Notes under the pieces: generated by a model
What the model was told of the DNA's origin: nothing
Database searches by the model: none
The model's input: the letters and a program-made list of their open reading frames with translations, nothing else
Shown: in pieces, positions 1-64,000 of the stretch
How the letters are laid out: every line of letters starts with the position of its first letter
How positions within the stretch are numbered: the first letter of the stretch is position 1
From: an uncultured Prevotellaceae bacterium
GTDB lineage: Bacteria > Bacteroidota > Bacteroidia > Bacteroidales > Bacteroidaceae
Length of the DNA stretch: 64,000 nt
Reading direction: 5' to 3'
NCBI GenBank assembly: GCA_900319225.1
Contig: ONNV01000004.1
Location: forward strand, 62,001 to 126,000
Program-made: the position numbers and the translations under genes

Positions 1-2
1 AG

Positions 3-2393
3 ATAGTAGGTGGCCAGGCTGACGGCGTGATAACCCTGGTAGACGCCTCCACAGCCCAGGCCCGTGACAAACGCGGCGCTTTGGGATACCCCGGCGGATA
101 TTATGAAATCCGTGCCTACACCAACTACATGCTCAACTTCAACCCCGAGACCATATTCTCCCGCGTATTCGCCGTCTATGAGTTGCCCGAGAAAGACGGC
201 AACTACTATGCCGAGACCCCGGTAATAAAACTGCGTAAGGCCGAACCCTCCGATCCCCGCCCCAAGACAGAGAAACTACCCAAGATAAACTGCGCGTTCT
301 ACCCCGAAGGCGGCCACCTGATAGCAGACCGTCCCAACCACGTAGCCTTCAAGGTAACCGATAACACCGGCCTGGGCATAGATGCTCAAGGCACAGTGGA
401 CGGAACAGACATAACAGTCAGCACCATCCATGACGGCATGGGCTCCTTCACCGTCACCCCCGGAGACCGCCGCATCAGCATAACCCTTACAGTAAAAGGC
501 AAGACACACACATTCACATTACCACAAACAGAGCAGGAGGGCGTAAGCCTGCAGGCCTGCACCAGCCCGACAGACAGCCTGACCCTGCAGATAAGCAGCA
601 CCCCCACACTAAGCGGCAAACCCCTTGGCATGGCCCTCACCTGCAGGGGTGAGATAGTAGACTTCTGCACCATAGAAACCGGGCATGGCAACACCCGTAT
701 CACCCGCTCGATGGACGGCATCCCCGAAGGCGTCTGCCGCATCAACATCTTTGACACCGACGGCACCCTGTACGCCAGCCGCGCCATATACCACCACAGC
801 CAAACCATGCAAACACCCCACTTGGAAGTAACCCCCGACAAAGACAATTACTCACCATTTGAAAAGATAAACCTTAAGTTCCAATTGCTGGACGGTCGTG
901 GCAACCCCTTCCGTGACCGATTCTGCCTCTCCGTACGTGACACCCGCGGGCAGGACAACCTGCTGGCTGATGACCTACGTACATCCATGCTCCTCTCATC
1001 CGACCTGAGAGGATACATAGAGAACCCATCGTGGTACTTTGACACTAACGATGCAGAGCGTGACGCCGCCCTTGACCTCTTGATGCTGGTACAGGGCTGG
1101 GAGCGTTATGACTGGCAGACCATAACCGGCCAGAAAGAGTTCACAGAACGCCACCGCGTAGAGAAATCACTCACCCTCAACGGGTGGGTGATGAACTCAT
1201 CGGGCAGCAAACCCGTGGAGGGCATAGAAGTGCTGGGTGCCCTGATGCCGGCAGACAAGACCCTCACGGAGACCTACAACTGCAAGACAGACTCCAACGG
1301 ATATTTTGGGTTTGACATTGGCGCTGAGTTCTATGACAAAGCCAGACTGTCAATAGACGCCCATATAACCAAGAAACGTCTGTTAGGAGCCGGCGCCCGC
1401 ATAGTGTTTGACCGCTCCATGTTCCCGGCCATCCGTGCCTACCAGCCCCAGGAACTGATATTCAGTAGCCGTCAGGAAGACCGCAAGTCAGGAAGTGGCA
1501 GTACGCAGAAAACTGAAGATGACAATCTGCCCACCGTTATAAATGAGAATACCGGCCTGCTGCTACCCGATGTGGATATTGATGATGAACGAATGTATGT
1601 GGATTACTTTACGTTCACGGCATATGATGTATCCAAGGAGGTTGAGATGGAATTGGATAAAGGCGAATACTCTACTACCCTTTATACCTATCTGCTTGAA
1701 AAGGGCTATGATGTATTAAGAATGACAAATTTCAAATTAATGGATCAGTACCGTTCAATGACGAAAGAATTAATAGCTACATGGATCAACGGATATGAAC
1801 CTTTTTTCTACTTTCACGACAGCCAACGGTTTATATACATCAGTCTGTTTGATGATACCATCACGGCAGAACAAGATGTAACGGATCCGCTTGAAATAGA
1901 TACAAGGGATATAACGAGTATTCTGGTATATGACCGTCCTGTATACGTTCAGGATATACAACGGATATGTCCGCTGTTTGCAAACAGTCCCTATTATAAT
2001 ATCTTTATGGATTCACTTGTCAGTAGGGTTGATAGCGGTATTACCTCTATGACAGAGGCTATGAACCATCGTAGAATAGTGGTGGATATATGCGTCAAGG
2101 ATGGACGTGACCTGACTACCAGGTCTGAGCTGTTCAACCTGAACAAACGCGTTACCACAGTTGACGGTTATTCCCGTCCATATCAGTTCTACGCTCCGGA
2201 GTATCCTGACGGCCCGGTGTTCGGTGACGTTGATTACCGCCGCACACTTTACTGGAATCCCAACGTAATTACGGACACCGATGGTCAGGCCACCGTTGAA
2301 TTCTATAATAACTCCATTACCAGGCATTTCAATATATCGGCCGCAGGTATGACATCATCGGGAATCCCATACATACTGGATAAGGATTGGTAG
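3..2393 (+). CDS. Large MG2/carboxypeptidase-regulatory-like surface protein, 5'-truncated by the window
   Basis: The reading frame is open from base 3, so the N-terminus lies outside the window. A GTG at 27 is in frame but is unlikely to be the start because coding continues upstream. The roughly 795 visible residues contain macroglobulin-like beta domains (a CAFYPEGGHLIADRPN segment early on), a typical MLVQGWERYDW segment near residue 355, a carboxypeptidase-regulatory-like fold around 380-450, and a plug-like segment (LPDVDIDDERMYVDYFTF) near 510-530. The end, DTDGQATVEFYNNS, is typical of the family's last beta domain. Such proteins are periplasmic or outer-membrane proteins of Bacteroidetes with no firmly assigned reaction. 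A terminator-like hairpin follows. Codon usage shifts from C-ending codons to AT-richer ones near position 1500. Confidence 0.75.
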   Translation: MVGGQADGVITLVDASTAQARDKRGALGYPGGYYEIRAYTNYMLNFNPETIFSRVFAVYELPEKDGNYYAETPVIKLRKAEPSDPRPKTEKLPKINCAFYPEGGHLIADRPNHVAFKVTDNTGLGIDAQGTVDGTDITVSTIHDGMGSFTVTPGDRRISITLTVKGKTHTFTLPQTEQEGVSLQACTSPTDSLTLQISSTPTLSGKPLGMALTCRGEIVDFCTIETGHGNTRITRSMDGIPEGVCRINIFDTDGTLYASRAIYHHSQTMQTPHLEVTPDKDNYSPFEKINLKFQLLDGRGNPFRDRFCLSVRDTRGQDNLLADDLRTSMLLSSDLRGYIENPSWYFDTNDAERDAALDLLMLVQGWERYDWQTITGQKEFTERHRVEKSLTLNGWVMNSSGSKPVEGIEVLGALMPADKTLTETYNCKTDSNGYFGFDIGAEFYDKARLSIDAHITKKRLLGAGARIVFDRSMFPAIRAYQPQELIFSSRQEDRKSGSGSTQKTEDDNLPTVINENTGLLLPDVDIDDERMYVDYFTFTAYDVSKEVEMELDKGEYSTTLYTYLLEKGYDVLRMTNFKLMDQYRSMTKELIATWINGYEPFFYFHDSQRFIYISLFDDTITAEQDVTDPLEIDTRDITSILVYDRPVYVQDIQRICPLFANSPYYNIFMDSLVSRVDSGITSMTEAMNHRRIVVDICVKDGRDLTTRSELFNLNKRVTTVDGYSRPYQFYAPEYPDGPVFGDVDYRRTLYWNPNVITDTDGQATVEFYNNSITRHFNISAAGMTSSGIPYILDKDW

Positions 2394-2433
2394 TAAGTTA
2401 TGAGTTGGTGAACATTTTTAGGTTTAGTTTGGG

Positions 2434-2467
2434 AAAGCGGGTCCGGATTTGTCTGGCCCGCTTTTTT
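2434..2467 (+). terminator. Rho-independent terminator after the MG2-type gene
   Basis: A hairpin with stem AAAGCGGG/CCCGCTTT is followed by a T-run, 40 bp after the stop codon of the upstream gene. Confidence 0.7.
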
Positions 2468-2501
2468 AGGCATAATAGTGATGGAATTGGGATTTTATTC
2501 G

Positions 2502-2509
2502 TATGTTTG
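2502..2509 (+). promoter_or_regulatory. Bacteroidetes -7 box upstream of the first esterase
   Basis: TATGTTTG fits the Bacteroidetes sigma-ABfr -7 consensus TAnnTTTG and lies 49 bp before the start codon of the esterase gene. No convincing -33 element is visible. Confidence 0.5.
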
Positions 2510-2558
2510 CAGAACGTGTGTGTTTGATTTAACCTTAACAATACTATAACTTAAACAA

Positions 2559-3815
2559 ATGAAGAAAATTATCCTTTCCCTCATGGCGCTCGCTACAGTA
2601 TCAGCGTACGCCCAGTTCGGAGGCCGCGGCCAGGGTAACCCCACCGTTCCTTCAGTAACCGAGAACGTAACTGAAGATTTCAAACCTGCTCTCAACAACC
2701 AGGCAAATCACCAGTATCCTATGGTAAACTCACAGCGTATGGTTCGCGCCCAGATATCGGCCCCCAACGCTACTTCTGTAGGACTTGACATAGACGGTAA
2801 GATCTACTCAATGACCAAGAACGAGAATGGTGTATGGACCGGTACTTCTGCACCCCAGGATCCCGGTTTCCACTATTATCAGCTCAATATTGACGGTGCA
2901 AGTGTACCTGATCCCGGAAGCCTCTACTATTATGGCGCAAGCCGTTGGGGCAGCGGTATCGAGGTTCCGTCTGATGATCAGGATTTCTGGCAGGTTAAGA
3001 ACGTACCGCAGGGTAGCATGAATGAGGTTTACTACTACTCATCAGTTACCGAGAAGATGCGTCACTGCTACATCTATTTCCCCAATGAGTACTACACCAA
3101 CCCCACCAAGAAGTTCCCGGTTCTGTACCTGATGCACGGAATGGGTGAGAACGAGCACGGTTGGGCAGAGCAGGGTCATACCGCTCAGATCATGGATAAC
3201 CTGATTGCTGAGAAGAAGGCTGTTCCGTTCATCATCGTTATTGATTGCCTCGATGCTCAGGCTGCAGGTCAGCAGGGTGGCATGGGCGGCTTTGGCGGCC
3301 AGCGTCCCGGCGGTCCGTCTGCTGATGCTCAGGCTCCTCAGGGTCAGCGTCCTCAGGGCCAGGGTGGCCAGCGTCGTATGGGCGGCTTTGGCGGCGGTTT
3401 CATGATGGGTGGCGCATTCCAGGATGTACTCATCAAGGATATCATCCCCATGGTTGAGAAGAACTACCGTGTAATTGCCGATACAGAGCACCGTGCTATG
3501 GCCGGTCTGTCAATGGGTGGTATGACCACTCACTCAGTAACTTTGGCTAATCCTACCACATTCTCATATGTAGGTATGTTCAGCGGTGGTACATTCAGCG
3601 TATCTGAGCTTGAGAACAATGATGACTTCAAGAAGACCAACAAGGCTCTGTTTATGAGCTGCGGCGGTAAGGAGAACATGGGCGTTATGGAGGCTGCCGA
3701 GAATCTTAAGAAGATTGGCATCAATGCCACCGGTTACATATCAGAGGGTACAGCTCACGAGTGGCACACATGGCGCCGCAGTCTGTATCAGTTCCTGCAG
3801 CTCTGCTTCAAATAA
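2559..3815 (+). CDS. Secreted CE1-like esterase (esterase D family) with N-terminal E-set domain
   Basis: 418 aa with signal peptide MKKIILSLMALATVSAYAQ. Residues about 45-135 form an Ig/E-set domain like those preceding bacterial feruloyl and acetyl esterases (APNATSVGLDIDGK, GFHYYQLNIDG). The alpha/beta-hydrolase domain follows, with LYLMHGMGENEHGW, nucleophile elbow GLSMGG (Ser318) and the C-terminal catalytic His in GTAHEWHTW (His400). A Gly/Gln/Pro-rich stretch ([16 protein letters not shown]) is inserted near residues 240-285, before the nucleophile. The family hydrolyses ester side groups on plant polysaccharides; feruloyl versus acetyl specificity cannot be read here. It is 29 bp upstream of a paralogue and in a cluster with a GH43 enzyme, which supports a role in xylan or arabinan breakdown. 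Confidence 0.85.
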   Translation: MKKIILSLMALATVSAYAQFGGRGQGNPTVPSVTENVTEDFKPALNNQANHQYPMVNSQRMVRAQISAPNATSVGLDIDGKIYSMTKNENGVWTGTSAPQDPGFHYYQLNIDGASVPDPGSLYYYGASRWGSGIEVPSDDQDFWQVKNVPQGSMNEVYYYSSVTEKMRHCYIYFPNEYYTNPTKKFPVLYLMHGMGENEHGWAEQGHTAQIMDNLIAEKKAVPFIIVIDCLDAQAAGQQGGMGGFGGQRPGGPSADAQAPQGQRPQGQGGQRRMGGFGGGFMMGGAFQDVLIKDIIPMVEKNYRVIADTEHRAMAGLSMGGMTTHSVTLANPTTFSYVGMFSGGTFSVSELENNDDFKKTNKALFMSCGGKENMGVMEAAENLKKIGINATGYISEGTAHEWHTWRRSLYQFLQLCFK

Positions 3816-3832
3816 TGTATCACCTTTTTTAA

Positions 3833-5098
<1,266 letters not shown>

Positions 5099-5122
5099 TC
5101 TGAATAGCGGATTTATGTTTAT

Positions 5123-5154
5123 GCAACCGGCTCTTTTGGGGCCGGTTGTTTTTT
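5123..5154 (+). terminator. Terminator after the esterase pair
   Basis: Stem CAACCGGC/GCCGGTTG with a short loop is followed by a run of T. It ends the two-esterase transcription unit. Confidence 0.85.
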
Positions 5155-5282
5155 GCCGTTGTGTCAATTTGTACGGCTAATATGAACTTATTTCACTTCT
5201 TTGTTGTAAATTAGCACGCCAAACGTACAAATGTGCAGAGAATCAATTTTTATTATAAACCTAATTTTATCCAAAGTTCACT

Positions 5283-6272
5283 ATGAACAGAAACTTTAAA
5301 TCAATTCTGGCAGTAGGATTAACAGCCGTATTGGTAGGTTGCTCAAACGGTTCAGGTATCGATCCGCAGCGCTACGCCAACAGAAATGTTGATTTTGACC
5401 AGTATTTTACAGAGATTAATGCCGATGCAGCACCGGCTAAACCCGATGAGAAGGGCTTTATCCGTCGTTGGACAATCATTGAGCCAATCAACAAGCCTAA
5501 CAGTGGCAACAGTGGTTTCACTGACAGCTACATTCTGACAGAGCTCACAAAAGAGTATTTCAAGGGCCAGTTCTCTAATGATATCAAATCACTGCCCAAA
5601 ACCGGTGATCAGGTTGTTGTAGAGACCGAGGCTCCCCGCGCCGGTGGCCGTGGTGGTTTTGGCGGTTTTGGTGGCGGTGCTCCCCAGGGTGCCGGTCAGG
5701 CTCGTCCTCAGGGCGCTCCCGGTCAGGCTCGTCCTCAGGGCGCTCCCGGTCAGGCTCGTCCTCAGGGTGCTCCCGGACAGGCTCGTCCTCAGGGTGCTCC
5801 TCAGGGTGGATTCGGCGGTTTTGGTGGTGGCATGATGGGTGGTGCTCCCGCAGCTGCTCCTGCTCCCCAGATGGTAAAGGATACCCTTACTTGGCACTCA
5901 GTTGACAGCAAGCTGTTCAACATCAAGCTTATCCGTTTTGCTACCAATACATCAAACGGAAAGAAGCGTTATGGTCTTATTTTCAACGCTTTCACAGTTA
6001 TCAACTGCGATCAGGATATGCCTAACGTACGTCTGGCTGCCGGTTCAAACGCATCATCAATATGGTGGGTTAACGGTGAGAAGGTCCTGACTCTGCAGGC
6101 TGACCGCCGTATGGTTGCTGATGACGGTATGTCAAAGCGTATCACCCTTAAGAAGGGTAAGAACCTGGTTCGTGTAGCTGTTATCAACGGCCCGGGTATG
6201 AGCGATATGTGCATGCGTTTCTATAACGAGGATGGCTCTATCGTTAAGAACATAACCATAACTAACAACTAA
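5283..6272 (+). CDS. Lipoprotein with GQARPQGAP tandem repeats and a C-terminal beta-sandwich-like domain
   Basis: 329 aa. The lipobox VLVGC places the lipidated Cys at residue 20. About 120 residues lead to a Gly-rich segment and four exact 9-residue repeats of GQARPQGAP type (near 138-173), then another Gly/Met stretch and Ala/Pro-rich linker. The C-terminal 130 residues (WHSVDSKLFNIKLIRF, IWWVNGEKVLTLQADRR, GKNLVRVAVINGPG) look like the galactose-binding-like beta-sandwich often appended to polysaccharide enzymes. I see no catalytic motif. It lies between CE1 esterases and a GH43 gene and ends 16 bp before the latter, so it may be a surface carbohydrate-binding or scaffold component. Function unassigned. 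Confidence 0.65.
   Translation: MNRNFKSILAVGLTAVLVGCSNGSGIDPQRYANRNVDFDQYFTEINADAAPAKPDEKGFIRRWTIIEPINKPNSGNSGFTDSYILTELTKEYFKGQFSNDIKSLPKTGDQVVVETEAPRAGGRGGFGGFGGGAPQGAGQARPQGAPGQARPQGAPGQARPQGAPGQARPQGAPQGGFGGFGGGMMGGAPAAAPAPQMVKDTLTWHSVDSKLFNIKLIRFATNTSNGKKRYGLIFNAFTVINCDQDMPNVRLAAGSNASSIWWVNGEKVLTLQADRRMVADDGMSKRITLKKGKNLVRVAVINGPGMSDMCMRFYNEDGSIVKNITITNN
5694..5801 (+). repeat. Four tandem 27-bp repeats inside the lipoprotein gene
   Basis: Copies at 5694-5720, 5721-5747, 5748-5774 and 5775-5801 encode GQARPQGAP (the last copy reads GQARPQGAP with silent changes). The first two are identical and the later ones differ by a few third-position changes. The repeat keeps frame, so copy-number change would lengthen or shorten the linker without a frameshift. 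Confidence 0.95.
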
Positions 6273-6288
6273 TTAATTGGATCATAAT

Positions 6289-7749
6289 ATGAAAAAGATA
6301 TTTCAGATGGGCTTGGTAGCCCTTGTTTCAGTCTCAATGTCTGAAACAGTTATGGCTCAGATCGGTGCTCCTTTCATTCACGATCCTGCCACAATTGCAG
6401 AGTGCGACGGTAAGTACTACACCTGGGGTACAGGCGGTTCAGGCCTTGTATCAGAAGACGGTTGGGTATGGACCAGCGGTGAGCGTATTCCTAACGTAGG
6501 TGCTGCTCCTGATATGATTAAGATAGGTGACCGTTACCTTCTTGCATATTCAACCACCGGTGGTGGTCTGGGTGGCGGCCACGCAGGTACTATCGTAACT
6601 TGCTTTGGTAAGACTCTGGATCCCAAGTCTCCGGATTATGGATTCCCCCCTGCTGCTGAGCGTATCACTGTTGCTCACTCAGAGGTTGATGAGGATTGCG
6701 ACGCTATCGATGCCGGTCTTATCATGACCCCTGAGGGCCGTCTGTTCGTAACATTCGGTACATACTTCGGCTTTATCCGTATGACTGAGCTTGATCCTAA
6801 GACTGGTGCCCGTCTGGACACTCTGGCTGAGGATATCAACATCGCTGTTGACTGCGAGGCTACAACAATGATCTATCATGATGGTTACTACTATCTGCTG
6901 GGTACTCACGGTACCTGCTGCGATGGTATCAACTCTACATATAACATCGTTTGCGGCCGTTCAACCAGCCCCACAGGTCCGTTCATTGACAACGTAGGCC
7001 GTGATATGGTTGAAGGTGGTGGTAAGATGGTTCTTGGTGCCCGTGACGGTTATACCGGCGCTGGTCACTTTGGCCGTACCATCATTGAGGATGGTGTTGA
7101 GAAGATGTCATTCCACTGGGAGGCTGACTACTATCAGAGTGGTCGCAGCACCCTGGCTATCCTTCCTATCGTATGGCGTAACGGCTGGCCTGAGGCTGGT
7201 TACAACGTAAAGCCCGGTGTATATGAGATTGAGTCAGAGCGTCGTGGCTATGCTCTTGAGCTGGCTACAGAGTACGTTCGTATGGCTGGCGGTCGCGGTA
7301 TGGGCGGCATGTTCGGCGGCGGACAGCAGCAGGCTAACACCACCATTCCTTTCCAGAAGCTGGAGGATGTGATTGGCAACTGGCCTAAGGGTAACATTGA
7401 CGTTCGCGTATTTGACTATCAGTTCCGTCCCAACCAGAAGTGGGAGCTTGTAGCTATGGATGAGGGTACTCTTGGTACTCCGTACTACAAGATTGTCATT
7501 GCCGGTACCAACCGCGCTCTGGCTGCTACTGCTGGTAAGGAGCTCACCACAGTTCCTGAGTTCACAGGTGCACCTGAGCAGCTCTGGAGCATTGACCAGC
7601 TTATTGATGGTACCTACCGTATCTGCCCCAAGGCCGTTCCCGGTACCGATGAGAAGGTTTGCCTTATCTCAATTGGTGACTCAAACGCTTCACTTGGCAA
7701 GTTTGATTTCAACGATGTAAACTGCAAGTGGAACTTCCGTCAGTATTAA
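6289..7749 (+). CDS. Secreted glycoside hydrolase family 43 enzyme (arabinanase/arabinofuranosidase-like)
   Basis: I chose ATG 6289 (MKKIFQMGLVALVSVSMS), giving 486 aa with a signal peptide ending at VMAQ; an in-frame TTG at 6277 is less likely. The five-bladed propeller catalytic residues of GH43 are visible: base Asp32 in FIHDPA, pKa-modulating Asp141 in DAIDAGL and acid Glu190 in VDCEATT. HGTCCDGINSTYN resembles endo-arabinanase-type active sites. A Gly/Met/Gln-rich insert (GGRGMGGMFGGGQQQ) near residue 340 separates the catalytic part from a C-terminal domain rich in W and Y that resembles a ricin-type or beta-sandwich binding module. It is 16 bp after the repeat lipoprotein, followed by a terminator, so it ends the hemicellulose cluster. 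Exact substrate (arabinan or arabinoxylan) is inference. Confidence 0.85.
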   Translation: MKKIFQMGLVALVSVSMSETVMAQIGAPFIHDPATIAECDGKYYTWGTGGSGLVSEDGWVWTSGERIPNVGAAPDMIKIGDRYLLAYSTTGGGLGGGHAGTIVTCFGKTLDPKSPDYGFPPAAERITVAHSEVDEDCDAIDAGLIMTPEGRLFVTFGTYFGFIRMTELDPKTGARLDTLAEDINIAVDCEATTMIYHDGYYYLLGTHGTCCDGINSTYNIVCGRSTSPTGPFIDNVGRDMVEGGGKMVLGARDGYTGAGHFGRTIIEDGVEKMSFHWEADYYQSGRSTLAILPIVWRNGWPEAGYNVKPGVYEIESERRGYALELATEYVRMAGGRGMGGMFGGGQQQANTTIPFQKLEDVIGNWPKGNIDVRVFDYQFRPNQKWELVAMDEGTLGTPYYKIVIAGTNRALAATAGKELTTVPEFTGAPEQLWSIDQLIDGTYRICPKAVPGTDEKVCLISIGDSNASLGKFDFNDVNCKWNFRQY

Positions 7750-7769
7750 TATCATATTGACTTTCAGAT

Positions 7770-7800
7770 AAAAAAGAGGCCCGCGTGGGCCTCTTTTTTT
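7770..7800 (+). terminator. Terminator after the GH43 gene
   Basis: AAAAAGAGGCCC/GGGCCTCTTTTT hairpin with A and T tracts on both sides, 21 bp after the GH43 stop. It is likely bidirectional. Confidence 0.9.
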
Positions 7801-7810
7801 ATTGCTGTTG

Positions 7811-7841
7811 TTTGATTTTACGGAAATATGCAGTAATATTG
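7811..7841 (+). promoter_or_regulatory. Promoter of the Mfa2-like lipoprotein gene
   Basis: TTTG at 7811-7814 and TAATATTG at 7834-7841 are separated by 19 nt, close to the Bacteroidetes -33/-7 arrangement. The start codon is about 100 bp downstream. Confidence 0.55.
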
Positions 7842-7939
7842 CATCGGATACAAGCTGATTCGGTACACTGGGACAGAGTTCACCCCGTGTGCCGATTTTT
7901 TTGTTTGCATTCTAATAACCATTTTAAAACTAACTGACT

Positions 7940-8911
7940 ATGAGAAAATTAGCCATGAGGCCGTCTTCTGCCTTAAAGAAGACAAGAGAGTGTTCACTGA
8001 GTTTACTTACTTGTGTCATGATGGGTGCCCTTGTTTGCTCTTGTTCTGACCGAATTCATGTGATTCCGGATGAGGCTGTCCCTAAGCCAAAGCCAAATGT
8101 CAGGATATCTGTCAACACGATTGAGCAGATTCCGTTTGGAGGGACCAAAAGCTCTGTACAGGATGTCTGTACCAAACTGACGTATGCCCTGTTCACGGGA
8201 GTATCGGACGGGGGCACTAAGGAGATGCAGGTTACACAGAAACTGGGGGTGGATTCTGTTTTCGGCACGATTCAGTTGAATCTTAGCGTGGGGCGTCACT
8301 ATCTGGCTGTTATAGGTGAGAAAGGCGGTGAAGGTACGCCGTCGGTTGCACTTAATGATCCTACCAAGGACCTTCCGTATACAGTCAGATTCAAATCTGA
8401 GAACAAGTCAGGCCCCAAGGTGGTAGATACATTCCACTACTTTGCGGAGATAGAGGTCTTGCCAGGTGAGAATGATTATGCCATAGATCTTTCCCGTTCA
8501 GTTGCCATGTTCAGGCTCAAACTTACAAATCCTGTTCCGTCACAAGTCACCAAGTTAAGATTTGATTTTAACAACGGCAGTAACAGCCTTGACCTGATAT
8601 CTGGTAAGGGGTGTGTAAAAATGTCTAAGGGTGATTATGTGGATATGACCGCTGATCCCGGTAAAACGGAATTTGAAGTTTATACATTCCCTTATCTTGA
8701 CAAAGACAAAATGAAAATGACAGTTACCGCATATGACAAATACAACAACAATCTGGCGGAACTGGCATTGGATAACGTGCCTTTGACGGTTAACCGCATA
8801 TCGCAATATACAGGTGACCTGTTCAAGGACGGTTGTAAGGAGTATGCTCAGGGTGGATTCCCCATTCAGATAAATGATGAGTGGGATGGAATTGATCCCG
8901 GGACATTCTGA
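7940..8911 (+). CDS. FimB/Mfa2-family fimbrial anchor-like lipoprotein
   Basis: 323 aa. An extended N-terminal region precedes a lipoprotein signal ending ALVCSCSD, with the acylated Cys around residue 34-36; a start at the Met encoded at 7955 is also possible. The body shows the two beta-sandwich pattern of FimB/Mfa2 proteins (VRISVNTIE, LSVGRHYLAVIG, SRSVAMFRLKLTN, LFKDG near the end). In Porphyromonas and Bacteroides such proteins anchor or terminate type V fimbriae at the outer membrane, but here no fimbrillin or other fimbrial gene is adjacent: the neighbours are a GH43 gene upstream and a convergent DUF5715 gene 6 bp downstream. It may therefore be a solitary family member. Confidence 0.65.
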   Translation: MRKLAMRPSSALKKTRECSLSLLTCVMMGALVCSCSDRIHVIPDEAVPKPKPNVRISVNTIEQIPFGGTKSSVQDVCTKLTYALFTGVSDGGTKEMQVTQKLGVDSVFGTIQLNLSVGRHYLAVIGEKGGEGTPSVALNDPTKDLPYTVRFKSENKSGPKVVDTFHYFAEIEVLPGENDYAIDLSRSVAMFRLKLTNPVPSQVTKLRFDFNNGSNSLDLISGKGCVKMSKGDYVDMTADPGKTEFEVYTFPYLDKDKMKMTVTAYDKYNNNLAELALDNVPLTVNRISQYTGDLFKDGCKEYAQGGFPIQINDEWDGIDPGTF

Positions 8912-8917
8912 CCGGTC

Positions 8918-10099
8918 TTAGCGAACGGTAATGTGAAGGCAGGTCTGCTTTTTCTCGTATTTTACGTAACAGCGGCCCTGCTTTTTCATATCATATGCCA
9001 CCTGATAGAGTATCTGGCGCATCTTGTCTACCGATGCCTTCTTGCCTACATCGGGGGTGGAGTAGGTAAAATATGATATGTCAAATGTGGTACCGTAGCA
9101 GTGGCAGGAGTTCTCGGTCGAGTTCACGTTGGTCTTGCGCAGTTGGCGTACGGTCTCCTGGGTTCTGAGAACGCTGGTCACTGTGAATCGGTGACCACGG
9201 TTGTAGCCGCGGTTAAAGAGTGAGTCCTGGAATGCACGTCCCATATCCTCCAGTAGTTTGGCTGCCTTGGGCACCAGATATGGCACGGAATGGGTCAGCT
9301 TCTGGACATCATAATACTGGTTGGGACTGATGTGTACCAGATGGCGGTCAGTCTCTGCCTCAGTGGTTGTAATGGGATTCTTGAGTCCGTTGCGCCGGGC
9401 TGCCTCCAGCTGAATGTCATTCAGGTCATTGAACAGACGGTCATACTGGCGTACGGGCTCACGATGGTCAGAGTTGTGGTTGATCTCACCCTCATCCAGA
9501 TACTGCTGGATATCGGCCCCCTGGGATGAGAGTGAACCTGTAAGGCGGTAGCTGCCCATAATGAGCAGTACCACAAGTGCAGCGGGGATTATCATGCAGA
9601 GCAGGAACACCAGGCTGTTTACTGATTCCAGACGGAATATGCGTTTAATGAGACTGCCGTACCAGCGCAGGAATGATGTGAAACAGGCCTCGATGGCGAA
9701 TCCCCACAGTGGCATTATGGTTACAGAGAACTTGAATCCCAGCAGGGTGGAGCCTCCGTATCCGTAAAAGCCGCCGGCACGCAGCAAGACTACCATAAGT
9801 ATGGTGTAGGCTATGGCAGTAGCCCATTTTATCCATTTGACAGTGATCCTGCGCCACAGGAAAAACTGAGCGGCGCCGGTTATGAAACACATCACCCATA
9901 TCATTGCCGTATAGAGCCCCGGTGCCGCATCGCCCTCAGGGACGAACCATCGGCCTATGGAGTGGGTAATAAGATACAGAATGGTGGAGAGCAGAATGAA
10001 ACGGATGGTCCTTATCTTGCTGGCCATACGGTCCTTGTTGTTGCCGCGGTAAGCTGACTGACCGCTCTCCTGAACGGGTGTTGTATTGTTTTTTTCCAT
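8918..10099 (-). CDS. Polytopic membrane protein with C-terminal DUF5715/M15-peptidase-like domain
   Basis: 393 aa. Residues about 25-185 hold roughly five hydrophobic helices (FILLSTILYLITHSIGRW, FVLLCMIIPAALVVL-like segment near 160-183), followed by a soluble region. The C-terminal 170 residues carry the motif SVLRTQETVRQLRK then NSCHCYGTTFDISY, matching the SxHxxGxxxD zinc-site pattern of VanY/MepA-type (M15) peptidases and DUF5715 proteins, and end in CLHITVR with another possible ligand His. This predicts a peptidoglycan- or peptide-cleaving domain facing the periplasm, tethered by an unusually large membrane part. Hydrolase activity is inferred from the motif only. A -7 box lies 9-16 bp upstream. 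Confidence 0.65.
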   Translation of the reverse strand: MEKNNTTPVQESGQSAYRGNNKDRMASKIRTIRFILLSTILYLITHSIGRWFVPEGDAAPGLYTAMIWVMCFITGAAQFFLWRRITVKWIKWATAIAYTILMVVLLRAGGFYGYGGSTLLGFKFSVTIMPLWGFAIEACFTSFLRWYGSLIKRIFRLESVNSLVFLLCMIIPAALVVLLIMGSYRLTGSLSSQGADIQQYLDEGEINHNSDHREPVRQYDRLFNDLNDIQLEAARRNGLKNPITTTEAETDRHLVHISPNQYYDVQKLTHSVPYLVPKAAKLLEDMGRAFQDSLFNRGYNRGHRFTVTSVLRTQETVRQLRKTNVNSTENSCHCYGTTFDISYFTYSTPDVGKKASVDKMRQILYQVAYDMKKQGRCYVKYEKKQTCLHITVR

Positions 10100-10107
10100 T
10101 TGTGCGG

Positions 10108-10115
10108 CAAATTTA
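10108..10115 (-). promoter_or_regulatory. -7 box for the DUF5715 gene (minus strand)
   Basis: Read on the minus strand this is TAAATTTG, an exact TAnnTTTG match just upstream of the start codon, so the transcript would be nearly leaderless. Confidence 0.5.
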
Positions 10116-10159
10116 GCTTATTTACACCTACTGGGAGAATAAACTAGTACCATTTTTTG

Positions 10160-10167
10160 TAATTTCG
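10160..10167 (+). promoter_or_regulatory. Candidate -7 box for ilvE
   Basis: TAATTTCG, one base off TAnnTTTG, lies 24 bp before the ilvE start codon in the divergent intergenic region. Confidence 0.4.
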
Positions 10168-10190
10168 CGGTTGATTCAAAATTTACTGAT

Positions 10191-11213
10191 ATGAAAGAAC
10201 TTGACTGGGCCAATCTGTCATTCGGTTACATGAAGACTAACTGGAATCTCAGAATTAGCTTTAAAGACGGAAAATGGGGTGAGATTGAGGAGTCAAACTC
10301 CGAGTATGTACCTATGCATATTGCCGCCACCTGCCTGCACTATGGTCAGGAGGCATTCGAGGGCCTAAAGGCTTTCCGTGGCAAGGATGGTAAGGTACGA
10401 GTGTTCCGTATGGAAGCCAACGCCGAGCGTCTGCAGAGCACCTGCCGCGCTACGATGATGCCCGAGCTGCCTACCGAAACATTCTGCAAGATGGTAAAGC
10501 GCGTGATCGAGCTCAACAAGGAGTTCATTCCTCCTTATGAGAGCGGTGCATCACTCTATATCCGTCCGCTGCTTATCGGTACCGGCGCTGAGGTAGGCGT
10601 AAAGCCCTCAAAAGAGTATATGTTCCTGATTTTCGTAATGCCGGTAGGCCCCTATTTCAAGGGTGGTTTCTCGGCCAACGCATATGCCCTGGTTCGTTCT
10701 TATGACCGTTCTGCTCCTCTGGGTATGGGTAAGTACAAGGTAGGCGGTAACTACGCTGCCAGCCTTTACGCTCACAACATCGCTCATGAGAAGGGTTACG
10801 GAAGTGAGTTCTACCTGGATGCCAAGGAGAAGAAGTATATCGATGAGTGCGGCGCCGCCAACTTTATCGGAATCAAGGGTAACAGCTATATCACTCCTAA
10901 GTCTGAGTCAATCCTGCCCTCTATCACCAACAAGAGCCTGCAGCAGATTGCCAAGGACAACGGCATGACTGTAGAGTGCCGTCCGGTACCCCTGGAGGAG
11001 CTCAATGAGATGGATGAGGCCGGTGCTTGCGGTACTGCAGCCGTTATATCACCTATCTCACGCATTGATGATATAGAGCTGGGCAAGTCTTATGTGGTAG
11101 CTAAGGACGGTAAGCCGGGTCCTGTACTCACCAAGCTGTACAATCAGCTGCGTGCCATCCAGTATGGTGACGCTCCCGATACTCACGGCTGGGTAACCGT
11201 TCTGGATCTCTGA
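10191..11213 (+). CDS. ilvE: Branched-chain amino acid aminotransferase
   Basis: 340 aa, the usual length of fold-type IV branched-chain aminotransferases. It transfers the amino group between glutamate and Leu, Ile or Val using PLP. The PLP lysine is Lys183 in [12 protein letters not shown]; other family signatures are [15 protein letters not shown] near the N-terminus and [12 protein letters not shown] and [12 protein letters not shown] in the C-terminal half. It catalyses the last step of the pathway encoded by the leu operon 10 kb downstream. The trmB start follows after one base, so translational coupling is likely. Confidence 0.93.
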
Positions 11214-11214
11214 T

Positions 11215-11973
11215 ATGGGTAAAGGTAAACTGGCCAAGTTTGCCGATATGCGGACCTATCCGCACGTGTTCGAGCCGGTGGGCTCGTTCCGCGAGGATGT
11301 CCCGTTTGAAATGAGGGGCTGTTGGAACAGCTCCTTCTTTCATAATGACGGGCCTATAGTCTTGGAGCTGGGCTGTGGCCAGGGTGAGTATACCGTGGGA
11401 TTGGCTGGACTGTTCCCTGACAAGAATTTTATAGGTGTGGATATCAAGGGCGCCCGTATGTGGACGGGGGCCAAGATGTCATTGGAGCGCGGCATGAAGA
11501 ATGTGGCGTTTCTGCGTACGGTGATTGAGTTGATTGAGCGGTTCTTTGCTCCGGGTGAGGTGAGTGAGATCTGGATTACGTTCCCTGACCCGCAGATGAA
11601 GAAAGCTACCAAGCGTCTTACATCGACCTTCTTTATGGAGCGTTACCGCCGTATCCTTAAGCCGGGCGGCAAGATTCATCTTAAGACGGACAGCAATTTC
11701 CTGTACACTTATACTTGCGCTATGGTGGATCATAACGGGCTGCCGGTGGAGTTCCGGACTGATGACCTCTATGGCAGCGGGGATGCGGACCACATTCTCT
11801 CTATCAAGACTCATTATGAGCAGCAGTGGCTGGAGCGCGGCAAAACCATCAAGTACATAGTGTTCAATCTCCCGGCCGACGGTGAACTCTCCGAGCCCGA
11901 TATCGAGATAGAACTTGACGACTACCGCAGCTATGGCCGCGTTAAACGCAGTACACTAATAACAAGCAAATAA
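11215..11973 (+). CDS. trmB: tRNA (guanine-N7)-methyltransferase
   Basis: 252 aa. This SAM-dependent enzyme methylates G46 in the variable loop of tRNAs. The SAM-binding glycine motif is [11 protein letters not shown], followed by [12 protein letters not shown], and the catalytic segment [15 protein letters not shown] with downstream [12 protein letters not shown] matches TrmB. The start codon lies one base after the ilvE stop. The stop is immediately followed by a 25-bp perfect inverted repeat that separates it from mrp. Confidence 0.9.
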
Positions 11974-12040
11974 CGCAAAGGGGACGGTTCTGTTCGCGTA
12001 AGGGACGGTTCCGTTCGCGAACAGAACCGTCCCCTTTGCG
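11974..12040 (+). repeat. Dispersed inverted repeat, GGGACGGTTCT family, copy 1
   Basis: Arms 11974-11998 and 12016-12040 are perfect 25-bp reverse complements with core GGGGACGGTTCTG. The 17-nt loop holds a further GGGACGGTTC. It begins at the base after the trmB stop and ends 11 bp before the mrp start. Copies with the same core occur at 38668-38786, 48731-49018 and 59396-59496. Such repeats are of the REP/extragenic-palindrome type; no mobilising gene is in the window. Confidence 0.95.
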
Positions 12041-12051
12041 GAGAAAAAACT

Positions 12052-13152
12052 ATGACACTATATCCTAATTTGATTAAGGAGGCCTTGCAGACGGTGCGAT
12101 ATCCGGGTACGGGCAAGGACATCATCTCTATGGAGATGCTGGAGGATGATATACGTATTGACGGTAACAGTGTATCGTTCTCGCTGATTTTTGAGAAACC
12201 TACCGATCCGTTCATAAAGTCTATCGTGAAGTCGGCCGAGACTGCTGTCAAGCTCAAGGCAGGACAGGATGTGCAGGTGGAGGTGAAGGTAAAGACACGT
12301 CAGGCTCCGCGCCCGGAGGGTCCCGAACTGTTGCCTGGTGTAAAGAACATCATTGCGGTGGCATCGGGCAAGGGTGGTGTAGGTAAGTCAACTGTGGCTG
12401 CCAACCTGGCTGTAGCCCTGGCCGGACTGGGCTACAGGGTGGGACTTTTGGATGCCGATATATTCGGCCCCTCCATGCCTAAGATGTTCCATACTGAGGA
12501 TGCACGTCCGTATGCCGAGAACAAGGACGGCCGTGATCTGATTGTCCCGGTTGACCAGTACGGTATCAAACTGCTCTCAATTGGTTACTTTGTGGATCCG
12601 GAGCAGGCAGTACTGTGGCGTGGTGCCATGGCCAGCAACGCCCTCAAGCAGCTTATAGCCGATGCGGACTGGGGTGAGCTGGACTATTTTGTGATTGATA
12701 TGCCTCCCGGCACAAGCGATATCCATCTTACTCTGGTGCAGACACTGGGCATTACCGGTGCCGTGGTGGTAAGCACTCCGCAGGAGGTGGCGCTGGCCGA
12801 TGCACGTAAGGGTATAGATATGTTCCGTAACGAGAAGGTTAACGTTCCGGTTCTGGGACTTGTTGAGAATATGGCATGGTTTACACCTGCTGAGTTGCCC
12901 CAGAACAAATATTACCTGTTCGGTAAGGAGGGCTGCAAGCGTCTGGCCCAAGAGCTGAATGTACCTCTGTTGGGACAGATTCCAATTGTGCAGAGCATAT
13001 GCGAGGGCGGTGACAACGGCGAGCCTGTGGCTCTCAATCCCGACACCATGACCGGAATGGCGTTCCGCGATCTTGCTCAGAGTGTGGTCATAGCAACCGA
13101 TGTCCGTAATCATCAGCTTCCGCCTACCGCTGCGGTATCGACAGCTAAATAA
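12052..13152 (+). CDS. mrp: Mrp/NBP35-family iron-sulfur carrier ATPase
   Basis: 366 aa. An N-terminal DUF59/MIP18-like domain (about residues 1-90) is followed by a deviant P-loop, ASGKGGVGKST at 104-114, LLDADIFGPSMPKMF, and VIDMPPGTSDIHLTL. These are hallmarks of ApbC/Mrp proteins, which bind and transfer Fe-S clusters in the cytosol. It follows the palindrome after trmB; AGAAAAAAC before the ATG gives only a weak ribosome-binding site, as is usual in Bacteroidetes. Target apoproteins cannot be inferred. Confidence 0.9.
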   Translation: MTLYPNLIKEALQTVRYPGTGKDIISMEMLEDDIRIDGNSVSFSLIFEKPTDPFIKSIVKSAETAVKLKAGQDVQVEVKVKTRQAPRPEGPELLPGVKNIIAVASGKGGVGKSTVAANLAVALAGLGYRVGLLDADIFGPSMPKMFHTEDARPYAENKDGRDLIVPVDQYGIKLLSIGYFVDPEQAVLWRGAMASNALKQLIADADWGELDYFVIDMPPGTSDIHLTLVQTLGITGAVVVSTPQEVALADARKGIDMFRNEKVNVPVLGLVENMAWFTPAELPQNKYYLFGKEGCKRLAQELNVPLLGQIPIVQSICEGGDNGEPVALNPDTMTGMAFRDLAQSVVIATDVRNHQLPPTAAVSTAK

Positions 13153-13188
13153 TTCACCACATAGGTTTTTTGTTTCGCCACAAATACA

Positions 13189-13226
13189 AATCCCTTCTTC
13201 TGTCAATAAGGAGAGGGGATTATTTT
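13189..13226 (+). terminator. Weak terminator-like hairpin after mrp
   Basis: AATCCC and GGGATT arms enclose a partly paired loop (CTTCT with AGGAG) and are followed by TATTTTTG. The T-rich tail overlaps the -7 box of the next gene, so the call is tentative. Confidence 0.35.
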
Positions 13227-13228
13227 TG
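13221..13228 (+). promoter_or_regulatory. -7 box for the SDR-aldehyde dehydrogenase operon
   Basis: TATTTTTG matches TAnnTTTG 23 bp before the ATG of the SDR gene. Confidence 0.5.
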
Positions 13229-13251
13229 TGCGTGATTAATGTATAGTACTA

Positions 13252-14061
13252 ATGAATTTCAAAGACGCTAATGTGCTTATTACCGGTGGAGCATCGGGTA
13301 TAGGCAGGATAATGGGACGCATGGCCTTGGAGAAAGGTGCTGCAAGACTTATCATTTGGGATATAAACGAGAGTAACATAGAGATCGTAAAGAGTGAACT
13401 GTCATCCAAGGGCCAGGTAAGCGGATACCGCGTGGATGTATCGGACAAGAAGGTGATAGAGGATGCTTACGCTGCGACGGTAAAGGAGTGCGGGCCGGTG
13501 GATATAGTGATCCAGTGCGCCGGTATCGTGACCAGCAACGCCACTTTCGATAAGCTGACCACTCCCGATATAGAGCGCACAATGGCTATCAACGCTGTGG
13601 CTCCCATGAATGTGGCGCATGTGATGCTGCCAGATATGATTAAGCGCGACAAGGGTCACATCTGCAACATTGCATCGGCTGCAGGTATGCTCTCCATGCC
13701 CAAGATGAGCGTTTACGCCGCCAGCAAGTGGAGTGTGATAGGGTGGTCTGACTCAGTCCGGATTGAGTTGCATGACATGAAGTCAAAGGTCCGTTTTACC
13801 ACCGTTGCGCCTTACTTTATCAATACCGGAATGTTTGACGGCGTGGCATCGCCCATATTTCCCATATTGGATCCGGAGCATACCGCACGCAAGATAATCC
13901 GCTCAATTGAGAAAAACAGGAATTTCCGCGGCATACCGTTCGGATTCCATTTTATACGTCTTATGGAGGCAATTCTGCCCTCATGGTTGTTTGATTTTGT
14001 TTTTGGCACTATCTTTGGAATCTATCACACGATGGACCATTTTACAGGCCGAAAGAAATGA
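13252..14061 (+). CDS. Short-chain dehydrogenase/reductase
   Basis: 269 aa classical SDR. The cofactor-binding motif is ITGGASGIGR at the N-terminus, an NAG-like stretch is replaced by QCAGIV, and the catalytic pair is Tyr155 and Lys159 in YAASK, with SAAG just before. The acidic residue after beta-2 (WDINES) suggests NAD rather than NADP preference. The C-terminal 60 residues are hydrophobic and aromatic (LPSWLFDFVFGTIFGIYH), suggesting membrane association as in retinol or long-chain alcohol dehydrogenases of this family. It overlaps the aldehyde dehydrogenase gene by 4 bp (ATGA), so the two are coupled and could oxidise an alcohol to an acid in two steps; the substrate is unknown. Confidence 0.85.
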   Translation: MNFKDANVLITGGASGIGRIMGRMALEKGAARLIIWDINESNIEIVKSELSSKGQVSGYRVDVSDKKVIEDAYAATVKECGPVDIVIQCAGIVTSNATFDKLTTPDIERTMAINAVAPMNVAHVMLPDMIKRDKGHICNIASAAGMLSMPKMSVYAASKWSVIGWSDSVRIELHDMKSKVRFTTVAPYFINTGMFDGVASPIFPILDPEHTARKIIRSIEKNRNFRGIPFGFHFIRLMEAILPSWLFDFVFGTIFGIYHTMDHFTGRKK

Positions 14062-15449
14062 CAATAGAGAACACCACCGATGCCCGGATCCGGGAGATCC
14101 TGGCTTCACAGCGCGAGTATTTCAGGACAGGAGCCACCCTGCCGGTCAAGTTCCGTAAGGAGCAGTTACGTAAACTTAGAGCTGCCATCGCTCAGTATGA
14201 GCGGCGTCTGGCCGATGCTTTGTGGACAGACCTGCACAAATCATACCAGGAGGCATATCTCACCGAGATAGGTCTCGTAAAGGCAGAGATCCGTGAGCAT
14301 CTGAAGGGTGTGGGCCGATGGGCCAGACGCAAACGCTGTCACTCACCGCTTACCCTGTTCCCGTCAAGTTCATACATTGTAAGCGAACCGCTGGGTCAGG
14401 CCCTGATAGTATCGCCATGGAACTATCCGGTGCAGCTTTTGCTCAATCCTCTGGTGGGTGCCATATCGGCCGGTTGCACCGCTGTGCTTAAGCCTTCGCC
14501 GTATGTGCCAAACGTGTCGGCAACCCTTGAGGAGATGATACGTTCCGCGTTCCCTGAGAACTATGTTGCAGTGGTTCAGGGTAACCGTGAGGTGAACAAG
14601 GCGCTGTTTGCAAGCCGCTTTGACATGATATTCTTTACCGGCAGCCCCGCGCTGGGTCGTAAGGTTATGGCGGCTGCAGCAGAGAACCTGACTCCCGTGG
14701 TACTGGAACTGGGCGGCAAGAGCCCCTGCATCATTGACAAGAGTGCCAACCTTAAGATCGCTGCACGTCGTGTAGCCTGGGGCAAGACCCTGAATGCCGG
14801 CCAGACCTGCATAGCACCTGACTACATCCTGATTCATGAGGATGTAAAGGAGGCGTTCGTTAAAGAGTTCGCAGCTCAGGTGGAGTATCTGCACGGCAAG
14901 GATATTAAGGAGTCGAAACATTTTGTAAGGATGGTGACCGATGCCGCATTTGAGCGTGTATCGGGCTATCTTAAGGATGGAGATATAGTTTATGGCGGCC
15001 GTACAGATGCCAGTGAGCGTTTTATTGAGCCCACCCTGCTTGACAACGTAAGCCCAGATGCTCCTGTCATGAACAATGAGATATTCGGCCCGCTGTTCCC
15101 CATGATCACTATTTCCGGTAAGGATTTCAAGGAGCAGGTGATAAAGTTCATTACGGAGCGTGAGAAACCGCTGGCATTCTACTGGTTCGGTTCTGAGAAA
15201 GACGGCTGGGATGTGATAAGTCATACTTCATCGGGTGGCGGATGTATCAACGATACCATCATGCACATAGCAAACGGAAATGTACCGTTTGGAGGTGTCG
15301 GCAACTCAGGTATGGGTCATTATCACGGCAAGCTGAGTTTTGACGCATTCACTCACCAGCGCTCCATAGTAAAGGCTCCCACCTGGATAGACCTGCCCGT
15401 ACGTTACATGCCCTATAAACTGTTTGCCGTAATAAAACGTCTGATGTAA
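14058..15449 (+). CDS. Class 3-type aldehyde dehydrogenase
   Basis: 463 aa, the length of class 3/fatty-aldehyde dehydrogenases that lack a long N-terminal arm. The nucleophile is Cys251 in NAGQTCIAPDYIL and the general base Glu217 in LELGGKSPCIID. NDTIMHIANGNVPFGGVGNSGMG-type residues near the C-terminus are typical of this class, and the basic hydrophobic end (YMPYKLFAVIKRLM) may bind the membrane. It oxidises aldehydes to acids with NAD(P). The 4-bp overlap with the SDR gene indicates coupled translation and probably sequential reactions on a lipophilic substrate (inference). Confidence 0.87.
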   Translation: MTIENTTDARIREILASQREYFRTGATLPVKFRKEQLRKLRAAIAQYERRLADALWTDLHKSYQEAYLTEIGLVKAEIREHLKGVGRWARRKRCHSPLTLFPSSSYIVSEPLGQALIVSPWNYPVQLLLNPLVGAISAGCTAVLKPSPYVPNVSATLEEMIRSAFPENYVAVVQGNREVNKALFASRFDMIFFTGSPALGRKVMAAAAENLTPVVLELGGKSPCIIDKSANLKIAARRVAWGKTLNAGQTCIAPDYILIHEDVKEAFVKEFAAQVEYLHGKDIKESKHFVRMVTDAAFERVSGYLKDGDIVYGGRTDASERFIEPTLLDNVSPDAPVMNNEIFGPLFPMITISGKDFKEQVIKFITEREKPLAFYWFGSEKDGWDVISHTSSGGGCINDTIMHIANGNVPFGGVGNSGMGHYHGKLSFDAFTHQRSIVKAPTWIDLPVRYMPYKLFAVIKRLM

Positions 15450-15468
15450 AGCGGATTGGGTGTCGATC

Positions 15469-15522
15469 CTTATGCATAATGATGCTGATATGAATTATCT
15501 TTGCAGCATAATAATGCATAAG
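15469..15522 (+). promoter_or_regulatory. Promoter -7 box inside a 19-bp inverted repeat before the C10 protease gene
   Basis: CTTATGCATAATGATGCTG (15469-15487) and its near reverse complement at 15504-15522 (two mismatches) flank TATCTTTG (15496-15503), a TAnnTTTG -7 box. The right arm ends two bases before the ATG. Because transcription would start inside the right arm, a DNA operator is more likely than an RNA hairpin. Confidence 0.6.
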
Positions 15523-15524
15523 CG

Positions 15525-17648
15525 ATGAAACGTATCCTGATAATAGCATCGGCAGTATTTCTTTTTAATGCCCATCTGCAGTCGCAACCCATATCTGAGA
15601 GGGAGGCCATGGACCGTGCCCTCAATTATCTCAATGGCGGGAATACGGGTATGAGAGTCTCTTCAAGAGGCGGCGGTCTGAAACTTGAATCCGTGCCGGT
15701 TGAGTCAGAAGGGATTTACGCTTTCAACATAGCGGGCGGCGGTTATATAATCGCTTCGGCCGATAGCCGCACTCTGCCGGTGTTGGGTTACAGCAACACA
15801 GGCAGCATTTCATGGGAGCAGATGCCTCCCAATATGCGCTCATGGCTTAAAAGCTATGAGGATGCAATGGCAACGCTAGGAGAGGATGACAGGTTCCGGG
15901 ACGGAAACATTAAGGGTGATGCATCCAGGAACCGGGTCAGCACGCGTAATGGCAGGGGTGCCGTTGAACCGCTTATAAAAACCCATTGGAATCAGCTATC
16001 CCCATACTGGGATATGACTCCCATCTACGAAGGAGCTGTTCCGGAATGGCAGGGCCAACAATGCAAGGTTGGCTGTATGGCAGTTGCGCTGGCCCAGGTA
16101 ATGAATTACTACAAGTGGCCCAAGTCCGTTCCAAACGGACTGCCCGGCTATGATATCAGGACCGAATATGGCAGTGACGTTAAGATGTGGCATATAGACT
16201 CCCTGGAGGCTGTCAGTTTTGACTGGGACAATATGCTGGACACATACAATGTGGTTAATCCTGAAACAGGGGCACATGAACAAATAGGCACAGAAGTTGA
16301 GCGGCGTGCAATAGCTACGCTTATGCGCTACTGCGGACAGGCTATGAAAGCACAGTATGGTGTGGACGAAGGTACAGAAAATGATGCAGGGGATGACCAG
16401 AAGGCCCTCACCCGCTATTTCGGTTATCCTGCAGCCACTTTCCTGGAAGACCGTTCCCGATACAGTATAGACGGATGGGAAGAGATTATCTACGGAGAAG
16501 TGGCAGCCGGACGTCCTGTCTTGTATTTCGGAACCTTTGATCGTAATAATGGTCATGCTTTTCTATGCGATGGCTATGACGGCAATGGACTGTTCCATAT
16601 GAATTGGGGATGGGATGGCGATTATGATGGTTATTATTCCCTGTCAGTCCTCAACCCGTATGAAGAAACTGAAGCTTTAATCATTCCGGGTTACTGCATA
16701 TTTCAGGGTGCAGTGATATATATCGATCCCGAACTTGAGATCCAGCCTGTACCTGAAGAATATTCAGATGATTCTGAGTCAGGTAACCTGATTCTTCTTG
16801 ATGGAGCTATTACCAAAGGAAAGGGACGTCTTGGTGAGAATAATGTCATCACCGTGCAGGTGCGCAATACGTCCCAAAGGGATTATTCCGGCTATCTTTG
16901 CCTTGTACCCCAATATTACGGGGATATGGAGGAAAGCTCCATAACTGAAGAGACTGAATACTTAAAAGGAGATACGATATTTGCAGGTGGGTATATCCGG
17001 GCCGGTGAGCAAAGTGGAATTAATTTCAATTTCTCGCCACAACGACTTGGAACAGTACGGTTAAAACTGTACGATTCCAAGAATTACAATATAGGATCGT
17101 TCTCCTTGAAACTGACTAATGATACGTTGGCGGTTTTTGACCGATATGTGGAGAACTGCAGCTATTTAGTGAAGGAAGAAGACAATTGGTATTATCAGGT
17201 TGAACTGCGCGACAAGGTGGATGATTCTATTCCTCATTTTGTGCTGGCCGACAGTCTAAGGTTCAAGGTGGGTTGCCATGTGGACGATAATCATATTCTT
17301 GCTCATATGATTACGAATGAGATTAGGGACTATCTGAGACAACTGCCGGAAAAGGGAGGACATGGCGATTATGTGTTCAGCAGGATAGTTCCCGTTGATA
17401 ATACCTTATACGGCTATTATGAAATGTTCTCATACATCGGCGAGTGGATATGTGACAGTCTGGTAGATATAACTATGAGCTGCTATCAGATTGAGTCATT
17501 TCAGTATGATGATCCCACATCGGTAGGATTTATAGAAAAGAATCCGATTACAGATACCATTTTTGACCTTTGGGGGCGTCCGTTCATAGGCGCTGCCACA
17601 AAAAAAGGAATCTATATACGTGATGGTAAGCTCTATTTTACAGAATAA
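15525..17648 (+). CDS. Secreted C10 (streptopain-like) cysteine protease
   Basis: 707 aa. A signal peptide (MKRILIIASAVFLFNAHLQS) is followed by a propeptide of about 110 residues containing the inhibitor-like GGGYIIASADSRTLPVLGYS. The mature protease starts near VEPLIKTHWNQLSPYW; catalytic Cys184 lies in CKVGCMAVALAQVMNYY and His344 in NNGHAFLCDGYDGNG, followed by HMNWGWDGDYDGYY. Residues about 410-660 add beta-sandwich domains. The end, IFDLWGRPF then KKGIYIRDGKLYF, resembles the C-terminal type-B-like sorting tail of Bacteroidetes secreted proteins. Such enzymes are exported and may degrade host or dietary proteins. The gene is monocistronic, with its promoter inside an inverted repeat. 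Confidence 0.85.
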   Translation: MKRILIIASAVFLFNAHLQSQPISEREAMDRALNYLNGGNTGMRVSSRGGGLKLESVPVESEGIYAFNIAGGGYIIASADSRTLPVLGYSNTGSISWEQMPPNMRSWLKSYEDAMATLGEDDRFRDGNIKGDASRNRVSTRNGRGAVEPLIKTHWNQLSPYWDMTPIYEGAVPEWQGQQCKVGCMAVALAQVMNYYKWPKSVPNGLPGYDIRTEYGSDVKMWHIDSLEAVSFDWDNMLDTYNVVNPETGAHEQIGTEVERRAIATLMRYCGQAMKAQYGVDEGTENDAGDDQKALTRYFGYPAATFLEDRSRYSIDGWEEIIYGEVAAGRPVLYFGTFDRNNGHAFLCDGYDGNGLFHMNWGWDGDYDGYYSLSVLNPYEETEALIIPGYCIFQGAVIYIDPELEIQPVPEEYSDDSESGNLILLDGAITKGKGRLGENNVITVQVRNTSQRDYSGYLCLVPQYYGDMEESSITEETEYLKGDTIFAGGYIRAGEQSGINFNFSPQRLGTVRLKLYDSKNYNIGSFSLKLTNDTLAVFDRYVENCSYLVKEEDNWYYQVELRDKVDDSIPHFVLADSLRFKVGCHVDDNHILAHMITNEIRDYLRQLPEKGGHGDYVFSRIVPVDNTLYGYYEMFSYIGEWICDSLVDITMSCYQIESFQYDDPTSVGFIEKNPITDTIFDLWGRPFIGAATKKGIYIRDGKLYFTE

Positions 17649-17701
17649 TTACACTAAGCAATAAGACGGGAGTAGAAAGATTTTCCTGATTTTAGGGTTT
17701 C

Positions 17702-17733
17702 TTTGTTCATTGTTTCCGCGTGGCATAACTTTG
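17702..17733 (+). promoter_or_regulatory. cysK promoter
   Basis: TTTG (17702-17705) and TAACTTTG (17726-17733) are separated by 20 nt, an excellent match to the Bacteroidetes promoter pattern, about 40 bp upstream of the cysK start. Confidence 0.7.
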
Positions 17734-17773
17734 CATCGGAAACAGGAAACAAACAAACTAAAAATACAAAACA

Positions 17774-18715
17774 ATGGCAATCTACAGCACAATCACTGAA
17801 CTTATCGGTAAGACACCGACAGTTAAGTTAAACAAGTTCACTGCCAAGCGCAGTATCAAAGGAAACATAGTAGCCAAGGTTGAGTTCTTTAACCCCGGCG
17901 GATCTGTAAAAGACCGTATAGCACTGGCCATGATTGAGGATGCCGAGAAGAAAGGCATACTTAAGCAGGGCGGAACAATCATAGAGCCTACATCTGGTAA
18001 CACGGGCGTCGGCCTGTCACTGGTAGGTGCAGTAAAAGGATATAAGGTAATACTGACCATGCCCGAGACCATGAGCATTGAGCGCCGCAAGCTGGCTGCA
18101 GCATACGGAACCGAGATTGTTCTCACTCCGGGCGCAAACGGCATGAAGGGTGCCATCGCCAAGGCTGAGGAGCTGCGTGACGCTACTCCGGGTGCAGTAA
18201 TCCTGCAGCAGTTCACCAACCCCAGCAACCCTGAGATCCATGCCAAGACAACCGGTAAGGAGCTTGTGGCCGATGCCAAGGAATCTGGTATTCAGATTGA
18301 CGCATTCATTGCCGGTGTAGGTACAGGTGGTACCGTGAGCGGTTCTGCAATTGCCATCAAGGAGGCATTCCCTAACGCACGTATCATTGCAGTTGAGCCA
18401 GAGTCATCGGCCGTACTGAGCGGTAACCCCAGCGGTCCCCACAAGATTCAGGGTATCGGTGCCGGTTTCGTGCCCGATAACTTTAACCGCAGCATTGTTG
18501 ATGAGATCCTGCCCGTAAGCAATGACAACGCATTCGAGACCGCACGCGCCCTGGCCAAGGAGGAGGGCCTGCTGGTAGGTATCTCAAGCGGTGCTGCCGC
18601 ATACGCAGCAAGCGTAGTAGCTTCACGTCCGGAGTTTGCAGGCAAGAACGTATTCGTCCTGCTGCCCGATACAGGTGAGCGCTACCTCTCAACTGCACTC
18701 TTCTCTGCAGAATGA
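17774..18715 (+). CDS. cysK: Cysteine synthase A (O-acetylserine sulfhydrylase)
   Basis: 313 aa, full length for CysK. It makes cysteine from O-acetylserine and sulfide. The PLP lysine is Lys46 in GGSVKDRIA; the substrate loop EPTSGNTGVGLS and the phosphate-binding GTGGTVSGS are present, as is the C-terminal LLPDTGERYLSTALF. Ends a monocistronic unit with a hairpin terminator downstream. Confidence 0.95.
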   Translation: MAIYSTITELIGKTPTVKLNKFTAKRSIKGNIVAKVEFFNPGGSVKDRIALAMIEDAEKKGILKQGGTIIEPTSGNTGVGLSLVGAVKGYKVILTMPETMSIERRKLAAAYGTEIVLTPGANGMKGAIAKAEELRDATPGAVILQQFTNPSNPEIHAKTTGKELVADAKESGIQIDAFIAGVGTGGTVSGSAIAIKEAFPNARIIAVEPESSAVLSGNPSGPHKIQGIGAGFVPDNFNRSIVDEILPVSNDNAFETARALAKEEGLLVGISSGAAAYAASVVASRPEFAGKNVFVLLPDTGERYLSTALFSAE

Positions 18716-18753
18716 CCCATTAGGGACTGTCCCCTTTGGGACATTGTCATCAA

Positions 18754-18797
18754 AAAAAACAGTGACGGTTCTTCCGGGATCGTCACTGTTTTTTTAT
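18754..18797 (+). terminator. Terminator after cysK
   Basis: AACAGTGACG/CGTCACTGTT stem with A and T tracts on either side. A short palindromic stretch just upstream (GGGACTGTCCCC then GGGAC, 18723-18742) looks like a decayed copy of the dispersed inverted-repeat family. Confidence 0.8.
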
Positions 18798-18802
18798 ATT
18801 TG
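18795..18802 (+). promoter_or_regulatory. -7 box for the membrane/lipoprotein-like gene
   Basis: TATATTTG overlaps the tail of the preceding terminator and lies 23 bp before ATG 18826. This placement argues against the alternative GTG start at 18802. Confidence 0.55.
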
Positions 18803-18825
18803 TGCATTCTAACTTTTCCAGTAAT

Positions 18826-20046
18826 ATGAAAGATAAGACTTGTTTGCGCTTGGAAGAGATAGCAAGTGCTATTGCCCAGGCCGATGCCGGACGTATGGAT
18901 CCGCAGTTGTCCGCTAAGGACAGAGAGATTATGGAACAGGCGTGTGTAACCCTCCGTGAGGCTGAACGCAGCGCCATAGTGAATGTTGAAACCGGACTTG
19001 TAGAAAGGTTTCTGGACAGCTCTGACAGAATAAACCTGCAGGCAAAGGAGATACGTTCGCTGGTCACCAGGATGAATAAGATTCCCAAATCACTAGACAT
19101 TACCGAGACCGTGATAAAGGAGTGCGTCAGGGTGCTCAAGGCCATTGCTTTGTGGTGCACTATGCTGTTCCTGCTGGTTTACATGGCGGGGTGCTCATCA
19201 ATGACCAAGGCTCAGCTTAAGCGGGTCAACGCATTGACCGTAGTCAGTGACTCTGCCGTAACCGGCCCCGGAAGCATATTCCGCATGCTTGATGAGGTCC
19301 GCATGGAACGTGGGCTCATATACGCGGCCTCACTGCAGGGGGCCGATACCCGCATCCGTGAACTCAACGGTCTGGCCGATGCCACCGCCCAGCAGTCCCG
19401 TTTGGCTGTTAAGGCCGATGTCTGTGTAAATATCCTTGACAGCTATATACGCGCCCTCCGCTCCGTAAGCAATGATGCCCGATGGAAACGTAACGGCACT
19501 GAACTGAGAGGGATAGGCCGTAACATGGATTCACTGGCCATAGCCTACAACAAGCTGGATTGGGGTACTCTCTATGAGCCTGGCATTGCCAAACAGATAG
19601 GTAAGACCAGCGGCTATCTGGCTGAACAGTACGGTAAACGTCGCCAACGTAAGGTTGTAAAGGATATTCTGATACATGGCGACACTCTTGTTGATGCCTG
19701 TGTAAAGACTCTTGCGGAGGCTCTTAAATCAGACCAGTTCAAGTCTCTGATAGAGAATGAGCGCACAGGATTGGAGAACAACTACCGTGCATATCTTAAC
19801 TCAACATCATTGACAGGGACCACTCCCTGGCCGGAGTTTGACCGCAAATACATGGAATGCCGCATCAGGCTGGAGAGAGCCGAGTCTATGCGCCGCCAGT
19901 GTATCACAATGATTCAGGCCTTTAACCGCGCTCACCACGCTCTGCTCAAAGAGATGGATAACCGCAAGACCTACACTGAATTTGCCGATGAACTCTATGA
20001 ACTTAACCGTCAGATTGTTGCCTTATCGGAACTCCTATCAGAATAG
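18826..20046 (+). CDS. Unrecognised mostly helical protein with an internal membrane segment and lipobox-like motif
   Basis: 406 aa from ATG 18826. The first 100 residues are charged and helical (LRLEEIASAIAQADAGRM). A hydrophobic segment follows, ALWCTMLFLLVYMAGCSS, which looks exactly like a lipoprotein signal with lipobox YMAGC, but with its Cys at residue 123 instead of near 20. The remaining 280 residues are alpha-helical with possible coiled coils and no motif I recognise. It could be a single-pass membrane protein with an internal anchor, or a fusion of a small cytosolic protein gene to a lipoprotein gene. It stands alone between the cysK terminator and a small convergent frame. No function is proposed. 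Confidence 0.6.
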   Translation: MKDKTCLRLEEIASAIAQADAGRMDPQLSAKDREIMEQACVTLREAERSAIVNVETGLVERFLDSSDRINLQAKEIRSLVTRMNKIPKSLDITETVIKECVRVLKAIALWCTMLFLLVYMAGCSSMTKAQLKRVNALTVVSDSAVTGPGSIFRMLDEVRMERGLIYAASLQGADTRIRELNGLADATAQQSRLAVKADVCVNILDSYIRALRSVSNDARWKRNGTELRGIGRNMDSLAIAYNKLDWGTLYEPGIAKQIGKTSGYLAEQYGKRRQRKVVKDILIHGDTLVDACVKTLAEALKSDQFKSLIENERTGLENNYRAYLNSTSLTGTTPWPEFDRKYMECRIRLERAESMRRQCITMIQAFNRAHHALLKEMDNRKTYTEFADELYELNRQIVALSELLSE

Positions 20047-20061
20047 ATAGGCGTTTATGGG

Positions 20062-20364
20062 TTAGCGGGGGCTATAGTAGATTATCCGGGCTTGAACGGA
20101 TTTGCCGGGAACAACGGCGTGGGGTTGGATGCTGGTCAGGTCTATCCTTATAAGTCCGTTGCCTACTTGCATTATGATTGGATCAACATGCACTCCGTTC
20201 TCTGTTGAGGGCATTACACCTTGTGCAATCAGGTTATACTTCCTGTCATAATAGACCATGCATCTGTTCCGGTTGTAAGTATAGCTAATATGAATGGCAG
20301 CGGTAAAGATAACGCTTCTTTCTATATAAAATGCCATTGTTGCAGATATCATTTGGATTATCAT
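20062..20364 (-). CDS. Small hypothetical protein, possible gene
   Basis: A 100-aa frame on the minus strand, convergent with the previous gene. The C-terminal 60 residues (YDRKYNLIAQGVMPSTENG, GLIRIDLTSIQPHAVVPG) read like genuine protein, and it fills an otherwise empty 420-bp interval. The first 25 residues are hydrophobic and could be a membrane segment or mis-assigned start. I found no TAnnTTTG box upstream on this strand, so confidence is low. Confidence 0.35.
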   Translation of the reverse strand: MIIQMISATMAFYIERSVIFTAAIHISYTYNRNRCMVYYDRKYNLIAQGVMPSTENGVHVDPIIMQVGNGLIRIDLTSIQPHAVVPGKSVQARIIYYSPR

Positions 20365-20421
20365 GATAAGGTAGGACTGAAAAATTTTTCAAATTGTTGG
20401 TGGTGTTTTGCATAATTGCAC

Positions 20422-20429
20422 TAATTTTG
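20422..20429 (+). promoter_or_regulatory. -7 box of the leu operon
   Basis: TAATTTTG matches the -7 consensus and lies 39 bp before the leader peptide start, so transcription would include the leader and attenuator. Confidence 0.6.
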
Positions 20430-20468
20430 CGGCGGATTTAAAGACAAAAAGAAAGTAAGATCAGATTT

Positions 20469-20540
20469 ATGCGACTGCTAGGCTTGATTATTATTCTATC
20501 AATTATTATCATTCCGGGGTTCCGGTGTGAGAGAGCCTGA
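20469..20540 (+). CDS. Leu/Ile-rich leader peptide of the leu operon
   Basis: A 23-codon frame begins MRLLGLIIILSIIIIP and ends ERA before TGA at 20538. It has four Leu and seven Ile codons, including runs of three and four consecutive Ile. It lies 107 bp upstream of leuA and is followed by mutually exclusive hairpins, the standard layout of an amino-acid attenuator. When charged Leu- or Ile-tRNA is scarce, a ribosome would stall here and allow antitermination. That both amino acids are sensed fits the presence of a citramalate synthase-like enzyme in the operon. Confidence 0.85.
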   Translation: MRLLGLIIILSIIIIPGFRCERA

Positions 20541-20620
20541 CGCATATATCTGATAAGAAAACGATAATATAACAGATAACGATAAAGCCTTTCTCACACA
20601 AGTGAGAGAGGCTTTTTTGT
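20525..20620 (+). promoter_or_regulatory. Transcription attenuator of the leu operon
   Basis: The terminator stem is 20584-20597 with 20602-20615 (AAAGCCTTTCTCAC against GTGAGAGAGGCTTT, one wobble), followed by a T-run. GTGTGAGA at 20525-20532, overlapping the end of the leader peptide frame, is the exact reverse complement of TCTCACAC at 20592-20599 in the left terminator arm, so it can act as the competing partner. Stalling over the upstream Ile codons would leave the antiterminator free to form. Confidence 0.8.
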
Positions 20621-20646
20621 TTGACCAACATTAACTAAACAATAAA

Positions 20647-22173
20647 ATGACAGACAGACTGATTTTTTTTGACACCACACTCCGGGACGGCGAACAGGTC
20701 CCGGGCTGCCAGCTCAACACCATTGAGAAGATTGAGGTGGCACGCCAGCTCGAGCAGTTGGGCGTGGATGTTATTGAGGCCGGATTCCCGGTAAGCAGCC
20801 CGGGTGATTTCAACTCAGTAGTGGAGATATCAAAAGCCGTGAGCAACCCCATTATCTGCGCCCTGACCCGTGCCGTAGAGGCCGATATAGACGCAGCCGC
20901 CGATGCCCTGCAGTACGCCAGGCTAAAGCGTATCCACACCGGCATAGGTACAAGTGATGAGCACATCCGTTACAAGTTCAACAGCACTCGCGACGAGATA
21001 CTGGAGCGTGCCGTGGCAGCCGTAAAGTATGCTGCGTCCAAGCGCTGTGAGGTTGAGTTCTATGCCGAGGATGCCGGACGTACGGACAACGAGTATCTGG
21101 CCCGCGTGGCAGAGGCTGTGATCAAGGCCGGCGCTACCATAATAAACATACCCGATACCACGGGTTACTGCCTGCCCGATGAGTTCGGAGCCAAGATAAA
21201 GTATCTGATGGAGCATGTGGACGGACTGGCTAACGGAAAGGCCATACTCTCCACCCACTGCCACAATGACCTGGGTATGGCAACAGCCAACACTATGAGC
21301 GGCGTGCTTAACGGAGCCCGTCAGGTTGAGGTTACCGTAAACGGAGTGGGCGAGAGGGCCGGAAACACATCACTTGAGGAGATTGCAATGATCCTTAAGT
21401 GCCATCATGACATACCTTTGGATTGCGGTATCAATACCCAGAGAATTACCGCGGCCAGCCGTCTGGTATCATCACTCATGAGCATGCCGGTGCAGTTCAA
21501 CAAGGCTATTGTGGGCCGTAACGCATTTGCCCACTCCAGCGGCATACATCAGGATGGTGTGCTTAAGAACACAAGCACGTATGAGATAATCAACCCTAAG
21601 GACGTGGGCCTGGAAGAGGCCAACATAGTACTGACCGCCCGCTCGGGACGAGCCGCCTTGAAACACCGTCTCACAGCGCTGGGCGTAAAGGTTGATGCAG
21701 TGGCAATGAACCGCATATATGAGGCTTTCCTCAAGCTTGCCGACAAGAAGAAGGAACTTACCGATGATGATATACTGATGCTTGCCGGTGCGGATTTATC
21801 GGCCAAGAAACATGTCAGGTTGGAGGCTCTCCAGGTTACCACAGGTAAGGGTGTTGTGCCCGATGCCACTATTCGTCTCAATGTGGACGGTGAGGTGTTC
21901 AGTGCTTCATCTACCGGTAACGGACCGCTGGATGCATCGATAAAGGCGCTCAAAAAGATAATCAAGCGCACCATGACACTTAAGGAGATGACAATCCAGG
22001 CTCTCTCAAAAGGATCGGATGATGCCTGTAAGGTGCATATGCAGGTTGAGAATGACGGACACCTCTATTACGGATTCGGGTCAGATACCGATATCGTTAC
22101 CGCCAGCGTGGAGGCGTATATAGATTGTATAAACAAATTCAGACCTGAGAACGATGGGCAAGACACTCTTTGA
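20647..22173 (+). CDS. leuA: 2-isopropylmalate synthase
   Basis: 508 aa. It condenses acetyl-CoA with 2-oxoisovalerate in the first committed step of leucine synthesis. The HMGL-like TIM barrel starts [14 protein letters not shown] and includes the metal-binding HCHNDLGMA and [14 protein letters not shown] motifs. The C-terminal LeuA dimer/allosteric domain (about 390-500) is complete, so leucine feedback inhibition is expected. First gene after the attenuator; its last 20 bp overlap leuC. Confidence 0.93.
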
Positions 22174-23548
22174 TAAGATATGGGACACACATGTAGTGCA
22201 GGCTATCCCCGACGGTCCTACACAGCTGTACATAGACCGTCTGTACTGCCATGAGGTTACCACACCGCAGGCTTTTGATACCATACGTGACAAGGGTTGC
22301 GGCGTGCTGCGCCCGGAGCGTGTAGTTGCCATGCCTGACCACAACACTCAGTCTGACTGCGCTGACCGCATAGATGATCCGGTGGGCCGCAAGCAGGTGG
22401 AGACACTTGAGCAGAACTGCCGTGAGTTTGGCATAAGGCATTTTGGGCTGGGCACGCCTGATAACGGTATTATCCATGTGGTGGGCCCGGAGAAAGGACT
22501 CTCACTGCCGGGAATGACCATTGTGTGCGGTGATTCACATACATCAACCCACGGTGCTATTGGTGCCATCGCAATGGGTATAGGTACATCCGAGGTGGCC
22601 CAGGTGCTGGCATCGGAGTGTATCCTGCAGCGTAAGCCGGGGACCATGCGTATAAATATAGAAGGTACGCTGGCCGATGGTGTAACGGCAAAGGATGTGG
22701 CACTCTATATCATGGCGCAGATGACCACATCGGGTGCTACGGGCTATGCCGTTGAGTATGCCGGACAGGTTATTCGCGACATGAGCATGGAGGGGCGCCT
22801 TACACTGTCCAACCTGTCAATAGAGATGGGTAGCCGTGCCGGCCTGATTGCCCCTGATGAGACCACGTTCAGCTGGCTCAAGGGGCGTGAGTTTGCACCC
22901 AAGGGTGCCGATTGGGATGCTGCGGTCAACCAGTGGCGGCAGCTGCGTACTGATGACGATGCGGTATTTGACCGTGAAGTTACCTACAATGCCGATGATA
23001 TTGCGCCGCGTATCACATACGGAACCAACCCTGGCGCAGGTATTGCCATTGACGGAACGGTTCCTACATATGAGTCTGTTTCCGTTCAGGAGCGTGAACA
23101 GCTGAAAGTGCAGCTGGATTACATGCAGTTCAAGCCCGGTCAGAAACTGGAGGGCACACCTGTGGACTGGTGTTTCCTGGGTGCATGCACCAACGGACGT
23201 ATTGAGGATTTCCGTGCTTTTGCCAGCGTGGTACAGGGGCGCCATAAGGCTCCGGGCGTTACTGCATGGCTGGTTCCCGGATCATGGGCCGTACGCCGCC
23301 AGATAATAGAGGAGGGTATAGACAAGATACTGGAGGATGCAGGTTTTGAGCTGCGTCTGCCGTCATGCTCGGCCTGTCTTGCCATGAATCCTGATAAGGT
23401 GCCGGCCGGCAAGCTGTGCATATCAACCTCAAACCGTAACTTTGTAGGACGTCAGGGTCCCGGAGCCAGGACCGTGCTGGCCAGTCCGCTCACTGTGGCT
23501 GCCAGTGCCGTGACAGGCGTAATTACTGACCCCCGTAAACTCTTATGA
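22154..23548 (+). CDS. leuC: 3-isopropylmalate dehydratase large subunit
   Basis: 464 aa, full length for bacterial LeuC of the aconitase family. With LeuD it isomerises 2- to 3-isopropylmalate (and can act on citramalate). Fe-S ligand cysteines are visible in [11 protein letters not shown] and in [10 protein letters not shown]; the HTST-type substrate segment is [13 protein letters not shown]. The start overlaps leuA by 20 bp and the end overlaps the next gene by 4 bp, so the block is translationally coupled. Confidence 0.95.
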
Positions 23549-25686
23549 CTATGGAGAAGAAGATGAGTATAGTGGAATCAACCTGTATTCCCATAAACAT
23601 AGACAACTGCAATACGGACCTTATCATACCGGCCCGATACATGTCATCCACCACGCGTGACCTGGGCTATTTTGGTGATGCGTTCATGCATGATTTGCGC
23701 TATGATGCCGCCGGCTCCCCGGTGACTGATTTTGTACTGAATAGGCCCGAATACAGCGAACGCCCCAGTAAGGGCTGTCATGAGATTGTGATAGCAGGTA
23801 CCAACTGGGGCTCCGGATCCAGCCGTGAGCATGCTGCGTGGGCTATTGCAGGTTATGGCATCAGGGTAATCATATCGGACCGTTTTGCCGATATACACCG
23901 CGGCAACCTGCTCAACTGCTTTGTGCTGCCGGTTACCGTGAGCACGGCATTCCGTAATGAGCTGGCCAAAACCGTTATGAATGATCCTGCCGCCGTGGTA
24001 CGTGTGGACCTGGAGCAGCAGACGGTAACCAACACCGTAACCGGGCATTCTGAGAAGTTTGATATAGATGCATACAAGAAACACTGCTTGCTGAACGGCT
24101 TTGATGACATTGACTATCTGCTTAGCCATAAGGCCGACATAGAGGCTTATGAGGGCCGTGCCGTACGCGGACGTTACATAGAGATACTGGATACCACGCT
24201 GCGTGACGGTGAGCAGACATCGGGTGTAAGTTTCTCGGCACAAGAGAAACTGAGCATTGTACAGTCACTGCTGTCGGACCTTAACGTGGACCGCGTGGAG
24301 ATTGCGTCGGCTATGGTATCGGACCGTGAACAGGATTGCGTACGCGGTATTGCCGATTGGGCTGCCCGTAACGGATATACTGACCGTCTTGAGGTGCTGG
24401 GATTTGTTGACCAGAACCGGTCGGCCGATTGGATCCTGGGTGCCGGATGCCGCGTGATGAACCTGCTCTGCAAGGGTAGCCTTAAGCATGTGACCGCACA
24501 GCTGGGTAAGACTGCCTCCGAGCATATCAAGGATATACTGAGTACCGTAGAGTACGCCGTGAGCCGAGGCATGGAGGTGAACGTCTATCTTGAGGACTGG
24601 AGCAACGGCATGAAACGCTCACCCAAGTATGTGTTTGACCTTATGGATGCCCTTATTACGATGCCTGTCAGGCGCGTTATGCTGCCCGATACGCTGGGTA
24701 TCCTCAACCCTGACACTACACTTGAGTACTGCCGCCGTATGGTGGAGCGCTACCCCTCAATGCATTTTGATTTCCATGCCCATAATGACTATGACCTGGC
24801 TGTGGCTAATGTGTTTGCAGCTGTCAAGGCAGGCGTAAAGGGCGTTCATGTTACCGTTAACGGTCTGGGTGAGCGTGCAGGAAACGCCCCGTTGAGCAGC
24901 GTGATGGCTATGCTCAAGGACCAGATGGGGGTTGAGACGGGTCTGCGTGAGAGCTGCCTGTTCAAGGTGAGCCGTAAGGTTGAAATGGATAGCGGCATAC
25001 ATATCCCGCATAACATGCCTGTGGTGGGTGAGTTCGTGTTTACTCAGTGCGCTGGAGTTCATGCTGATGGTGACAAGAAGGATAACCTCTACTATAATGC
25101 CCTGTTGCCGGAGCGTTTCGGGCGCGTACGTGAGTATGCTCTGGGTAAGAACAGCGGTAAGGCCAACATCCAGATGAACCTTATGGCTATGGGTATAGAG
25201 CTTGATGAGGAGTCCATGCGCAAGGTTACTGACCGTATCATTGAACTGGGCGTCAAGAAGGAGCAGGTTACGCAGGATGACCTCCCATACATTGTGCATG
25301 ATGTTTTGCACCACGAACAGGAGGAGCAACGCATCCGCATACTTAACTATTCGCTCAGTCTTACACAGGGTCTGCGCCCGCAGGCTACCGTCAAGATTGA
25401 GATTGACGGCAAGGCTTACCAGGATGCCGCAACCGGTGACGGTCAGTATGACGCTTTTGTTCGTGCACTGCGCAAGATATACTCCGGTCTGGACAAACCG
25501 TTCCCGGTACTGACCAACTATACGGTGTCAATCCCGCCCGGCGGCCGTACCGATGCCTTTGTGCAGACCATAATCACATGGAGTTTCCATGGTACTGAGT
25601 TCAAGACACGCGGTCTTGATGCTGACCAGACCGAGGCGGCTATTAAGGCTACTGTCAAAATGCTTAATAAAATTGAGACAATGTAA
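23545..25686 (+). CDS. Fusion of 3-isopropylmalate dehydratase small subunit (LeuD) and citramalate/isopropylmalate synthase-like enzyme
   Basis: One uninterrupted 713-codon frame. Residues 1 to about 200 are LeuD: the swivelling-domain motif [17 protein letters not shown] is present. After a short linker ([10 protein letters not shown]) residue 210 begins a second enzyme, [18 protein letters not shown], with the HMGL-like barrel motifs [12 protein letters not shown] and [12 protein letters not shown] and a C-terminal LeuA-type allosteric domain (about 575-713). In related Bacteroidales I know these as adjacent separate genes. The second part is a divergent LeuA paralogue, probably (R)-citramalate synthase (pyruvate plus acetyl-CoA) feeding isoleucine, though homocitrate or isopropylmalate synthase activity cannot be excluded. 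LeuCD is the next enzyme in the citramalate route, so the fusion joins successive steps. Confidence 0.85.
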
Positions 25687-25698
25687 AATCATTCCAAT

Positions 25699-26757
25699 AT
25701 GAAACTTAAGATTGCTGTTTTGGCCGGTGATGGTATCGGCCCGGAGATAATGGAGCAGGGTGTGGCTGTTACAAGTGCCATTGCCCGCAAGTTCGGACAT
25801 GAGGTTGAGTACCACGAGGCTATATGCGGTGCTCATGCCATAGACCTGGTGGGTGACCCGTTCCCGGATGAGACTTTCCGCACCTGCATGGAGTGTGATG
25901 CGGTACTGTTTGCCGCCGTGGGTGACCCCAAGTATGATAATAACCCAACATCAAAGGTTCGTCCGGAGCAGGGCCTTCTGGGCATGCGTAAGAAACTGGG
26001 CCTCTACGCCAATATCCGTCCTATTGAGACTTTTGACTGTCTGATACATAAATCTCCCCTTAAGGATGAGATTGTTCGCGGTGCTGATTTCATCTGCATA
26101 CGTGAGCTTACGGGCGGCATGTATTTCGGCCCTAAAAAAGAGGGAACCGATGAGGCTTTTGATACGAATCTGTACTCCCGCGCTGAGGTGGAGCGTATTC
26201 TTCGCGTCGGATACAAGTATGCCATGGCACGTAAGAAACACCTTACCGTGGTTGACAAGGCTAATGTGCTGGCAAGCTCACGTCTGTGGCGTAACGTGGC
26301 AATGGAGGTGATGAAGGAGTATCCTGAGGTTACTACAGATTTCATGTTTGTGGATAACGCCTCCATGCGTATGATCCAGGAGCCTTGTTTCTTTGATGTT
26401 ATCGTTACCGAGAATACCTTTGGTGATATATTGACCGATGAGGCATCTTGCATATCGGGTTCTATGGGATTGCTGCCAAGTGCTTCTACTGGTGAGCATA
26501 CTCCTGTGTTTGAGCCGGTTCATGGTTCTTGGCCTCAGGGTAAGGGACTTAACATTGCAAATCCTTTGGCTCAGATTCTTAGTGCGGCTATGATGTTTGA
26601 ATACTTTAGCCTTAATGACGAGGGGGCTCTTATCCGCAAAGCCGTACAGGCATCAATTGACGCTAATGTACGTACTCCTGAGATTCAGGTTGCCGGCGGT
26701 GGGCAGTTTGGTACTCGTGAAGTTGGTCAGTGGATTGTTGATTATATACTGCGATAG
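25699..26757 (+). CDS. leuB: 3-isopropylmalate dehydrogenase
   Basis: 352 aa, NAD-dependent beta-decarboxylating dehydrogenase of the isocitrate/isopropylmalate family. GDGIGPEIM at the N-terminus, the [12 protein letters not shown] substrate loop, and [19 protein letters not shown] are conserved. It oxidises 3-isopropylmalate to 2-oxoisocaproate and, in the citramalate route, methylmalate to 2-oxobutyrate. Last gene of the attenuated operon, 12 bp after the LeuD fusion. Its last codons and stop are part of a 13-bp sequence that is repeated 10 bp further on, just before a palindromic element. Confidence 0.94.
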
Positions 26758-26783
26758 TCTTAATAAACAAACTGCGATAGTCT
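26748..26783 (+). repeat. 13-bp direct repeat spanning the leuB stop codon
   Basis: ACTGCGATAGTCT occurs at 26748-26760 (containing the leuB TAG stop) and again at 26771-26783, directly before compound palindrome A. The ten bases between are TAATAAACAA. It may be a target duplication or insertion scar. Confidence 0.85.
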
Positions 26784-26784
26784 A

Positions 26785-27034
26785 GGGAAACAGAGGGGTA
26801 TGGGTCCCAGGGACAATGCCCTCCCACAACAGATTGTATCTATTCCGAAACTTAGGAGTAAACTCCACGTTCCAGAATAGATACAATCTGTCGCGGGCCC
26901 CATTGTCCTCCGTCCAATGGGAGGACCTTCTTTTATTTTGCTTCGCAAAAAAGGCGCCCTCCGGTCGCGTCCTTCGGACTTGGTCTCGCGTGGGTGCGAG
27001 AGTCCCTGGGGCCCATACCCCTCTGTTTCGCTCG
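26785..27034 (+). repeat. Compound structured palindrome, copy A
   Basis: Outer stem: 26788-26814 with 27002-27028 (27 bp, one T·G mismatch). Inner stem: 26831-26845 with 26875-26889 (15 bp, perfect) around a 29-nt apical region holding the hairpin GGAGTAAACTCC. Conserved unpaired blocks are CAATGCCCTCCCACAAC before and GTCGCGGGCCCC after the inner stem, then hairpin TCTCGC/GCGAGA. Compared with copy B it carries about 70 extra bases with hairpins GTCCTCC/GGAGGAC and TTTTGC/GCAAAA. The right end reads CTCTGTTTCGCTCG as in copy B. It could be a structured RNA or a hairpin mobile element. Confidence 0.85.
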
Positions 27035-27131
27035 CTTAGCTGGGGGTATTATATTGAGAATCTGATATAATGAATACGCTCTCCTGTGTGTTAAAAACTG
27101 TTAATCGTAGTATCGGTAAAAATTTAGGTTA

Positions 27132-27164
27132 TATATTTGCGGTGTATTAGTGAATTAATACACC
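27132..27164 (+). promoter_or_regulatory. -7 box and adjacent 9-bp inverted repeat
   Basis: TATATTTG (27132-27139) is followed at once by GGTGTATTA (27141-27149) and its perfect reverse complement TAATACACC (27156-27164). The repeat covers the expected transcription start of the propeller lipoprotein gene, so it may be an operator or a 5'-UTR hairpin. The rest of 27035-27288 is AT-rich with no other feature seen. Confidence 0.55.
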
Positions 27165-27288
27165 GAATCATTCTTTTGTTTGTTGCAAAAAAGTTGAGTT
27201 TTTGTGAAAGGAATGGGCGGTTTTGGATACTAATTATATGTAATCTGAATTTTTCAGTTCTTTTTTGGTCTAACCTTTTATAATTATA

Positions 27289-28476
27289 ATGATGAAAAAA
27301 ATTGGATTTTTTGTTTGTGCTATGCTGGGGTTTGCCGGTTGTGCCGAAGTTGTTACCCAGGATGTTCCTTTTATTGATGATGCCGATGCCGTTGAGGTTG
27401 CCTTTGAGGATGTGGCTACTGATGTGAAGATTGTGCCTTTGATATCGGATGAACCTATCGGGGCTTGCCGTCGTATGGTTTGTTATGACAACGAGGTGCT
27501 GATGTCCGATAACAGCGGCGAGTATGTCTACTACTTTGTTGACGGAAAGCTTGTGTCTACGCTTCATGCAGTAGGACGTGGTCCCGGTGAGTATACCAGT
27601 GTTTCACATTTTACATACTCGCCCAAGAAGAAGGAGTTGTGGATTTCCACTGTGGGTGATCCGGACAACATTCTTAATCTGACAAATATGACGGTTATGA
27701 AATACTCTGTCCCTGATATGAAATATAAGGGCAAGATGAGTGTTGAGGGGCTGATTTCACATCTTTCATGTGTTGATGGGGATAAGATCCTGACTGTCGG
27801 CTCTCCTTTAAAGATTTCAAGTCTCACCGAGGAGTCTGTTGATACCTGCCGTATTAACCTTGTTGACTCTGAGAGCGGTGAGACTATCCGCAGGTTGTGT
27901 GACGTATCCTATTATGACTATCTGCAGAGCGATATCATGCAGGCTCCGGGTGAGAACATGAGCGTCAATGTCTGTGTGGGCGGCTATATCAACAAGATAT
28001 ACCATATTGAGGGAAACCGTACTCAGATGCCTTTTGCCTTTACATTCGGCGTAAAGAGTATTCCTGAAAAGTATTTTGACCTTGGTCAGCCTACCGCAAT
28101 GGCTCTTACGGGTATTTTACAATACTTTATGTCTGATGAGGCAAAGGATTGCCTGGAGGGTGGTTTCTTCCCGATCGTTGATGGTGACAGGTACTCTTTC
28201 TGGTATCACAAGGCTCTCTCTTCATATCGTGACCACTATTTCAGATATGAGAATGGTGATATCGTGAATTACTGCGGTTTCCGTGGCAAGGGTATGAATG
28301 CTCCTGTATTGCCCAAGAGCGTGGCCGGCAAAGGTTATGTAGCTATTATTGAGGGTGATCCGGAGTCTGTGTTTGATGACACAAAGGAGCGCAGCAAGTT
28401 CTCGGCGGATCTGGAGAATACCATGAAGACCCAGTACCTGAACAACCCCGTGCTAGTCTACTACAACATCAAGTAA
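27289..28476 (+). CDS. 6-bladed beta-propeller lipoprotein
   Basis: 395 aa (ATG 27289 or the next codon 27292). Lipoprotein signal with lipobox LGFAGCAE, Cys near residue 18. The sequence has the repeating hydrophobic-aromatic pattern of the Bacteroidetes 6-bladed propeller lipoprotein family: ICRRMVCYDNEVLMSDNS-like first blade, then HAVGRGPGEYTSVSHF, which is a family hallmark. Members are found in many copies in gut Bacteroidetes with unknown ligands; a surface or periplasmic binding role is likely. The gene stands alone between two same-orientation copies of the compound palindrome, and its stop codon lies in the left flank of copy B. Confidence 0.75.
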   Translation: MMKKIGFFVCAMLGFAGCAEVVTQDVPFIDDADAVEVAFEDVATDVKIVPLISDEPIGACRRMVCYDNEVLMSDNSGEYVYYFVDGKLVSTLHAVGRGPGEYTSVSHFTYSPKKKELWISTVGDPDNILNLTNMTVMKYSVPDMKYKGKMSVEGLISHLSCVDGDKILTVGSPLKISSLTEESVDTCRINLVDSESGETIRRLCDVSYYDYLQSDIMQAPGENMSVNVCVGGYINKIYHIEGNRTQMPFAFTFGVKSIPEKYFDLGQPTAMALTGILQYFMSDEAKDCLEGGFFPIVDGDRYSFWYHKALSSYRDHYFRYENGDIVNYCGFRGKGMNAPVLPKSVAGKGYVAIIEGDPESVFDDTKERSKFSADLENTMKTQYLNNPVLVYYNIK

Positions 28477-28680
28477 GACTTGAAGGGAAACAGAGAGTAG
28501 TGGGTCTCTAGGACAATGCCCTCCCACAACAAAAAGTAACGATTCCGAAACAAAGGAGTAAACTCCAAGTTCCAGAATCGTTACTTTTTGTCGCGGGCCC
28601 CTCCCACTAGTCTCGCGTGGGTGCGAGAGTCCTAGAGACCCACTACTCTCTGTTTCGCTCGTTCTTCAAGTCTTACTTGA
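28469..28680. repeat. 17-bp inverted repeat flanking palindrome B and containing both convergent stop codons
   Basis: TCAAGTAAGACTTGAAG at 28469-28485 is the exact reverse complement of 28664-28680. Each arm contains the TAA stop codon of one of the two convergent genes that abut the element. Confidence 0.9.
28485..28662 (+). repeat. Compound structured palindrome, copy B
   Basis: Outer stem: 28488-28514 with 28629-28655, 27 bp perfect. Inner stem: 28531-28545 with 28575-28589, 15 bp perfect, around a 29-nt apical region with GGAGTAAACTCC. It has the same conserved blocks as copy A (CAATGCCCTCCCACAAC, GTCGCGGGCCCC, TCTCGC/GCGAGA hairpin, right end CTCTGTTTCGCTCG). Stem sequences differ from copy A at 7 outer and 5 inner positions, each compensated on the opposite arm. 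It fills the gap between two convergent genes and could act as a terminator as well. Confidence 0.88.
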
Positions 28681-29200
28681 CTTTCCAGACGTCAAGGGTG
28701 ATGCCTCCACCGGCGCCGCCGAAACCGGGCTGGCACAGGAACAGGCACTCGTTCATCCAGGCATACTTGCTGTCCTTGGGAGCCTCAAACTTGGGGGCGC
28801 AACGGAAATACATGCCACCCTGGCCACCCATCTTGATGATACCGTTGTTGCGTACGTGGATGGTTACGCCGTCATCGGTACGGATGCAGTAGATAGCCTC
28901 AACTTCATTGCGGCCGTCAACAGCCAGCTGATAGTCTGCGCCGCCGGGCAGAACCTCACCCTTGATATCGGGACCCTCGAAAGTACCGCCGGTGATAGGG
29001 ATGATGGTGCGGGTACCCTTGCCGTTGTTGCCTGATGAGTATGCCTGCCCCAGGGTTACGTTAAGACGTACTACATACTCAAGCTCGGGAGCCTTGGGCT
29101 CGCCGTTCTGCTGCTGGGGTGCGCCGAATCCGAACTGTGCATAGGCTGTGATGCCTGCGAGCAGTGCAACTGCTGCTACTGCAAAAAGAATTTTCTTCAT
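28673..29200 (-). CDS. Secreted DUF3237-family protein
   Basis: 175 aa with signal peptide MKKILFAVAAVALLAGITAYAQ. A short Gly/Gln/Pro linker (FGFGAPQQQNGEPKAPE) precedes a DUF3237 beta-barrel domain, recognised by ITGGTFEGPDIKGEVLPGG, AIYCIRTDDGVTIHVRNNG and the aromatic C-terminal strand. The biochemical role of the family is unknown. A -7 box lies on the minus strand at 29241-29248. Its 3' end converges on the propeller lipoprotein gene with palindrome B in between. Confidence 0.75.
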   Translation of the reverse strand: MKKILFAVAAVALLAGITAYAQFGFGAPQQQNGEPKAPELEYVVRLNVTLGQAYSSGNNGKGTRTIIPITGGTFEGPDIKGEVLPGGADYQLAVDGRNEVEAIYCIRTDDGVTIHVRNNGIIKMGGQGGMYFRCAPKFEAPKDSKYAWMNECLFLCQPGFGGAGGGITLDVWKVK

Positions 29201-29240
29201 AATTGTATTTGTTTTAGGTAAGTAATTTCAATACGGTAGG

Positions 29241-29278
29241 CAAAGATAGCTTTTTAAAGAGTTCTTTGATTACTTTTG
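29241..29278. promoter_or_regulatory. Divergent -7 boxes between the DUF3237 and btuC-like genes
   Basis: TATCTTTG on the minus strand (29241-29248) serves the DUF3237 gene, and TACTTTTG on the plus strand (29271-29278) serves the permease gene, which starts 16 bp later. Confidence 0.55.
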
Positions 29279-29294
29279 TGAGAAAATAGGATAA

Positions 29295-31501
<2,207 letters not shown>

Positions 31502-31507
31502 TTTTAA

Positions 31508-32557
31508 TTGATGATTTTTGAGATTTTGACCGATTCGCTGCGCACCGCAATCCTTGTCACAGGATTGGTGGTGATAATGATGATGCTCATTGAGGTTTTC
31601 AATGTACGTTCCAGCGGCCGTATGTTCAGCGGGCTTAAGAACCACCGTGTGGGGCAGGTGCTGCTGTCGGCTGCGTTGGGTGCCGTACCCGGATGTATGG
31701 GCGGATTTGCGTCAGTATCTCTTTACACCCACGGACTTATAAGCTTTGGTGCGCTGATTGCCATGATGATTGCGTCATCGGGCGATGAGGCGTTCGTGAT
31801 GCTGGCCATGTTCCCCGGCAAGTCCGGATGGATATTCCTGATACTCTTTGTGGTGGCTGTGGCAGTGGGTCTGCTGGTGGACCTGTTCCGCAGCAAGTAT
31901 GACGGCTGCCACTCGATGCATGTGCATGATGAGGACCGTGAGGTGGAGCATGAGCATCATCACAGCCGTCATTACGGATGGAAACGTATACTTATGTTCC
32001 TGGGCGTGGTGGTGTTCATAGGCGCCCTGCTGGCCGGATGGCTGGAGGGTGACGAGGCCGGTGCCGATGACGCGGTGTCCGGGTTCAACCTGCTGTCCGA
32101 GGATTGGATGTACTGGCTGTTCGCAGCGCTGAGCCTTGCCGTGCTTGGCATGCTCCTGTTTGCAGGAGACCATTTTGTCGAGGAGCATCTGTGGGAGCAT
32201 ATAGTGTGCCACCACCTGCTCTCCATATTCCTGTGGACACTGGGTACAATAGTGATAATAGGTGTGCTGATGTCATATTTTGACATTGCATCATGGGTGA
32301 GTGACAATACGATCCTTATGATTCTGCTGGCGGCTGCGGTGGGCGTAATCCCGGAGTCGGGGCCGCATCTGGTATTCGTGTCACTCTATGCGGCAGGTGT
32401 GGTTCCGCTGCCGGTCCTGATGGCCAGCTGCATAAGCCAGGACGGTCACGCATCACTGCCTCTGCTGGCCCAGAGCCGTGGCGCATTCATTAAAGCCAAA
32501 CTGATAAACGTTTGCGTAGCTGTTGCCGTGGGGCTTATTCTTCTCTGTATTGGGTAG
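31508..32557 (+). CDS. Putative 10-TM heavy-metal exporter (ArsP_2-like; 'putative manganese transporter')
   Basis: 349 aa with about ten hydrophobic helices in two similar halves: GAVPGCMGGFASVSLYTHG in the first and GVIPESGPHLVFVSLYAAG in the second are equivalent re-entrant-type motifs, and ISQDGHASLPLLAQS is conserved. A His/Asp/Glu-rich cytoplasmic loop (CHSMHVHDEDREVEHEHHH) lies between helices 4 and 5 and probably binds metal. The family is annotated as a 10-TM putative exporter; the ion is not known from sequence. It is the third gene after the FecCD permease and esterase, and its 3' end overlaps the convergent AraC gene by 23 bp. Confidence 0.75.
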   Translation: MMIFEILTDSLRTAILVTGLVVIMMMLIEVFNVRSSGRMFSGLKNHRVGQVLLSAALGAVPGCMGGFASVSLYTHGLISFGALIAMMIASSGDEAFVMLAMFPGKSGWIFLILFVVAVAVGLLVDLFRSKYDGCHSMHVHDEDREVEHEHHHSRHYGWKRILMFLGVVVFIGALLAGWLEGDEAGADDAVSGFNLLSEDWMYWLFAALSLAVLGMLLFAGDHFVEEHLWEHIVCHHLLSIFLWTLGTIVIIGVLMSYFDIASWVSDNTILMILLAAAVGVIPESGPHLVFVSLYAAGVVPLPVLMASCISQDGHASLPLLAQSRGAFIKAKLINVCVAVAVGLILLCIG

Positions 32558-33446
32558 GGGTCTGCCCGGTGTGGTTCTTGAAAAACCTGAAAAAGAATGA
32601 CTGGCTTGGAAAATTAAGCTTGGCCGATATCTCCTTTATGGTCATGTCGGTGTGACGCAGCATGTTCTTGGCATCCAGTATGAGCAACTCATTAAGCCAT
32701 TCGGGTACCGATCGGCCGCTGGCTTCCTTTACAATCTTGGACAGATACTTGGGCGTTACGCACATCTTGTCGGCATAGTAGCCTACCAGATGCTCACTTG
32801 CATGGTTGTTAATGGCCAGTTTTATGAACTGTTCCAGCATCTGGCGCTGTCTGGTGGTACGTGCGGGCGCTTCCAGATCCTGGCGTTTCTTGGAGTCGGC
32901 CAGGAATCCGGCAAACTGGTAGAATACTGATGACACCAGGCCTGACATGCTGTCATGAACAAACTGCGGATTGGTCTTGGTTATGTCCAGTGCCAGATTC
33001 ACATACTTATGGAGCATCTCGGTCTCATCGGCCGACAGGTGTATGCACGGGTCGCGCAACACTTCCATGGCCTCAACCAGGAATTTGCTGGGATTTATGC
33101 CGGTGCTTGATATGAATGAGGCCGATGCACAGATCAACGAGAATCTTAGGTTTTCAGTAAGGTCATCGGGTTGAGCTATCCTTACGATATTACCTGGCGT
33201 AATGAGCAGCAGTGTACCTGTGGTGAGGTGATAATCGGTAAGGTTTACGGAGCAGCTGGCCTCACCCTCAACACAATATGCGGCCATGTAACAGTCCACA
33301 CGGAAAGGATAGCGCAGATACCTGTATTGGGGCTTCTCCTGCAGACGTGCTATAAAGAAATCATCACCTATTCCAAATGATATACCCGAGGGAATCATCT
33401 GCTTGATTCTGGAGGGCGTGATAAGCATCTCTGAATACGATTCCAT
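32535..33446 (-). CDS. AraC-family transcriptional regulator
   Basis: I chose ATG 33446 (MESYSEMLITPSRIK), giving 303 aa; the frame extends upstream but that part would lie over the promoter. An N-terminal cupin-like ligand-binding domain (residues about 20-170) is followed by two helix-turn-helix motifs in the last 100 residues (CVTPKYLSKIVKEASG and IKEISAKLNFPSQSFFFRFF). It is divergent from the TolC-type efflux operon, and the shared 180-bp region has an inverted repeat, so it most likely controls that operon in response to a small molecule. Confidence 0.87.
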   Translation of the reverse strand: MESYSEMLITPSRIKQMIPSGISFGIGDDFFIARLQEKPQYRYLRYPFRVDCYMAAYCVEGEASCSVNLTDYHLTTGTLLLITPGNIVRIAQPDDLTENLRFSLICASASFISSTGINPSKFLVEAMEVLRDPCIHLSADETEMLHKYVNLALDITKTNPQFVHDSMSGLVSSVFYQFAGFLADSKKRQDLEAPARTTRQRQMLEQFIKLAINNHASEHLVGYYADKMCVTPKYLSKIVKEASGRSVPEWLNELLILDAKNMLRHTDMTIKEISAKLNFPSQSFFFRFFKNHTGQTPTQYREE

Positions 33447-33469
33447 CTCTTTTTTCTTTAGAATTGTGC

Positions 33470-33583
33470 CAAAAGTAATACGTTTTTGTGTTAAATGATA
33501 CCTATTTGTTGGTATTTTCGACCAATAGATACAAGTGGTGTTAAAAAAGATTGCATGGGTAAGCGGCTTCGGCATTACTTTTG
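33470..33583. promoter_or_regulatory. Divergent promoter region with candidate AraC operator
   Basis: Minus-strand -7 box TACTTTTG at 33470-33477 and plus-strand -7 box TACTTTTG at 33576-33583 face away from each other. Between them, CTATTTGTTGGT (33502-33513) and ACCAATAGATA (33521-33531) form an imperfect inverted repeat around ATTTTCG, a candidate regulator site. Confidence 0.5.
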
Positions 33584-33625
33584 TACCGGATTTAGTAAAG
33601 AAAAACAACATTATAAACGGACTAT

Positions 33626-35122
33626 ATGAAACATCCAAGTAGAATCATGATTGCGGTCTGCATGATGCTGATTACCTCTTACACGATGGCTCAGACCGTA
33701 TTGACACTTGAGGATTGCAGGGCAATGGCGCTGGAGAACAACGGCCAGTCCAAGATGGCCAAGGAGAAGGTGAATGCCGCCGAGTATGACAGTAAGGCCG
33801 CATTTGCCAATTATCTGCCCAAGGTATCGGCCACAGGAATGTACCTGCACAACAGCGAGAACATCAATCTTATCAGCGACGAGCAGAGTGGTACACTCTC
33901 AACCATCGGTACCAGGGTTCAGAATGGCGTACAGTCATTCATTACTGACCCTAACATTATGGGACTGATAACAAGTACCGATCCTGCTGTAAGGAATGCG
34001 GCAACGGCCATGTTCACCAAGATGTCCGCCATGGATATTGAGGGCACTCTCAACCAGCTGGGACAGGACCTGTCGGATGATCTGTCGCTTGATATCCAGA
34101 ATGTCTATGTGGGTATGATCACGGTCGAGGAGCCTCTCTATGTGGGCGGTAAGATACGTGCATATAATAAGGTGACCGCATATGCCAAGGAGTTGGCCCA
34201 GACCCAGCTTGACGGTGAGGACCAGAAGGTGCTGGTTACGGTCGATGAGGCTTACTGGCAGATTGTATCGATAGCAAACAAGCTGCGCCTTACCGATCAG
34301 TATGTGGAGCTGCTCCGCCAGATGGACCACAATGTTGAGATCATGAAGAATGAGGGCGTGGCTACCGCATCGGACCAGCTCTCCGTCAGGGTTAAGCTGA
34401 ATGAGGCCGAGATGACCCAGATTAAGGCTCAGAACGGTCTGACACTCTCCAAGATGCTGCTCTGCCAGCTTTGCGGAATGCCTCTGGACAGTGAGATAAT
34501 GCTTAAGGATGAGCTTAACGAGACACTTGACATCCCGGCCGATGAGGTTACATACACCCAGGAGGAGCTGTATGAGAACCGTCCCGAGCTTAAGAGCCTG
34601 GAGCTGGCAGTCAACATGTATGACATGAAATCAAAGATTGTCCGTGCCGATTACCTGCCTACAGTTGCAGTCATGGGCAATTACATTGTAACAAACCCGT
34701 CGGCCAGCAACGGCGTAAGCAATGAGTTCAATGGAATGTGGAACGTGGGCCTGGTTGCCAAGATTCCGGTATTCCACTTTGGTGAGGGCCTGAACAAGTA
34801 CCGCCGTGCCAAATCAGACATGTTAATCACCCAGTTCCAGCTGGAGGATGCCCGCGGCAAGGTTACGCTGCAGGCCTCACAGTATGAGAAAAAGATTGCC
34901 GAGGCCGATTCACGCCTTGAGATGGCGCTCAAGAACATGGAGAATGCCAATGAGAACCTGCGTGTGGCAAATGTGGGATTCAAGGAGGGCGTAGTTGAGT
35001 CATCACTTGTTCTGGCAGCCCAGACAGCATGGCTCAAGGCACACTCTGAGGAGATTGACGCTCGTATTGACCGCATAATGGCCACCGTTTATCTGCGCCA
35101 GGCAACAGGTCAGCTCAAATAA
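33626..35122 (+). CDS. TolC-family outer-membrane efflux protein
   Basis: 498 aa with signal peptide MKHPSRIMIAVCMMLITSYTMAQ. Two TolC-type repeats with LTLEDCRAMALENNGQ at the N-terminus and long helical hairpins; EEPLYVGGKIRAYNKV and IPVFHFGEGLNKYRRAKSD mark the equivalent beta-barrel strands, and the C-terminal LVLAAQTAWLKAHSEEIDAR helix is typical. It would form the outer-membrane duct of a tripartite exporter with the three genes that follow. Confidence 0.88.
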   Translation: MKHPSRIMIAVCMMLITSYTMAQTVLTLEDCRAMALENNGQSKMAKEKVNAAEYDSKAAFANYLPKVSATGMYLHNSENINLISDEQSGTLSTIGTRVQNGVQSFITDPNIMGLITSTDPAVRNAATAMFTKMSAMDIEGTLNQLGQDLSDDLSLDIQNVYVGMITVEEPLYVGGKIRAYNKVTAYAKELAQTQLDGEDQKVLVTVDEAYWQIVSIANKLRLTDQYVELLRQMDHNVEIMKNEGVATASDQLSVRVKLNEAEMTQIKAQNGLTLSKMLLCQLCGMPLDSEIMLKDELNETLDIPADEVTYTQEELYENRPELKSLELAVNMYDMKSKIVRADYLPTVAVMGNYIVTNPSASNGVSNEFNGMWNVGLVAKIPVFHFGEGLNKYRRAKSDMLITQFQLEDARGKVTLQASQYEKKIAEADSRLEMALKNMENANENLRVANVGFKEGVVESSLVLAAQTAWLKAHSEEIDARIDRIMATVYLRQATGQLK

Positions 35123-35153
35123 CTTATTCAAGAACGATAAAAGATATTATAAT

Positions 35154-36146
35154 ATGGACAACAAGACACAGAAATTGAACATTGCGCTGTCATTGACAGC
35201 ATTTGCAGTTGTGATTGTGATTGTATGTGCAGTAGGAATCTACACATTCAGACATCGTGAGCCTGAGATAGTTCAGGGACAGGCCGAGGCCAGCGAATAC
35301 CGCGTATCAAGTAAAGTTCCCGGACGTATTCTTAAGATCCTGGTTCATGAGGGTCAGACAGTTCACGCAGGTGATACCCTGGCAATTCTGGATACTCCCG
35401 ATATCAACGCCAAGCAGGCTCAGGCTGAGGCTGTGCTGAGTGCAGCCACCGCACAGAACGCCAAGGCCCAGAAGGGTGCCCGTGAGGAGCAGATTCAGGG
35501 CGCTTATGAGCTCTGGCAGAAAGCCAAGGCCGGCCTGGAGATATATGAGAAGACATATAACCGTGTTGAGAACCTTTACAGCGAGGGTGTTGTAAGCGAG
35601 CAGAAACGTGATGAGGCCAAGGCCCAGTATGACGCCGCCGTAGCTACCGAGAAGGCTGCCAAGTCACAGTATGACATGGCTGTGAACGGAGCCGAGGAGG
35701 AGGTCAAGGAGATGGCTGCAGCCCAGATGCGTCAGGCTCAGGGCGTAGTTGCCGAGGTTAACTCATACATTGATGAGACCGTACTCACAGCATCTCTTGA
35801 CGGTGAGGTAAGCGAGATATTCCCCATGGTAGGTGAGCTGGTAGGTACCGGTGCCCCCATCATGAACATAGCCGTTATGGATGATATGTGGGTTTCATTC
35901 AACGTACGTGAGGACCTGTTGCAGGACCTTACCATGGATGCCGTACGTGAGGCCTATGTACCTGCTCTGGACAAGACTATAGAGGTTAAGGTATCATACA
36001 TGCGTGACCTGGGCTCATATGCTGCCTGGAAGGCAACCAAGGTGAACGGCCAGTATGACCTTAAGACTTTCGAGGTTCGTGCCATCCCGCAGCAGAAGGT
36101 TGAGAACCTGCGTCCGGGTATGACCGTTATCATTGACAGAAACTGA
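35154..36146 (+). CDS. HlyD/EmrA-family periplasmic adaptor
   Basis: 330 aa. A single N-terminal membrane helix (residues about 10-30) anchors it in the inner membrane. A biotinyl/lipoyl-like half-motif GRILKILVHEGQTVHAGD is followed by an Ala/Lys/Gln-rich coiled-coil hairpin (about 80-205) and the second lipoyl half (TVLTASLDGEVSEIFPMVGE), then beta-barrel. It bridges the TolC-type duct and the two ABC-2 permeases. Spacing of 31 bp to the TolC gene and 6 bp to the permease indicates one operon. Confidence 0.88.
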   Translation: MDNKTQKLNIALSLTAFAVVIVIVCAVGIYTFRHREPEIVQGQAEASEYRVSSKVPGRILKILVHEGQTVHAGDTLAILDTPDINAKQAQAEAVLSAATAQNAKAQKGAREEQIQGAYELWQKAKAGLEIYEKTYNRVENLYSEGVVSEQKRDEAKAQYDAAVATEKAAKSQYDMAVNGAEEEVKEMAAAQMRQAQGVVAEVNSYIDETVLTASLDGEVSEIFPMVGELVGTGAPIMNIAVMDDMWVSFNVREDLLQDLTMDAVREAYVPALDKTIEVKVSYMRDLGSYAAWKATKVNGQYDLKTFEVRAIPQQKVENLRPGMTVIIDRN

Positions 36147-36152
36147 TAGACC

Positions 36153-37325
36153 ATGAGTGGAACAAAGCAAGGATTCTGGGCGATAGCAAGACGTGAGATC
36201 GTGCGTATGCAGTCACGTCCGCTTTACGGACTGAGCATGATCTTTGCGCCGCTGTTCTGCTTCCTGTTCTTCACTACCCTGATGGGTGAGGGTCTGCCGC
36301 AGAGCCTGCCGGCCGGTGTGGTTGATGAGGATAACACCACGGTATCCCGCTCCATACTCCGTAACCTGGACTCTTACCAGCAGACAGAAATCATAAAGCA
36401 GTACTCAAACTTTGCCGAGGCACGTGAGGCCTTGCAGAAGAATGAGATATATGGTTTCTTCTATATCCCCAAGGGTACTCAGGAGAAGGCTTCCAGCCAG
36501 CAGCAACCCAAGATATCCATCTATACCAACAGTACATACCTTATTCCTGCATCGCTGCTTTACCGTGACATGAAGACCATGGCAGTCATGGCATCGGCCG
36601 CGGTAGGACGTGAGGTGCTGTATGCCAAAGGTGCGAACCTGGATCAGGCTATGGGATTCCTGCAGCCCATCCAGATGGATATGCGTCCGCTTGGCAACCC
36701 GTGGCTCAACTATAACGTTTATCTGAGTAACACTTTACTGCCTGCAGTACTGGCCCTGATGATACTTATGGTGACCTGTTTCTCCATCCACACTGAACTC
36801 AAGGACGGAACAGCCCGTGAATGGATGTCTATGGCCAATGACAATGTCTTCATGGCTGTGAGCGCCAAGCTGTTCCCGCAGACGATGGTGTTCTCGCTGA
36901 TGGCGCTGGTTTACCTTATACTGCTATACGGATGTCTGGGATTCCCGCATCACAACGGTTTCTGGCCCATGTTCGTTGCAGCCGAGCTGCTGATACTGGC
37001 ATCGCAGGGATTCGCGGTGTTCATGGCTGCGGCCATCCCGTCACTGCGCTGGTCACTGAGCCTGTGCACGTTGTGGGGCGTATTGTCAATCCCTATCAGC
37101 GGATTCTCATTCCCCGTGATGGGTATGCCTCCTGCATTGCAGGCACTGTCATATATGTTCCCGCTCAGATACTATTTCCTGATTTATGTGGATCAGGCAC
37201 TGAACGGAATATCTCTTGTTTATTCGGCATGGTTCTACGTGGCTCTTATACTGTTCACGATCCTGCCGCTTGTTGACATTCATATGCTGCGTAAAGCTGC
37301 ATATGAGTATACTTACATGCCTTAA
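36153..37325 (+). CDS. ABC-2 type transporter permease (first of two)
   Basis: 390 aa. One N-terminal helix, a large periplasmic domain (about 50-185) and five C-terminal helices, as in YhhJ/YbhS-type permeases that export drugs or lipids with an HlyD adaptor. LKDGTAREWM and GFSFPVMGMPPALQALSYMF are family segments. It lacks any ATPase domain. It is 12 bp before a second permease with the same architecture. Confidence 0.85.
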   Translation: MSGTKQGFWAIARREIVRMQSRPLYGLSMIFAPLFCFLFFTTLMGEGLPQSLPAGVVDEDNTTVSRSILRNLDSYQQTEIIKQYSNFAEAREALQKNEIYGFFYIPKGTQEKASSQQQPKISIYTNSTYLIPASLLYRDMKTMAVMASAAVGREVLYAKGANLDQAMGFLQPIQMDMRPLGNPWLNYNVYLSNTLLPAVLALMILMVTCFSIHTELKDGTAREWMSMANDNVFMAVSAKLFPQTMVFSLMALVYLILLYGCLGFPHHNGFWPMFVAAELLILASQGFAVFMAAAIPSLRWSLSLCTLWGVLSIPISGFSFPVMGMPPALQALSYMFPLRYYFLIYVDQALNGISLVYSAWFYVALILFTILPLVDIHMLRKAAYEYTYMP

Positions 37326-37337
37326 TCATTAGTTGAT

Positions 37338-38651
37338 ATGTGGGTAAAAGATATGCTTGATGTTGCCGGAAAGGAACTCCGGGATACTATATCGGATGTA
37401 GGCGTATTGGTATTCTTTGTCATCGTACCATTGCTCTACCCGTTGCTTTATGCCTATCTATACAGCCGTGAAGTGGTGCATGAGGTACCTGTGGTTGTGG
37501 TAGATGAGTGCCGCAGTGCCACAAGCCGTGAGTTCCTGCGTAAGTGTGATGCTACCGCTGACCTTAAGATCATATCATACTGTGCCGATATGGAGGAGGC
37601 GCGTAATCTTATGCACCGCCATAAGGCATACGGCCTGATTCATATTCCGGCCGAGTTTGAGAGCACTCTGGTAAGCGGACGTCAGGCTACGGTTAACCTC
37701 TATTGCGACATGAGTGGCCTGCTTTATTACAAGGCCATGCTCAGCGGCTGTACTATGGTGTCACTGGAGATGAACCGTGACATTCAGATGACACGTCTGT
37801 CGGGCTTATCGGACCGTGAGAAGGAGGTTATTACCATGCCTATTGAGAATGAGTATATAACCATGTTCAACCCTGCAAACGGTTTCCAGGCATTCCTCAT
37901 TCCGGCTATCCTGATACTTTTGCTGCAGCAGACTCTCGTGCTTGGAGTGGCCATGCTGGCCGGAACCGAGGCCGAGCGCCGTCGTGCAGGTGTCCTGATA
38001 CTGGGACATGAGTATGACAATCCTATCACCGTACTGGGCGGTAAGGCATTGGCCTATCTGCTGGTTTACGGATTTACCGCCACTTACGTGCTCTGCTTTG
38101 TTCCGTGGCTGTTCCATATGCCTCAACTCTGGCAGTTGCCAACACTTGTGGCATTCATCATCCCGTTCCTGCTGTCCAGCATATTCTTTGCTATCTGCAT
38201 ATCATTCTTTGTAAGGGACAGGGAGTCTTGTTTCCTGCTGTTTGTGTTCGTGTCAGTCCCGCTTATATTCATGAGCGGCATATCCTGGCCGTCATCAAAT
38301 ATGCCTGCTTTCTGGAAGGTGCTGGCCCAGTTATTCCCGTCAACCCATGGAATCAACGGATTTGCCCGTATCAATACGGCTGGCGCATTGCTACAGGATG
38401 TAAGGATTGAGGCTCTTTCATTGTGGATGCTTACCGGACTCTATTTCATGCTTTCGCTCATTATTTATGAGCGAATGTACAGGTCGGACAAGATGCCGGG
38501 TGTGGAATTCGTAATCGCCATGCGCGCCCGTGCACGCCGCAATATCCGCGTCGCAGCCCGTGATATCAGGGAGGCAGGTCAGGAATTCATCGAAACCACA
38601 CAGCGTATTCAGAATATCCGCCGCTACCGCCGAGGAAAAAAGAATAATTGA
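37338..38651 (+). CDS. ABC-2 type transporter permease (second of two)
   Basis: 437 aa, paralogous in layout to the preceding gene: N-terminal helix (VGVLVFFVIVPLLYPLLYAYL), periplasmic domain, then LGVAMLAGTEAERRRAGV and GISWPSSNMPAFWKVLAQLF. The last 50 residues are basic and Arg-rich (RARARRNIRVAARDIREAG), probably cytoplasmic. It completes a heterodimeric exporter core; the ATP-binding subunit is not encoded in this operon. A dispersed inverted repeat follows. Confidence 0.85.
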   Translation: MWVKDMLDVAGKELRDTISDVGVLVFFVIVPLLYPLLYAYLYSREVVHEVPVVVVDECRSATSREFLRKCDATADLKIISYCADMEEARNLMHRHKAYGLIHIPAEFESTLVSGRQATVNLYCDMSGLLYYKAMLSGCTMVSLEMNRDIQMTRLSGLSDREKEVITMPIENEYITMFNPANGFQAFLIPAILILLLQQTLVLGVAMLAGTEAERRRAGVLILGHEYDNPITVLGGKALAYLLVYGFTATYVLCFVPWLFHMPQLWQLPTLVAFIIPFLLSSIFFAICISFFVRDRESCFLLFVFVSVPLIFMSGISWPSSNMPAFWKVLAQLFPSTHGINGFARINTAGALLQDVRIEALSLWMLTGLYFMLSLIIYERMYRSDKMPGVEFVIAMRARARRNIRVAARDIREAGQEFIETTQRIQNIRRYRRGKKNN

Positions 38652-38667
38652 TAATTGGAGAGGGGGC

Positions 38668-38786
38668 CAAAGGGGACGGTTCTTTTTGGCTCCTTTTGAA
38701 ATTAGCTCATTAATGAACAAAATAGCGTCTGGATGTTATCCAGGCGCTATTTATTTTGAAGGAGCCAAAAAGAACCGTCCCCTTTG
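38668..38786. repeat. Dispersed inverted repeat, GGGACGGTTCT family, copy 2
   Basis: Arms 38668-38693 and 38761-38786 are perfect 26-bp reverse complements with core GGGGACGGTTCT. The loop contains a second hairpin, 38720-38733 with 38739-38752 (AAATAGCG/CGCTATTT plus CTGGA/TCCAG, one mismatch). It separates the convergent permease and LytTR genes and may serve as a terminator for both. Confidence 0.92.
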
Positions 38787-38802
38787 TGCCCCCTTTGTGC
38801 CT

Positions 38803-39657
38803 CTAGGTGGTGAGGGTGGAGAACTTGCCGGTGACGGTTTCGGAGTAGGTGACGGAGATTGGGATGTGCGGAGCGGCTGCGTAATTGAGCTCGGCAAAGA
38901 GTCCGTCAGCTCCTTTCTGGATGGCCCTGATCTTGCGCAGGTTTACATAATACGAGCGGTGGCAGCGTACTATGTTGTTGGATTCACAGATCTGTTCTAT
39001 GGAGCGCATTGAACTGCGAAGAGGGAATCTTACCAGTTTGTCATTGTTGAGGTAGCAGATGTTGACATAGTTGTCGGCAGCTTCAACGTAGAGGATGGCA
39101 TTTGCCGTTACGGCCAGCTTGAGCGCTTTCTTTTCATCCAGGAAGGGCAGGGTGCTGTCCTCACGACCTATCTGTCCCGATGCATATTTCTCAATTGTAA
39201 CGCGGTTCTTGGCCAGCAGCATCTCACGATCCTTTATCTCAGACCACAATGCCGTTATTACATACGGAAACAGCAGGATGGTGAATGTAATCAGGAACAT
39301 CTTGGGCACCAGATCCATGTAGGCCATCGTGCGTTTGTCCATAAGCCATACAAACAGGGCGCAGAACATTGTTATGGCTAGTCCCTCCATGAGCTCCCAT
39401 ATCACAAAGCCGGTATATGTAAGCTGGCGTTTGCTGCGTGCCAGCAGCATGATAAGACGGCTTATAAGTACTACTACCAGCTCTATCGATGCCATGATGG
39501 CAGCCCTGAATGCCAGCTGGTTCTGAGTCACCTGCATGAATGTATCCAGGTGGAAAGGCTTGGCTCCAACCAGGAAAAAGAATGCGTACATGGGTATGAG
39601 CAATATGTAGATGGCCAGTATATTGCCCTTGAAATATGAATCCGGAATCTTGTGCAT
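38803..39657 (-). CDS. LytTR-type DNA-binding protein with N-terminal membrane domain
   Basis: 284 aa. The first 150 residues contain about four hydrophobic helices (ILAIYILLIPMYAFFFLVG and others); a short helical linker leads to a C-terminal LytTR domain (about 185-280) with ILYVEAADNYVNICY and IVRCHRSYYVNLRKIRAI. There is no receiver domain, so it probably senses a membrane or small-molecule signal directly, as in other Bacteroidetes membrane-LytTR proteins. It is not paired with a histidine kinase. Target genes are unknown; four TTTTCACC-like repeats in its upstream region are candidate binding sites. Confidence 0.82.
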   Translation of the reverse strand: MHKIPDSYFKGNILAIYILLIPMYAFFFLVGAKPFHLDTFMQVTQNQLAFRAAIMASIELVVVLISRLIMLLARSKRQLTYTGFVIWELMEGLAITMFCALFVWLMDKRTMAYMDLVPKMFLITFTILLFPYVITALWSEIKDREMLLAKNRVTIEKYASGQIGREDSTLPFLDEKKALKLAVTANAILYVEAADNYVNICYLNNDKLVRFPLRSSMRSIEQICESNNIVRCHRSYYVNLRKIRAIQKGADGLFAELNYAAAPHIPISVTYSETVTGKFSTLTT

Positions 39658-39683
39658 AAGGGTTGTTTTTGAGGTTCCAAGTG

Positions 39684-39848
39684 CAAATATAGGGGTAAAA
39701 TTTCATCCCTGATGCTGCGTGGTGAAATTATTTTCACTTCATTTTCACCCTCATATTCCCGATTAAACCCCTAAATATCCCATTTAGTCACTTGATACCC
39801 CTGTGCATCCCTTTTATTTTCACCCATCACATGTGCGTTGTAATTTTG
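39684..39848. promoter_or_regulatory. Divergent promoter region with repeated TTTTCACC-like motifs
   Basis: Minus-strand -7 box TATATTTG at 39684-39691 (LytTR gene) and plus-strand TAATTTTG at 39841-39848 (next gene). TTTCATCCC (39701), TTTTCACTTC (39731), TTTTCACCC (39742) and TTTTCACCC (39817) are direct repeats, and GGTGAAA (39721) with TTTTCACC (39742) also forms an inverted pair. Confidence 0.45.
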
Positions 39849-39882
39849 TGGCGAAAACAATAGCAAACTAAACAATTAAGAT

Positions 39883-40278
39883 ATGACAACAATCTGTTCA
39901 TTTGACTGCAACCAGTCAGCGCTTAAGTCACTGATAGGTGATGTTAAGCCGATGGCTCCTGTTGATGGTACCTGGATGAAGGTTTCTGCCAGAGTATTTG
40001 AGGATCAGGTGCGCAAGCTTGCGTACGGTCTTATGGTAAAGGATTACCGTCGCGGTGAGACTATAGTATTTACCGGCTGCACTGATGACATGAAGATGTT
40101 CATCAAGACTGCCTGCAACCTGGCTCACCTTAATGCAGAGTTCTCTGCAGAGACTGACGGTAAGAATATACTCCCCGTAACAGAGGTTGAGTACCTTATG
40201 TCTATAGGTGGTACCTGGTCAAGAAAGTACAAGGCATCTGTTGACCGTACCATTGCCCGTCTTATCCTGGGCTGCTGA
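39883..40278 (+). CDS. Small protein resembling the N-terminal part of an AMP-forming acyl-CoA synthetase
   Basis: 131 aa. Residues about 30-90 (WMKVSARVFEDQVRKLAYGL then RRGETIVFTGCTDDMKMFIK) follow the start of the adenylate-forming ligase fold: the 'eval-aligned' helix, xGxxxGD-like turn (here YRRGETIVF) and the next helix ACNLAHLNAEF. The ATP-binding P-loop, adenylation motifs and C-terminal domain are absent, so it cannot be a working ligase. It may be a remnant or a small protein that has taken a new role. It has its own -7 box and a normal start. Its stop is 5 bp from the convergent BtuF-like gene. The match is my reading and needs a profile search. Confidence 0.5.
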   Translation: MTTICSFDCNQSALKSLIGDVKPMAPVDGTWMKVSARVFEDQVRKLAYGLMVKDYRRGETIVFTGCTDDMKMFIKTACNLAHLNAEFSAETDGKNILPVTEVEYLMSIGGTWSRKYKASVDRTIARLILGC

Positions 40279-40283
40279 TATTC

Positions 40284-41390
40284 TTATTCAGCCAGCGGCT
40301 GATAGAACAGGTGCGGGTAGCTCATCTCCGGGTGAAAAATCTGGATAAACTCACCCAGCAGCATCTCCGGATGGAATGAAGTGAGCTCAAAATAAGGTAC
40401 GTCATTCACGTTGCAAACCCAGATATTGCGTTCCTTAAACGGCTTGAATGATGCATATGACCTGAAGTCTGATTCAAGCAGGCTGTAGGTAAGAGGTACG
40501 GAACTGCTGTTCTTGAGCAGCCATACATCGGCATCCTGAGCCTTATCAAATACGGTCTCGAATGACAGCGGCACAGAGCCGCTGTTTTCATTATCCCCAA
40601 ACAGGTACTCTGCTCCGGCATCGGCTATCATGCGGCCGATGGTGCTGCCGCCTCCTGCCACGTACCAGGCCGATCCGCTGCGTGTATCCAGCATCACCTT
40701 GGGGCGTGAAACCGTTCCGGATGCTGTCTCCTTAAGATTATTGTAGTCACTGCTTACCTTATTGAACAAAGAGTCGGCTGTGCGGTCAGCTCCGAACAGG
40801 CGTCCGTAGAACCGTATCCACTCGGCGCGGGCCAGAGGTGACGTCTCCATATAATCGGCACACTCCAGCAGCGGAATGCCTAGTTTCTCCAACTGGCCGT
40901 AACCGGTCTGCTCAAACGGTGACACCATTATGGCATCGGGGTGCAATTCCATAATTTTCTCAACCGTGGGATACATGCTGTTGCCGCAGTCTGCTATGGT
41001 GCCGTCGGCCAGGCGGGCGCGGATAAGGGTATCGGATATGTATTCCGGCTCGCAGACACCTGCAATGCAGTCCTCGACTCCCAACTCAACCATCAGGTGG
41101 GCCAGGCTGTTGGTCATGACAACCACCCGCTTGAGGGGTACCTGTACCGTGTTTTCGTTACGGTTGAACCTGTAATCGGTAGCAACTGAATCCGTGAATG
41201 TATATGTGTGCAGCAGGGTGCCCTTTTTCCAGGGGTTGGCTATCTTGACGAAATAGCTGTGGGCTGTCTCACGCACCGATATGTGGCTGGCAAGCTGCAT
41301 GATTCCGCCTTCTGACTGGAACCGGTTGCCGGCATTACAAGCTGTGAGCAGTACCGCTGTCAATAATATTGTTATGCTGCTGTTTTTCAT
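40284..41390 (-). CDS. btuF: BtuF-like corrinoid ABC-transporter substrate-binding lipoprotein
   Basis: 368 aa. Lipoprotein signal with lipobox LLTACNAG, Cys at about 18. The two-lobed class III binding fold is visible: KRVVVMTNSLAHLMVELG, AGVCEPEYI, then LHPDAIMVSPFEQTGY and later MLDTRSGSAWYVAGGGST. It is the last gene of the operon behind the cobalamin riboswitch and 3 bp after the BtuG-like gene, which supports cobalamin or other corrinoid as ligand. Its partner permease and ATPase are not in this operon. Confidence 0.8.
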   Translation of the reverse strand: MKNSSITILLTAVLLTACNAGNRFQSEGGIMQLASHISVRETAHSYFVKIANPWKKGTLLHTYTFTDSVATDYRFNRNENTVQVPLKRVVVMTNSLAHLMVELGVEDCIAGVCEPEYISDTLIRARLADGTIADCGNSMYPTVEKIMELHPDAIMVSPFEQTGYGQLEKLGIPLLECADYMETSPLARAEWIRFYGRLFGADRTADSLFNKVSSDYNNLKETASGTVSRPKVMLDTRSGSAWYVAGGGSTIGRMIADAGAEYLFGDNENSGSVPLSFETVFDKAQDADVWLLKNSSSVPLTYSLLESDFRSYASFKPFKERNIWVCNVNDVPYFELTSFHPEMLLGEFIQIFHPEMSYPHLFYQPLAE

Positions 41391-41393
41391 CTT

Positions 41394-43307
41394 TTACTGG
41401 TTTATGTTGTAGATGGCTGTTATCTCTGTTGAAAGTTCTCCGGTCTCACTGTTGCATCCTATCACTCCGTTCTGGACCTTTATGAAATCAATGCTTTCCA
41501 GGTTGGCCGGACTGCCATCCTCCTTTACGACCCAGCTTATGTCAAAGGCTGAGTTCGTGTCTGAGTTTGGCAGATTGTCGGCGTAACCGTACCCGAATGA
41601 TTTCATTACCCACATTCCGTCCTGATATGTCTGATTGTCAGGCAACAGCGTGGCTGTGAATGTGACGGAGTCCTGATCATACCACTGCGGATAATAGGGC
41701 TGCTTGTGGGCGTTGTTGCGTGTTATGCTACCTGTGCGGCCGTCTGATCCGTGCCACTCTATGTCGTCATCATCTGATTCCGGCTTCAGATAGGTGATTG
41801 TATATCCGGGTGTGGATCTGTTCTCTTTCTGCTCGGAGCCCCATATCTCATACCACGGGTCATTGGGCAGACCGTCATGGTTTGCATCGGAACTTACCCA
41901 GACTACGCCGGGCTCAGCATTGCCGGTGAATGCATTTCCGTCAATACGGAAATCGGGACCGGAATAGTTCATGACAGGTTGGTCAAAACCTACAGTGATG
42001 TAGCCTCCGAATCCTCCCAAGGTAATCATGCCGTTTCCTGTCAGGGCTTCAAGGCATTTCTGTGCCATGGTGATGCTGTCATCGGATTCACTGAATTGCG
42101 GTATCGTGTTTATGAACTGTCCCGGCGCAGGGCAATAGCTGAATACCTTGCTTATAGGGGTGCGGTTCTCAATTATGGTGCCGGCATCGGCAGGCTGCAC
42201 TTGGGATGTGGAGAACTGTATGGTGTTGGGGTTGATTCCTATACCAGTAGCCATACGGTATCTCAGTTTGCCTTCAGGATTAAAGCAGTACAATGAGCCG
42301 GGAGTGGTGTAATTGGCTGCGTCGCAGATATATACGTATCGGGTTATGGGGTCAACCTTAATGCTGTAGGGGCACTCTATATGTGTGCCGTCTGTTATGA
42401 AAGAGGATTGTATTATCTGTCCTGTGCGGGTGTCCATTACCTGGATGGTATCGCTGCCGTAGCGGTAAAGCCATGCCTTGTCGGCTACGATATCCATATT
42501 CAGGACAGGGATATTGTATGTATCGGTAAGCAGATCGGTCGTTACGTCAATCCTGTGCAGGCGGCAGTCATAATCATCGGTCCCGTAGTCATAAATGCCG
42601 CGTGACACTACAAATACGCTTGTGCCGTCGGTGCAGATGGTTCCGGGATTGTTGCGTACGGTGATGCGGGTCTTCTCGGTGAAAGAGGCTATATCTATTA
42701 CTGATACGGTGCTGTCGGGATCTGAAGGATCCAGGCCTCCTGAATTTGAGACGTACAGTTTGCCGCCGGCACAGCATATGCCGTCCGGATTACGTCCTAC
42801 AGTGACGGTGGCATCGGCCTCCATGGTCTGCGTGCTTATACGGGTTACGGTTCCGTCAAAACAGCAGACATAGAGATAATCTCCATATGCGGTGATGTAA
42901 CGCGGCTGTGAAGCCTTTCCGTCATGGCTCAGTTTTATCTGTTTGAGTGAGCGGCATGTCGATGCATCCAGGATCTCTATGGTGCTGGATTCTGATACAA
43001 CTATGTAGAGGCGGTCACCGTAGAGCAGCATATCATTGGCGGTATCGCCCAGGCGGCGTCTGTTGGCTTTCTCAAAGCAGTCATATGACGTGCCGTTGGG
43101 TCCGGCCCAGGAGTAGGGGAGGCCGGTGGAGTAGTCAATCCATGCCAGGGCGCTGTTGTTCTGGTTGAAAAGGCCCTCGGACAACACGTATATTCCGGTG
43201 TTGACTCCGTCTGGAACTGCACGGGTGGCATCCAACAGGATCGGCTCCGGATCACAGGACCATGCAATCAGGGCAATTGCGGCTATATGTAACGGAAATC
43301 TTTTCAT
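41394..43307 (-). CDS. btuG: BtuG-like beta-propeller surface lipoprotein with C-terminal extra domain
   Basis: 637 aa. Lipoprotein signal ending IAWSCDPEP, Cys near 19. Residues about 30-365 form a seven-bladed YncE/DUF5074-type propeller (GIYVLSEGLFNQNNSALAW, GDRLYIVVSESSTIEILD, VYVCCFDGTVTRIS-like blades). Residues about 370-637 are a further beta-rich domain with VVWVSSDANHDGLPNDPWYE and GYADNLPNSDTNSAFDISW, also seen in Bacteroidetes cell-surface proteins. BtuG proteins of Bacteroides bind B12 on the cell surface with very high affinity and cap BtuB; the position between btuB and btuF under the riboswitch makes this assignment good. It overlaps the btuB gene by 4 bp. Confidence 0.8.
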   Translation of the reverse strand: MKRFPLHIAAIALIAWSCDPEPILLDATRAVPDGVNTGIYVLSEGLFNQNNSALAWIDYSTGLPYSWAGPNGTSYDCFEKANRRRLGDTANDMLLYGDRLYIVVSESSTIEILDASTCRSLKQIKLSHDGKASQPRYITAYGDYLYVCCFDGTVTRISTQTMEADATVTVGRNPDGICCAGGKLYVSNSGGLDPSDPDSTVSVIDIASFTEKTRITVRNNPGTICTDGTSVFVVSRGIYDYGTDDYDCRLHRIDVTTDLLTDTYNIPVLNMDIVADKAWLYRYGSDTIQVMDTRTGQIIQSSFITDGTHIECPYSIKVDPITRYVYICDAANYTTPGSLYCFNPEGKLRYRMATGIGINPNTIQFSTSQVQPADAGTIIENRTPISKVFSYCPAPGQFINTIPQFSESDDSITMAQKCLEALTGNGMITLGGFGGYITVGFDQPVMNYSGPDFRIDGNAFTGNAEPGVVWVSSDANHDGLPNDPWYEIWGSEQKENRSTPGYTITYLKPESDDDDIEWHGSDGRTGSITRNNAHKQPYYPQWYDQDSVTFTATLLPDNQTYQDGMWVMKSFGYGYADNLPNSDTNSAFDISWVVKEDGSPANLESIDFIKVQNGVIGCNSETGELSTEITAIYNINQ

Positions 43308-45295
43308 AATTCTATTCTTGCCGTTATACGTAACTGCCTTCCGGGCATGGGATAATTGTGAACGAACTCATACCGGTAATCCGTGAGGTTGATGCATTCA
43401 GCCCTTAGTGTTGCCGTGAAACGGTCAAACTCAAATTCACGCCAGGCTGAGCAACCTATCTCATAATAGTGCGTCATCCGGAATTCCGGGCCGTTATATC
43501 CGTTGCTGTAAAACTCTCCGCTGTAGATGATATTGCAGCTTACGTTTACTATGGAGGTCTCAATCCATGCCACGGCCGATGCGGAGTGGCGTGGGGTGTA
43601 TGCTATCTGGTGATTCCAAACGGAACTGCCGCTGTCAGACTTGTCCATGGCGCGCTGATAGGTGTATGATACCCTTGCGGCCGGCCTGATGAGTCCTGCG
43701 GTGCGGCTTATGTCCAATCCGGTCTCGATGCCGTGGGTGAGTACCCGTCCCAGATTGACCATCTTCCATTTTACGGTGTTGCCGTCGGGGACAGCCATGA
43801 TGCGGTCCTTGACGTCGCTGTTGTAGATATCGGCATAGAAGGAGTAATGCAGAGTGCCGCATTGGTTATCAAGGGTAATTCCTGCCGATGTTACGGTTGC
43901 CTGCTCGGGGCGCAGGTCACGGCGCCCGATCTGCTCAAAATAGAGGTCGTTGAATGTGGGCAGACGGAATGTATTGGAAAGTGAGGCTCTGATATGCAGA
44001 CCGGCAGATGGCCATGCCAGCCAGTTAAGGCCTACTGTGGGTGAGAGATGATTGTAACTATCGGCTGCCTTGCGGAGTTTTGTCTTCTCCTTGGTGATTA
44101 CATGATTGAGACGGCCGGTGACCGTGAGGCGGTTTGATGCATATTTGATAGCTGCGGTGCTGTTAAGGGTTATGCGGGTGGGGGCAGCCATCTGCGCTCC
44201 GTTCCCGTCCAGACCGGACAGACGTCCGTCAATGCCGGCTGATGCCGATATCCTCTCCCTGATGCGGTATAGAACCACGCCCGACAGATACCCCTCCTGT
44301 TCTGTGTAGCGGTTGTCGGTCTTGCCCTGGATGGTGTTGGCGTCAGGATCCAGATAGCGTGTGTGGGTTATTCCGTATTTGGCGTTTATGCGCAGGGTCA
44401 ACCTGTCCGTTACGTTCTGTGAAAGGGTTGACTGTATGAAACCGTTGCGGTTCCACAGACGTTCGCGCGCGGGCGTGTCATTGTAATATATGTTGGCCGG
44501 CAGTCCCTGTTCTGACTGGAACCAGTATGCACGTGTGGTCAGGGTGGTGTTGTCTGACAAATCACTGAACAGGGCAGCCTCCAGACGCAGCCGCTGTATA
44601 TCGGAGTTGTCCCTGGTCATATGGCGTGAACCGGCACCCTCCTGTATGTAAGGGTAGTCACCTCTGGACTTGAGCCATTCGGCCTGCAGGGATATGGTGT
44701 TGGCTTGATTTGCCCTGAAATCAGAACCGCCCAGTACTGACCAGGTGCCAAAACTGCCGTGTTTTGCCTCACCCCAACTGTGCGCCTTTGCGGTGCCTAA
44801 CTGCGGGCGTGAAGCGTTCAGTGTTATTACTGCCGCCTGGGCTGAAAGTGATGCCGGCTGCAGCAGGTCGTTGTCCGGACCGCTTACCATACGTATGGAC
44901 CGGGCTTGTGATGCCGAGAACTTACCCAGGTCTATCTGGCCTGTCTGGTTGTCGGTTATGATGATGCCGTCATACGCGACCGCGGTGTGCTGTGCCCCCA
45001 GACCGCGTACGGATACGGTCTTGAGTCCGCCTATACCGCCGTAATCCTTGACTGTGGCACCGCTGAAGTATTTGATTACGTCCGATATCTGCAGGCTGCC
45101 GGCTGCTTGCATCAAGGTGGCATCGGCCTGTTTGCTGGTGGCTACGGAACGTGTGTCCTGCGTGCGGTCACCTGTTACCGTGACCTGCGGAATGGATTTG
45201 GCTTGGGTAGAGTCAGTAAAAATCTGACCCTGCGCCTCAAGGGAGAGACACAGGGTGCAGATTATTATCAAACAGTGTTTTATGCCAAATGACAT
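43304..45295 (-). CDS. btuB: BtuB-like TonB-dependent corrinoid receptor
   Basis: I chose ATG 45295 (MSFGIKHCLIIICTLCLS), which gives 663 aa with a signal peptide and a TAATG overlap with the upstream stop. The plug domain has SLQISDVIKYFSGATVKDYGG and VSVRGLGAQHTAVAYDGI; the remaining 500 residues are a 22-strand barrel ending in aromatic GRQLRITARIEL. It lacks the N-terminal carboxypeptidase-like domain of SusC-type receptors and resembles BtuB. It imports corrinoids across the outer membrane using TonB energy and is placed directly under the cobalamin riboswitch operon. Confidence 0.87.
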   Translation of the reverse strand: MSFGIKHCLIIICTLCLSLEAQGQIFTDSTQAKSIPQVTVTGDRTQDTRSVATSKQADATLMQAAGSLQISDVIKYFSGATVKDYGGIGGLKTVSVRGLGAQHTAVAYDGIIITDNQTGQIDLGKFSASQARSIRMVSGPDNDLLQPASLSAQAAVITLNASRPQLGTAKAHSWGEAKHGSFGTWSVLGGSDFRANQANTISLQAEWLKSRGDYPYIQEGAGSRHMTRDNSDIQRLRLEAALFSDLSDNTTLTTRAYWFQSEQGLPANIYYNDTPARERLWNRNGFIQSTLSQNVTDRLTLRINAKYGITHTRYLDPDANTIQGKTDNRYTEQEGYLSGVVLYRIRERISASAGIDGRLSGLDGNGAQMAAPTRITLNSTAAIKYASNRLTVTGRLNHVITKEKTKLRKAADSYNHLSPTVGLNWLAWPSAGLHIRASLSNTFRLPTFNDLYFEQIGRRDLRPEQATVTSAGITLDNQCGTLHYSFYADIYNSDVKDRIMAVPDGNTVKWKMVNLGRVLTHGIETGLDISRTAGLIRPAARVSYTYQRAMDKSDSGSSVWNHQIAYTPRHSASAVAWIETSIVNVSCNIIYSGEFYSNGYNGPEFRMTHYYEIGCSAWREFEFDRFTATLRAECINLTDYRYEFVHNYPMPGRQLRITARIEL

Positions 45296-46113
45296 TATTC
45301 TCTGGTGTGCTCTACAACTTTGAGCTGGTCTATGCAGAAGTATGCAGGAGTGTTCATACCCCAATCACCGGTATCAGTTGATGAAACTGAGAAACCTATG
45401 CTGGTAACGTAGCCAAGTTCACTCAGGTCAACCTTCTTCCAAGTGTTGAGAATATCCATTCCATCAGCAAGGCTGATCTCTATACTACCTGTTGGCTGAC
45501 CGTTACTGTATCCGGTTATGGTCAGGATGAACTCATCATCATCTGTCCACTGCTTTACAAGCGGGCTCTGGTTTCCGTCATTCTGGTCCTTGATGGCAAG
45601 ATATGCGTACGTTGCGTTAGTTACGTAGATCTCCTTGGCCAGGAATGACTTTCCTTCAACGAATGAAATCTCTGAGGGAGTTGTATTCCACGCACCTGAA
45701 TTGGATATCAGATATGTGTTTGTGCTGACACCCTTCTTTGTTATTGCTGAGAGGTTTGTATAACCCGGTGTGGTTGCGTCAGAGCAGCTGCTGAATGTGA
45801 AACCCTCACCGAATCCGCTTGCTGAGAATGTGTGGTTGATTATGAACGGGGCAATCTCAATGTTGTCCTTGAAATAGTAGCCGACCTTGTTTGTCGTATC
45901 TGTTGCCAGATAATACTGATTGTCCTTAAGGCTCAGTGAAAGAGTGTACGATTTTACATTGTCAACAGTTACTGCGTCGATTGAACTAACTGGAAGGCTG
46001 TGGATGGCTTTTGCGCTTTTATCCTCCTGGGGATCATCCTTGTCCTTGTCACAGGAAACGAACACAAAACCCATTGTGAGGGCCAACAGAGCGAATGAAT
46101 AAAATTTCTTCAT
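45295..46113 (-). CDS. DUF4465 lipoprotein, probable surface corrinoid-binding component
   Basis: 272 aa. Lipoprotein signal GFVFVSCDKD, Cys near residue 21. The DUF4465 signature is clear: NHTFSASGFGEGFTFSS, KSFLAKEIYVTNATYAYLA, then LGYVTSIGFSVSSTDTGDWG and MNTPAYFCIDQLKV at the end. It is the first gene after the cobalamin riboswitch and overlaps btuB by one base. Gut Bacteroidetes have a second class of B12-binding surface lipoproteins (BtuH); I believe these are DUF4465-like but cannot confirm it here. A role in capturing corrinoids for BtuB is inferred from the regulation and neighbours. Confidence 0.8.
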   Translation of the reverse strand: MKKFYSFALLALTMGFVFVSCDKDKDDPQEDKSAKAIHSLPVSSIDAVTVDNVKSYTLSLSLKDNQYYLATDTTNKVGYYFKDNIEIAPFIINHTFSASGFGEGFTFSSCSDATTPGYTNLSAITKKGVSTNTYLISNSGAWNTTPSEISFVEGKSFLAKEIYVTNATYAYLAIKDQNDGNQSPLVKQWTDDDEFILTITGYSNGQPTGSIEISLADGMDILNTWKKVDLSELGYVTSIGFSVSSTDTGDWGMNTPAYFCIDQLKVVEHTRE

Positions 46114-46203
46114 AATCTATAAGTTTAAAAAGTTACTGAATCCCGGCAGTAATGCAGGTGAGGCTGTCTAGAGCAGGCCTTACCGGCTTTTTTTATTTTG
46201 TCT

Positions 46204-46372
46204 TGCAGGTCTTCTGACTTACCCCGGTCTGTCCGCCTTCCCACCCCGTGGGGCAGTGGCATTTGCGGTATGGACATCCCTGTTTTGAGGGCTTACAGCA
46301 GCGGGTCTGTTCAGGACTTGCACCTGATTCCCTTTTGATCCTCGGCCCTGAACGGGCATCGGAACAAGACAA
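46204..46372 (-). promoter_or_regulatory. Cobalamin riboswitch
   Basis: Read on the minus strand the element has AAGGGAATCAGGTGCAAGTC, CTGCTGTAAG, the conserved box GCCACTG (plus-strand 46254-46260), GGGAAGGCGG and the 3' end AAGTCAGAAGACCTGC, the standard order of the B12 riboswitch. About 90 nt separate it from the DUF4465 start codon; GCCGG (plus 46186) and CCGGC (plus 46153) there can pair and form an expression platform. It should repress the four-gene uptake operon when adenosyl- or other cobalamins are abundant. Confidence 0.96.
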
Positions 46373-46375
46373 ACG

Positions 46376-46383
46376 CAAAAATA
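46376..46383 (-). promoter_or_regulatory. -7 box of the riboswitch operon
   Basis: TATTTTTG on the minus strand, directly upstream of the riboswitch, matches TAnnTTTG. Confidence 0.55.
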
Positions 46384-46417
46384 TGTATTTTTTTACAATG
46401 TGCTCTTTTCAAAGTAG

Positions 46418-46425
46418 TAATTTTG
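46418..46425 (+). promoter_or_regulatory. -7 box of the cation antiporter gene
   Basis: TAATTTTG, 23 bp before ATG 46449, divergent from the riboswitch promoter. Confidence 0.55.
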
Positions 46426-46448
46426 CATTGTCATACATCAAATGAGTC

Positions 46449-48713
46449 ATGGAAGAGGCTAATCTTGTCAAGGACCTGGCGCTGATCCTTATATCGGCCG
46501 GGGCTTTTACCATAATATCCAGGGCGCTTAAGCAGCCGCTTATATTGGGGTATATCCTGGCCGGTTTCCTGGTGGGCCCGCATATGGGTCTGTTCCCCAC
46601 GGTATCCAGTACGGCCGATGTCAAGGAGTGGTCCGATATAGGTATCATATTCCTTCTGTTCGCCCTGGGACTTGAGTTCAGTTTCAAGAAACTGCTCAAG
46701 GTAGGCAGCAGTGCGCTTATTACGGCCATGACGCAGTGTGTAGGCATGTTCATACTGGGTTTTCTGGTGGGCGAGGCCTTAGGGTGGAGCAATATGGAGT
46801 CAATATTCCTGGGCGGTATGCTCTCCATGTCATCCACCACCATAATCATAAAGGCGTATGACGACCTGGGTATGAAGGAGCGTCCGTTCGCTCCGCTGGT
46901 TTTCGGTGCCCTGGTGTTTGAGGACCTGATTGCCGTGGTGCTGATGGTGCTGCTTTCAACAATGGCGGTATCAAATAAGTTTGCTGGCGGCGAGATGCTC
47001 ATGGGGCTTGGCAAGCTGGTGTTTTTCCTGATCCTGTGGTTCCTTGTGGGTATATATCTTATTCCCACGCTACTTAAGAAAGCTCATAAATACCTTAATG
47101 ATGAGATTCTGCTGCTGGTAAGCCTGGGCCTGTGTTTTGCCATGGTTACGCTGGCCAGCCTGGCCGGATTCTCCGAGGCTCTGGGTGCATTCGTGATGGG
47201 TTCCATTATGGCTGAGACTCTGGAGAGCGAGCATATCATGGAGCTTACAAAAGGCATCAAGGACCTGTTCGGTGCCATATTCTTTGTATCGGTAGGTATG
47301 ATGGTGGATCCTAATGTGATTGCAGAGCACTGGGGTACCATACTGGTACTGACCATAACGGTCATGGTGGGAATCCTGTTCTTCTCTACATCGGGAGCAA
47401 TAGTGGCAGGTCAAGGCCTGGACAATGCCGTGCATGCGGGATTCAGCCTGGCTCAACTGGGCGAGTTCTCATTCATCATAGCCGGTCTGGGCGTATCGCT
47501 GGGCGTGATGCGTGACTTTATCTATCCGGTGGTGATTACGGTATCGGTCATAACCACTTTTACTACACCTTATATGATAAAGGCGGGTACTCCGGCATAT
47601 CAGTATCTGCTCCGTAAACTGCCGTCCCAGTTTGTCCAGAAGATCAACTCATTCTCCAGTCAGGAACGTGTGAACAGTGCCGCCGCACAGAATGAGTGGA
47701 AACGTCTGCTTAAGGAACTGGGGCTCAGGGTGCTGCTTTACGGCGTAATCCTGATTGCGATAGACCTGGGCTCACATCTGTTCCTGGATAAGTTCCTGAA
47801 CAGCCGTCTGGACGGTCTCACGCCAATAGCACGCAACATAATAAGCGTGGTCATAACGCTTGTGGTAATGTCGCCGTTCCTGGTGGGCATCGCAATATCG
47901 GGCAATGACATAAACCGCTCATCGATAAAACTCATCAAGGTAAAGCAGGCCAATATCTGGCCGGTCATATCGCTGGCCCTGCTGCGTATCCTGCTGGCCA
48001 TGGGATTTGTGGTGAGCGTGATTGCCAGCCATTTCAACCTGGCGTTCTGGACCATACTGCTCATACTCGTGGCAGGTGTGGCGTTCTTTTTTATAGGACG
48101 CCGTTCAATCAGCAAGTTCACTATCGTCGAGGACCGTTTCATGGCCAACCTCAACGAGAAGGAGCAGCGCCAGCGCCGCATGACTCCCGTTACGTCATCG
48201 GTAAGCGACAAGATGTCACGCTATAACGTAAAGACCGATATGATAACCATATCGGCCGATTCACTCTACGCGGGCCAGAAACTTAAGGACCTGCCGTTCC
48301 GCCATAAGAGCGGCGTGAACATTGTAAAGATTATTCGTGGCAGCCGCAGCATCATGATTCCTACGGGCGACGAGATGATATTCCCTACTGACAAGCTGCT
48401 TGCAGTGGGTACCAAGGAACAGCTCACCGAGTTCCGCAAGGATATGGCCGAGAACGTGTACGTCCCTGACCAGACGGAATCCGATACCCTGGCTCCGCGT
48501 CAGTTTGATCTGGAATCCATAACCCTTAAGGCAGACTCATGGCTTACCGGCAAGACTCTGAGTGAGACCGATATGCGCTCATACGGCTGTATGGTGATAA
48601 GCGTGGTCAGTGACGGCCAGGTTACCACCAACCCCAAGCCCGATTATCGCTTCAAGGAAGGTGATGTGGTCTGGCTGGCAGGCGAAAAATCCGCCTGTGA
48701 GTGGTGGGCGTAA
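46449..48713 (+). CDS. CPA2-family monovalent cation:proton antiporter (KefB/Ybal-like) with RCK_C domains
   Basis: 754 aa. Residues 1 to about 390 form the 12-13 helix Na+/H+ exchanger fold (QPLILGYILAGFLVGPHMG, FALGLEFSFKKLLKVG, VFEDLIAVVLMV, and EALGAFVMGSIMAE). An additional block of about four helices follows (420-560), then two TrkA-C/RCK_C-type regulatory domains (about 600-680 and 690-754: QKLKDLPFRHKSGVNIVKII and GKTLSETDMRSYGCMVISVV). It exchanges K+ or Na+ for protons at the inner membrane. No RCK_N nucleotide-binding domain is visible. Monocistronic; a very long inverted repeat follows its stop. Confidence 0.83.
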   Translation: MEEANLVKDLALILISAGAFTIISRALKQPLILGYILAGFLVGPHMGLFPTVSSTADVKEWSDIGIIFLLFALGLEFSFKKLLKVGSSALITAMTQCVGMFILGFLVGEALGWSNMESIFLGGMLSMSSTTIIIKAYDDLGMKERPFAPLVFGALVFEDLIAVVLMVLLSTMAVSNKFAGGEMLMGLGKLVFFLILWFLVGIYLIPTLLKKAHKYLNDEILLLVSLGLCFAMVTLASLAGFSEALGAFVMGSIMAETLESEHIMELTKGIKDLFGAIFFVSVGMMVDPNVIAEHWGTILVLTITVMVGILFFSTSGAIVAGQGLDNAVHAGFSLAQLGEFSFIIAGLGVSLGVMRDFIYPVVITVSVITTFTTPYMIKAGTPAYQYLLRKLPSQFVQKINSFSSQERVNSAAAQNEWKRLLKELGLRVLLYGVILIAIDLGSHLFLDKFLNSRLDGLTPIARNIISVVITLVVMSPFLVGIAISGNDINRSSIKLIKVKQANIWPVISLALLRILLAMGFVVSVIASHFNLAFWTILLILVAGVAFFFIGRRSISKFTIVEDRFMANLNEKEQRQRRMTPVTSSVSDKMSRYNVKTDMITISADSLYAGQKLKDLPFRHKSGVNIVKIIRGSRSIMIPTGDEMIFPTDKLLAVGTKEQLTEFRKDMAENVYVPDQTESDTLAPRQFDLESITLKADSWLTGKTLSETDMRSYGCMVISVVSDGQVTTNPKPDYRFKEGDVVWLAGEKSACEWWA

Positions 48714-48730
48714 ACAGCCCGCAGGGGGCC

Positions 48731-49018
48731 AAAGGGGCACAAAGGGGACGGTTCTATCTGTGCCCTTCCTCCAAGAGAACTTTTGGGGTATCAGTATCTG
48801 AAACTACGCGCTTCGCGCTATCCCTCCCATCCCTAATAAAACGCTCTGAAAGGTATGAGTAAACTCCTACCTTCCAGAGCATTTTCTTAGGCACGGGCCC
48901 CTCCCGTTCACAAGCCCACGGGCGGCCATGGTTTCTGATACCGATACCCCAAAAGTTCTGAACACCTTGGAGTATTTTCACAAGGGCACAGATAGAACCG
49001 TCCCCTTTGTGCCCCTTT
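48731..49018. repeat. Dispersed inverted repeat, GGGACGGTTCT family, copy 3, with nested compound palindrome C
   Basis: Outer arms 48731-48767 and 48982-49018 are perfect 37-bp reverse complements with the core GGGGACGGTTCTATC. The 214-nt loop (48768-48981) is the third compound palindrome: stem around 48777-48804 with 48931-48958 (28 positions, two mismatches), the block ATCCCTCCCAT, an inner stem CTCTG/CAGAG around GGTATGAGTAAACTCCTACC, and the block GCACGGGCCCCTCCC. All are in the same order and orientation as copies A and B. It fills the convergent gap between the antiporter and NatB-like genes. Confidence 0.9.
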
Positions 49019-49021
49019 AAA

Positions 49022-50296
49022 TTACTTCATCTTAATCCACTGACCCAGGTCTTTCCAGGTGGGTTTCTTGCCGTGCATGAAGACTCCGATGCGGAATATG
49101 CGTGAGGCAAGCCAGATCAGTATGACGAATGATACGTAGAGCACTGCTAATGATACCACTATCTCCCATGTAGGTATTCCGGCAGGGATCCTGGCCATCA
49201 TTACCATGGGTGATGTGAACGGTATCATGGAGAACCAGAACGCAACGTCCGATCCCGGGTTCTTGATAACAGCCATAAGCACATAGATAGCTATGATAAT
49301 GGGCAGCATTATCACGGAGTTGAACTGCGCGGCATCCTGGGGCGTGTCAACGGCAGATCCGATAGCGGCGTACATGGATGCGTAGAAAAGGAATCCTCCT
49401 ATTATGTAGAGTATGGTGGTGATTACCAGAGTGCCGATGTAATGAACGTCGGCGATACTGCCCAGAAGAATCTCCGCGTTACCGCTGCTGGCTGCGATGG
49501 CAGGCAGGGCAAATGCTACAAGTAACATGATGATTCCGCCCCAGATGAGAATCTGCAGCATGGCAACCAGGGCAATTCCAAGCACCTTACCCATCATCAG
49601 TTCAAACGGCTTGCATGATGTGATGAGTACGTCAAGCACACGTGTCTGTTTCTCATCAATTACTGACTGGAGCACCATCTGGCCGTAAATTATGATGATC
49701 ATGTAGATGAAGAATGCTATGATGAATCCCAACGCTACCGATCCTCCGGTCGATGAGGATTTCATCTCCTGGTTCTGCTCATTCTTGAGCGTCTGGATGC
49801 CGGCGTGGACGTTTGCATCGGCCAGGATGCTGTTTATGTTTTCTACGTCATACCGGTTAAGGCGTTCTGTGCGTATTATGCCCTGGATACGCTCACGTAT
49901 GGCATCCTCAACGCTCAGTGATGAGGCTCCGTTGTTTATGAGTGTCAGGTTACCGGGGTTGTCAATGATGTCTTCACCTATCACCAGAATACCAAAGCAG
50001 TAAACCTCATACCCGAATTTCTGGCGTGCCTCCTCAACCGTGGTGTTCTCCGGCAGCAGCTGGAACTCCACCCTGCTGTCTGAGGGCAGCCTCTTGCCTA
50101 TGATCTGGCCGGGGGTGTTGTCTATCACTACAATCCTCTCCGTCTTGGCCTTGGAGTCAACCGCATTCATAAAGAATGTGGGGCCGATAAGGCTAAGGGC
50201 TATCAGTATGGGAATGAGTATCGTTACCAGAATGAATGATTTCTTGCGAACGCGTTCTAAGAACTCTCGCTCTACGATAAGACCTAATCTGTTCAT
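49022..50296 (-). CDS. ABC-2 transporter permease, NatB-like
   Basis: 424 aa. The N-terminus MNRLGLIVEREFLERVRKKS and first helix, a periplasmic domain of about 150 residues, and five or six C-terminal helices match NatB/YhaP-type permeases (QSVIDEKQTRVLDVLITSCK is the conserved cytoplasmic turn). With the ATPase gene 12 bp upstream it forms a two-component exporter, in some bacteria for Na+; substrate here is open. Confidence 0.83.
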   Translation of the reverse strand: MNRLGLIVEREFLERVRKKSFILVTILIPILIALSLIGPTFFMNAVDSKAKTERIVVIDNTPGQIIGKRLPSDSRVEFQLLPENTTVEEARQKFGYEVYCFGILVIGEDIIDNPGNLTLINNGASSLSVEDAIRERIQGIIRTERLNRYDVENINSILADANVHAGIQTLKNEQNQEMKSSSTGGSVALGFIIAFFIYMIIIIYGQMVLQSVIDEKQTRVLDVLITSCKPFELMMGKVLGIALVAMLQILIWGGIIMLLVAFALPAIAASSGNAEILLGSIADVHYIGTLVITTILYIIGGFLFYASMYAAIGSAVDTPQDAAQFNSVIMLPIIIAIYVLMAVIKNPGSDVAFWFSMIPFTSPMVMMARIPAGIPTWEIVVSLAVLYVSFVILIWLASRIFRIGVFMHGKKPTWKDLGQWIKMK

Positions 50297-50308
50297 GACT
50301 GCGGCGTT

Positions 50309-51235
50309 TTAAAGTGTACCGTTGACGGCACGGATGAATATATCGTTCATACTTGGAATGATCTCCTGGAAGGAGCGCAGGGCAACCTTCTCATTGAGCA
50401 TACCTATGACCGGACGTATGTCGGAGTCATCGGGGATATGGATTCGCTGCTGGGTGAAACCGCCCAGTATTGAATCAGGTGTGCCCAGCGGGAATGCCTT
50501 GCCCTGGAGTGAGGCGGAGAAATCCTCCTGGCTGCCGTTATAGACTACCAGGAACGTGTTTCCGCCCGCTTTGCGGCGAATCTCATCTACAGGTCCCGAC
50601 AGTATGTTCTGGGATTTGTTTATCAGGGTTATGTCATCACAGATCTCCTCAACTGATTCCATGTTATGGGTTGAGAATATCACTGTGGCACCGCGGTCGC
50701 GCAGACCCAGTATCTCCTCCTTGAGCATGTTCTGGTTGATGGGGTCAAAACCTGAGAACGGCTCGTCAAAGATGAGCAGTTTGGGCTCATGCACCACCGT
50801 GATGATGAACTGAACCTTCTGTGCCATACCTTTTGACAGGTCCTCAACCTTCTTGTCCCACCACTCGGCTATGCCCAGGCGGCTGAACCAGTCTTTAAGT
50901 CTTCTTGCGGCTTCTGTTCTGGAGAGGCCGTGCATGCGTGCAAAAAAGAGAGCTTGTTCACCGACTTTCATCTTCTTGTAGAGACCACGCTCCTCGGGCA
51001 TGTAGCCTGTGTTGAAGATGTCTTTGTCTGTAATCTCGTGGTCCTCAAACCACACTTTGCCGCGATCGGGCATGGTCATGTGGTTGACCACACGTATGAG
51101 TGTGGTCTTTCCTGCGCCGTTAGGACCAAGCAAACCATAGATGGAGCCGCGCGGAATCTCCACCGATACGTCGTCCAAGGCTCTGTGGCCTACATAAGTT
51201 TTGGTGACGTTTTCAATTCTAAGAATTGGATCCAT
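50309..51235 (-). CDS. ABC transporter ATP-binding protein, NatA-like
   Basis: 308 aa. Walker A GLLGPNGAGKTTLIRV, signature LSKGMAQKVQ, Walker B LLIFDEPFSGFDP and the switch His in VIFSTHNMESVEEIC are all present; the C-terminal 90 residues are the extension typical of DUF4162-bearing NatA-type ATPases. It powers the permease encoded 12 bp downstream. Confidence 0.88.
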   Translation of the reverse strand: MDPILRIENVTKTYVGHRALDDVSVEIPRGSIYGLLGPNGAGKTTLIRVVNHMTMPDRGKVWFEDHEITDKDIFNTGYMPEERGLYKKMKVGEQALFFARMHGLSRTEAARRLKDWFSRLGIAEWWDKKVEDLSKGMAQKVQFIITVVHEPKLLIFDEPFSGFDPINQNMLKEEILGLRDRGATVIFSTHNMESVEEICDDITLINKSQNILSGPVDEIRRKAGGNTFLVVYNGSQEDFSASLQGKAFPLGTPDSILGGFTQQRIHIPDDSDIRPVIGMLNEKVALRSFQEIIPSMNDIFIRAVNGTL

Positions 51236-51261
51236 TGATTGTTGTTAATAAAGTAGTTAGG

Positions 51262-51906
51262 TTATCTCTTGAATACGTTTTCAAATAAGATATCGGCAAT
51301 GATCTGCTGACCCTCCTCGTTGGGATGGATGGTGTCAGGGAAATACTGGCGCTTGCCCTGCATGGGGGTATTCAGGTCAACAAGGGGCAGGTTCTCCTCC
51401 TGGGCAACCTCCTTGATGAAGGGTATGACGCCGTTAAAGATGACGCTGTCATTTATGCTCCAGGCATGACCGTAGGCGGGTACGGGCAGGCAGAGCCAGA
51501 TCCGGGGCTTGGAGGGCAGGGCGCGGAATGACTCGATAAGGGTCTTGAGGTCCTGCTTGAAATGGTCGCTCTCCTTCCAGTTGTAGGGCTTGCTGTCATT
51601 GGTGCCAAGCTTGATGGTCACAATCTGGGGATTGAAAGCCAATGCATCCTTGTAGGCCTGCTCATTCATGTAGGGCATATCGGTACCCATCATGGTGGTT
51701 GAGCCGCTCACTCCAAAGTTGCGGACGTCATATTTATCTCCAAGCTTGGCGCTCAGAAGTCCCGGATAGGCATCATGCTCACGGTCTTTGATTCCATGAC
51801 CGAATGTGATGCTGTCACCTACACATGCTACGCGAATGGGCTGGCTCTGGCAGGCAGAAAGGACCAGTGCTACGACTGAGATGATAATGAGTAAATGCTT
51901 TTTCAT
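51262..51906 (-). CDS. SGNH/GDSL hydrolase lipoprotein
   Basis: I chose ATG 51906 (MKKHLLIIISVVALVLSACQ), 214 aa with lipobox LSAC, Cys at residue 19. Block I is CVGDSITFG with the nucleophile Ser, block II Gly lies in FGVSGSTTM, block III GTND, and block V FPDTIHPNEEG supplies Asp and His. Such enzymes remove acyl groups from carbohydrates or lipids; YPGLLSAKLGDKYDVRNFG is typical of the TesA/acetylxylan esterase-like branch. It starts 13 bp after the recQ stop and could share its transcript. Confidence 0.85.
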   Translation of the reverse strand: MKKHLLIIISVVALVLSACQSQPIRVACVGDSITFGHGIKDREHDAYPGLLSAKLGDKYDVRNFGVSGSTTMMGTDMPYMNEQAYKDALAFNPQIVTIKLGTNDSKPYNWKESDHFKQDLKTLIESFRALPSKPRIWLCLPVPAYGHAWSINDSVIFNGVIPFIKEVAQEENLPLVDLNTPMQGKRQYFPDTIHPNEEGQQIIADILFENVFKR

Positions 51907-51919
51907 ATGCTTTCCTTGT

Positions 51920-53812
51920 TTATTGTTTTGCAAAAATCTTTCCGTCTCTCATAAGGATATGCCCCTCATCAACCATGTAATGCAGTACATGGTCTATCTT
52001 GCTGCGGTCATAGGGCAGGGTGTAGACTAGCTGCGGGTTGTCCGGGTTTGTGTGGAACGTATCCAGAACGTCCTGCATGATGGCGTCACGCTCACCGCGC
52101 GTAAGGTCTCCCTGTACCTTCTCCTGACACAGGTCGCAGCAGAGGCAGGGCTTGTCCTGATGCTCGCCGAAATACTTGAGCAGTATGGCGCTGCGGCATC
52201 CGGTCTCACGTGTCACATACTCCATCATGGCACCGATCCGCTCCTTGAACTCCTCCTTGCGCTGCAGATAGACCTCGGGGTCAAAATGCAGCATGGCGGT
52301 GTCTATACGCTCCCTGGTCCAGGTGACCACGGGGGTGCGGCGCTCGGGTACGTATCGGACTATACCCTGGCTCTGCAGGGTCATGAGGGTGGTGTAGAGC
52401 TTCTCGTGGTCAATGCCTGCACGTGAGCAAATCAGATGCTCGTCAATATATGCGTAATCAGTGAATATGCCGCTGTACAGGCGCAGTATGATGTTCATGA
52501 CATCCTCGGTGGTGCGGTCCTGATGCAGGCGGTACAGTTCATCGCGGCCGGCCGTAAAGAGCAGGCGGGCGGAGTACTCCATCTCATCCACATACTCTAT
52601 GTATCCCATACGGGTAAGTATGCGCAGGGCGCTGTCAGTAGGTATCACAGGCAGTGAGAAATGCTGGCAGAACTCACCCAGCGAGAATGCGTATGTGCAG
52701 CCGCGGCCGTCACCTACCGCCATCTCATGCCAGAATGCCAGTTTCTCATAGACGTCACGTATGAACTCCTCCTTGGGGAACGTGTCGCTGATTCGTTTGC
52801 TTACGGTACGTTTGTCTCCGGGAGAGTGAAGCAGCACCGCATATGAGCGCTTGCCGTCACGTCCGGCGCGTCCGGCCTCCTGGAAATAGGCCTCGATGGA
52901 GCTGGGTATGTCCATGTGTATCACCGTGCGTACATCGGGCTTGTCAATTCCCATTCCGAATGCGTTGGTGGCAACCACAACACGGTATATGTCATTTGTC
53001 CATGCACGCTGGCGCTCATCCTTGACCGATGGCTCCAGACCTGCGTGGTAGAATGTGGAGGGTATGCCCTCCTTGTTGAGGAAATCGGCCACCTCCTTGG
53101 TCTCGGCGCGGTTGCGTACATAGACTATTCCCGTGCCGGGCACGCATTCAAGTATATGTTTCAGTTCCAGAAGTTTGTTCTCAGTCTTGCGTACCACGTA
53201 TGACAGGTTCTCGCGGAAGAAACTCATACGTATCACGTTCCTTTCCTTGAATCCCAGCTTGTCCTGGATGTCATCGGTCACCTGAGGGGTGGCGGTGGCG
53301 GTAAGTGCCAGTACCGGAACCTGGGGCAGCTCCTTGCGGATATCGGCTATGCTCAGATATGAGGGGCGGAAATCATAACCCCATTGCGATATGCAGTGTG
53401 ACTCGTCGACCGTGAGCAGGCATATCTTGAGATGACGCAGTTTGGTGCGGAAAAGGTCGGACTGAAGGCGCTCGGGTGATACGTAGAGGAACTTGTAACC
53501 GCCAAACAGGCAGTTCTCCATGACTGCGATTATCTCCTCGCGTTTCATGCCCGTGTGGATGGCGGCGGCCTTGATGCCGCGTTCACGCAGGTTGCGCACC
53601 TGGTCTTTCATGAGCGCTATGAGCGGGGTGATGACCAGGCAGACGCCATCCATTGCCATTGCGGGAACCTGGAACGTTATGCTCTTGCCGCCTCCGGTAG
53701 GCATGAGCCCCAGAGTGTCACGTCCCTGGCCGATACTCTCTATGATCTGCTCCTGGATACCGCGGAAACTGTCATATCCCCAGTAGGTCTTGAGTATCTC
53801 CAGGTAATTCAT
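51920..53812 (-). CDS. recQ: ATP-dependent DNA helicase RecQ
   Basis: 630 aa. Superfamily 2 motifs in order: MPTGGGKSITFQVPA (Walker A), DESHCISQWGYDFRP (DEAH-type plus aromatic loop), ALTATATPQV, TGIVYVRNRAETKEVADFL, and the AGRAGRDG motif VI. The RQC zinc region is seen in CRSAILLKYFGEH and PCLCCDLCQ. The HRDC domain is not obvious, and length is at the short end of the family. It unwinds DNA at stalled forks and in RecF-type recombination. It is 7 bp from recJ, a natural partner that resects the unwound 5' strand. Confidence 0.92.
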   Translation of the reverse strand: MNYLEILKTYWGYDSFRGIQEQIIESIGQGRDTLGLMPTGGGKSITFQVPAMAMDGVCLVITPLIALMKDQVRNLRERGIKAAAIHTGMKREEIIAVMENCLFGGYKFLYVSPERLQSDLFRTKLRHLKICLLTVDESHCISQWGYDFRPSYLSIADIRKELPQVPVLALTATATPQVTDDIQDKLGFKERNVIRMSFFRENLSYVVRKTENKLLELKHILECVPGTGIVYVRNRAETKEVADFLNKEGIPSTFYHAGLEPSVKDERQRAWTNDIYRVVVATNAFGMGIDKPDVRTVIHMDIPSSIEAYFQEAGRAGRDGKRSYAVLLHSPGDKRTVSKRISDTFPKEEFIRDVYEKLAFWHEMAVGDGRGCTYAFSLGEFCQHFSLPVIPTDSALRILTRMGYIEYVDEMEYSARLLFTAGRDELYRLHQDRTTEDVMNIILRLYSGIFTDYAYIDEHLICSRAGIDHEKLYTTLMTLQSQGIVRYVPERRTPVVTWTRERIDTAMLHFDPEVYLQRKEEFKERIGAMMEYVTRETGCRSAILLKYFGEHQDKPCLCCDLCQEKVQGDLTRGERDAIMQDVLDTFHTNPDNPQLVYTLPYDRSKIDHVLHYMVDEGHILMRDGKIFAKQ

Positions 53813-53819
53813 AGAGCCG

Positions 53820-55553
53820 TCAGGCTTTAGTTTCAGGCTGGTTTGGTTTGATGCTCTCTATCTGCAGCAGCACCTCTCCCTGCTTGAAATTGTTCTCCTC
53901 AATGGTATAGCAGATGTCAAATGAGCGCTTGGTCTTGATGTAGTTCACGTATGAACTCTGGCCGAACGCGATACCGTTGAGCGGATGGCCGCTCTTGCTG
54001 TCAATAAGTTCCAGCTTGATATGCTCGTGGCCGCGACCCACAACCTTGCTGGTGCCGTAGTCATAGACGTTACGGGTGCGGAATATGGGCTTGTGGTTAT
54101 CGGGACCGAAGGGCTGGAATTTCTTGAGGTCGCGGAAGAACCTGGGTGTTATGTCCTTGAAGTCCAGGTCGGCGTCAATATCTATCGATGCCTCAATCTG
54201 GTCCGGTTCGATGTGGTTTGAGACATATTCCTCAAAGCGGCGCTTGAACTCCTCCACGTTCTCTACCTTAAGGGACAGGCCTGCCGCATAGGTGTGTCCG
54301 CCAAAATTCTCAAGCAGGTCCTTGCAGCTCTCTATGGCCTTGTATACGTCAAATCCCGATACGGAACGTGCCGATCCTGTAGCCAGGTTGCCGGTTTTGG
54401 TAAGTACTACGGCAGGCTTGTAGAACACCTCGGTCAGACGTGAGGCCACGATACCTATCACGCCGCGTTTCCACTCGGCATTGTAGAGCACGATTGCATG
54501 ACGGTTCTCTCCGTCCTCAAGATTCATGACTATGTTGTTGGCCTCCTCGGTCATCTCCTTGTCATCTTTCTTGCGGTCGTCATTCTCCTGGTCTATGCGC
54601 TCGGCCAGTTCAAGGGCGCGGTTAAAGTCCTTCTCAACCATCAGGTCTACGGCTTTCTTACCGCTGCTCATACGGCCTGCGGCATTCAGACGCGGCCCTA
54701 TCTTGAATACTATGTCATTGATGGTCAGGTTCTTGTCAGAGAGCTTGCACACCTGTATGATGGCCTTGAGCCCGGTGCAGGGGTTGCTGCTGAGCTGCTC
54801 CAGACCGTAGTGTGTAAGCACGCGGTTCTCGCCCATTATGGGTACTATGTCCGATGCGGTACTTACCGCTACCAGATCCAGACTGGGCAGCAGTTCGCTG
54901 AACGGTATGCCGTTGTCCAGTGCGTAGGCCTGCATGAGTTTGAATCCCACACCGCATCCTGAAAGATGCTTGAAAGGATAATGGGAGTCAAAACGCTTGG
55001 CGTTAAGTATGGCAACAGCAGGGGGCAGCTCATCATCGGGAACATGATGGTCACACACTATGAAGTCTATGCCTTTCTCCTTGGCATAAGCTATCTCCTG
55101 AATCGCCTTGATGCCGCAGTCAAGTACAATGACCAGCTTGACTCCGGTTTCAAAAGCATAATCTACACCCTGGCGCGATACTCCGTAACCCTCATTGTAA
55201 CGGTCCGGAATGTAATAGTCCAGGTTGTCATAATCCCTTTTAAGGAAGTTGTACACCAACGCAACGGCAGTGGTGCCGTCTACGTCATAATCACCGTAAA
55301 CCAGAATGCGCTCGCCACGCTCTATGGCGCTGTTGATACGTGCCACCGCCTTGTCCATGTCATCCATGAGCCAAGGGTCAAGCAGCTCGTTCAGTTGCGG
55401 GTTGAAAAATTTCTGTACTTCGGTCTTACTTGTTATGCCTCTCTCAATCAAGAGCCTGCAGAGTATGGGGCTTATCCCTACAGCCTTTGACAAGTCACTG
55501 GCTGCCTCTGTTACCTCCGGGGTGGGGGGCACAAAGTTCCATCTGAAGTTCAT
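53820..55553 (-). CDS. recJ: Single-stranded-DNA-specific exonuclease RecJ
   Basis: 577 aa, standard length. The DHH phosphoesterase motifs are YGDYDVDGTTAVAL, LVIVLDCG and IVCDHHVPDD, followed by GCGVGFKLMQAY and the DHHA1 domain with GGHTYAAGLSLK. It degrades 5'-ended single-stranded DNA in recombination and mismatch repair. It is upstream of recQ in one operon with a 7-bp gap; its own promoter on the minus strand lies 109-116 bp upstream. Confidence 0.94.
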   Translation of the reverse strand: MNFRWNFVPPTPEVTEAASDLSKAVGISPILCRLLIERGITSKTEVQKFFNPQLNELLDPWLMDDMDKAVARINSAIERGERILVYGDYDVDGTTAVALVYNFLKRDYDNLDYYIPDRYNEGYGVSRQGVDYAFETGVKLVIVLDCGIKAIQEIAYAKEKGIDFIVCDHHVPDDELPPAVAILNAKRFDSHYPFKHLSGCGVGFKLMQAYALDNGIPFSELLPSLDLVAVSTASDIVPIMGENRVLTHYGLEQLSSNPCTGLKAIIQVCKLSDKNLTINDIVFKIGPRLNAAGRMSSGKKAVDLMVEKDFNRALELAERIDQENDDRKKDDKEMTEEANNIVMNLEDGENRHAIVLYNAEWKRGVIGIVASRLTEVFYKPAVVLTKTGNLATGSARSVSGFDVYKAIESCKDLLENFGGHTYAAGLSLKVENVEEFKRRFEEYVSNHIEPDQIEASIDIDADLDFKDITPRFFRDLKKFQPFGPDNHKPIFRTRNVYDYGTSKVVGRGHEHIKLELIDSKSGHPLNGIAFGQSSYVNYIKTKRSFDICYTIEENNFKQGEVLLQIESIKPNQPETKA

Positions 55554-55661
55554 TTTTTATGTTATTTTTTATTTTATTCATTTTGAGTATGTTACGTTGC
55601 CTTTCTGAGCTCCGCTCCCGTTCCCGGGGGATATTCCGAAAGACTGGTTTGTTCCAAAATG

Positions 55662-55693
55662 CAAAGATAGCAAACGGGTTCTTTATTGTCAAT
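55662..55693 (-). promoter_or_regulatory. recJ promoter (minus strand)
   Basis: TATCTTTG (-7; plus-strand 55662-55669) with ATTG 20 nt upstream (plus-strand 55690-55693) on the minus strand. The remaining leader of about 100 nt is GC-rich with a CCCGGG palindrome. Confidence 0.5.
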
Positions 55694-55717
55694 ACTTAAC
55701 TCTAATTATATTTTAAT

Positions 55718-55755
55718 AAAAAAACGGCAGGAGCATTTGGGTCTGCTCCTGCCGT
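55718..55755 (-). terminator. Terminator of the C1 peptidase gene
   Basis: ACGGCAGGAGC (55724-55734) pairs with GCTCCTGCCGT (55745-55755); on the minus strand it is followed by a T-run. It separates the peptidase gene from recJ. Confidence 0.85.
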
Positions 55756-55779
55756 ATGACGAATGTAAACGGTAATTGT

Positions 55780-56922
55780 TTACTTGATGCCAAGCTTCTT
55801 TCTGATATCCTTGGGTATGGCGTCCTTATGTACCAGGATGTTTATGGTCTTGTAGGCTACATAGGCGTCGCTGGCATACCAGATTCCGTTGTTTCCGGCG
55901 GTGGTGTTCCATGAGTTCTTGACCATGAAATACTCCTTGCCGTTCTGGTCCTTGGCAATACCGAATATCTGCATGCCGTGGTCATCGGTGGTCTCCCAGT
56001 TGTCATAACCCTCCTGACGCATCTCCTGGGTGATTGCCTTCTCGTCACCCGGCTCACGCAGGATCTTGTTCTCCTTGTCCTCATCGGTGGGGATCACGCA
56101 GATGGCGGGTTTGGAACGCAGGAATCCGGTCTCGGATACATCGGCACCCCAGGCAAATGTGTAACCGGTCTTGATGGCATTGTGCATGACCTGCATGAAC
56201 TCGTCAAGCGGCAGGTTGTATGACGATGCCCAGCGCCAGTTGTCCTGGATCTCTATGATGAACTGCTCATAGAAGGGGTGGTGGGTGAATGATGTGAGTG
56301 ATACGTAATCATCCATGTTGAGTCCCAGGGATGCTGCGTATGACTGTGGGGTATACTCCTTTCCGTTGTAAGTGAATTTCTCAGGGCACTCACCTATGTA
56401 GGCATCATAGATCCCTGAGAATCCTTTCTGCCATACATCGGTCAGTTTCTTCTGGCTGCCTTTGGCAAGTGCGTCCACGTAAGCCTTTGCCACAGCGGTA
56501 AGCTCTGTGTGGTTGATGCGCTCGCTCTTGTAGAGCTTTCCGGGCATGACCTCCTGCGGAACCATACCGTAGTTCTTCCAGCAGTAGAGCACGTCGTAGA
56601 AACTGCCGCCCTGGGCAAATTCTATGTCTCCATGCAGGCGTACGGCGGCCTTGGCGCGGTCCTCCATGGTCTTGTGAACCACGAACATCTCGGCCAGGTC
56701 ATGCTCGCCCTTGCCTATTCGTAACAGCTCGGACTCAAAGAAACCGATTGATGAGAATGACCAGCAGGTTCCTGACTGGGCCTGGTCCTTGACCGATGTT
56801 ATGGCAAGTGAATCAACTGTGGTGAATACGTATCCTCTTGGCTTGGCAGGTTGTTCTGTCTCCTGTGCGTAGACGGCAGTGCAGGCCAGAATGAGTGACG
56901 CTGCGATAAATGCTTTCTTCAT
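55780..56922 (-). CDS. Secreted C1-family cysteine peptidase (PepC/bleomycin hydrolase-like)
   Basis: 380 aa with signal peptide MKKAFIAASLILACTAVYAQ. The papain-type active site is complete: Gln and Cys in KDQAQSGTCWSFSSIGFFES, His in WETTDDHGMQIFGIA and Asn in MVKNSWNT. The layout with a long insert between Cys and His matches C1B aminopeptidase C. The family is cytosolic in many bacteria, but this copy has a signal peptide, as usual in Bacteroidetes, so it probably acts in the periplasm or at the surface on peptides. Monocistronic with its own terminator. Confidence 0.85.
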   Translation of the reverse strand: MKKAFIAASLILACTAVYAQETEQPAKPRGYVFTTVDSLAITSVKDQAQSGTCWSFSSIGFFESELLRIGKGEHDLAEMFVVHKTMEDRAKAAVRLHGDIEFAQGGSFYDVLYCWKNYGMVPQEVMPGKLYKSERINHTELTAVAKAYVDALAKGSQKKLTDVWQKGFSGIYDAYIGECPEKFTYNGKEYTPQSYAASLGLNMDDYVSLTSFTHHPFYEQFIIEIQDNWRWASSYNLPLDEFMQVMHNAIKTGYTFAWGADVSETGFLRSKPAICVIPTDEDKENKILREPGDEKAITQEMRQEGYDNWETTDDHGMQIFGIAKDQNGKEYFMVKNSWNTTAGNNGIWYASDAYVAYKTINILVHKDAIPKDIRKKLGIK

Positions 56923-57040
56923 ACCTAAAACTTGTGATTTTTTGATTTTCGTGATGCCAAATGTATTCTTTTTGCTCCATTAATCAAAGTTTAAAGACTT
57001 AAAAACGCTATATTCGCGCCGGAATTTCCATGTAGGACAA

Positions 57041-58144
57041 ATGCAGTACCGATCTCATTCTGATGACAACATACTGATACAGACCTCCGGATGCCTTGAT
57101 TCAGAAGGCATTGCCCTGGAGTCATGCTCCGTGCTGTCACTTAGGGATGCCATGATGCCTTTCCTGGAGCAGATGGAACTGCTGCTGGAGAACCTGCATG
57201 GAGTGATATCTTCTTGCGGAACTCCCGTATTTGTACGTTTCTTTCTTAGTGATCCGGCCAATCAGGCGGCAGTCTTGAACGGTCGTTTGGATCTGGATTG
57301 CCCGGTTTCGGTTATCGGCCAGACACCCCTTAATGGAACCAAGATTGCGGCTATGGTGTGGTGCAGGAGGGCAGCCGCCGTGGCCCGCTTATCGGACCGT
57401 ATGTGCAAGGTGACTGAGAGGGGGATTGATGAATACTGGTACACGGGCGGCCTGTCTGATGCCGACGGTTCATACTGTCAGACCGTAGCCCTGCTGGATG
57501 ACCTGGCAGGCAGTCTGCAGGCTCAGGGTCTTACGCTGCGTGACAACTGCATGCGCACCTGGCTGTTCGTTCAGAACATTGATGTCAATTACAAGGGTGT
57601 GGTTGACGGCCGTAATGATGTCTTTGACAATCATGACCTTACAGCCCGTACCCATTTCATATCCAGTACCGGAATAGAGGGACGTACGGCAAACCATATC
57701 AATAAAGTGATGCTTGATGCCGTTGCGGTATCGGGCGCCGGGGTGGGTGTCAAGTTCCTGTACGGACAGAGTCATCTTAACCGCACATCAGAGTACGGCG
57801 TAAGGTTTGAGCGCGGTACCGAGATTGATTACCCGGACCGCAAGCATGTCTATATTTCGGGCACTGCCAGCATAGACAACAAGGGGCAGATCATGTATGA
57901 TGATGATATAGTTCGCCAGACCGCCCGCATGATTGAGAATGTGGAGGTCCTGCTCTCTGAGTCCGGCTGTAGTTTTGCCGATGTTGCGGCCATGACAGTC
58001 TATCTGCGTGATCCGTCAGATTACGCAGTTGTAAACCGCATATTCAGCGAGCGCTTTCCAAATCACCCGCGTGTCATCACCCAGGCACCCGTCTGCCGTC
58101 CCGGCTGGCTTATAGAGATGGAGTGCGTGGCTATATCCTGCTGA
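57041..58144 (+). CDS. Tandem Rid/YjgF-like protein, chorismatase-like layout
   Basis: 367 aa. The C-terminal 120 residues have the Rid fold: HVYISGTASIDNKGQIMYDD, EVLLSESGCSFADVAAMTVYL and IFSERFPNHPRVIT, with an Arg at the position of the RidA catalytic arginine. The middle part (GGLSDADGSYCQTVALLDDL and DNCMRTWLFVQNID) looks like a second, diverged Rid-like unit, and the N-terminal 110 residues a third. Chorismatases of the FkbO/Hyg5/XanB2 type have this triple layout and a similar VSGTAS motif. Either a Rid deaminase-like enzyme or a chorismatase-like hydrolase is possible; I cannot decide. It has a candidate -7 box TATATTCG about 30 bp upstream and is convergent with rubredoxin. Confidence 0.6.
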   Translation: MQYRSHSDDNILIQTSGCLDSEGIALESCSVLSLRDAMMPFLEQMELLLENLHGVISSCGTPVFVRFFLSDPANQAAVLNGRLDLDCPVSVIGQTPLNGTKIAAMVWCRRAAAVARLSDRMCKVTERGIDEYWYTGGLSDADGSYCQTVALLDDLAGSLQAQGLTLRDNCMRTWLFVQNIDVNYKGVVDGRNDVFDNHDLTARTHFISSTGIEGRTANHINKVMLDAVAVSGAGVGVKFLYGQSHLNRTSEYGVRFERGTEIDYPDRKHVYISGTASIDNKGQIMYDDDIVRQTARMIENVEVLLSESGCSFADVAAMTVYLRDPSDYAVVNRIFSERFPNHPRVITQAPVCRPGWLIEMECVAISC

Positions 58145-58146
58145 TT

Positions 58147-58305
58147 TCAGGCTTTTGAGAACTGGTCTTTACCGGCTCCGCAGAGAGGGCAAACCCAATC
58201 ATCGGGAAGGTCCTCAAATGATGTTCCGGGAGCGATGCCGCTGTCGGGATCGCCTACTGCGGGATCGTACTCGTATCCGCACAGGTCACATACGTACTTA
58301 CTCAT
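58147..58305 (-). CDS. rub: Rubredoxin
   Basis: A 52-aa gene, too short for most automatic calls. It starts [19 protein letters not shown] and has [11 protein letters not shown] near the end: the two CxxCG iron knuckles of rubredoxin, with the conserved [19 protein letters not shown] core. It carries one electron on a single Fe and typically serves rubrerythrin or related peroxide/superoxide-reducing enzymes in anaerobes. It follows the epimerase start region on the other side by 5 bp (58311 is the epimerase stop), so it lies upstream of neither partner reductase in this window. Confidence 0.95.
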
Positions 58306-58310
58306 AATCA

Positions 58311-59351
58311 TTAAGGTTTTAATGGGTTAAGGTCAGATTTGAACCACTCTATGAATTTGCCTATTCCCTCATGCAGGGTGGTGGTGGGCTTGTAGCCGCA
58401 CTCACGCTCCAGTTTGGAGGTATCGGCATAGGTCTTAAGTACATCGCCCTGCTGCATGGGCAGGAATATCTTGTTTGCCTCAACGCCCAGAGCCGTCTCA
58501 ATCTCATTTATGAAATCCATAAGCTGTACGGGCTTGGAGCAACCTATATTATATATCTTCCAAGGGACGTTGTTGGGACAGGCCTCGGCGTCCGGCTTGC
58601 GGTCAATCACCTGGATTGTGCCCTCAACTATGTCATCAATGTATGTGAAGTCGCGGCTCAGGTTACCGTTGTTGAATACCTTGATGGGCTCTCCCTTGCT
58701 GATAGCCGTGGCAAAGAGCATGGGTGCCATGTCGGGGCGGCCCCACGGACCGTATACGGTAAAGAACCTGAGGCCGGTTGTGGGCAGGCCGTAGAGCTTG
58801 CTGTATGAGTGGGCCATGAGCTCATTTGCCTTCTTGGTGGCGGCGTAGAGGCTTACCGGGTTGTCCACACGGTCGTCCTCACTGAACGGAACCTTGTCAT
58901 TCATTCCGTAGACCGATGATGATGACGCGTATACCAGATGCTTCACCTCATTGTTGCGGCAGCACTCCAGTACGTTCATGAATCCCACCAGGTTGCTGTC
59001 CAGATAGGCATAGGGGTTGGTTATGGAGTAACGTACTCCGGCCTGGGCTGCCAGGTTGACCACGATATCAAATTTCTCCTGCTGGAAGAACTCCGTCATC
59101 TGACCGCGGTCGGCCAGGTCCATCTTTATGAATCGGTAGTTGGTGAATCGGGTACTTTCGCGGACGGAGCCGTCAATATACCGGCCGCTGTGGGATACTA
59201 TTCCGCACTGAGCCAGACGTCCCAACTTAAGGCGAATGTCATAATAATCATTTATGTTGTCAAGTCCTACGACTTCATCTCCGCGCTCAGCCAGACGGTA
59301 AGCCAGTTTTGACCCGATGAATCCGGCCGCTCCAGTAACAAGTATCTTCAT
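58311..59351 (-). CDS. NAD-dependent epimerase, UDP-glucuronate 4-epimerase-like
   Basis: I chose ATG 59351 ([20 protein letters not shown]), 346 aa; upstream codons in frame overlap the -7 box. Extended SDR fold: [12 protein letters not shown] for [14 protein letters not shown], catalytic Ser-Tyr-Lys in YASSSSVYG and [16 protein letters not shown], then [16 protein letters not shown] and [14 protein letters not shown] typical of UDP-GlcA 4-epimerases. It would make UDP-galacturonate for surface polysaccharide. The rubredoxin gene starts 5 bp after its stop on the same strand, so the two may be co-transcribed. Confidence 0.87.
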
Positions 59352-59370
59352 CCTTATTTCGTTTGATATG

Positions 59371-59378
59371 CAAATATA
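59371..59378 (-). promoter_or_regulatory. -7 box of the epimerase gene (minus strand)
   Basis: TATATTTG on the minus strand, 20 bp before ATG 59351. The expected -33 region falls in the inverted repeat that starts at 59396. Confidence 0.55.
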
Positions 59379-59395
59379 CAAAAAGGGCTCAAAAA

Positions 59396-59496
59396 GGGGC
59401 ACAAAAGGGACGGTTCTATCTGTGCCCTTAAGAAAAGGTTGAAAATAGTTGATTCAAATCAAAAGGGCACAGATAGAACCGTCCCTTTTGTGCCCC
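59396..59496. repeat. Dispersed inverted repeat, GGGACGGTTCT family, copy 4
   Basis: Arms 59396-59429 and 59463-59496 are perfect 34-bp reverse complements. The arm sequence is almost the same as that of copy 3 (one base differs: AAAAGGG for AAAGGGG), but the loop is only 33 nt and AT-rich. Confidence 0.95.
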
Positions 59497-59588
59497 TATT
59501 GCCGGCTTCCTGACAAAATGAATACAAATATGTCCGGATGTTGCATATTTATGCTCAAACAGGGGCGGAAAATGCCGAATTCTGACGT

Positions 59589-59619
59589 TTATGCATAGCA
59601 TTATGAATTATTTGCATAA
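59589..59619 (+). promoter_or_regulatory. Inverted repeat upstream of gdhA
   Basis: TTATGCA (59589-59595) and TGCATAA (59613-59619) enclose ATGAATTAT. The same TTATGCAT/ATGCATAA arms and ATGAATTAT core occur at the C10 protease promoter (15469-15522), so the two may share a regulator. Confidence 0.4.
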
Positions 59620-59644
59620 ATTACGTGAAAAATTTTGCGCATTC

Positions 59645-59676
59645 TTTGCTCGTTTTGATGACAAATAGTAACTTTG
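59645..59676 (+). promoter_or_regulatory. gdhA promoter
   Basis: TTTG (59645-59648) and TAACTTTG (59669-59676) with a 20-nt spacer fit the Bacteroidetes consensus and place the transcript start about 65 nt upstream of ATG 59749. Confidence 0.7.
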
Positions 59677-59748
59677 CGAGCGGTTTTGATAACAAATTCA
59701 CATATTTGGAGCAGAAATCATACAAATTACATAAATTCACTCAAAATT

Positions 59749-61104
59749 ATGGACAAACAGGTTAAGAATTACGTTGACAAATTCATGGCTGAGTTGATCG
59801 CCAAGAATCCCGGTGAGAAAGAATTCCACCAGGCAGTTAAGGAGGTTGTAGAGAGCGTTGCCCCTTACATCCTTCAGAATCCTTACCTCCTGGATCAGAA
59901 GATCATGGAGCGTATTGTAGAGCCTGAGAGAGTAATCATGTTCCGTGTTCCTTGGATGGATGACAAAGGTGAGATTCACGTAAACCGCGGTTTCCGCGTT
60001 CAGATGAACAGCGCCATTGGCCCGTACAAAGGCGGTGTACGTTTCCACTCAAGCGTTAACCTGAGCATCATGAAGTTCCTTGCTTTCGAGCAGACCTTCA
60101 AGAACAGCCTTACCACTCTGCCTATGGGTGGTGCCAAGGGTGGTTCAGACTTCAGCCCGCGTGGCAAGTCAGACGCTGAGGTAATGCGTTTCTGCCAGAG
60201 CTTCATCAACGAGCTCTATCGTCATATCGGTCCTGACACCGACGTACCTGCTGGTGATATAGGTGTAGGTGGTCGTGAGGTTGGTTTCATGTTCGGTCAG
60301 TACAAGAAGCTCAAGAACGAGTGGACTGGTACTTATACCGGTAAGGGTCAGTGCTGGGGCGGTAGCCTCCTGCGTCCTGAGGCAACCGGTTACGGTGCTT
60401 GCTACTTTGCTCAGGATATGCTTGCTACACGCGGCAAGAGCTTCAAGGGCCAGACAGTTGTTATCTCAGGTTCAGGTAACGTTGCACAGTTCGCTGCCGA
60501 GAAGGCTATGCGTCTTGGCGCCAAGGTTGTTACCTTCTCAGATTCAAACGGTTACATCTACGATCCCGAGGGCATGACCGAGGAGAAGATCGCTTATGTA
60601 AAGAACCTCAAGAACGTTATCCGTGGCCGTATCAAGGAGTATGTAAAGCAGTATCCTAACGCCAAGTACTTTGAGGGCGAGCGTCCTTGGGGCGTTAAGT
60701 GCGACATCGCTATGCCTTGCGCTACCCAGAACGAGATCGAGCTTAAGGATGCTGAGAAGCTGGTTGCCAACGGTTGCTACTGCGTAACTGAGGGTGCTAA
60801 CATGCCTACCACTCCTGATGCAATCGCTCTGTTCCAGAAGAACAAGATGCTGTACTCACCCGGTAAGGCTTCTAACGCCGGTGGTGTATCAACATCAGGT
60901 CTTGAGATGTCACAGAACTCAATGCGTCTCAAGTGGACCGCTGAGGAGGTTGACGAGAAGCTGCATCGCATCATGTCAGATATCCACGCTGCCTGCGTTA
61001 AGTACGGTACCGAGGAGGATGGCTACATCAACTACGTGAAGGGTGCTAACATCGCTGGATTTATCAAGGTTGCTAACGCTATGTGCGAGCAGGGTCTTGT
61101 ATAA
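59749..61104 (+). CDS. gdhA: NADP-type glutamate dehydrogenase
   Basis: I chose ATG 59749 (MDKQVKNYVDKFMAELI), 451 aa; the frame is open further upstream, but that would include the -7 box. Hexameric GDH signatures: GPYKGGVRFHSSVNLSIMK, the catalytic Lys130 in PMGGAKGGSDF, GPDTDVPAGDIGVGGREVG, and the Rossmann motif VISGSGNVAQFAAEK. It interconverts 2-oxoglutarate plus ammonia and glutamate, the main ammonia-assimilation reaction in many gut Bacteroidales. Codons are strongly biased to those of highly expressed genes. A hairpin terminator follows. Confidence 0.95.
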   Translation: MDKQVKNYVDKFMAELIAKNPGEKEFHQAVKEVVESVAPYILQNPYLLDQKIMERIVEPERVIMFRVPWMDDKGEIHVNRGFRVQMNSAIGPYKGGVRFHSSVNLSIMKFLAFEQTFKNSLTTLPMGGAKGGSDFSPRGKSDAEVMRFCQSFINELYRHIGPDTDVPAGDIGVGGREVGFMFGQYKKLKNEWTGTYTGKGQCWGGSLLRPEATGYGACYFAQDMLATRGKSFKGQTVVISGSGNVAQFAAEKAMRLGAKVVTFSDSNGYIYDPEGMTEEKIAYVKNLKNVIRGRIKEYVKQYPNAKYFEGERPWGVKCDIAMPCATQNEIELKDAEKLVANGCYCVTEGANMPTTPDAIALFQKNKMLYSPGKASNAGGVSTSGLEMSQNSMRLKWTAEEVDEKLHRIMSDIHAACVKYGTEEDGYINYVKGANIAGFIKVANAMCEQGLV

Positions 61105-61123
61105 TACCTTATAAATTGATAAT

Positions 61124-61158
61124 TTTGGGCTGGCTTAGAGATTCTGGGCCGGCCCAAA
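61124..61158 (+). terminator. Terminator after gdhA
   Basis: TTTGGGCTGGC (61124-61134) pairs with GCCGGCCCAAA (61148-61158), one mismatch, followed by TTATTTATT. The T-run is weak but the position, 20 bp after the stop, fits. Confidence 0.65.
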
Positions 61159-61168
61159 TTATTTATTG

Positions 61169-64000
61169 ATGATGGAAGAGAATGAAAGACATAACGTGGA
61201 GTTGATGTCCCGCAGGATACGCCGTATCCTGTTGGTATGTAACAACTATGACAGCTATACCCTTGAGGAGGACGGACACATAGAGGCTCAGATTGCCGAG
61301 GACTATGCATCCCTGAACCTGAGCAACCCGCCTGAAATCGTAAGGGCCGAGACTACATTCGAGGCTCTGGAGAAGGTACGTGAAGGAGAGCGTTTTGACC
61401 TTGTCATAACCATGTATAACGTGGGTGAGGTGAGCGTGTTTGATTTCTCCTGCCAGCTTAAGTCCATCGCTCCCGATACTCCCATCGTGCTGCTGGCATC
61501 ATTCTCACGTGAGATATACCACCGCATCCAGGATCATGACACATCGGCCATTGACTGGTTTTTCTGCTGGAACAACTCCACAGACCTTATCATTGCCATC
61601 ATCAAACTGCTTGAGGACCGCATGAATGCTGAGCATGACATCCTGGAGGAGGGTGTTCGTGCCATTCTTCTCATAGAGGACTCGGTACGTTATTATTCCA
61701 GTTACCTGCCTACGCTTTACCGTCTGGTTCTGCGCCAGAACAGTGATGCCATCAGTGACACGCTCAATGAGAAGCAGCAGATAGCCCGTAAACGTTCGCG
61801 TCCCAAAATCCTTATGGCAAGCTGCTATGACGATGCGGTGGAACTCTATGAGCGTTACAAACAGAATATACTGGGTGTGATATCGGACATAGGTTTCGTA
61901 GTTCACCGCGACGATCCCCCTGAGAAAGAGAAACTGGATGCGGGCATAGACCTGTGCCATCATATACGTAAGGATAATCCCACCATGCCCATACTGATGC
62001 AATCGTCGCAGGAGAGCATGCGTGAGGTGGCCCGCGAGCTGGGTGTGGGCTTTGTGCTCAAGACATCCAAGACGCTGACCCATGACCTGTCGGAGTACAT
62101 AGGCCGGGAGTTCGGATTTGGTGATTTTGTGGTTACAGACCCGCAGACGGGCGAGGAACTCTTCCGTGCCAAGGACTTGTACGGATTTGAGAAGATAATC
62201 AAGGAGATATCGGACAGTGATTTTCGCCGTCTAAGTGACAAGAATTATATCTCCCGATGGCTCTTTGCACGCGGCCTCTTTTCACTTGGCAAGCAGCTGC
62301 GTCCGCTCACCATCCGTGATGACTCTGACCTGCCCGAGATACGCCGCTTGAACCTGAGTATCATCCATGACTTCCGCATCATGCAGGGAGTGGGAGTGGT
62401 AGCCAGGTTTAACCCCGCCACATACAATGACACAATAAGGTTCTCTCGTCTGGGCTCCGGATCGCTGGGAGGTAAGGGCCGTGGCCTGGCGTTCCTCAAT
62501 CACGTTCTGGTAAAGTATGACATGTATGACAAGTATGAGGACGTGCGCATAACGGTTCCGCGTACACTTGTCATCACCACCGAGTATTTTGACCGTTTCA
62601 TCATAGACAACGGCCTCCAGTATGTGATCAATTCCGATATCTCAGACTCCGAGATACTGTCAGAGTTTGTGGCATCGACCCTGCCTCAGGAACTGACCGA
62701 TGCGCTCAAGGTGTTCATACACAAGGTACGCAAGCCTCTGGCCGTACGTTCATCATCCAAGCTTGAGGATTCTTACTACCAGCCCTTTGCGGGTGTCTAC
62801 TCCACCTATATGATTCCCCGCACGGAGAATGAGGACCAGCAGCTCAGGCTGCTCTCCAAGGCAATCAAGAGCGTATATGCATCCATATTCTACGCATCGT
62901 CACGTAGCTACATCACCGCTACGGCCAATATGATATCCGAGGAGAAGATGGCCATCATCCTGCAGGAGATATGCGGCAGCAGCGACCAGGGTTATTTCTT
63001 CCCCACACTCTCAGGTGTAGCCCGCTCCGTGAACTTTTATCCCATAGGTCATGAGAAGGCCGAGGACGGTATCGTGAAGGTGGCGTTCGGTCTGGGTAAG
63101 GCCGTTGTGGACGGCGACCTGGTGCTCCGATTCTCGCCCAAGTACCCCAAGCACGTGTTGCAGACATCAACCATTGAGCAGGTAATGACCGAGACCCAGA
63201 AGCAGATGTTCGCCTTGAACCTGAATCCGGAGAAGTTCAAGACATCAATCGATGATGCCGTGAACCTGGAGCATCTGGACATATCGGCCTGTGAGAAGTT
63301 CCGCAACCTTAAGTATGTGGTATCCACCTGGGATCTTGAGAATCAGCGAATGGTGGATTCGGCTTATCCTACCGGCCCCCGATTCGTGACGTTCGCCCAG
63401 ATGCTCAAATACAAGACATTCCCGCTGGCTGAGATTGTCCAGGACCTGCTTGACATTGCTGCACGTGAGATGAAATGCGGCGTTGAGATAGAGTTCGCGG
63501 CCGATCTGGACCGCGGCGGCGACTCCAACAAACTGCCCAAGTTCCAGGTGCTGCAGATACGCCCCATATCGGTTGACAGCCGTAACGTTGACGTGGACTG
63601 GGATGAGATTGATACCAGCGGCGCCATGCTCAAGTCAGACAGTGCGCTGGGTACAGGCTGGATAAAGGGTGTCCATGACGTGATATATCTCAAGAAAGAT
63701 GCGTTTGATACCCAGAAGACCACCGAGATGGGCCGCCAGCTTACCGCAATCAACACGCGTATGCGTACAGAGGGTAAGAATTATGTCCTGATAGGATTCG
63801 GCCGATGGGGTTCCAGTATCCCGTCATTAGGCGTTCCGGTGCAGTGGAGCAACATATCCGAAGCAAAGGTCATAGTGGAGTGCAGCCTTGAGGATTTCCG
63901 CGTGGACCCCAGCCAGGGAACCCATTTCTTCCAGAACCTTACATCGTTTAACGCCGGCTACATAAATGTTGATCCTTACGGAGGCAAAGGTGATGTGATG
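61169..64000 (+). CDS. Receiver-like plus PEP/pyruvate-binding (PEP synthase-like) protein, 3'-truncated
   Basis: From ATG 61169 (or 61172) the frame is open to the last base of the window, at least 943 codons. Residues about 10-135 look like a degenerate receiver (RRILLVCNNYDSYTL, FDLVITMYNVGEVSVFDFSC) and about 160-310 like a second (AILLIEDSVRYY, ILGVISDIGFVVH, MPILMQSSQESM). From about 430 an ATP-grasp/PPDK-N-like domain begins: RLGSGSLGGKGRGLAFLN, LAVRSSSKLEDSYYQPFAG and LQIRPIS match the nucleotide-binding part of PEP synthase. The phosphohistidine and PEP-binding domains, if present, lie beyond the window. Family members in Bacteroides are annotated as PEP synthase-like; whether this one makes PEP or has a signalling role is open. 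Confidence 0.75.
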   Translation, partial: MMEENERHNVELMSRRIRRILLVCNNYDSYTLEEDGHIEAQIAEDYASLNLSNPPEIVRAETTFEALEKVREGERFDLVITMYNVGEVSVFDFSCQLKSIAPDTPIVLLASFSREIYHRIQDHDTSAIDWFFCWNNSTDLIIAIIKLLEDRMNAEHDILEEGVRAILLIEDSVRYYSSYLPTLYRLVLRQNSDAISDTLNEKQQIARKRSRPKILMASCYDDAVELYERYKQNILGVISDIGFVVHRDDPPEKEKLDAGIDLCHHIRKDNPTMPILMQSSQESMREVARELGVGFVLKTSKTLTHDLSEYIGREFGFGDFVVTDPQTGEELFRAKDLYGFEKIIKEISDSDFRRLSDKNYISRWLFARGLFSLGKQLRPLTIRDDSDLPEIRRLNLSIIHDFRIMQGVGVVARFNPATYNDTIRFSRLGSGSLGGKGRGLAFLNHVLVKYDMYDKYEDVRITVPRTLVITTEYFDRFIIDNGLQYVINSDISDSEILSEFVASTLPQELTDALKVFIHKVRKPLAVRSSSKLEDSYYQPFAGVYSTYMIPRTENEDQQLRLLSKAIKSVYASIFYASSRSYITATANMISEEKMAIILQEICGSSDQGYFFPTLSGVARSVNFYPIGHEKAEDGIVKVAFGLGKAVVDGDLVLRFSPKYPKHVLQTSTIEQVMTETQKQMFALNLNPEKFKTSIDDAVNLEHLDISACEKFRNLKYVVSTWDLENQRMVDSAYPTGPRFVTFAQMLKYKTFPLAEIVQDLLDIAAREMKCGVEIEFAADLDRGGDSNKLPKFQVLQIRPISVDSRNVDVDWDEIDTSGAMLKSDSALGTGWIKGVHDVIYLKKDAFDTQKTTEMGRQLTAINTRMRTEGKNYVLIGFGRWGSSIPSLGVPVQWSNISEAKVIVECSLEDFRVDPSQGTHFFQNLTSFNAGYINVDPYGGKGDVM

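Follow-up and report, generated by a model that had tools for sequence, protein, structure and literature searches.

MITEs are dispersed, non-autonomous repeats with inverted ends, and in REPs imperfect pairs make one strand the better folder. REPs are reported to prefer the gaps between convergent genes and often to lie within 20 bp of both gene ends (PMC3733652). For template switching between inverted repeats, homogenisation of the arms and inversion of the spacer are reported (PMC8604942, PMC8794818). Here we analyse a compound palindrome present in a 64,000-nt stretch of DNA from an uncultured Prevotellaceae bacterium (the window). The element forms a genus-restricted, multicopy palindrome family. 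It is probably mobile but non-autonomous, resembling REPs and MITEs, with a core that is fixed and strand-asymmetric and arms that homogenise each other.

The positions of copies A, B and C are given in Table 1. The original prediction assigned A and B a common architecture, and both were found at the expected places, folding far better on the plus strand than shuffled sequences (A, 26775-27050, -142.5 kcal/mol, z -9.8; B, 28465-28680, -122.5 kcal/mol, z -16.6). Comparison by eye also bore out the claim that 7 outer and 5 inner left-arm positions differ between the two copies and are matched on the opposite arm. The T·G in A, which had been taken for the sole mismatch, is present, but a G·G near the outer end is unmatched as well. 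Likewise, the proposed limits locate A and B correctly but are too narrow for B, whose arms resume outside them and continue through both stop codons. One loop holds 82 nt of small hairpins in A where B has 9 nt.

Table 1. Positions in the window of element copies A, B and C and of their parts
Feature	Position	Strand	Basis or remark
Copy A, full element	26785-27034	-	G000:C13:88798-89018, 142.8 bits with covariance model
A outer stem, left arm	26784-26814		inverted repeat I13, 94% complementary
A outer stem, right arm	27002-27032		inverted repeat I13
A inner stem, one arm	26823-26851		inverted repeat I15
A inner stem, other arm	26869-26897		inverted repeat I15
A-specific insert, small hairpins	26902-26983		comparison with B and other copies
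Copy B, full element	28485-28662	-	G000:C13:90498-90645, 173.1 bits with covariance model
B outer stem, left arm	28484-28514		inverted repeat I12, 97% complementary
B outer stem, right arm	28629-28659		inverted repeat I12
B inner stem, one arm, containing CCCACAAC and TTCCGAAAC	28523-28551		inverted repeat I16
B inner stem, other arm, containing GTTCCAGAA and GTCGCGGG	28569-28597		inverted repeat I16
B left arm, outward extension, TCAAGTAAGACTTGAAG: last codons and stop (TAA) of left gene	28469-28485		17-nt run common to both gene ends
B right arm, outward extension: complement of TCAAGTAAGACTTGAAG, with end and stop of right gene	28664-28680		17-nt run
Copy C, second subfamily	48776-48959	-	35.7 bits, E 2.4e-4 with covariance model; diverged

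Copy B is flanked by convergent genes (27289-28476, plus strand; 28673-29200, minus strand), as is copy C (46449-48713, plus strand; 49022-50296, minus strand), which is nested in an inverted pair of a different palindromic repeat (48731-48767 / 48982-49018). Copy A lies in a non-convergent setting, between a leuB-like gene (25699-26757, plus strand) and the plus-strand gene at 27289-28476. At the end of the leuB-like gene a 13-nt direct repeat, ACTGCGATAGTCT, occurs at 26748-26760 and 26771-26783, the second copy stopping where element A starts. The gene between A and B encodes a 395-aa DUF5128-type protein; in another genome (G003, locus L132) a single element stands between the leuB-like gene and the homologue of 28673-29200, and the DUF5128-type gene and the second element may have arrived jointly. 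The order A-gene-B also suggested an integron-like reading (gene plus attC), which was considered and set aside. Gene labels were assigned by eye except for alaS, helicase, DUF349, zinc dehydrogenase, LepA, Iso_dh (leuB-like), DUF5128 and DUF3237.

The element is mostly 150-250 nt long, with an outer stem of about 25-43 bp around the core. An alignment of 40 copies on the minus strand (A2) omitted 14 parsed entries, namely 12 copies with bulges, deletions or decay, copy A and a spurious entry. Its majority sequence starts TCTCGCACCCACGCGnGACYAGTGGGAGGGGCCCGCGAC and proceeds through a variable inner stem, TTCTGGAAC, an apical hairpin, GTTTCGGAA, the returning inner stem and GTTGTGGGAGGGCATT, all within an outer stem of at least 26 bp. 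The minus-strand core thus places a small hairpin, CCCAC..GTGGG, next to a long inner hairpin with four near-invariant G·U pairs (A2 pairs 62-132, 64-130, 82-112 and 84-110, G·U in 36-39 of 39 distinct rows), and the apparent conserved mismatches of the plus strand (CAAC/GTCG, TTCCGAAAC/GTTCCAGAA) are G·U pairs on the minus strand. Because these pairs become A·C mismatches on the plus strand, the minus strand folds better in all 54 parsed entries (53 copies and one spurious parse), with a mean advantage of 16 kcal/mol; the plus-strand fold proposed at first is real, but that strand is the poorer folder. A single-strand function, if any, is therefore likelier on the minus strand, which may have a role as RNA. 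As to replication-strand bias, the better-folding strand lies on the C-rich strand in 16 of 22 copies, a borderline excess among non-independent copies from which no conclusion is drawn. The inner hairpin is absent from two copies, L171 (G033) and L173 (G029); in L171 it was apparently lost by deletion between repeated GTGGGAGGG-like motifs, with the outer arms and the small hairpin left.

With B as blastn query, matches were found in 21 of 37 congeneric genomes. A covariance model made from 22 copies (R1) matched 23 of these genomes at E ≤ 0.01 and gave 61 strong matches (at least 56 bits) in 17 of them. In a family-wide sample of 399 genomes, searched with stricter filters, 17 matched, all from this genus, one of 30 sampled. 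The exact 18-base core pattern GGGCCCCTCCCACTRGTC occurred in 54 stretches of the genome collection, 48 of which carry titles from Bacteroidales, Bacteroidaceae or Prevotellaceae, with ruminant-gut names in many titles; in the other six (three Streptomyces, Demequina, Hebobacteria and RUG12186) the rest of the element is missing, and they were rejected. A second subfamily, to which copy C belongs, has the core CTCTGAAAGGCATGAGTAAACTCC and, in many copies, the tail GGGCGGCCATGG. The expectation that the element has no name in Rfam held, the only match in the window at gathering threshold being a cobalamin riboswitch elsewhere (46187-46384, minus strand, 102.8 bits). Searches of plasmid and phage collections returned zero element matches, an exact-pattern search of viral contigs returned none, and the titles and abstracts found among open-licence PMC papers do not describe the element. 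For the counts below, 54 entries were parsed (53 copies and a spurious second parse of L158), 7 of 60 loci being unparsed; L166 was left out as identical to L165 over the compared stretch, and orthologous copies were each counted separately.

Genomes with and without the element at the same locus were both found. In the gap between alaS and a helicase gene, 30 loci were read (36 genomes with alaS), of which 4 hold a full element, 1 a decayed one and 25 none. The corresponding numbers between the dehydrogenase and DUF349 genes were 6 full, 2 core-deleted and 20 none among 28 loci read (30 returned; 35 genomes matched). Element-free sites show overlapping or near-touching genes, ordinary terminators, other palindromes or different neighbours. 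On a tree of genes from these two loci (two genes, 26 genomes), presence is patchy, compatible with gain, loss or transfer. The element is dispersed, being present or absent at orthologous gaps, occurring at unlinked loci and leaving decayed and core-deleted copies. A clear direct target duplication was not seen, relatives' gaps being too diverged for base-by-base alignment; at the G009 site, the palindromic AATTAA is a candidate.

Candidate mobilisers were sought among Y1 transposases. None of the 12 loci examined, from 42 matches, carried the element core or GTGGGTGCGAG, and two isolated short end-motif matches were all that these loci contained of its ends. Of the 17 genomes with strong copies, 13 have a Y1 transposase, as do 10 of the 20 without, which is no clear separation, and the candidate was dropped. 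A possible autonomous copy was also rejected: the 4.6 kb between two half-elements (L033, G034; 1-130 and 4594-4860) consists, by eye, of chromosomal-looking genes, among which a transposase was not noticed. These half-elements have inverted flanks, total about 270 nt and reflect either an assembly fold-back or a real inversion. Another palindrome family, AGAACCGTCCCC / GGGGACGGTTCT, occurs as inverted pairs in the window (11974-12040, 38661-38796, 48727-49018 and 59392-59503), and its arms too show matched differences between copies. At 4 of the 12 Y1-transposase loci (L257, L258, L263 and L265) the gene lies between copies of this other repeat, GGGACGGTTC, which ties that family to a RAYT-like enzyme.

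Pairing in the arms is maintained while their sequence changes. Pairs changed on both sides number 37 of 64, against 28.3 in shuffles, and the corresponding cells 397 against 114; the covariation score is 0.437, compared with 0.124 in shuffles and at most 0.102 when slid. Such a signal is also expected from DNA template switching. Mean pairwise identity is 0.54 in the arms and 0.96-0.97 in the fixed core, so that the outer arms are the best paired variable part yet the least conserved in sequence. On the minus strand, 1002 of their 1040 cells (26 pairs in 40 copies) are Watson-Crick, the remainder being 17 G·U, 3 A·C and 18 other. Elsewhere in the analysis, seven extra-bulge copies (L160-L163, L165, L167 and L168) yielded no usable arm, and the arms of L157 and L158 are decayed. 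When copies sharing a locus were compared (33 pairs, not independent, with loci assigned by hand), 87 changes fell on both arms and were Watson-Crick in both copies, 4 fell on both arms without being so and 39 fell on one arm. Changes can affect a whole block, as at one locus where L139 and L142 have GGTATATCCTCTC and L144 has GGTTTTGTCTCTC. Counted once per locus and column, 39 columns have two Watson-Crick types differing on both sides and 24 include a non-Watson-Crick state. Since these 24 columns exist and all 11 differences at the lepA locus lie on one arm, homogenisation of the arms is not constant. A further 11 one-arm differences, between L151 and L155, stem from an alignment-shifting indel.

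Inner hairpins swap between loci independently of the arms. In nine pairs, drawn from different loci and genomes, the inner hairpins of the two copies are identical with outer identity down to 0.38, and, in reverse, three same-locus pairs have arms 0.81-0.90 alike and inner hairpins just 0.62-0.64.

The palindrome also reaches into genes. At a subset of loci an arm passes through both stop codons: L148 has GAGAAA, the stop TAG and tataaaaaaggggg on each side, and in L151 the arm runs through GAAA, the stop TAA and agaaatagggg. The longest run common to the two gene ends averages 8.1 nt over 22 entries, against 5.2 nt in permutations, whose maximum in 2000 was 7.05. Shared runs of at least 9 nt occur in 5 of 18 element gaps (3.1% of permuted pairs) and in 2 of 25 other gaps (1.5% of permuted pairs), and both of the latter sit at copies of another palindromic repeat. 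In the alaS/helicase gap of G031 and G025, an inverted repeat of the helicase's final codons follows the alaS stop, and a C/T difference in a helicase proline codon recurs, mirrored, in the non-coding repeat; G009 and G006 show the converse arrangement, a repeat of the alaS end lying behind the helicase. Coding sequence has no evident reason to pair across the element; if one arm was copied onto the other, the mirroring is explained. Within the same arms, the core has one orientation in G031 and the other in G025. Three dehydrogenase gaps (L230 in G002, L241 in G028 and L242 in G027) have inverted AATTGAGAATTGAAAATTGA-type heptad repeats at both ends, with the stop codons inside, and the mirroring of gene ends may be a general trait of the genus.

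The covariation pattern points to arm-to-arm DNA copying by template switching rather than to selection on RNA. In the mechanism that we favour for the mobile palindrome, the arms would stay matched because one templates the other during replication, through fold-back or strand-switch synthesis. Fold-back copying would transfer a single change or a whole block across the arms and could flip the spacer; it would also extend the palindrome outward until coding sequence that cannot be altered is met. We propose that the arms run through both stop codons at several loci because the palindrome grows outward to the coding sequence in this way. The strand-asymmetric core may be the single-stranded DNA target of a putative trans-acting enzyme that spreads it. 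The original prediction had placed selection on a folded RNA first and had named template switching and a hairpin-mobilised repeat as alternatives. The order is now reversed: the arms are the least conserved part though the best paired, mirroring enters coding sequence and the core can be inverted. Matched double and block changes, mirrored gene ends and the inverted core speak for template switching, and a family at unlinked loci with presence and absence at orthologous gaps for a mobilised repeat.

It is possible, though we would not expect it, that the mobile core brings no terminal repeats of its own, and that arms are built at the target by fold-back copying of the flanking gene's last codons and stop, the inner hairpin being a further module that moves between shells. 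If true, inverted repeats would here be a product of insertion on site and not something that the element carries in.

A structured RNA, either a 3'-UTR element or a small RNA of the minus strand, selected for its fold and with arms that vary since only pairing counts, is an unlikely account of the family. The strong covariation, the four near-invariant G·U pairs and the better folding of the minus strand would suit it, as would the excess of G·U over A·C among arm events (13 against 3, p 0.02; 8 against 2 without the badly aligned L151/L155 locus), which fits weak minus-strand selection or strand-biased mutation. However, G·U is rare in the arms and no commoner there than non-pairs, and the variable inner stem, expected to be the most important part of such an RNA, is unpaired in 39 of 440 cells, a higher share than the 21 of 1040 in the outer stem. 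An RNA would also have to accommodate a core whose orientation differs between two genomes at one locus, mirroring that extends into coding sequence, and the lack of the element in most relatives at the two loci read.

The positions of the copies raise the question of a bidirectional terminator or insulator for convergent genes that spread by its usefulness. At least 41 of the 53 copies lie between convergent genes; the count comes from a greedy ORF picker and is low, since L132, scored as non-convergent, is in fact convergent. The baseline is 55 of 318 adjacent gene pairs in 21 element-holding regions and 8 of 45 in the window. Where the element fills a whole convergent gap, no ordinary terminator was seen beside it by eye, and several element-free orthologous gaps have one; the element may therefore stop, or tolerate, convergent transcription. 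Nevertheless, we give a terminator little credence as the explanation of the family. When A and B were tested for intrinsic terminators (a hairpin directly followed by a T-run), one site was found within the A insert (26905-26926) and none on the outer stem, and the A-B region holds 3 such sites compared with a mean of 2.6 in shuffles. Some gaps in relatives measure -11 to 7 nt, which leaves no room for a terminator, copy A is not between convergent genes, and an invariant core would be superfluous in a simple terminator.

That the family is an ordinary MITE whose terminal inverted repeats are fixed and whose arms have diverged by point mutation is very improbable: one class of copies does have recurrent ends by eye (RGGGGAA on the left, TTCCGCTCRCTTRG or TTCCGTGCACCTRG on the right), but arms that are 54% identical between copies are nearly perfectly complementary, and unguided point mutation would have broken the pairing first.

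The family thus offers a natural case in which dozens of compensatory changes, of the sort that textbooks take as evidence for a folded RNA, were probably made by DNA replication, with the coding gene ends as an internal control. It cautions against relying on covariation statistics alone, by which palindromic DNA can be misnamed as RNA. The genus-wide multicopy set would make it possible to measure how fast arms are copied, spacers flip and palindromes grow. A palindrome family is also added in which inside and outside evolve separately, and a search for its mobilising enzyme found none.

With Rfam structured RNAs the element has covarying stems and a conserved core in common, though no match at gathering threshold. 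In placement and spread it is REP/MITE-like. As in REP/REPIN/BIME and RAYT-mobilised repeats (GTAG and CGTC super-families), it is a multicopy intergenic palindrome with a preference for convergent gaps. Unlike REPs and REPINs, it is a compound hairpin mostly 150-250 nt in length rather than 20-40 nt and has no invariant GTAG/CGTC end tag, its terminal arms being locus-specific and its ends variable between copies; unlike RAYT-mobilised REPs, it flanks no transposase at the 12 Y1 loci examined of 42 matches. Similar to MITEs, it is dispersed, non-autonomous, bounded by inverted ends and present or absent at orthologous sites. It differs from them in that its ends are not fixed, to judge by the arm identity between copies and the confinement of short end motifs, seen by eye, to one class, and in that the inverted repeat continues into the flanking gene ends at some loci. 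Its changes resemble template-switch (quasipalindrome) mutation, with patterns like the arm homogenisation, matched multi-base changes and spacer inversion reported for that process. The reported events took place in existing inverted repeats of yeast genes and in RNA genes (PMC8794818, PMC8604942), whereas here the same process would shape an entire repeat family and mirror the ends of genes.
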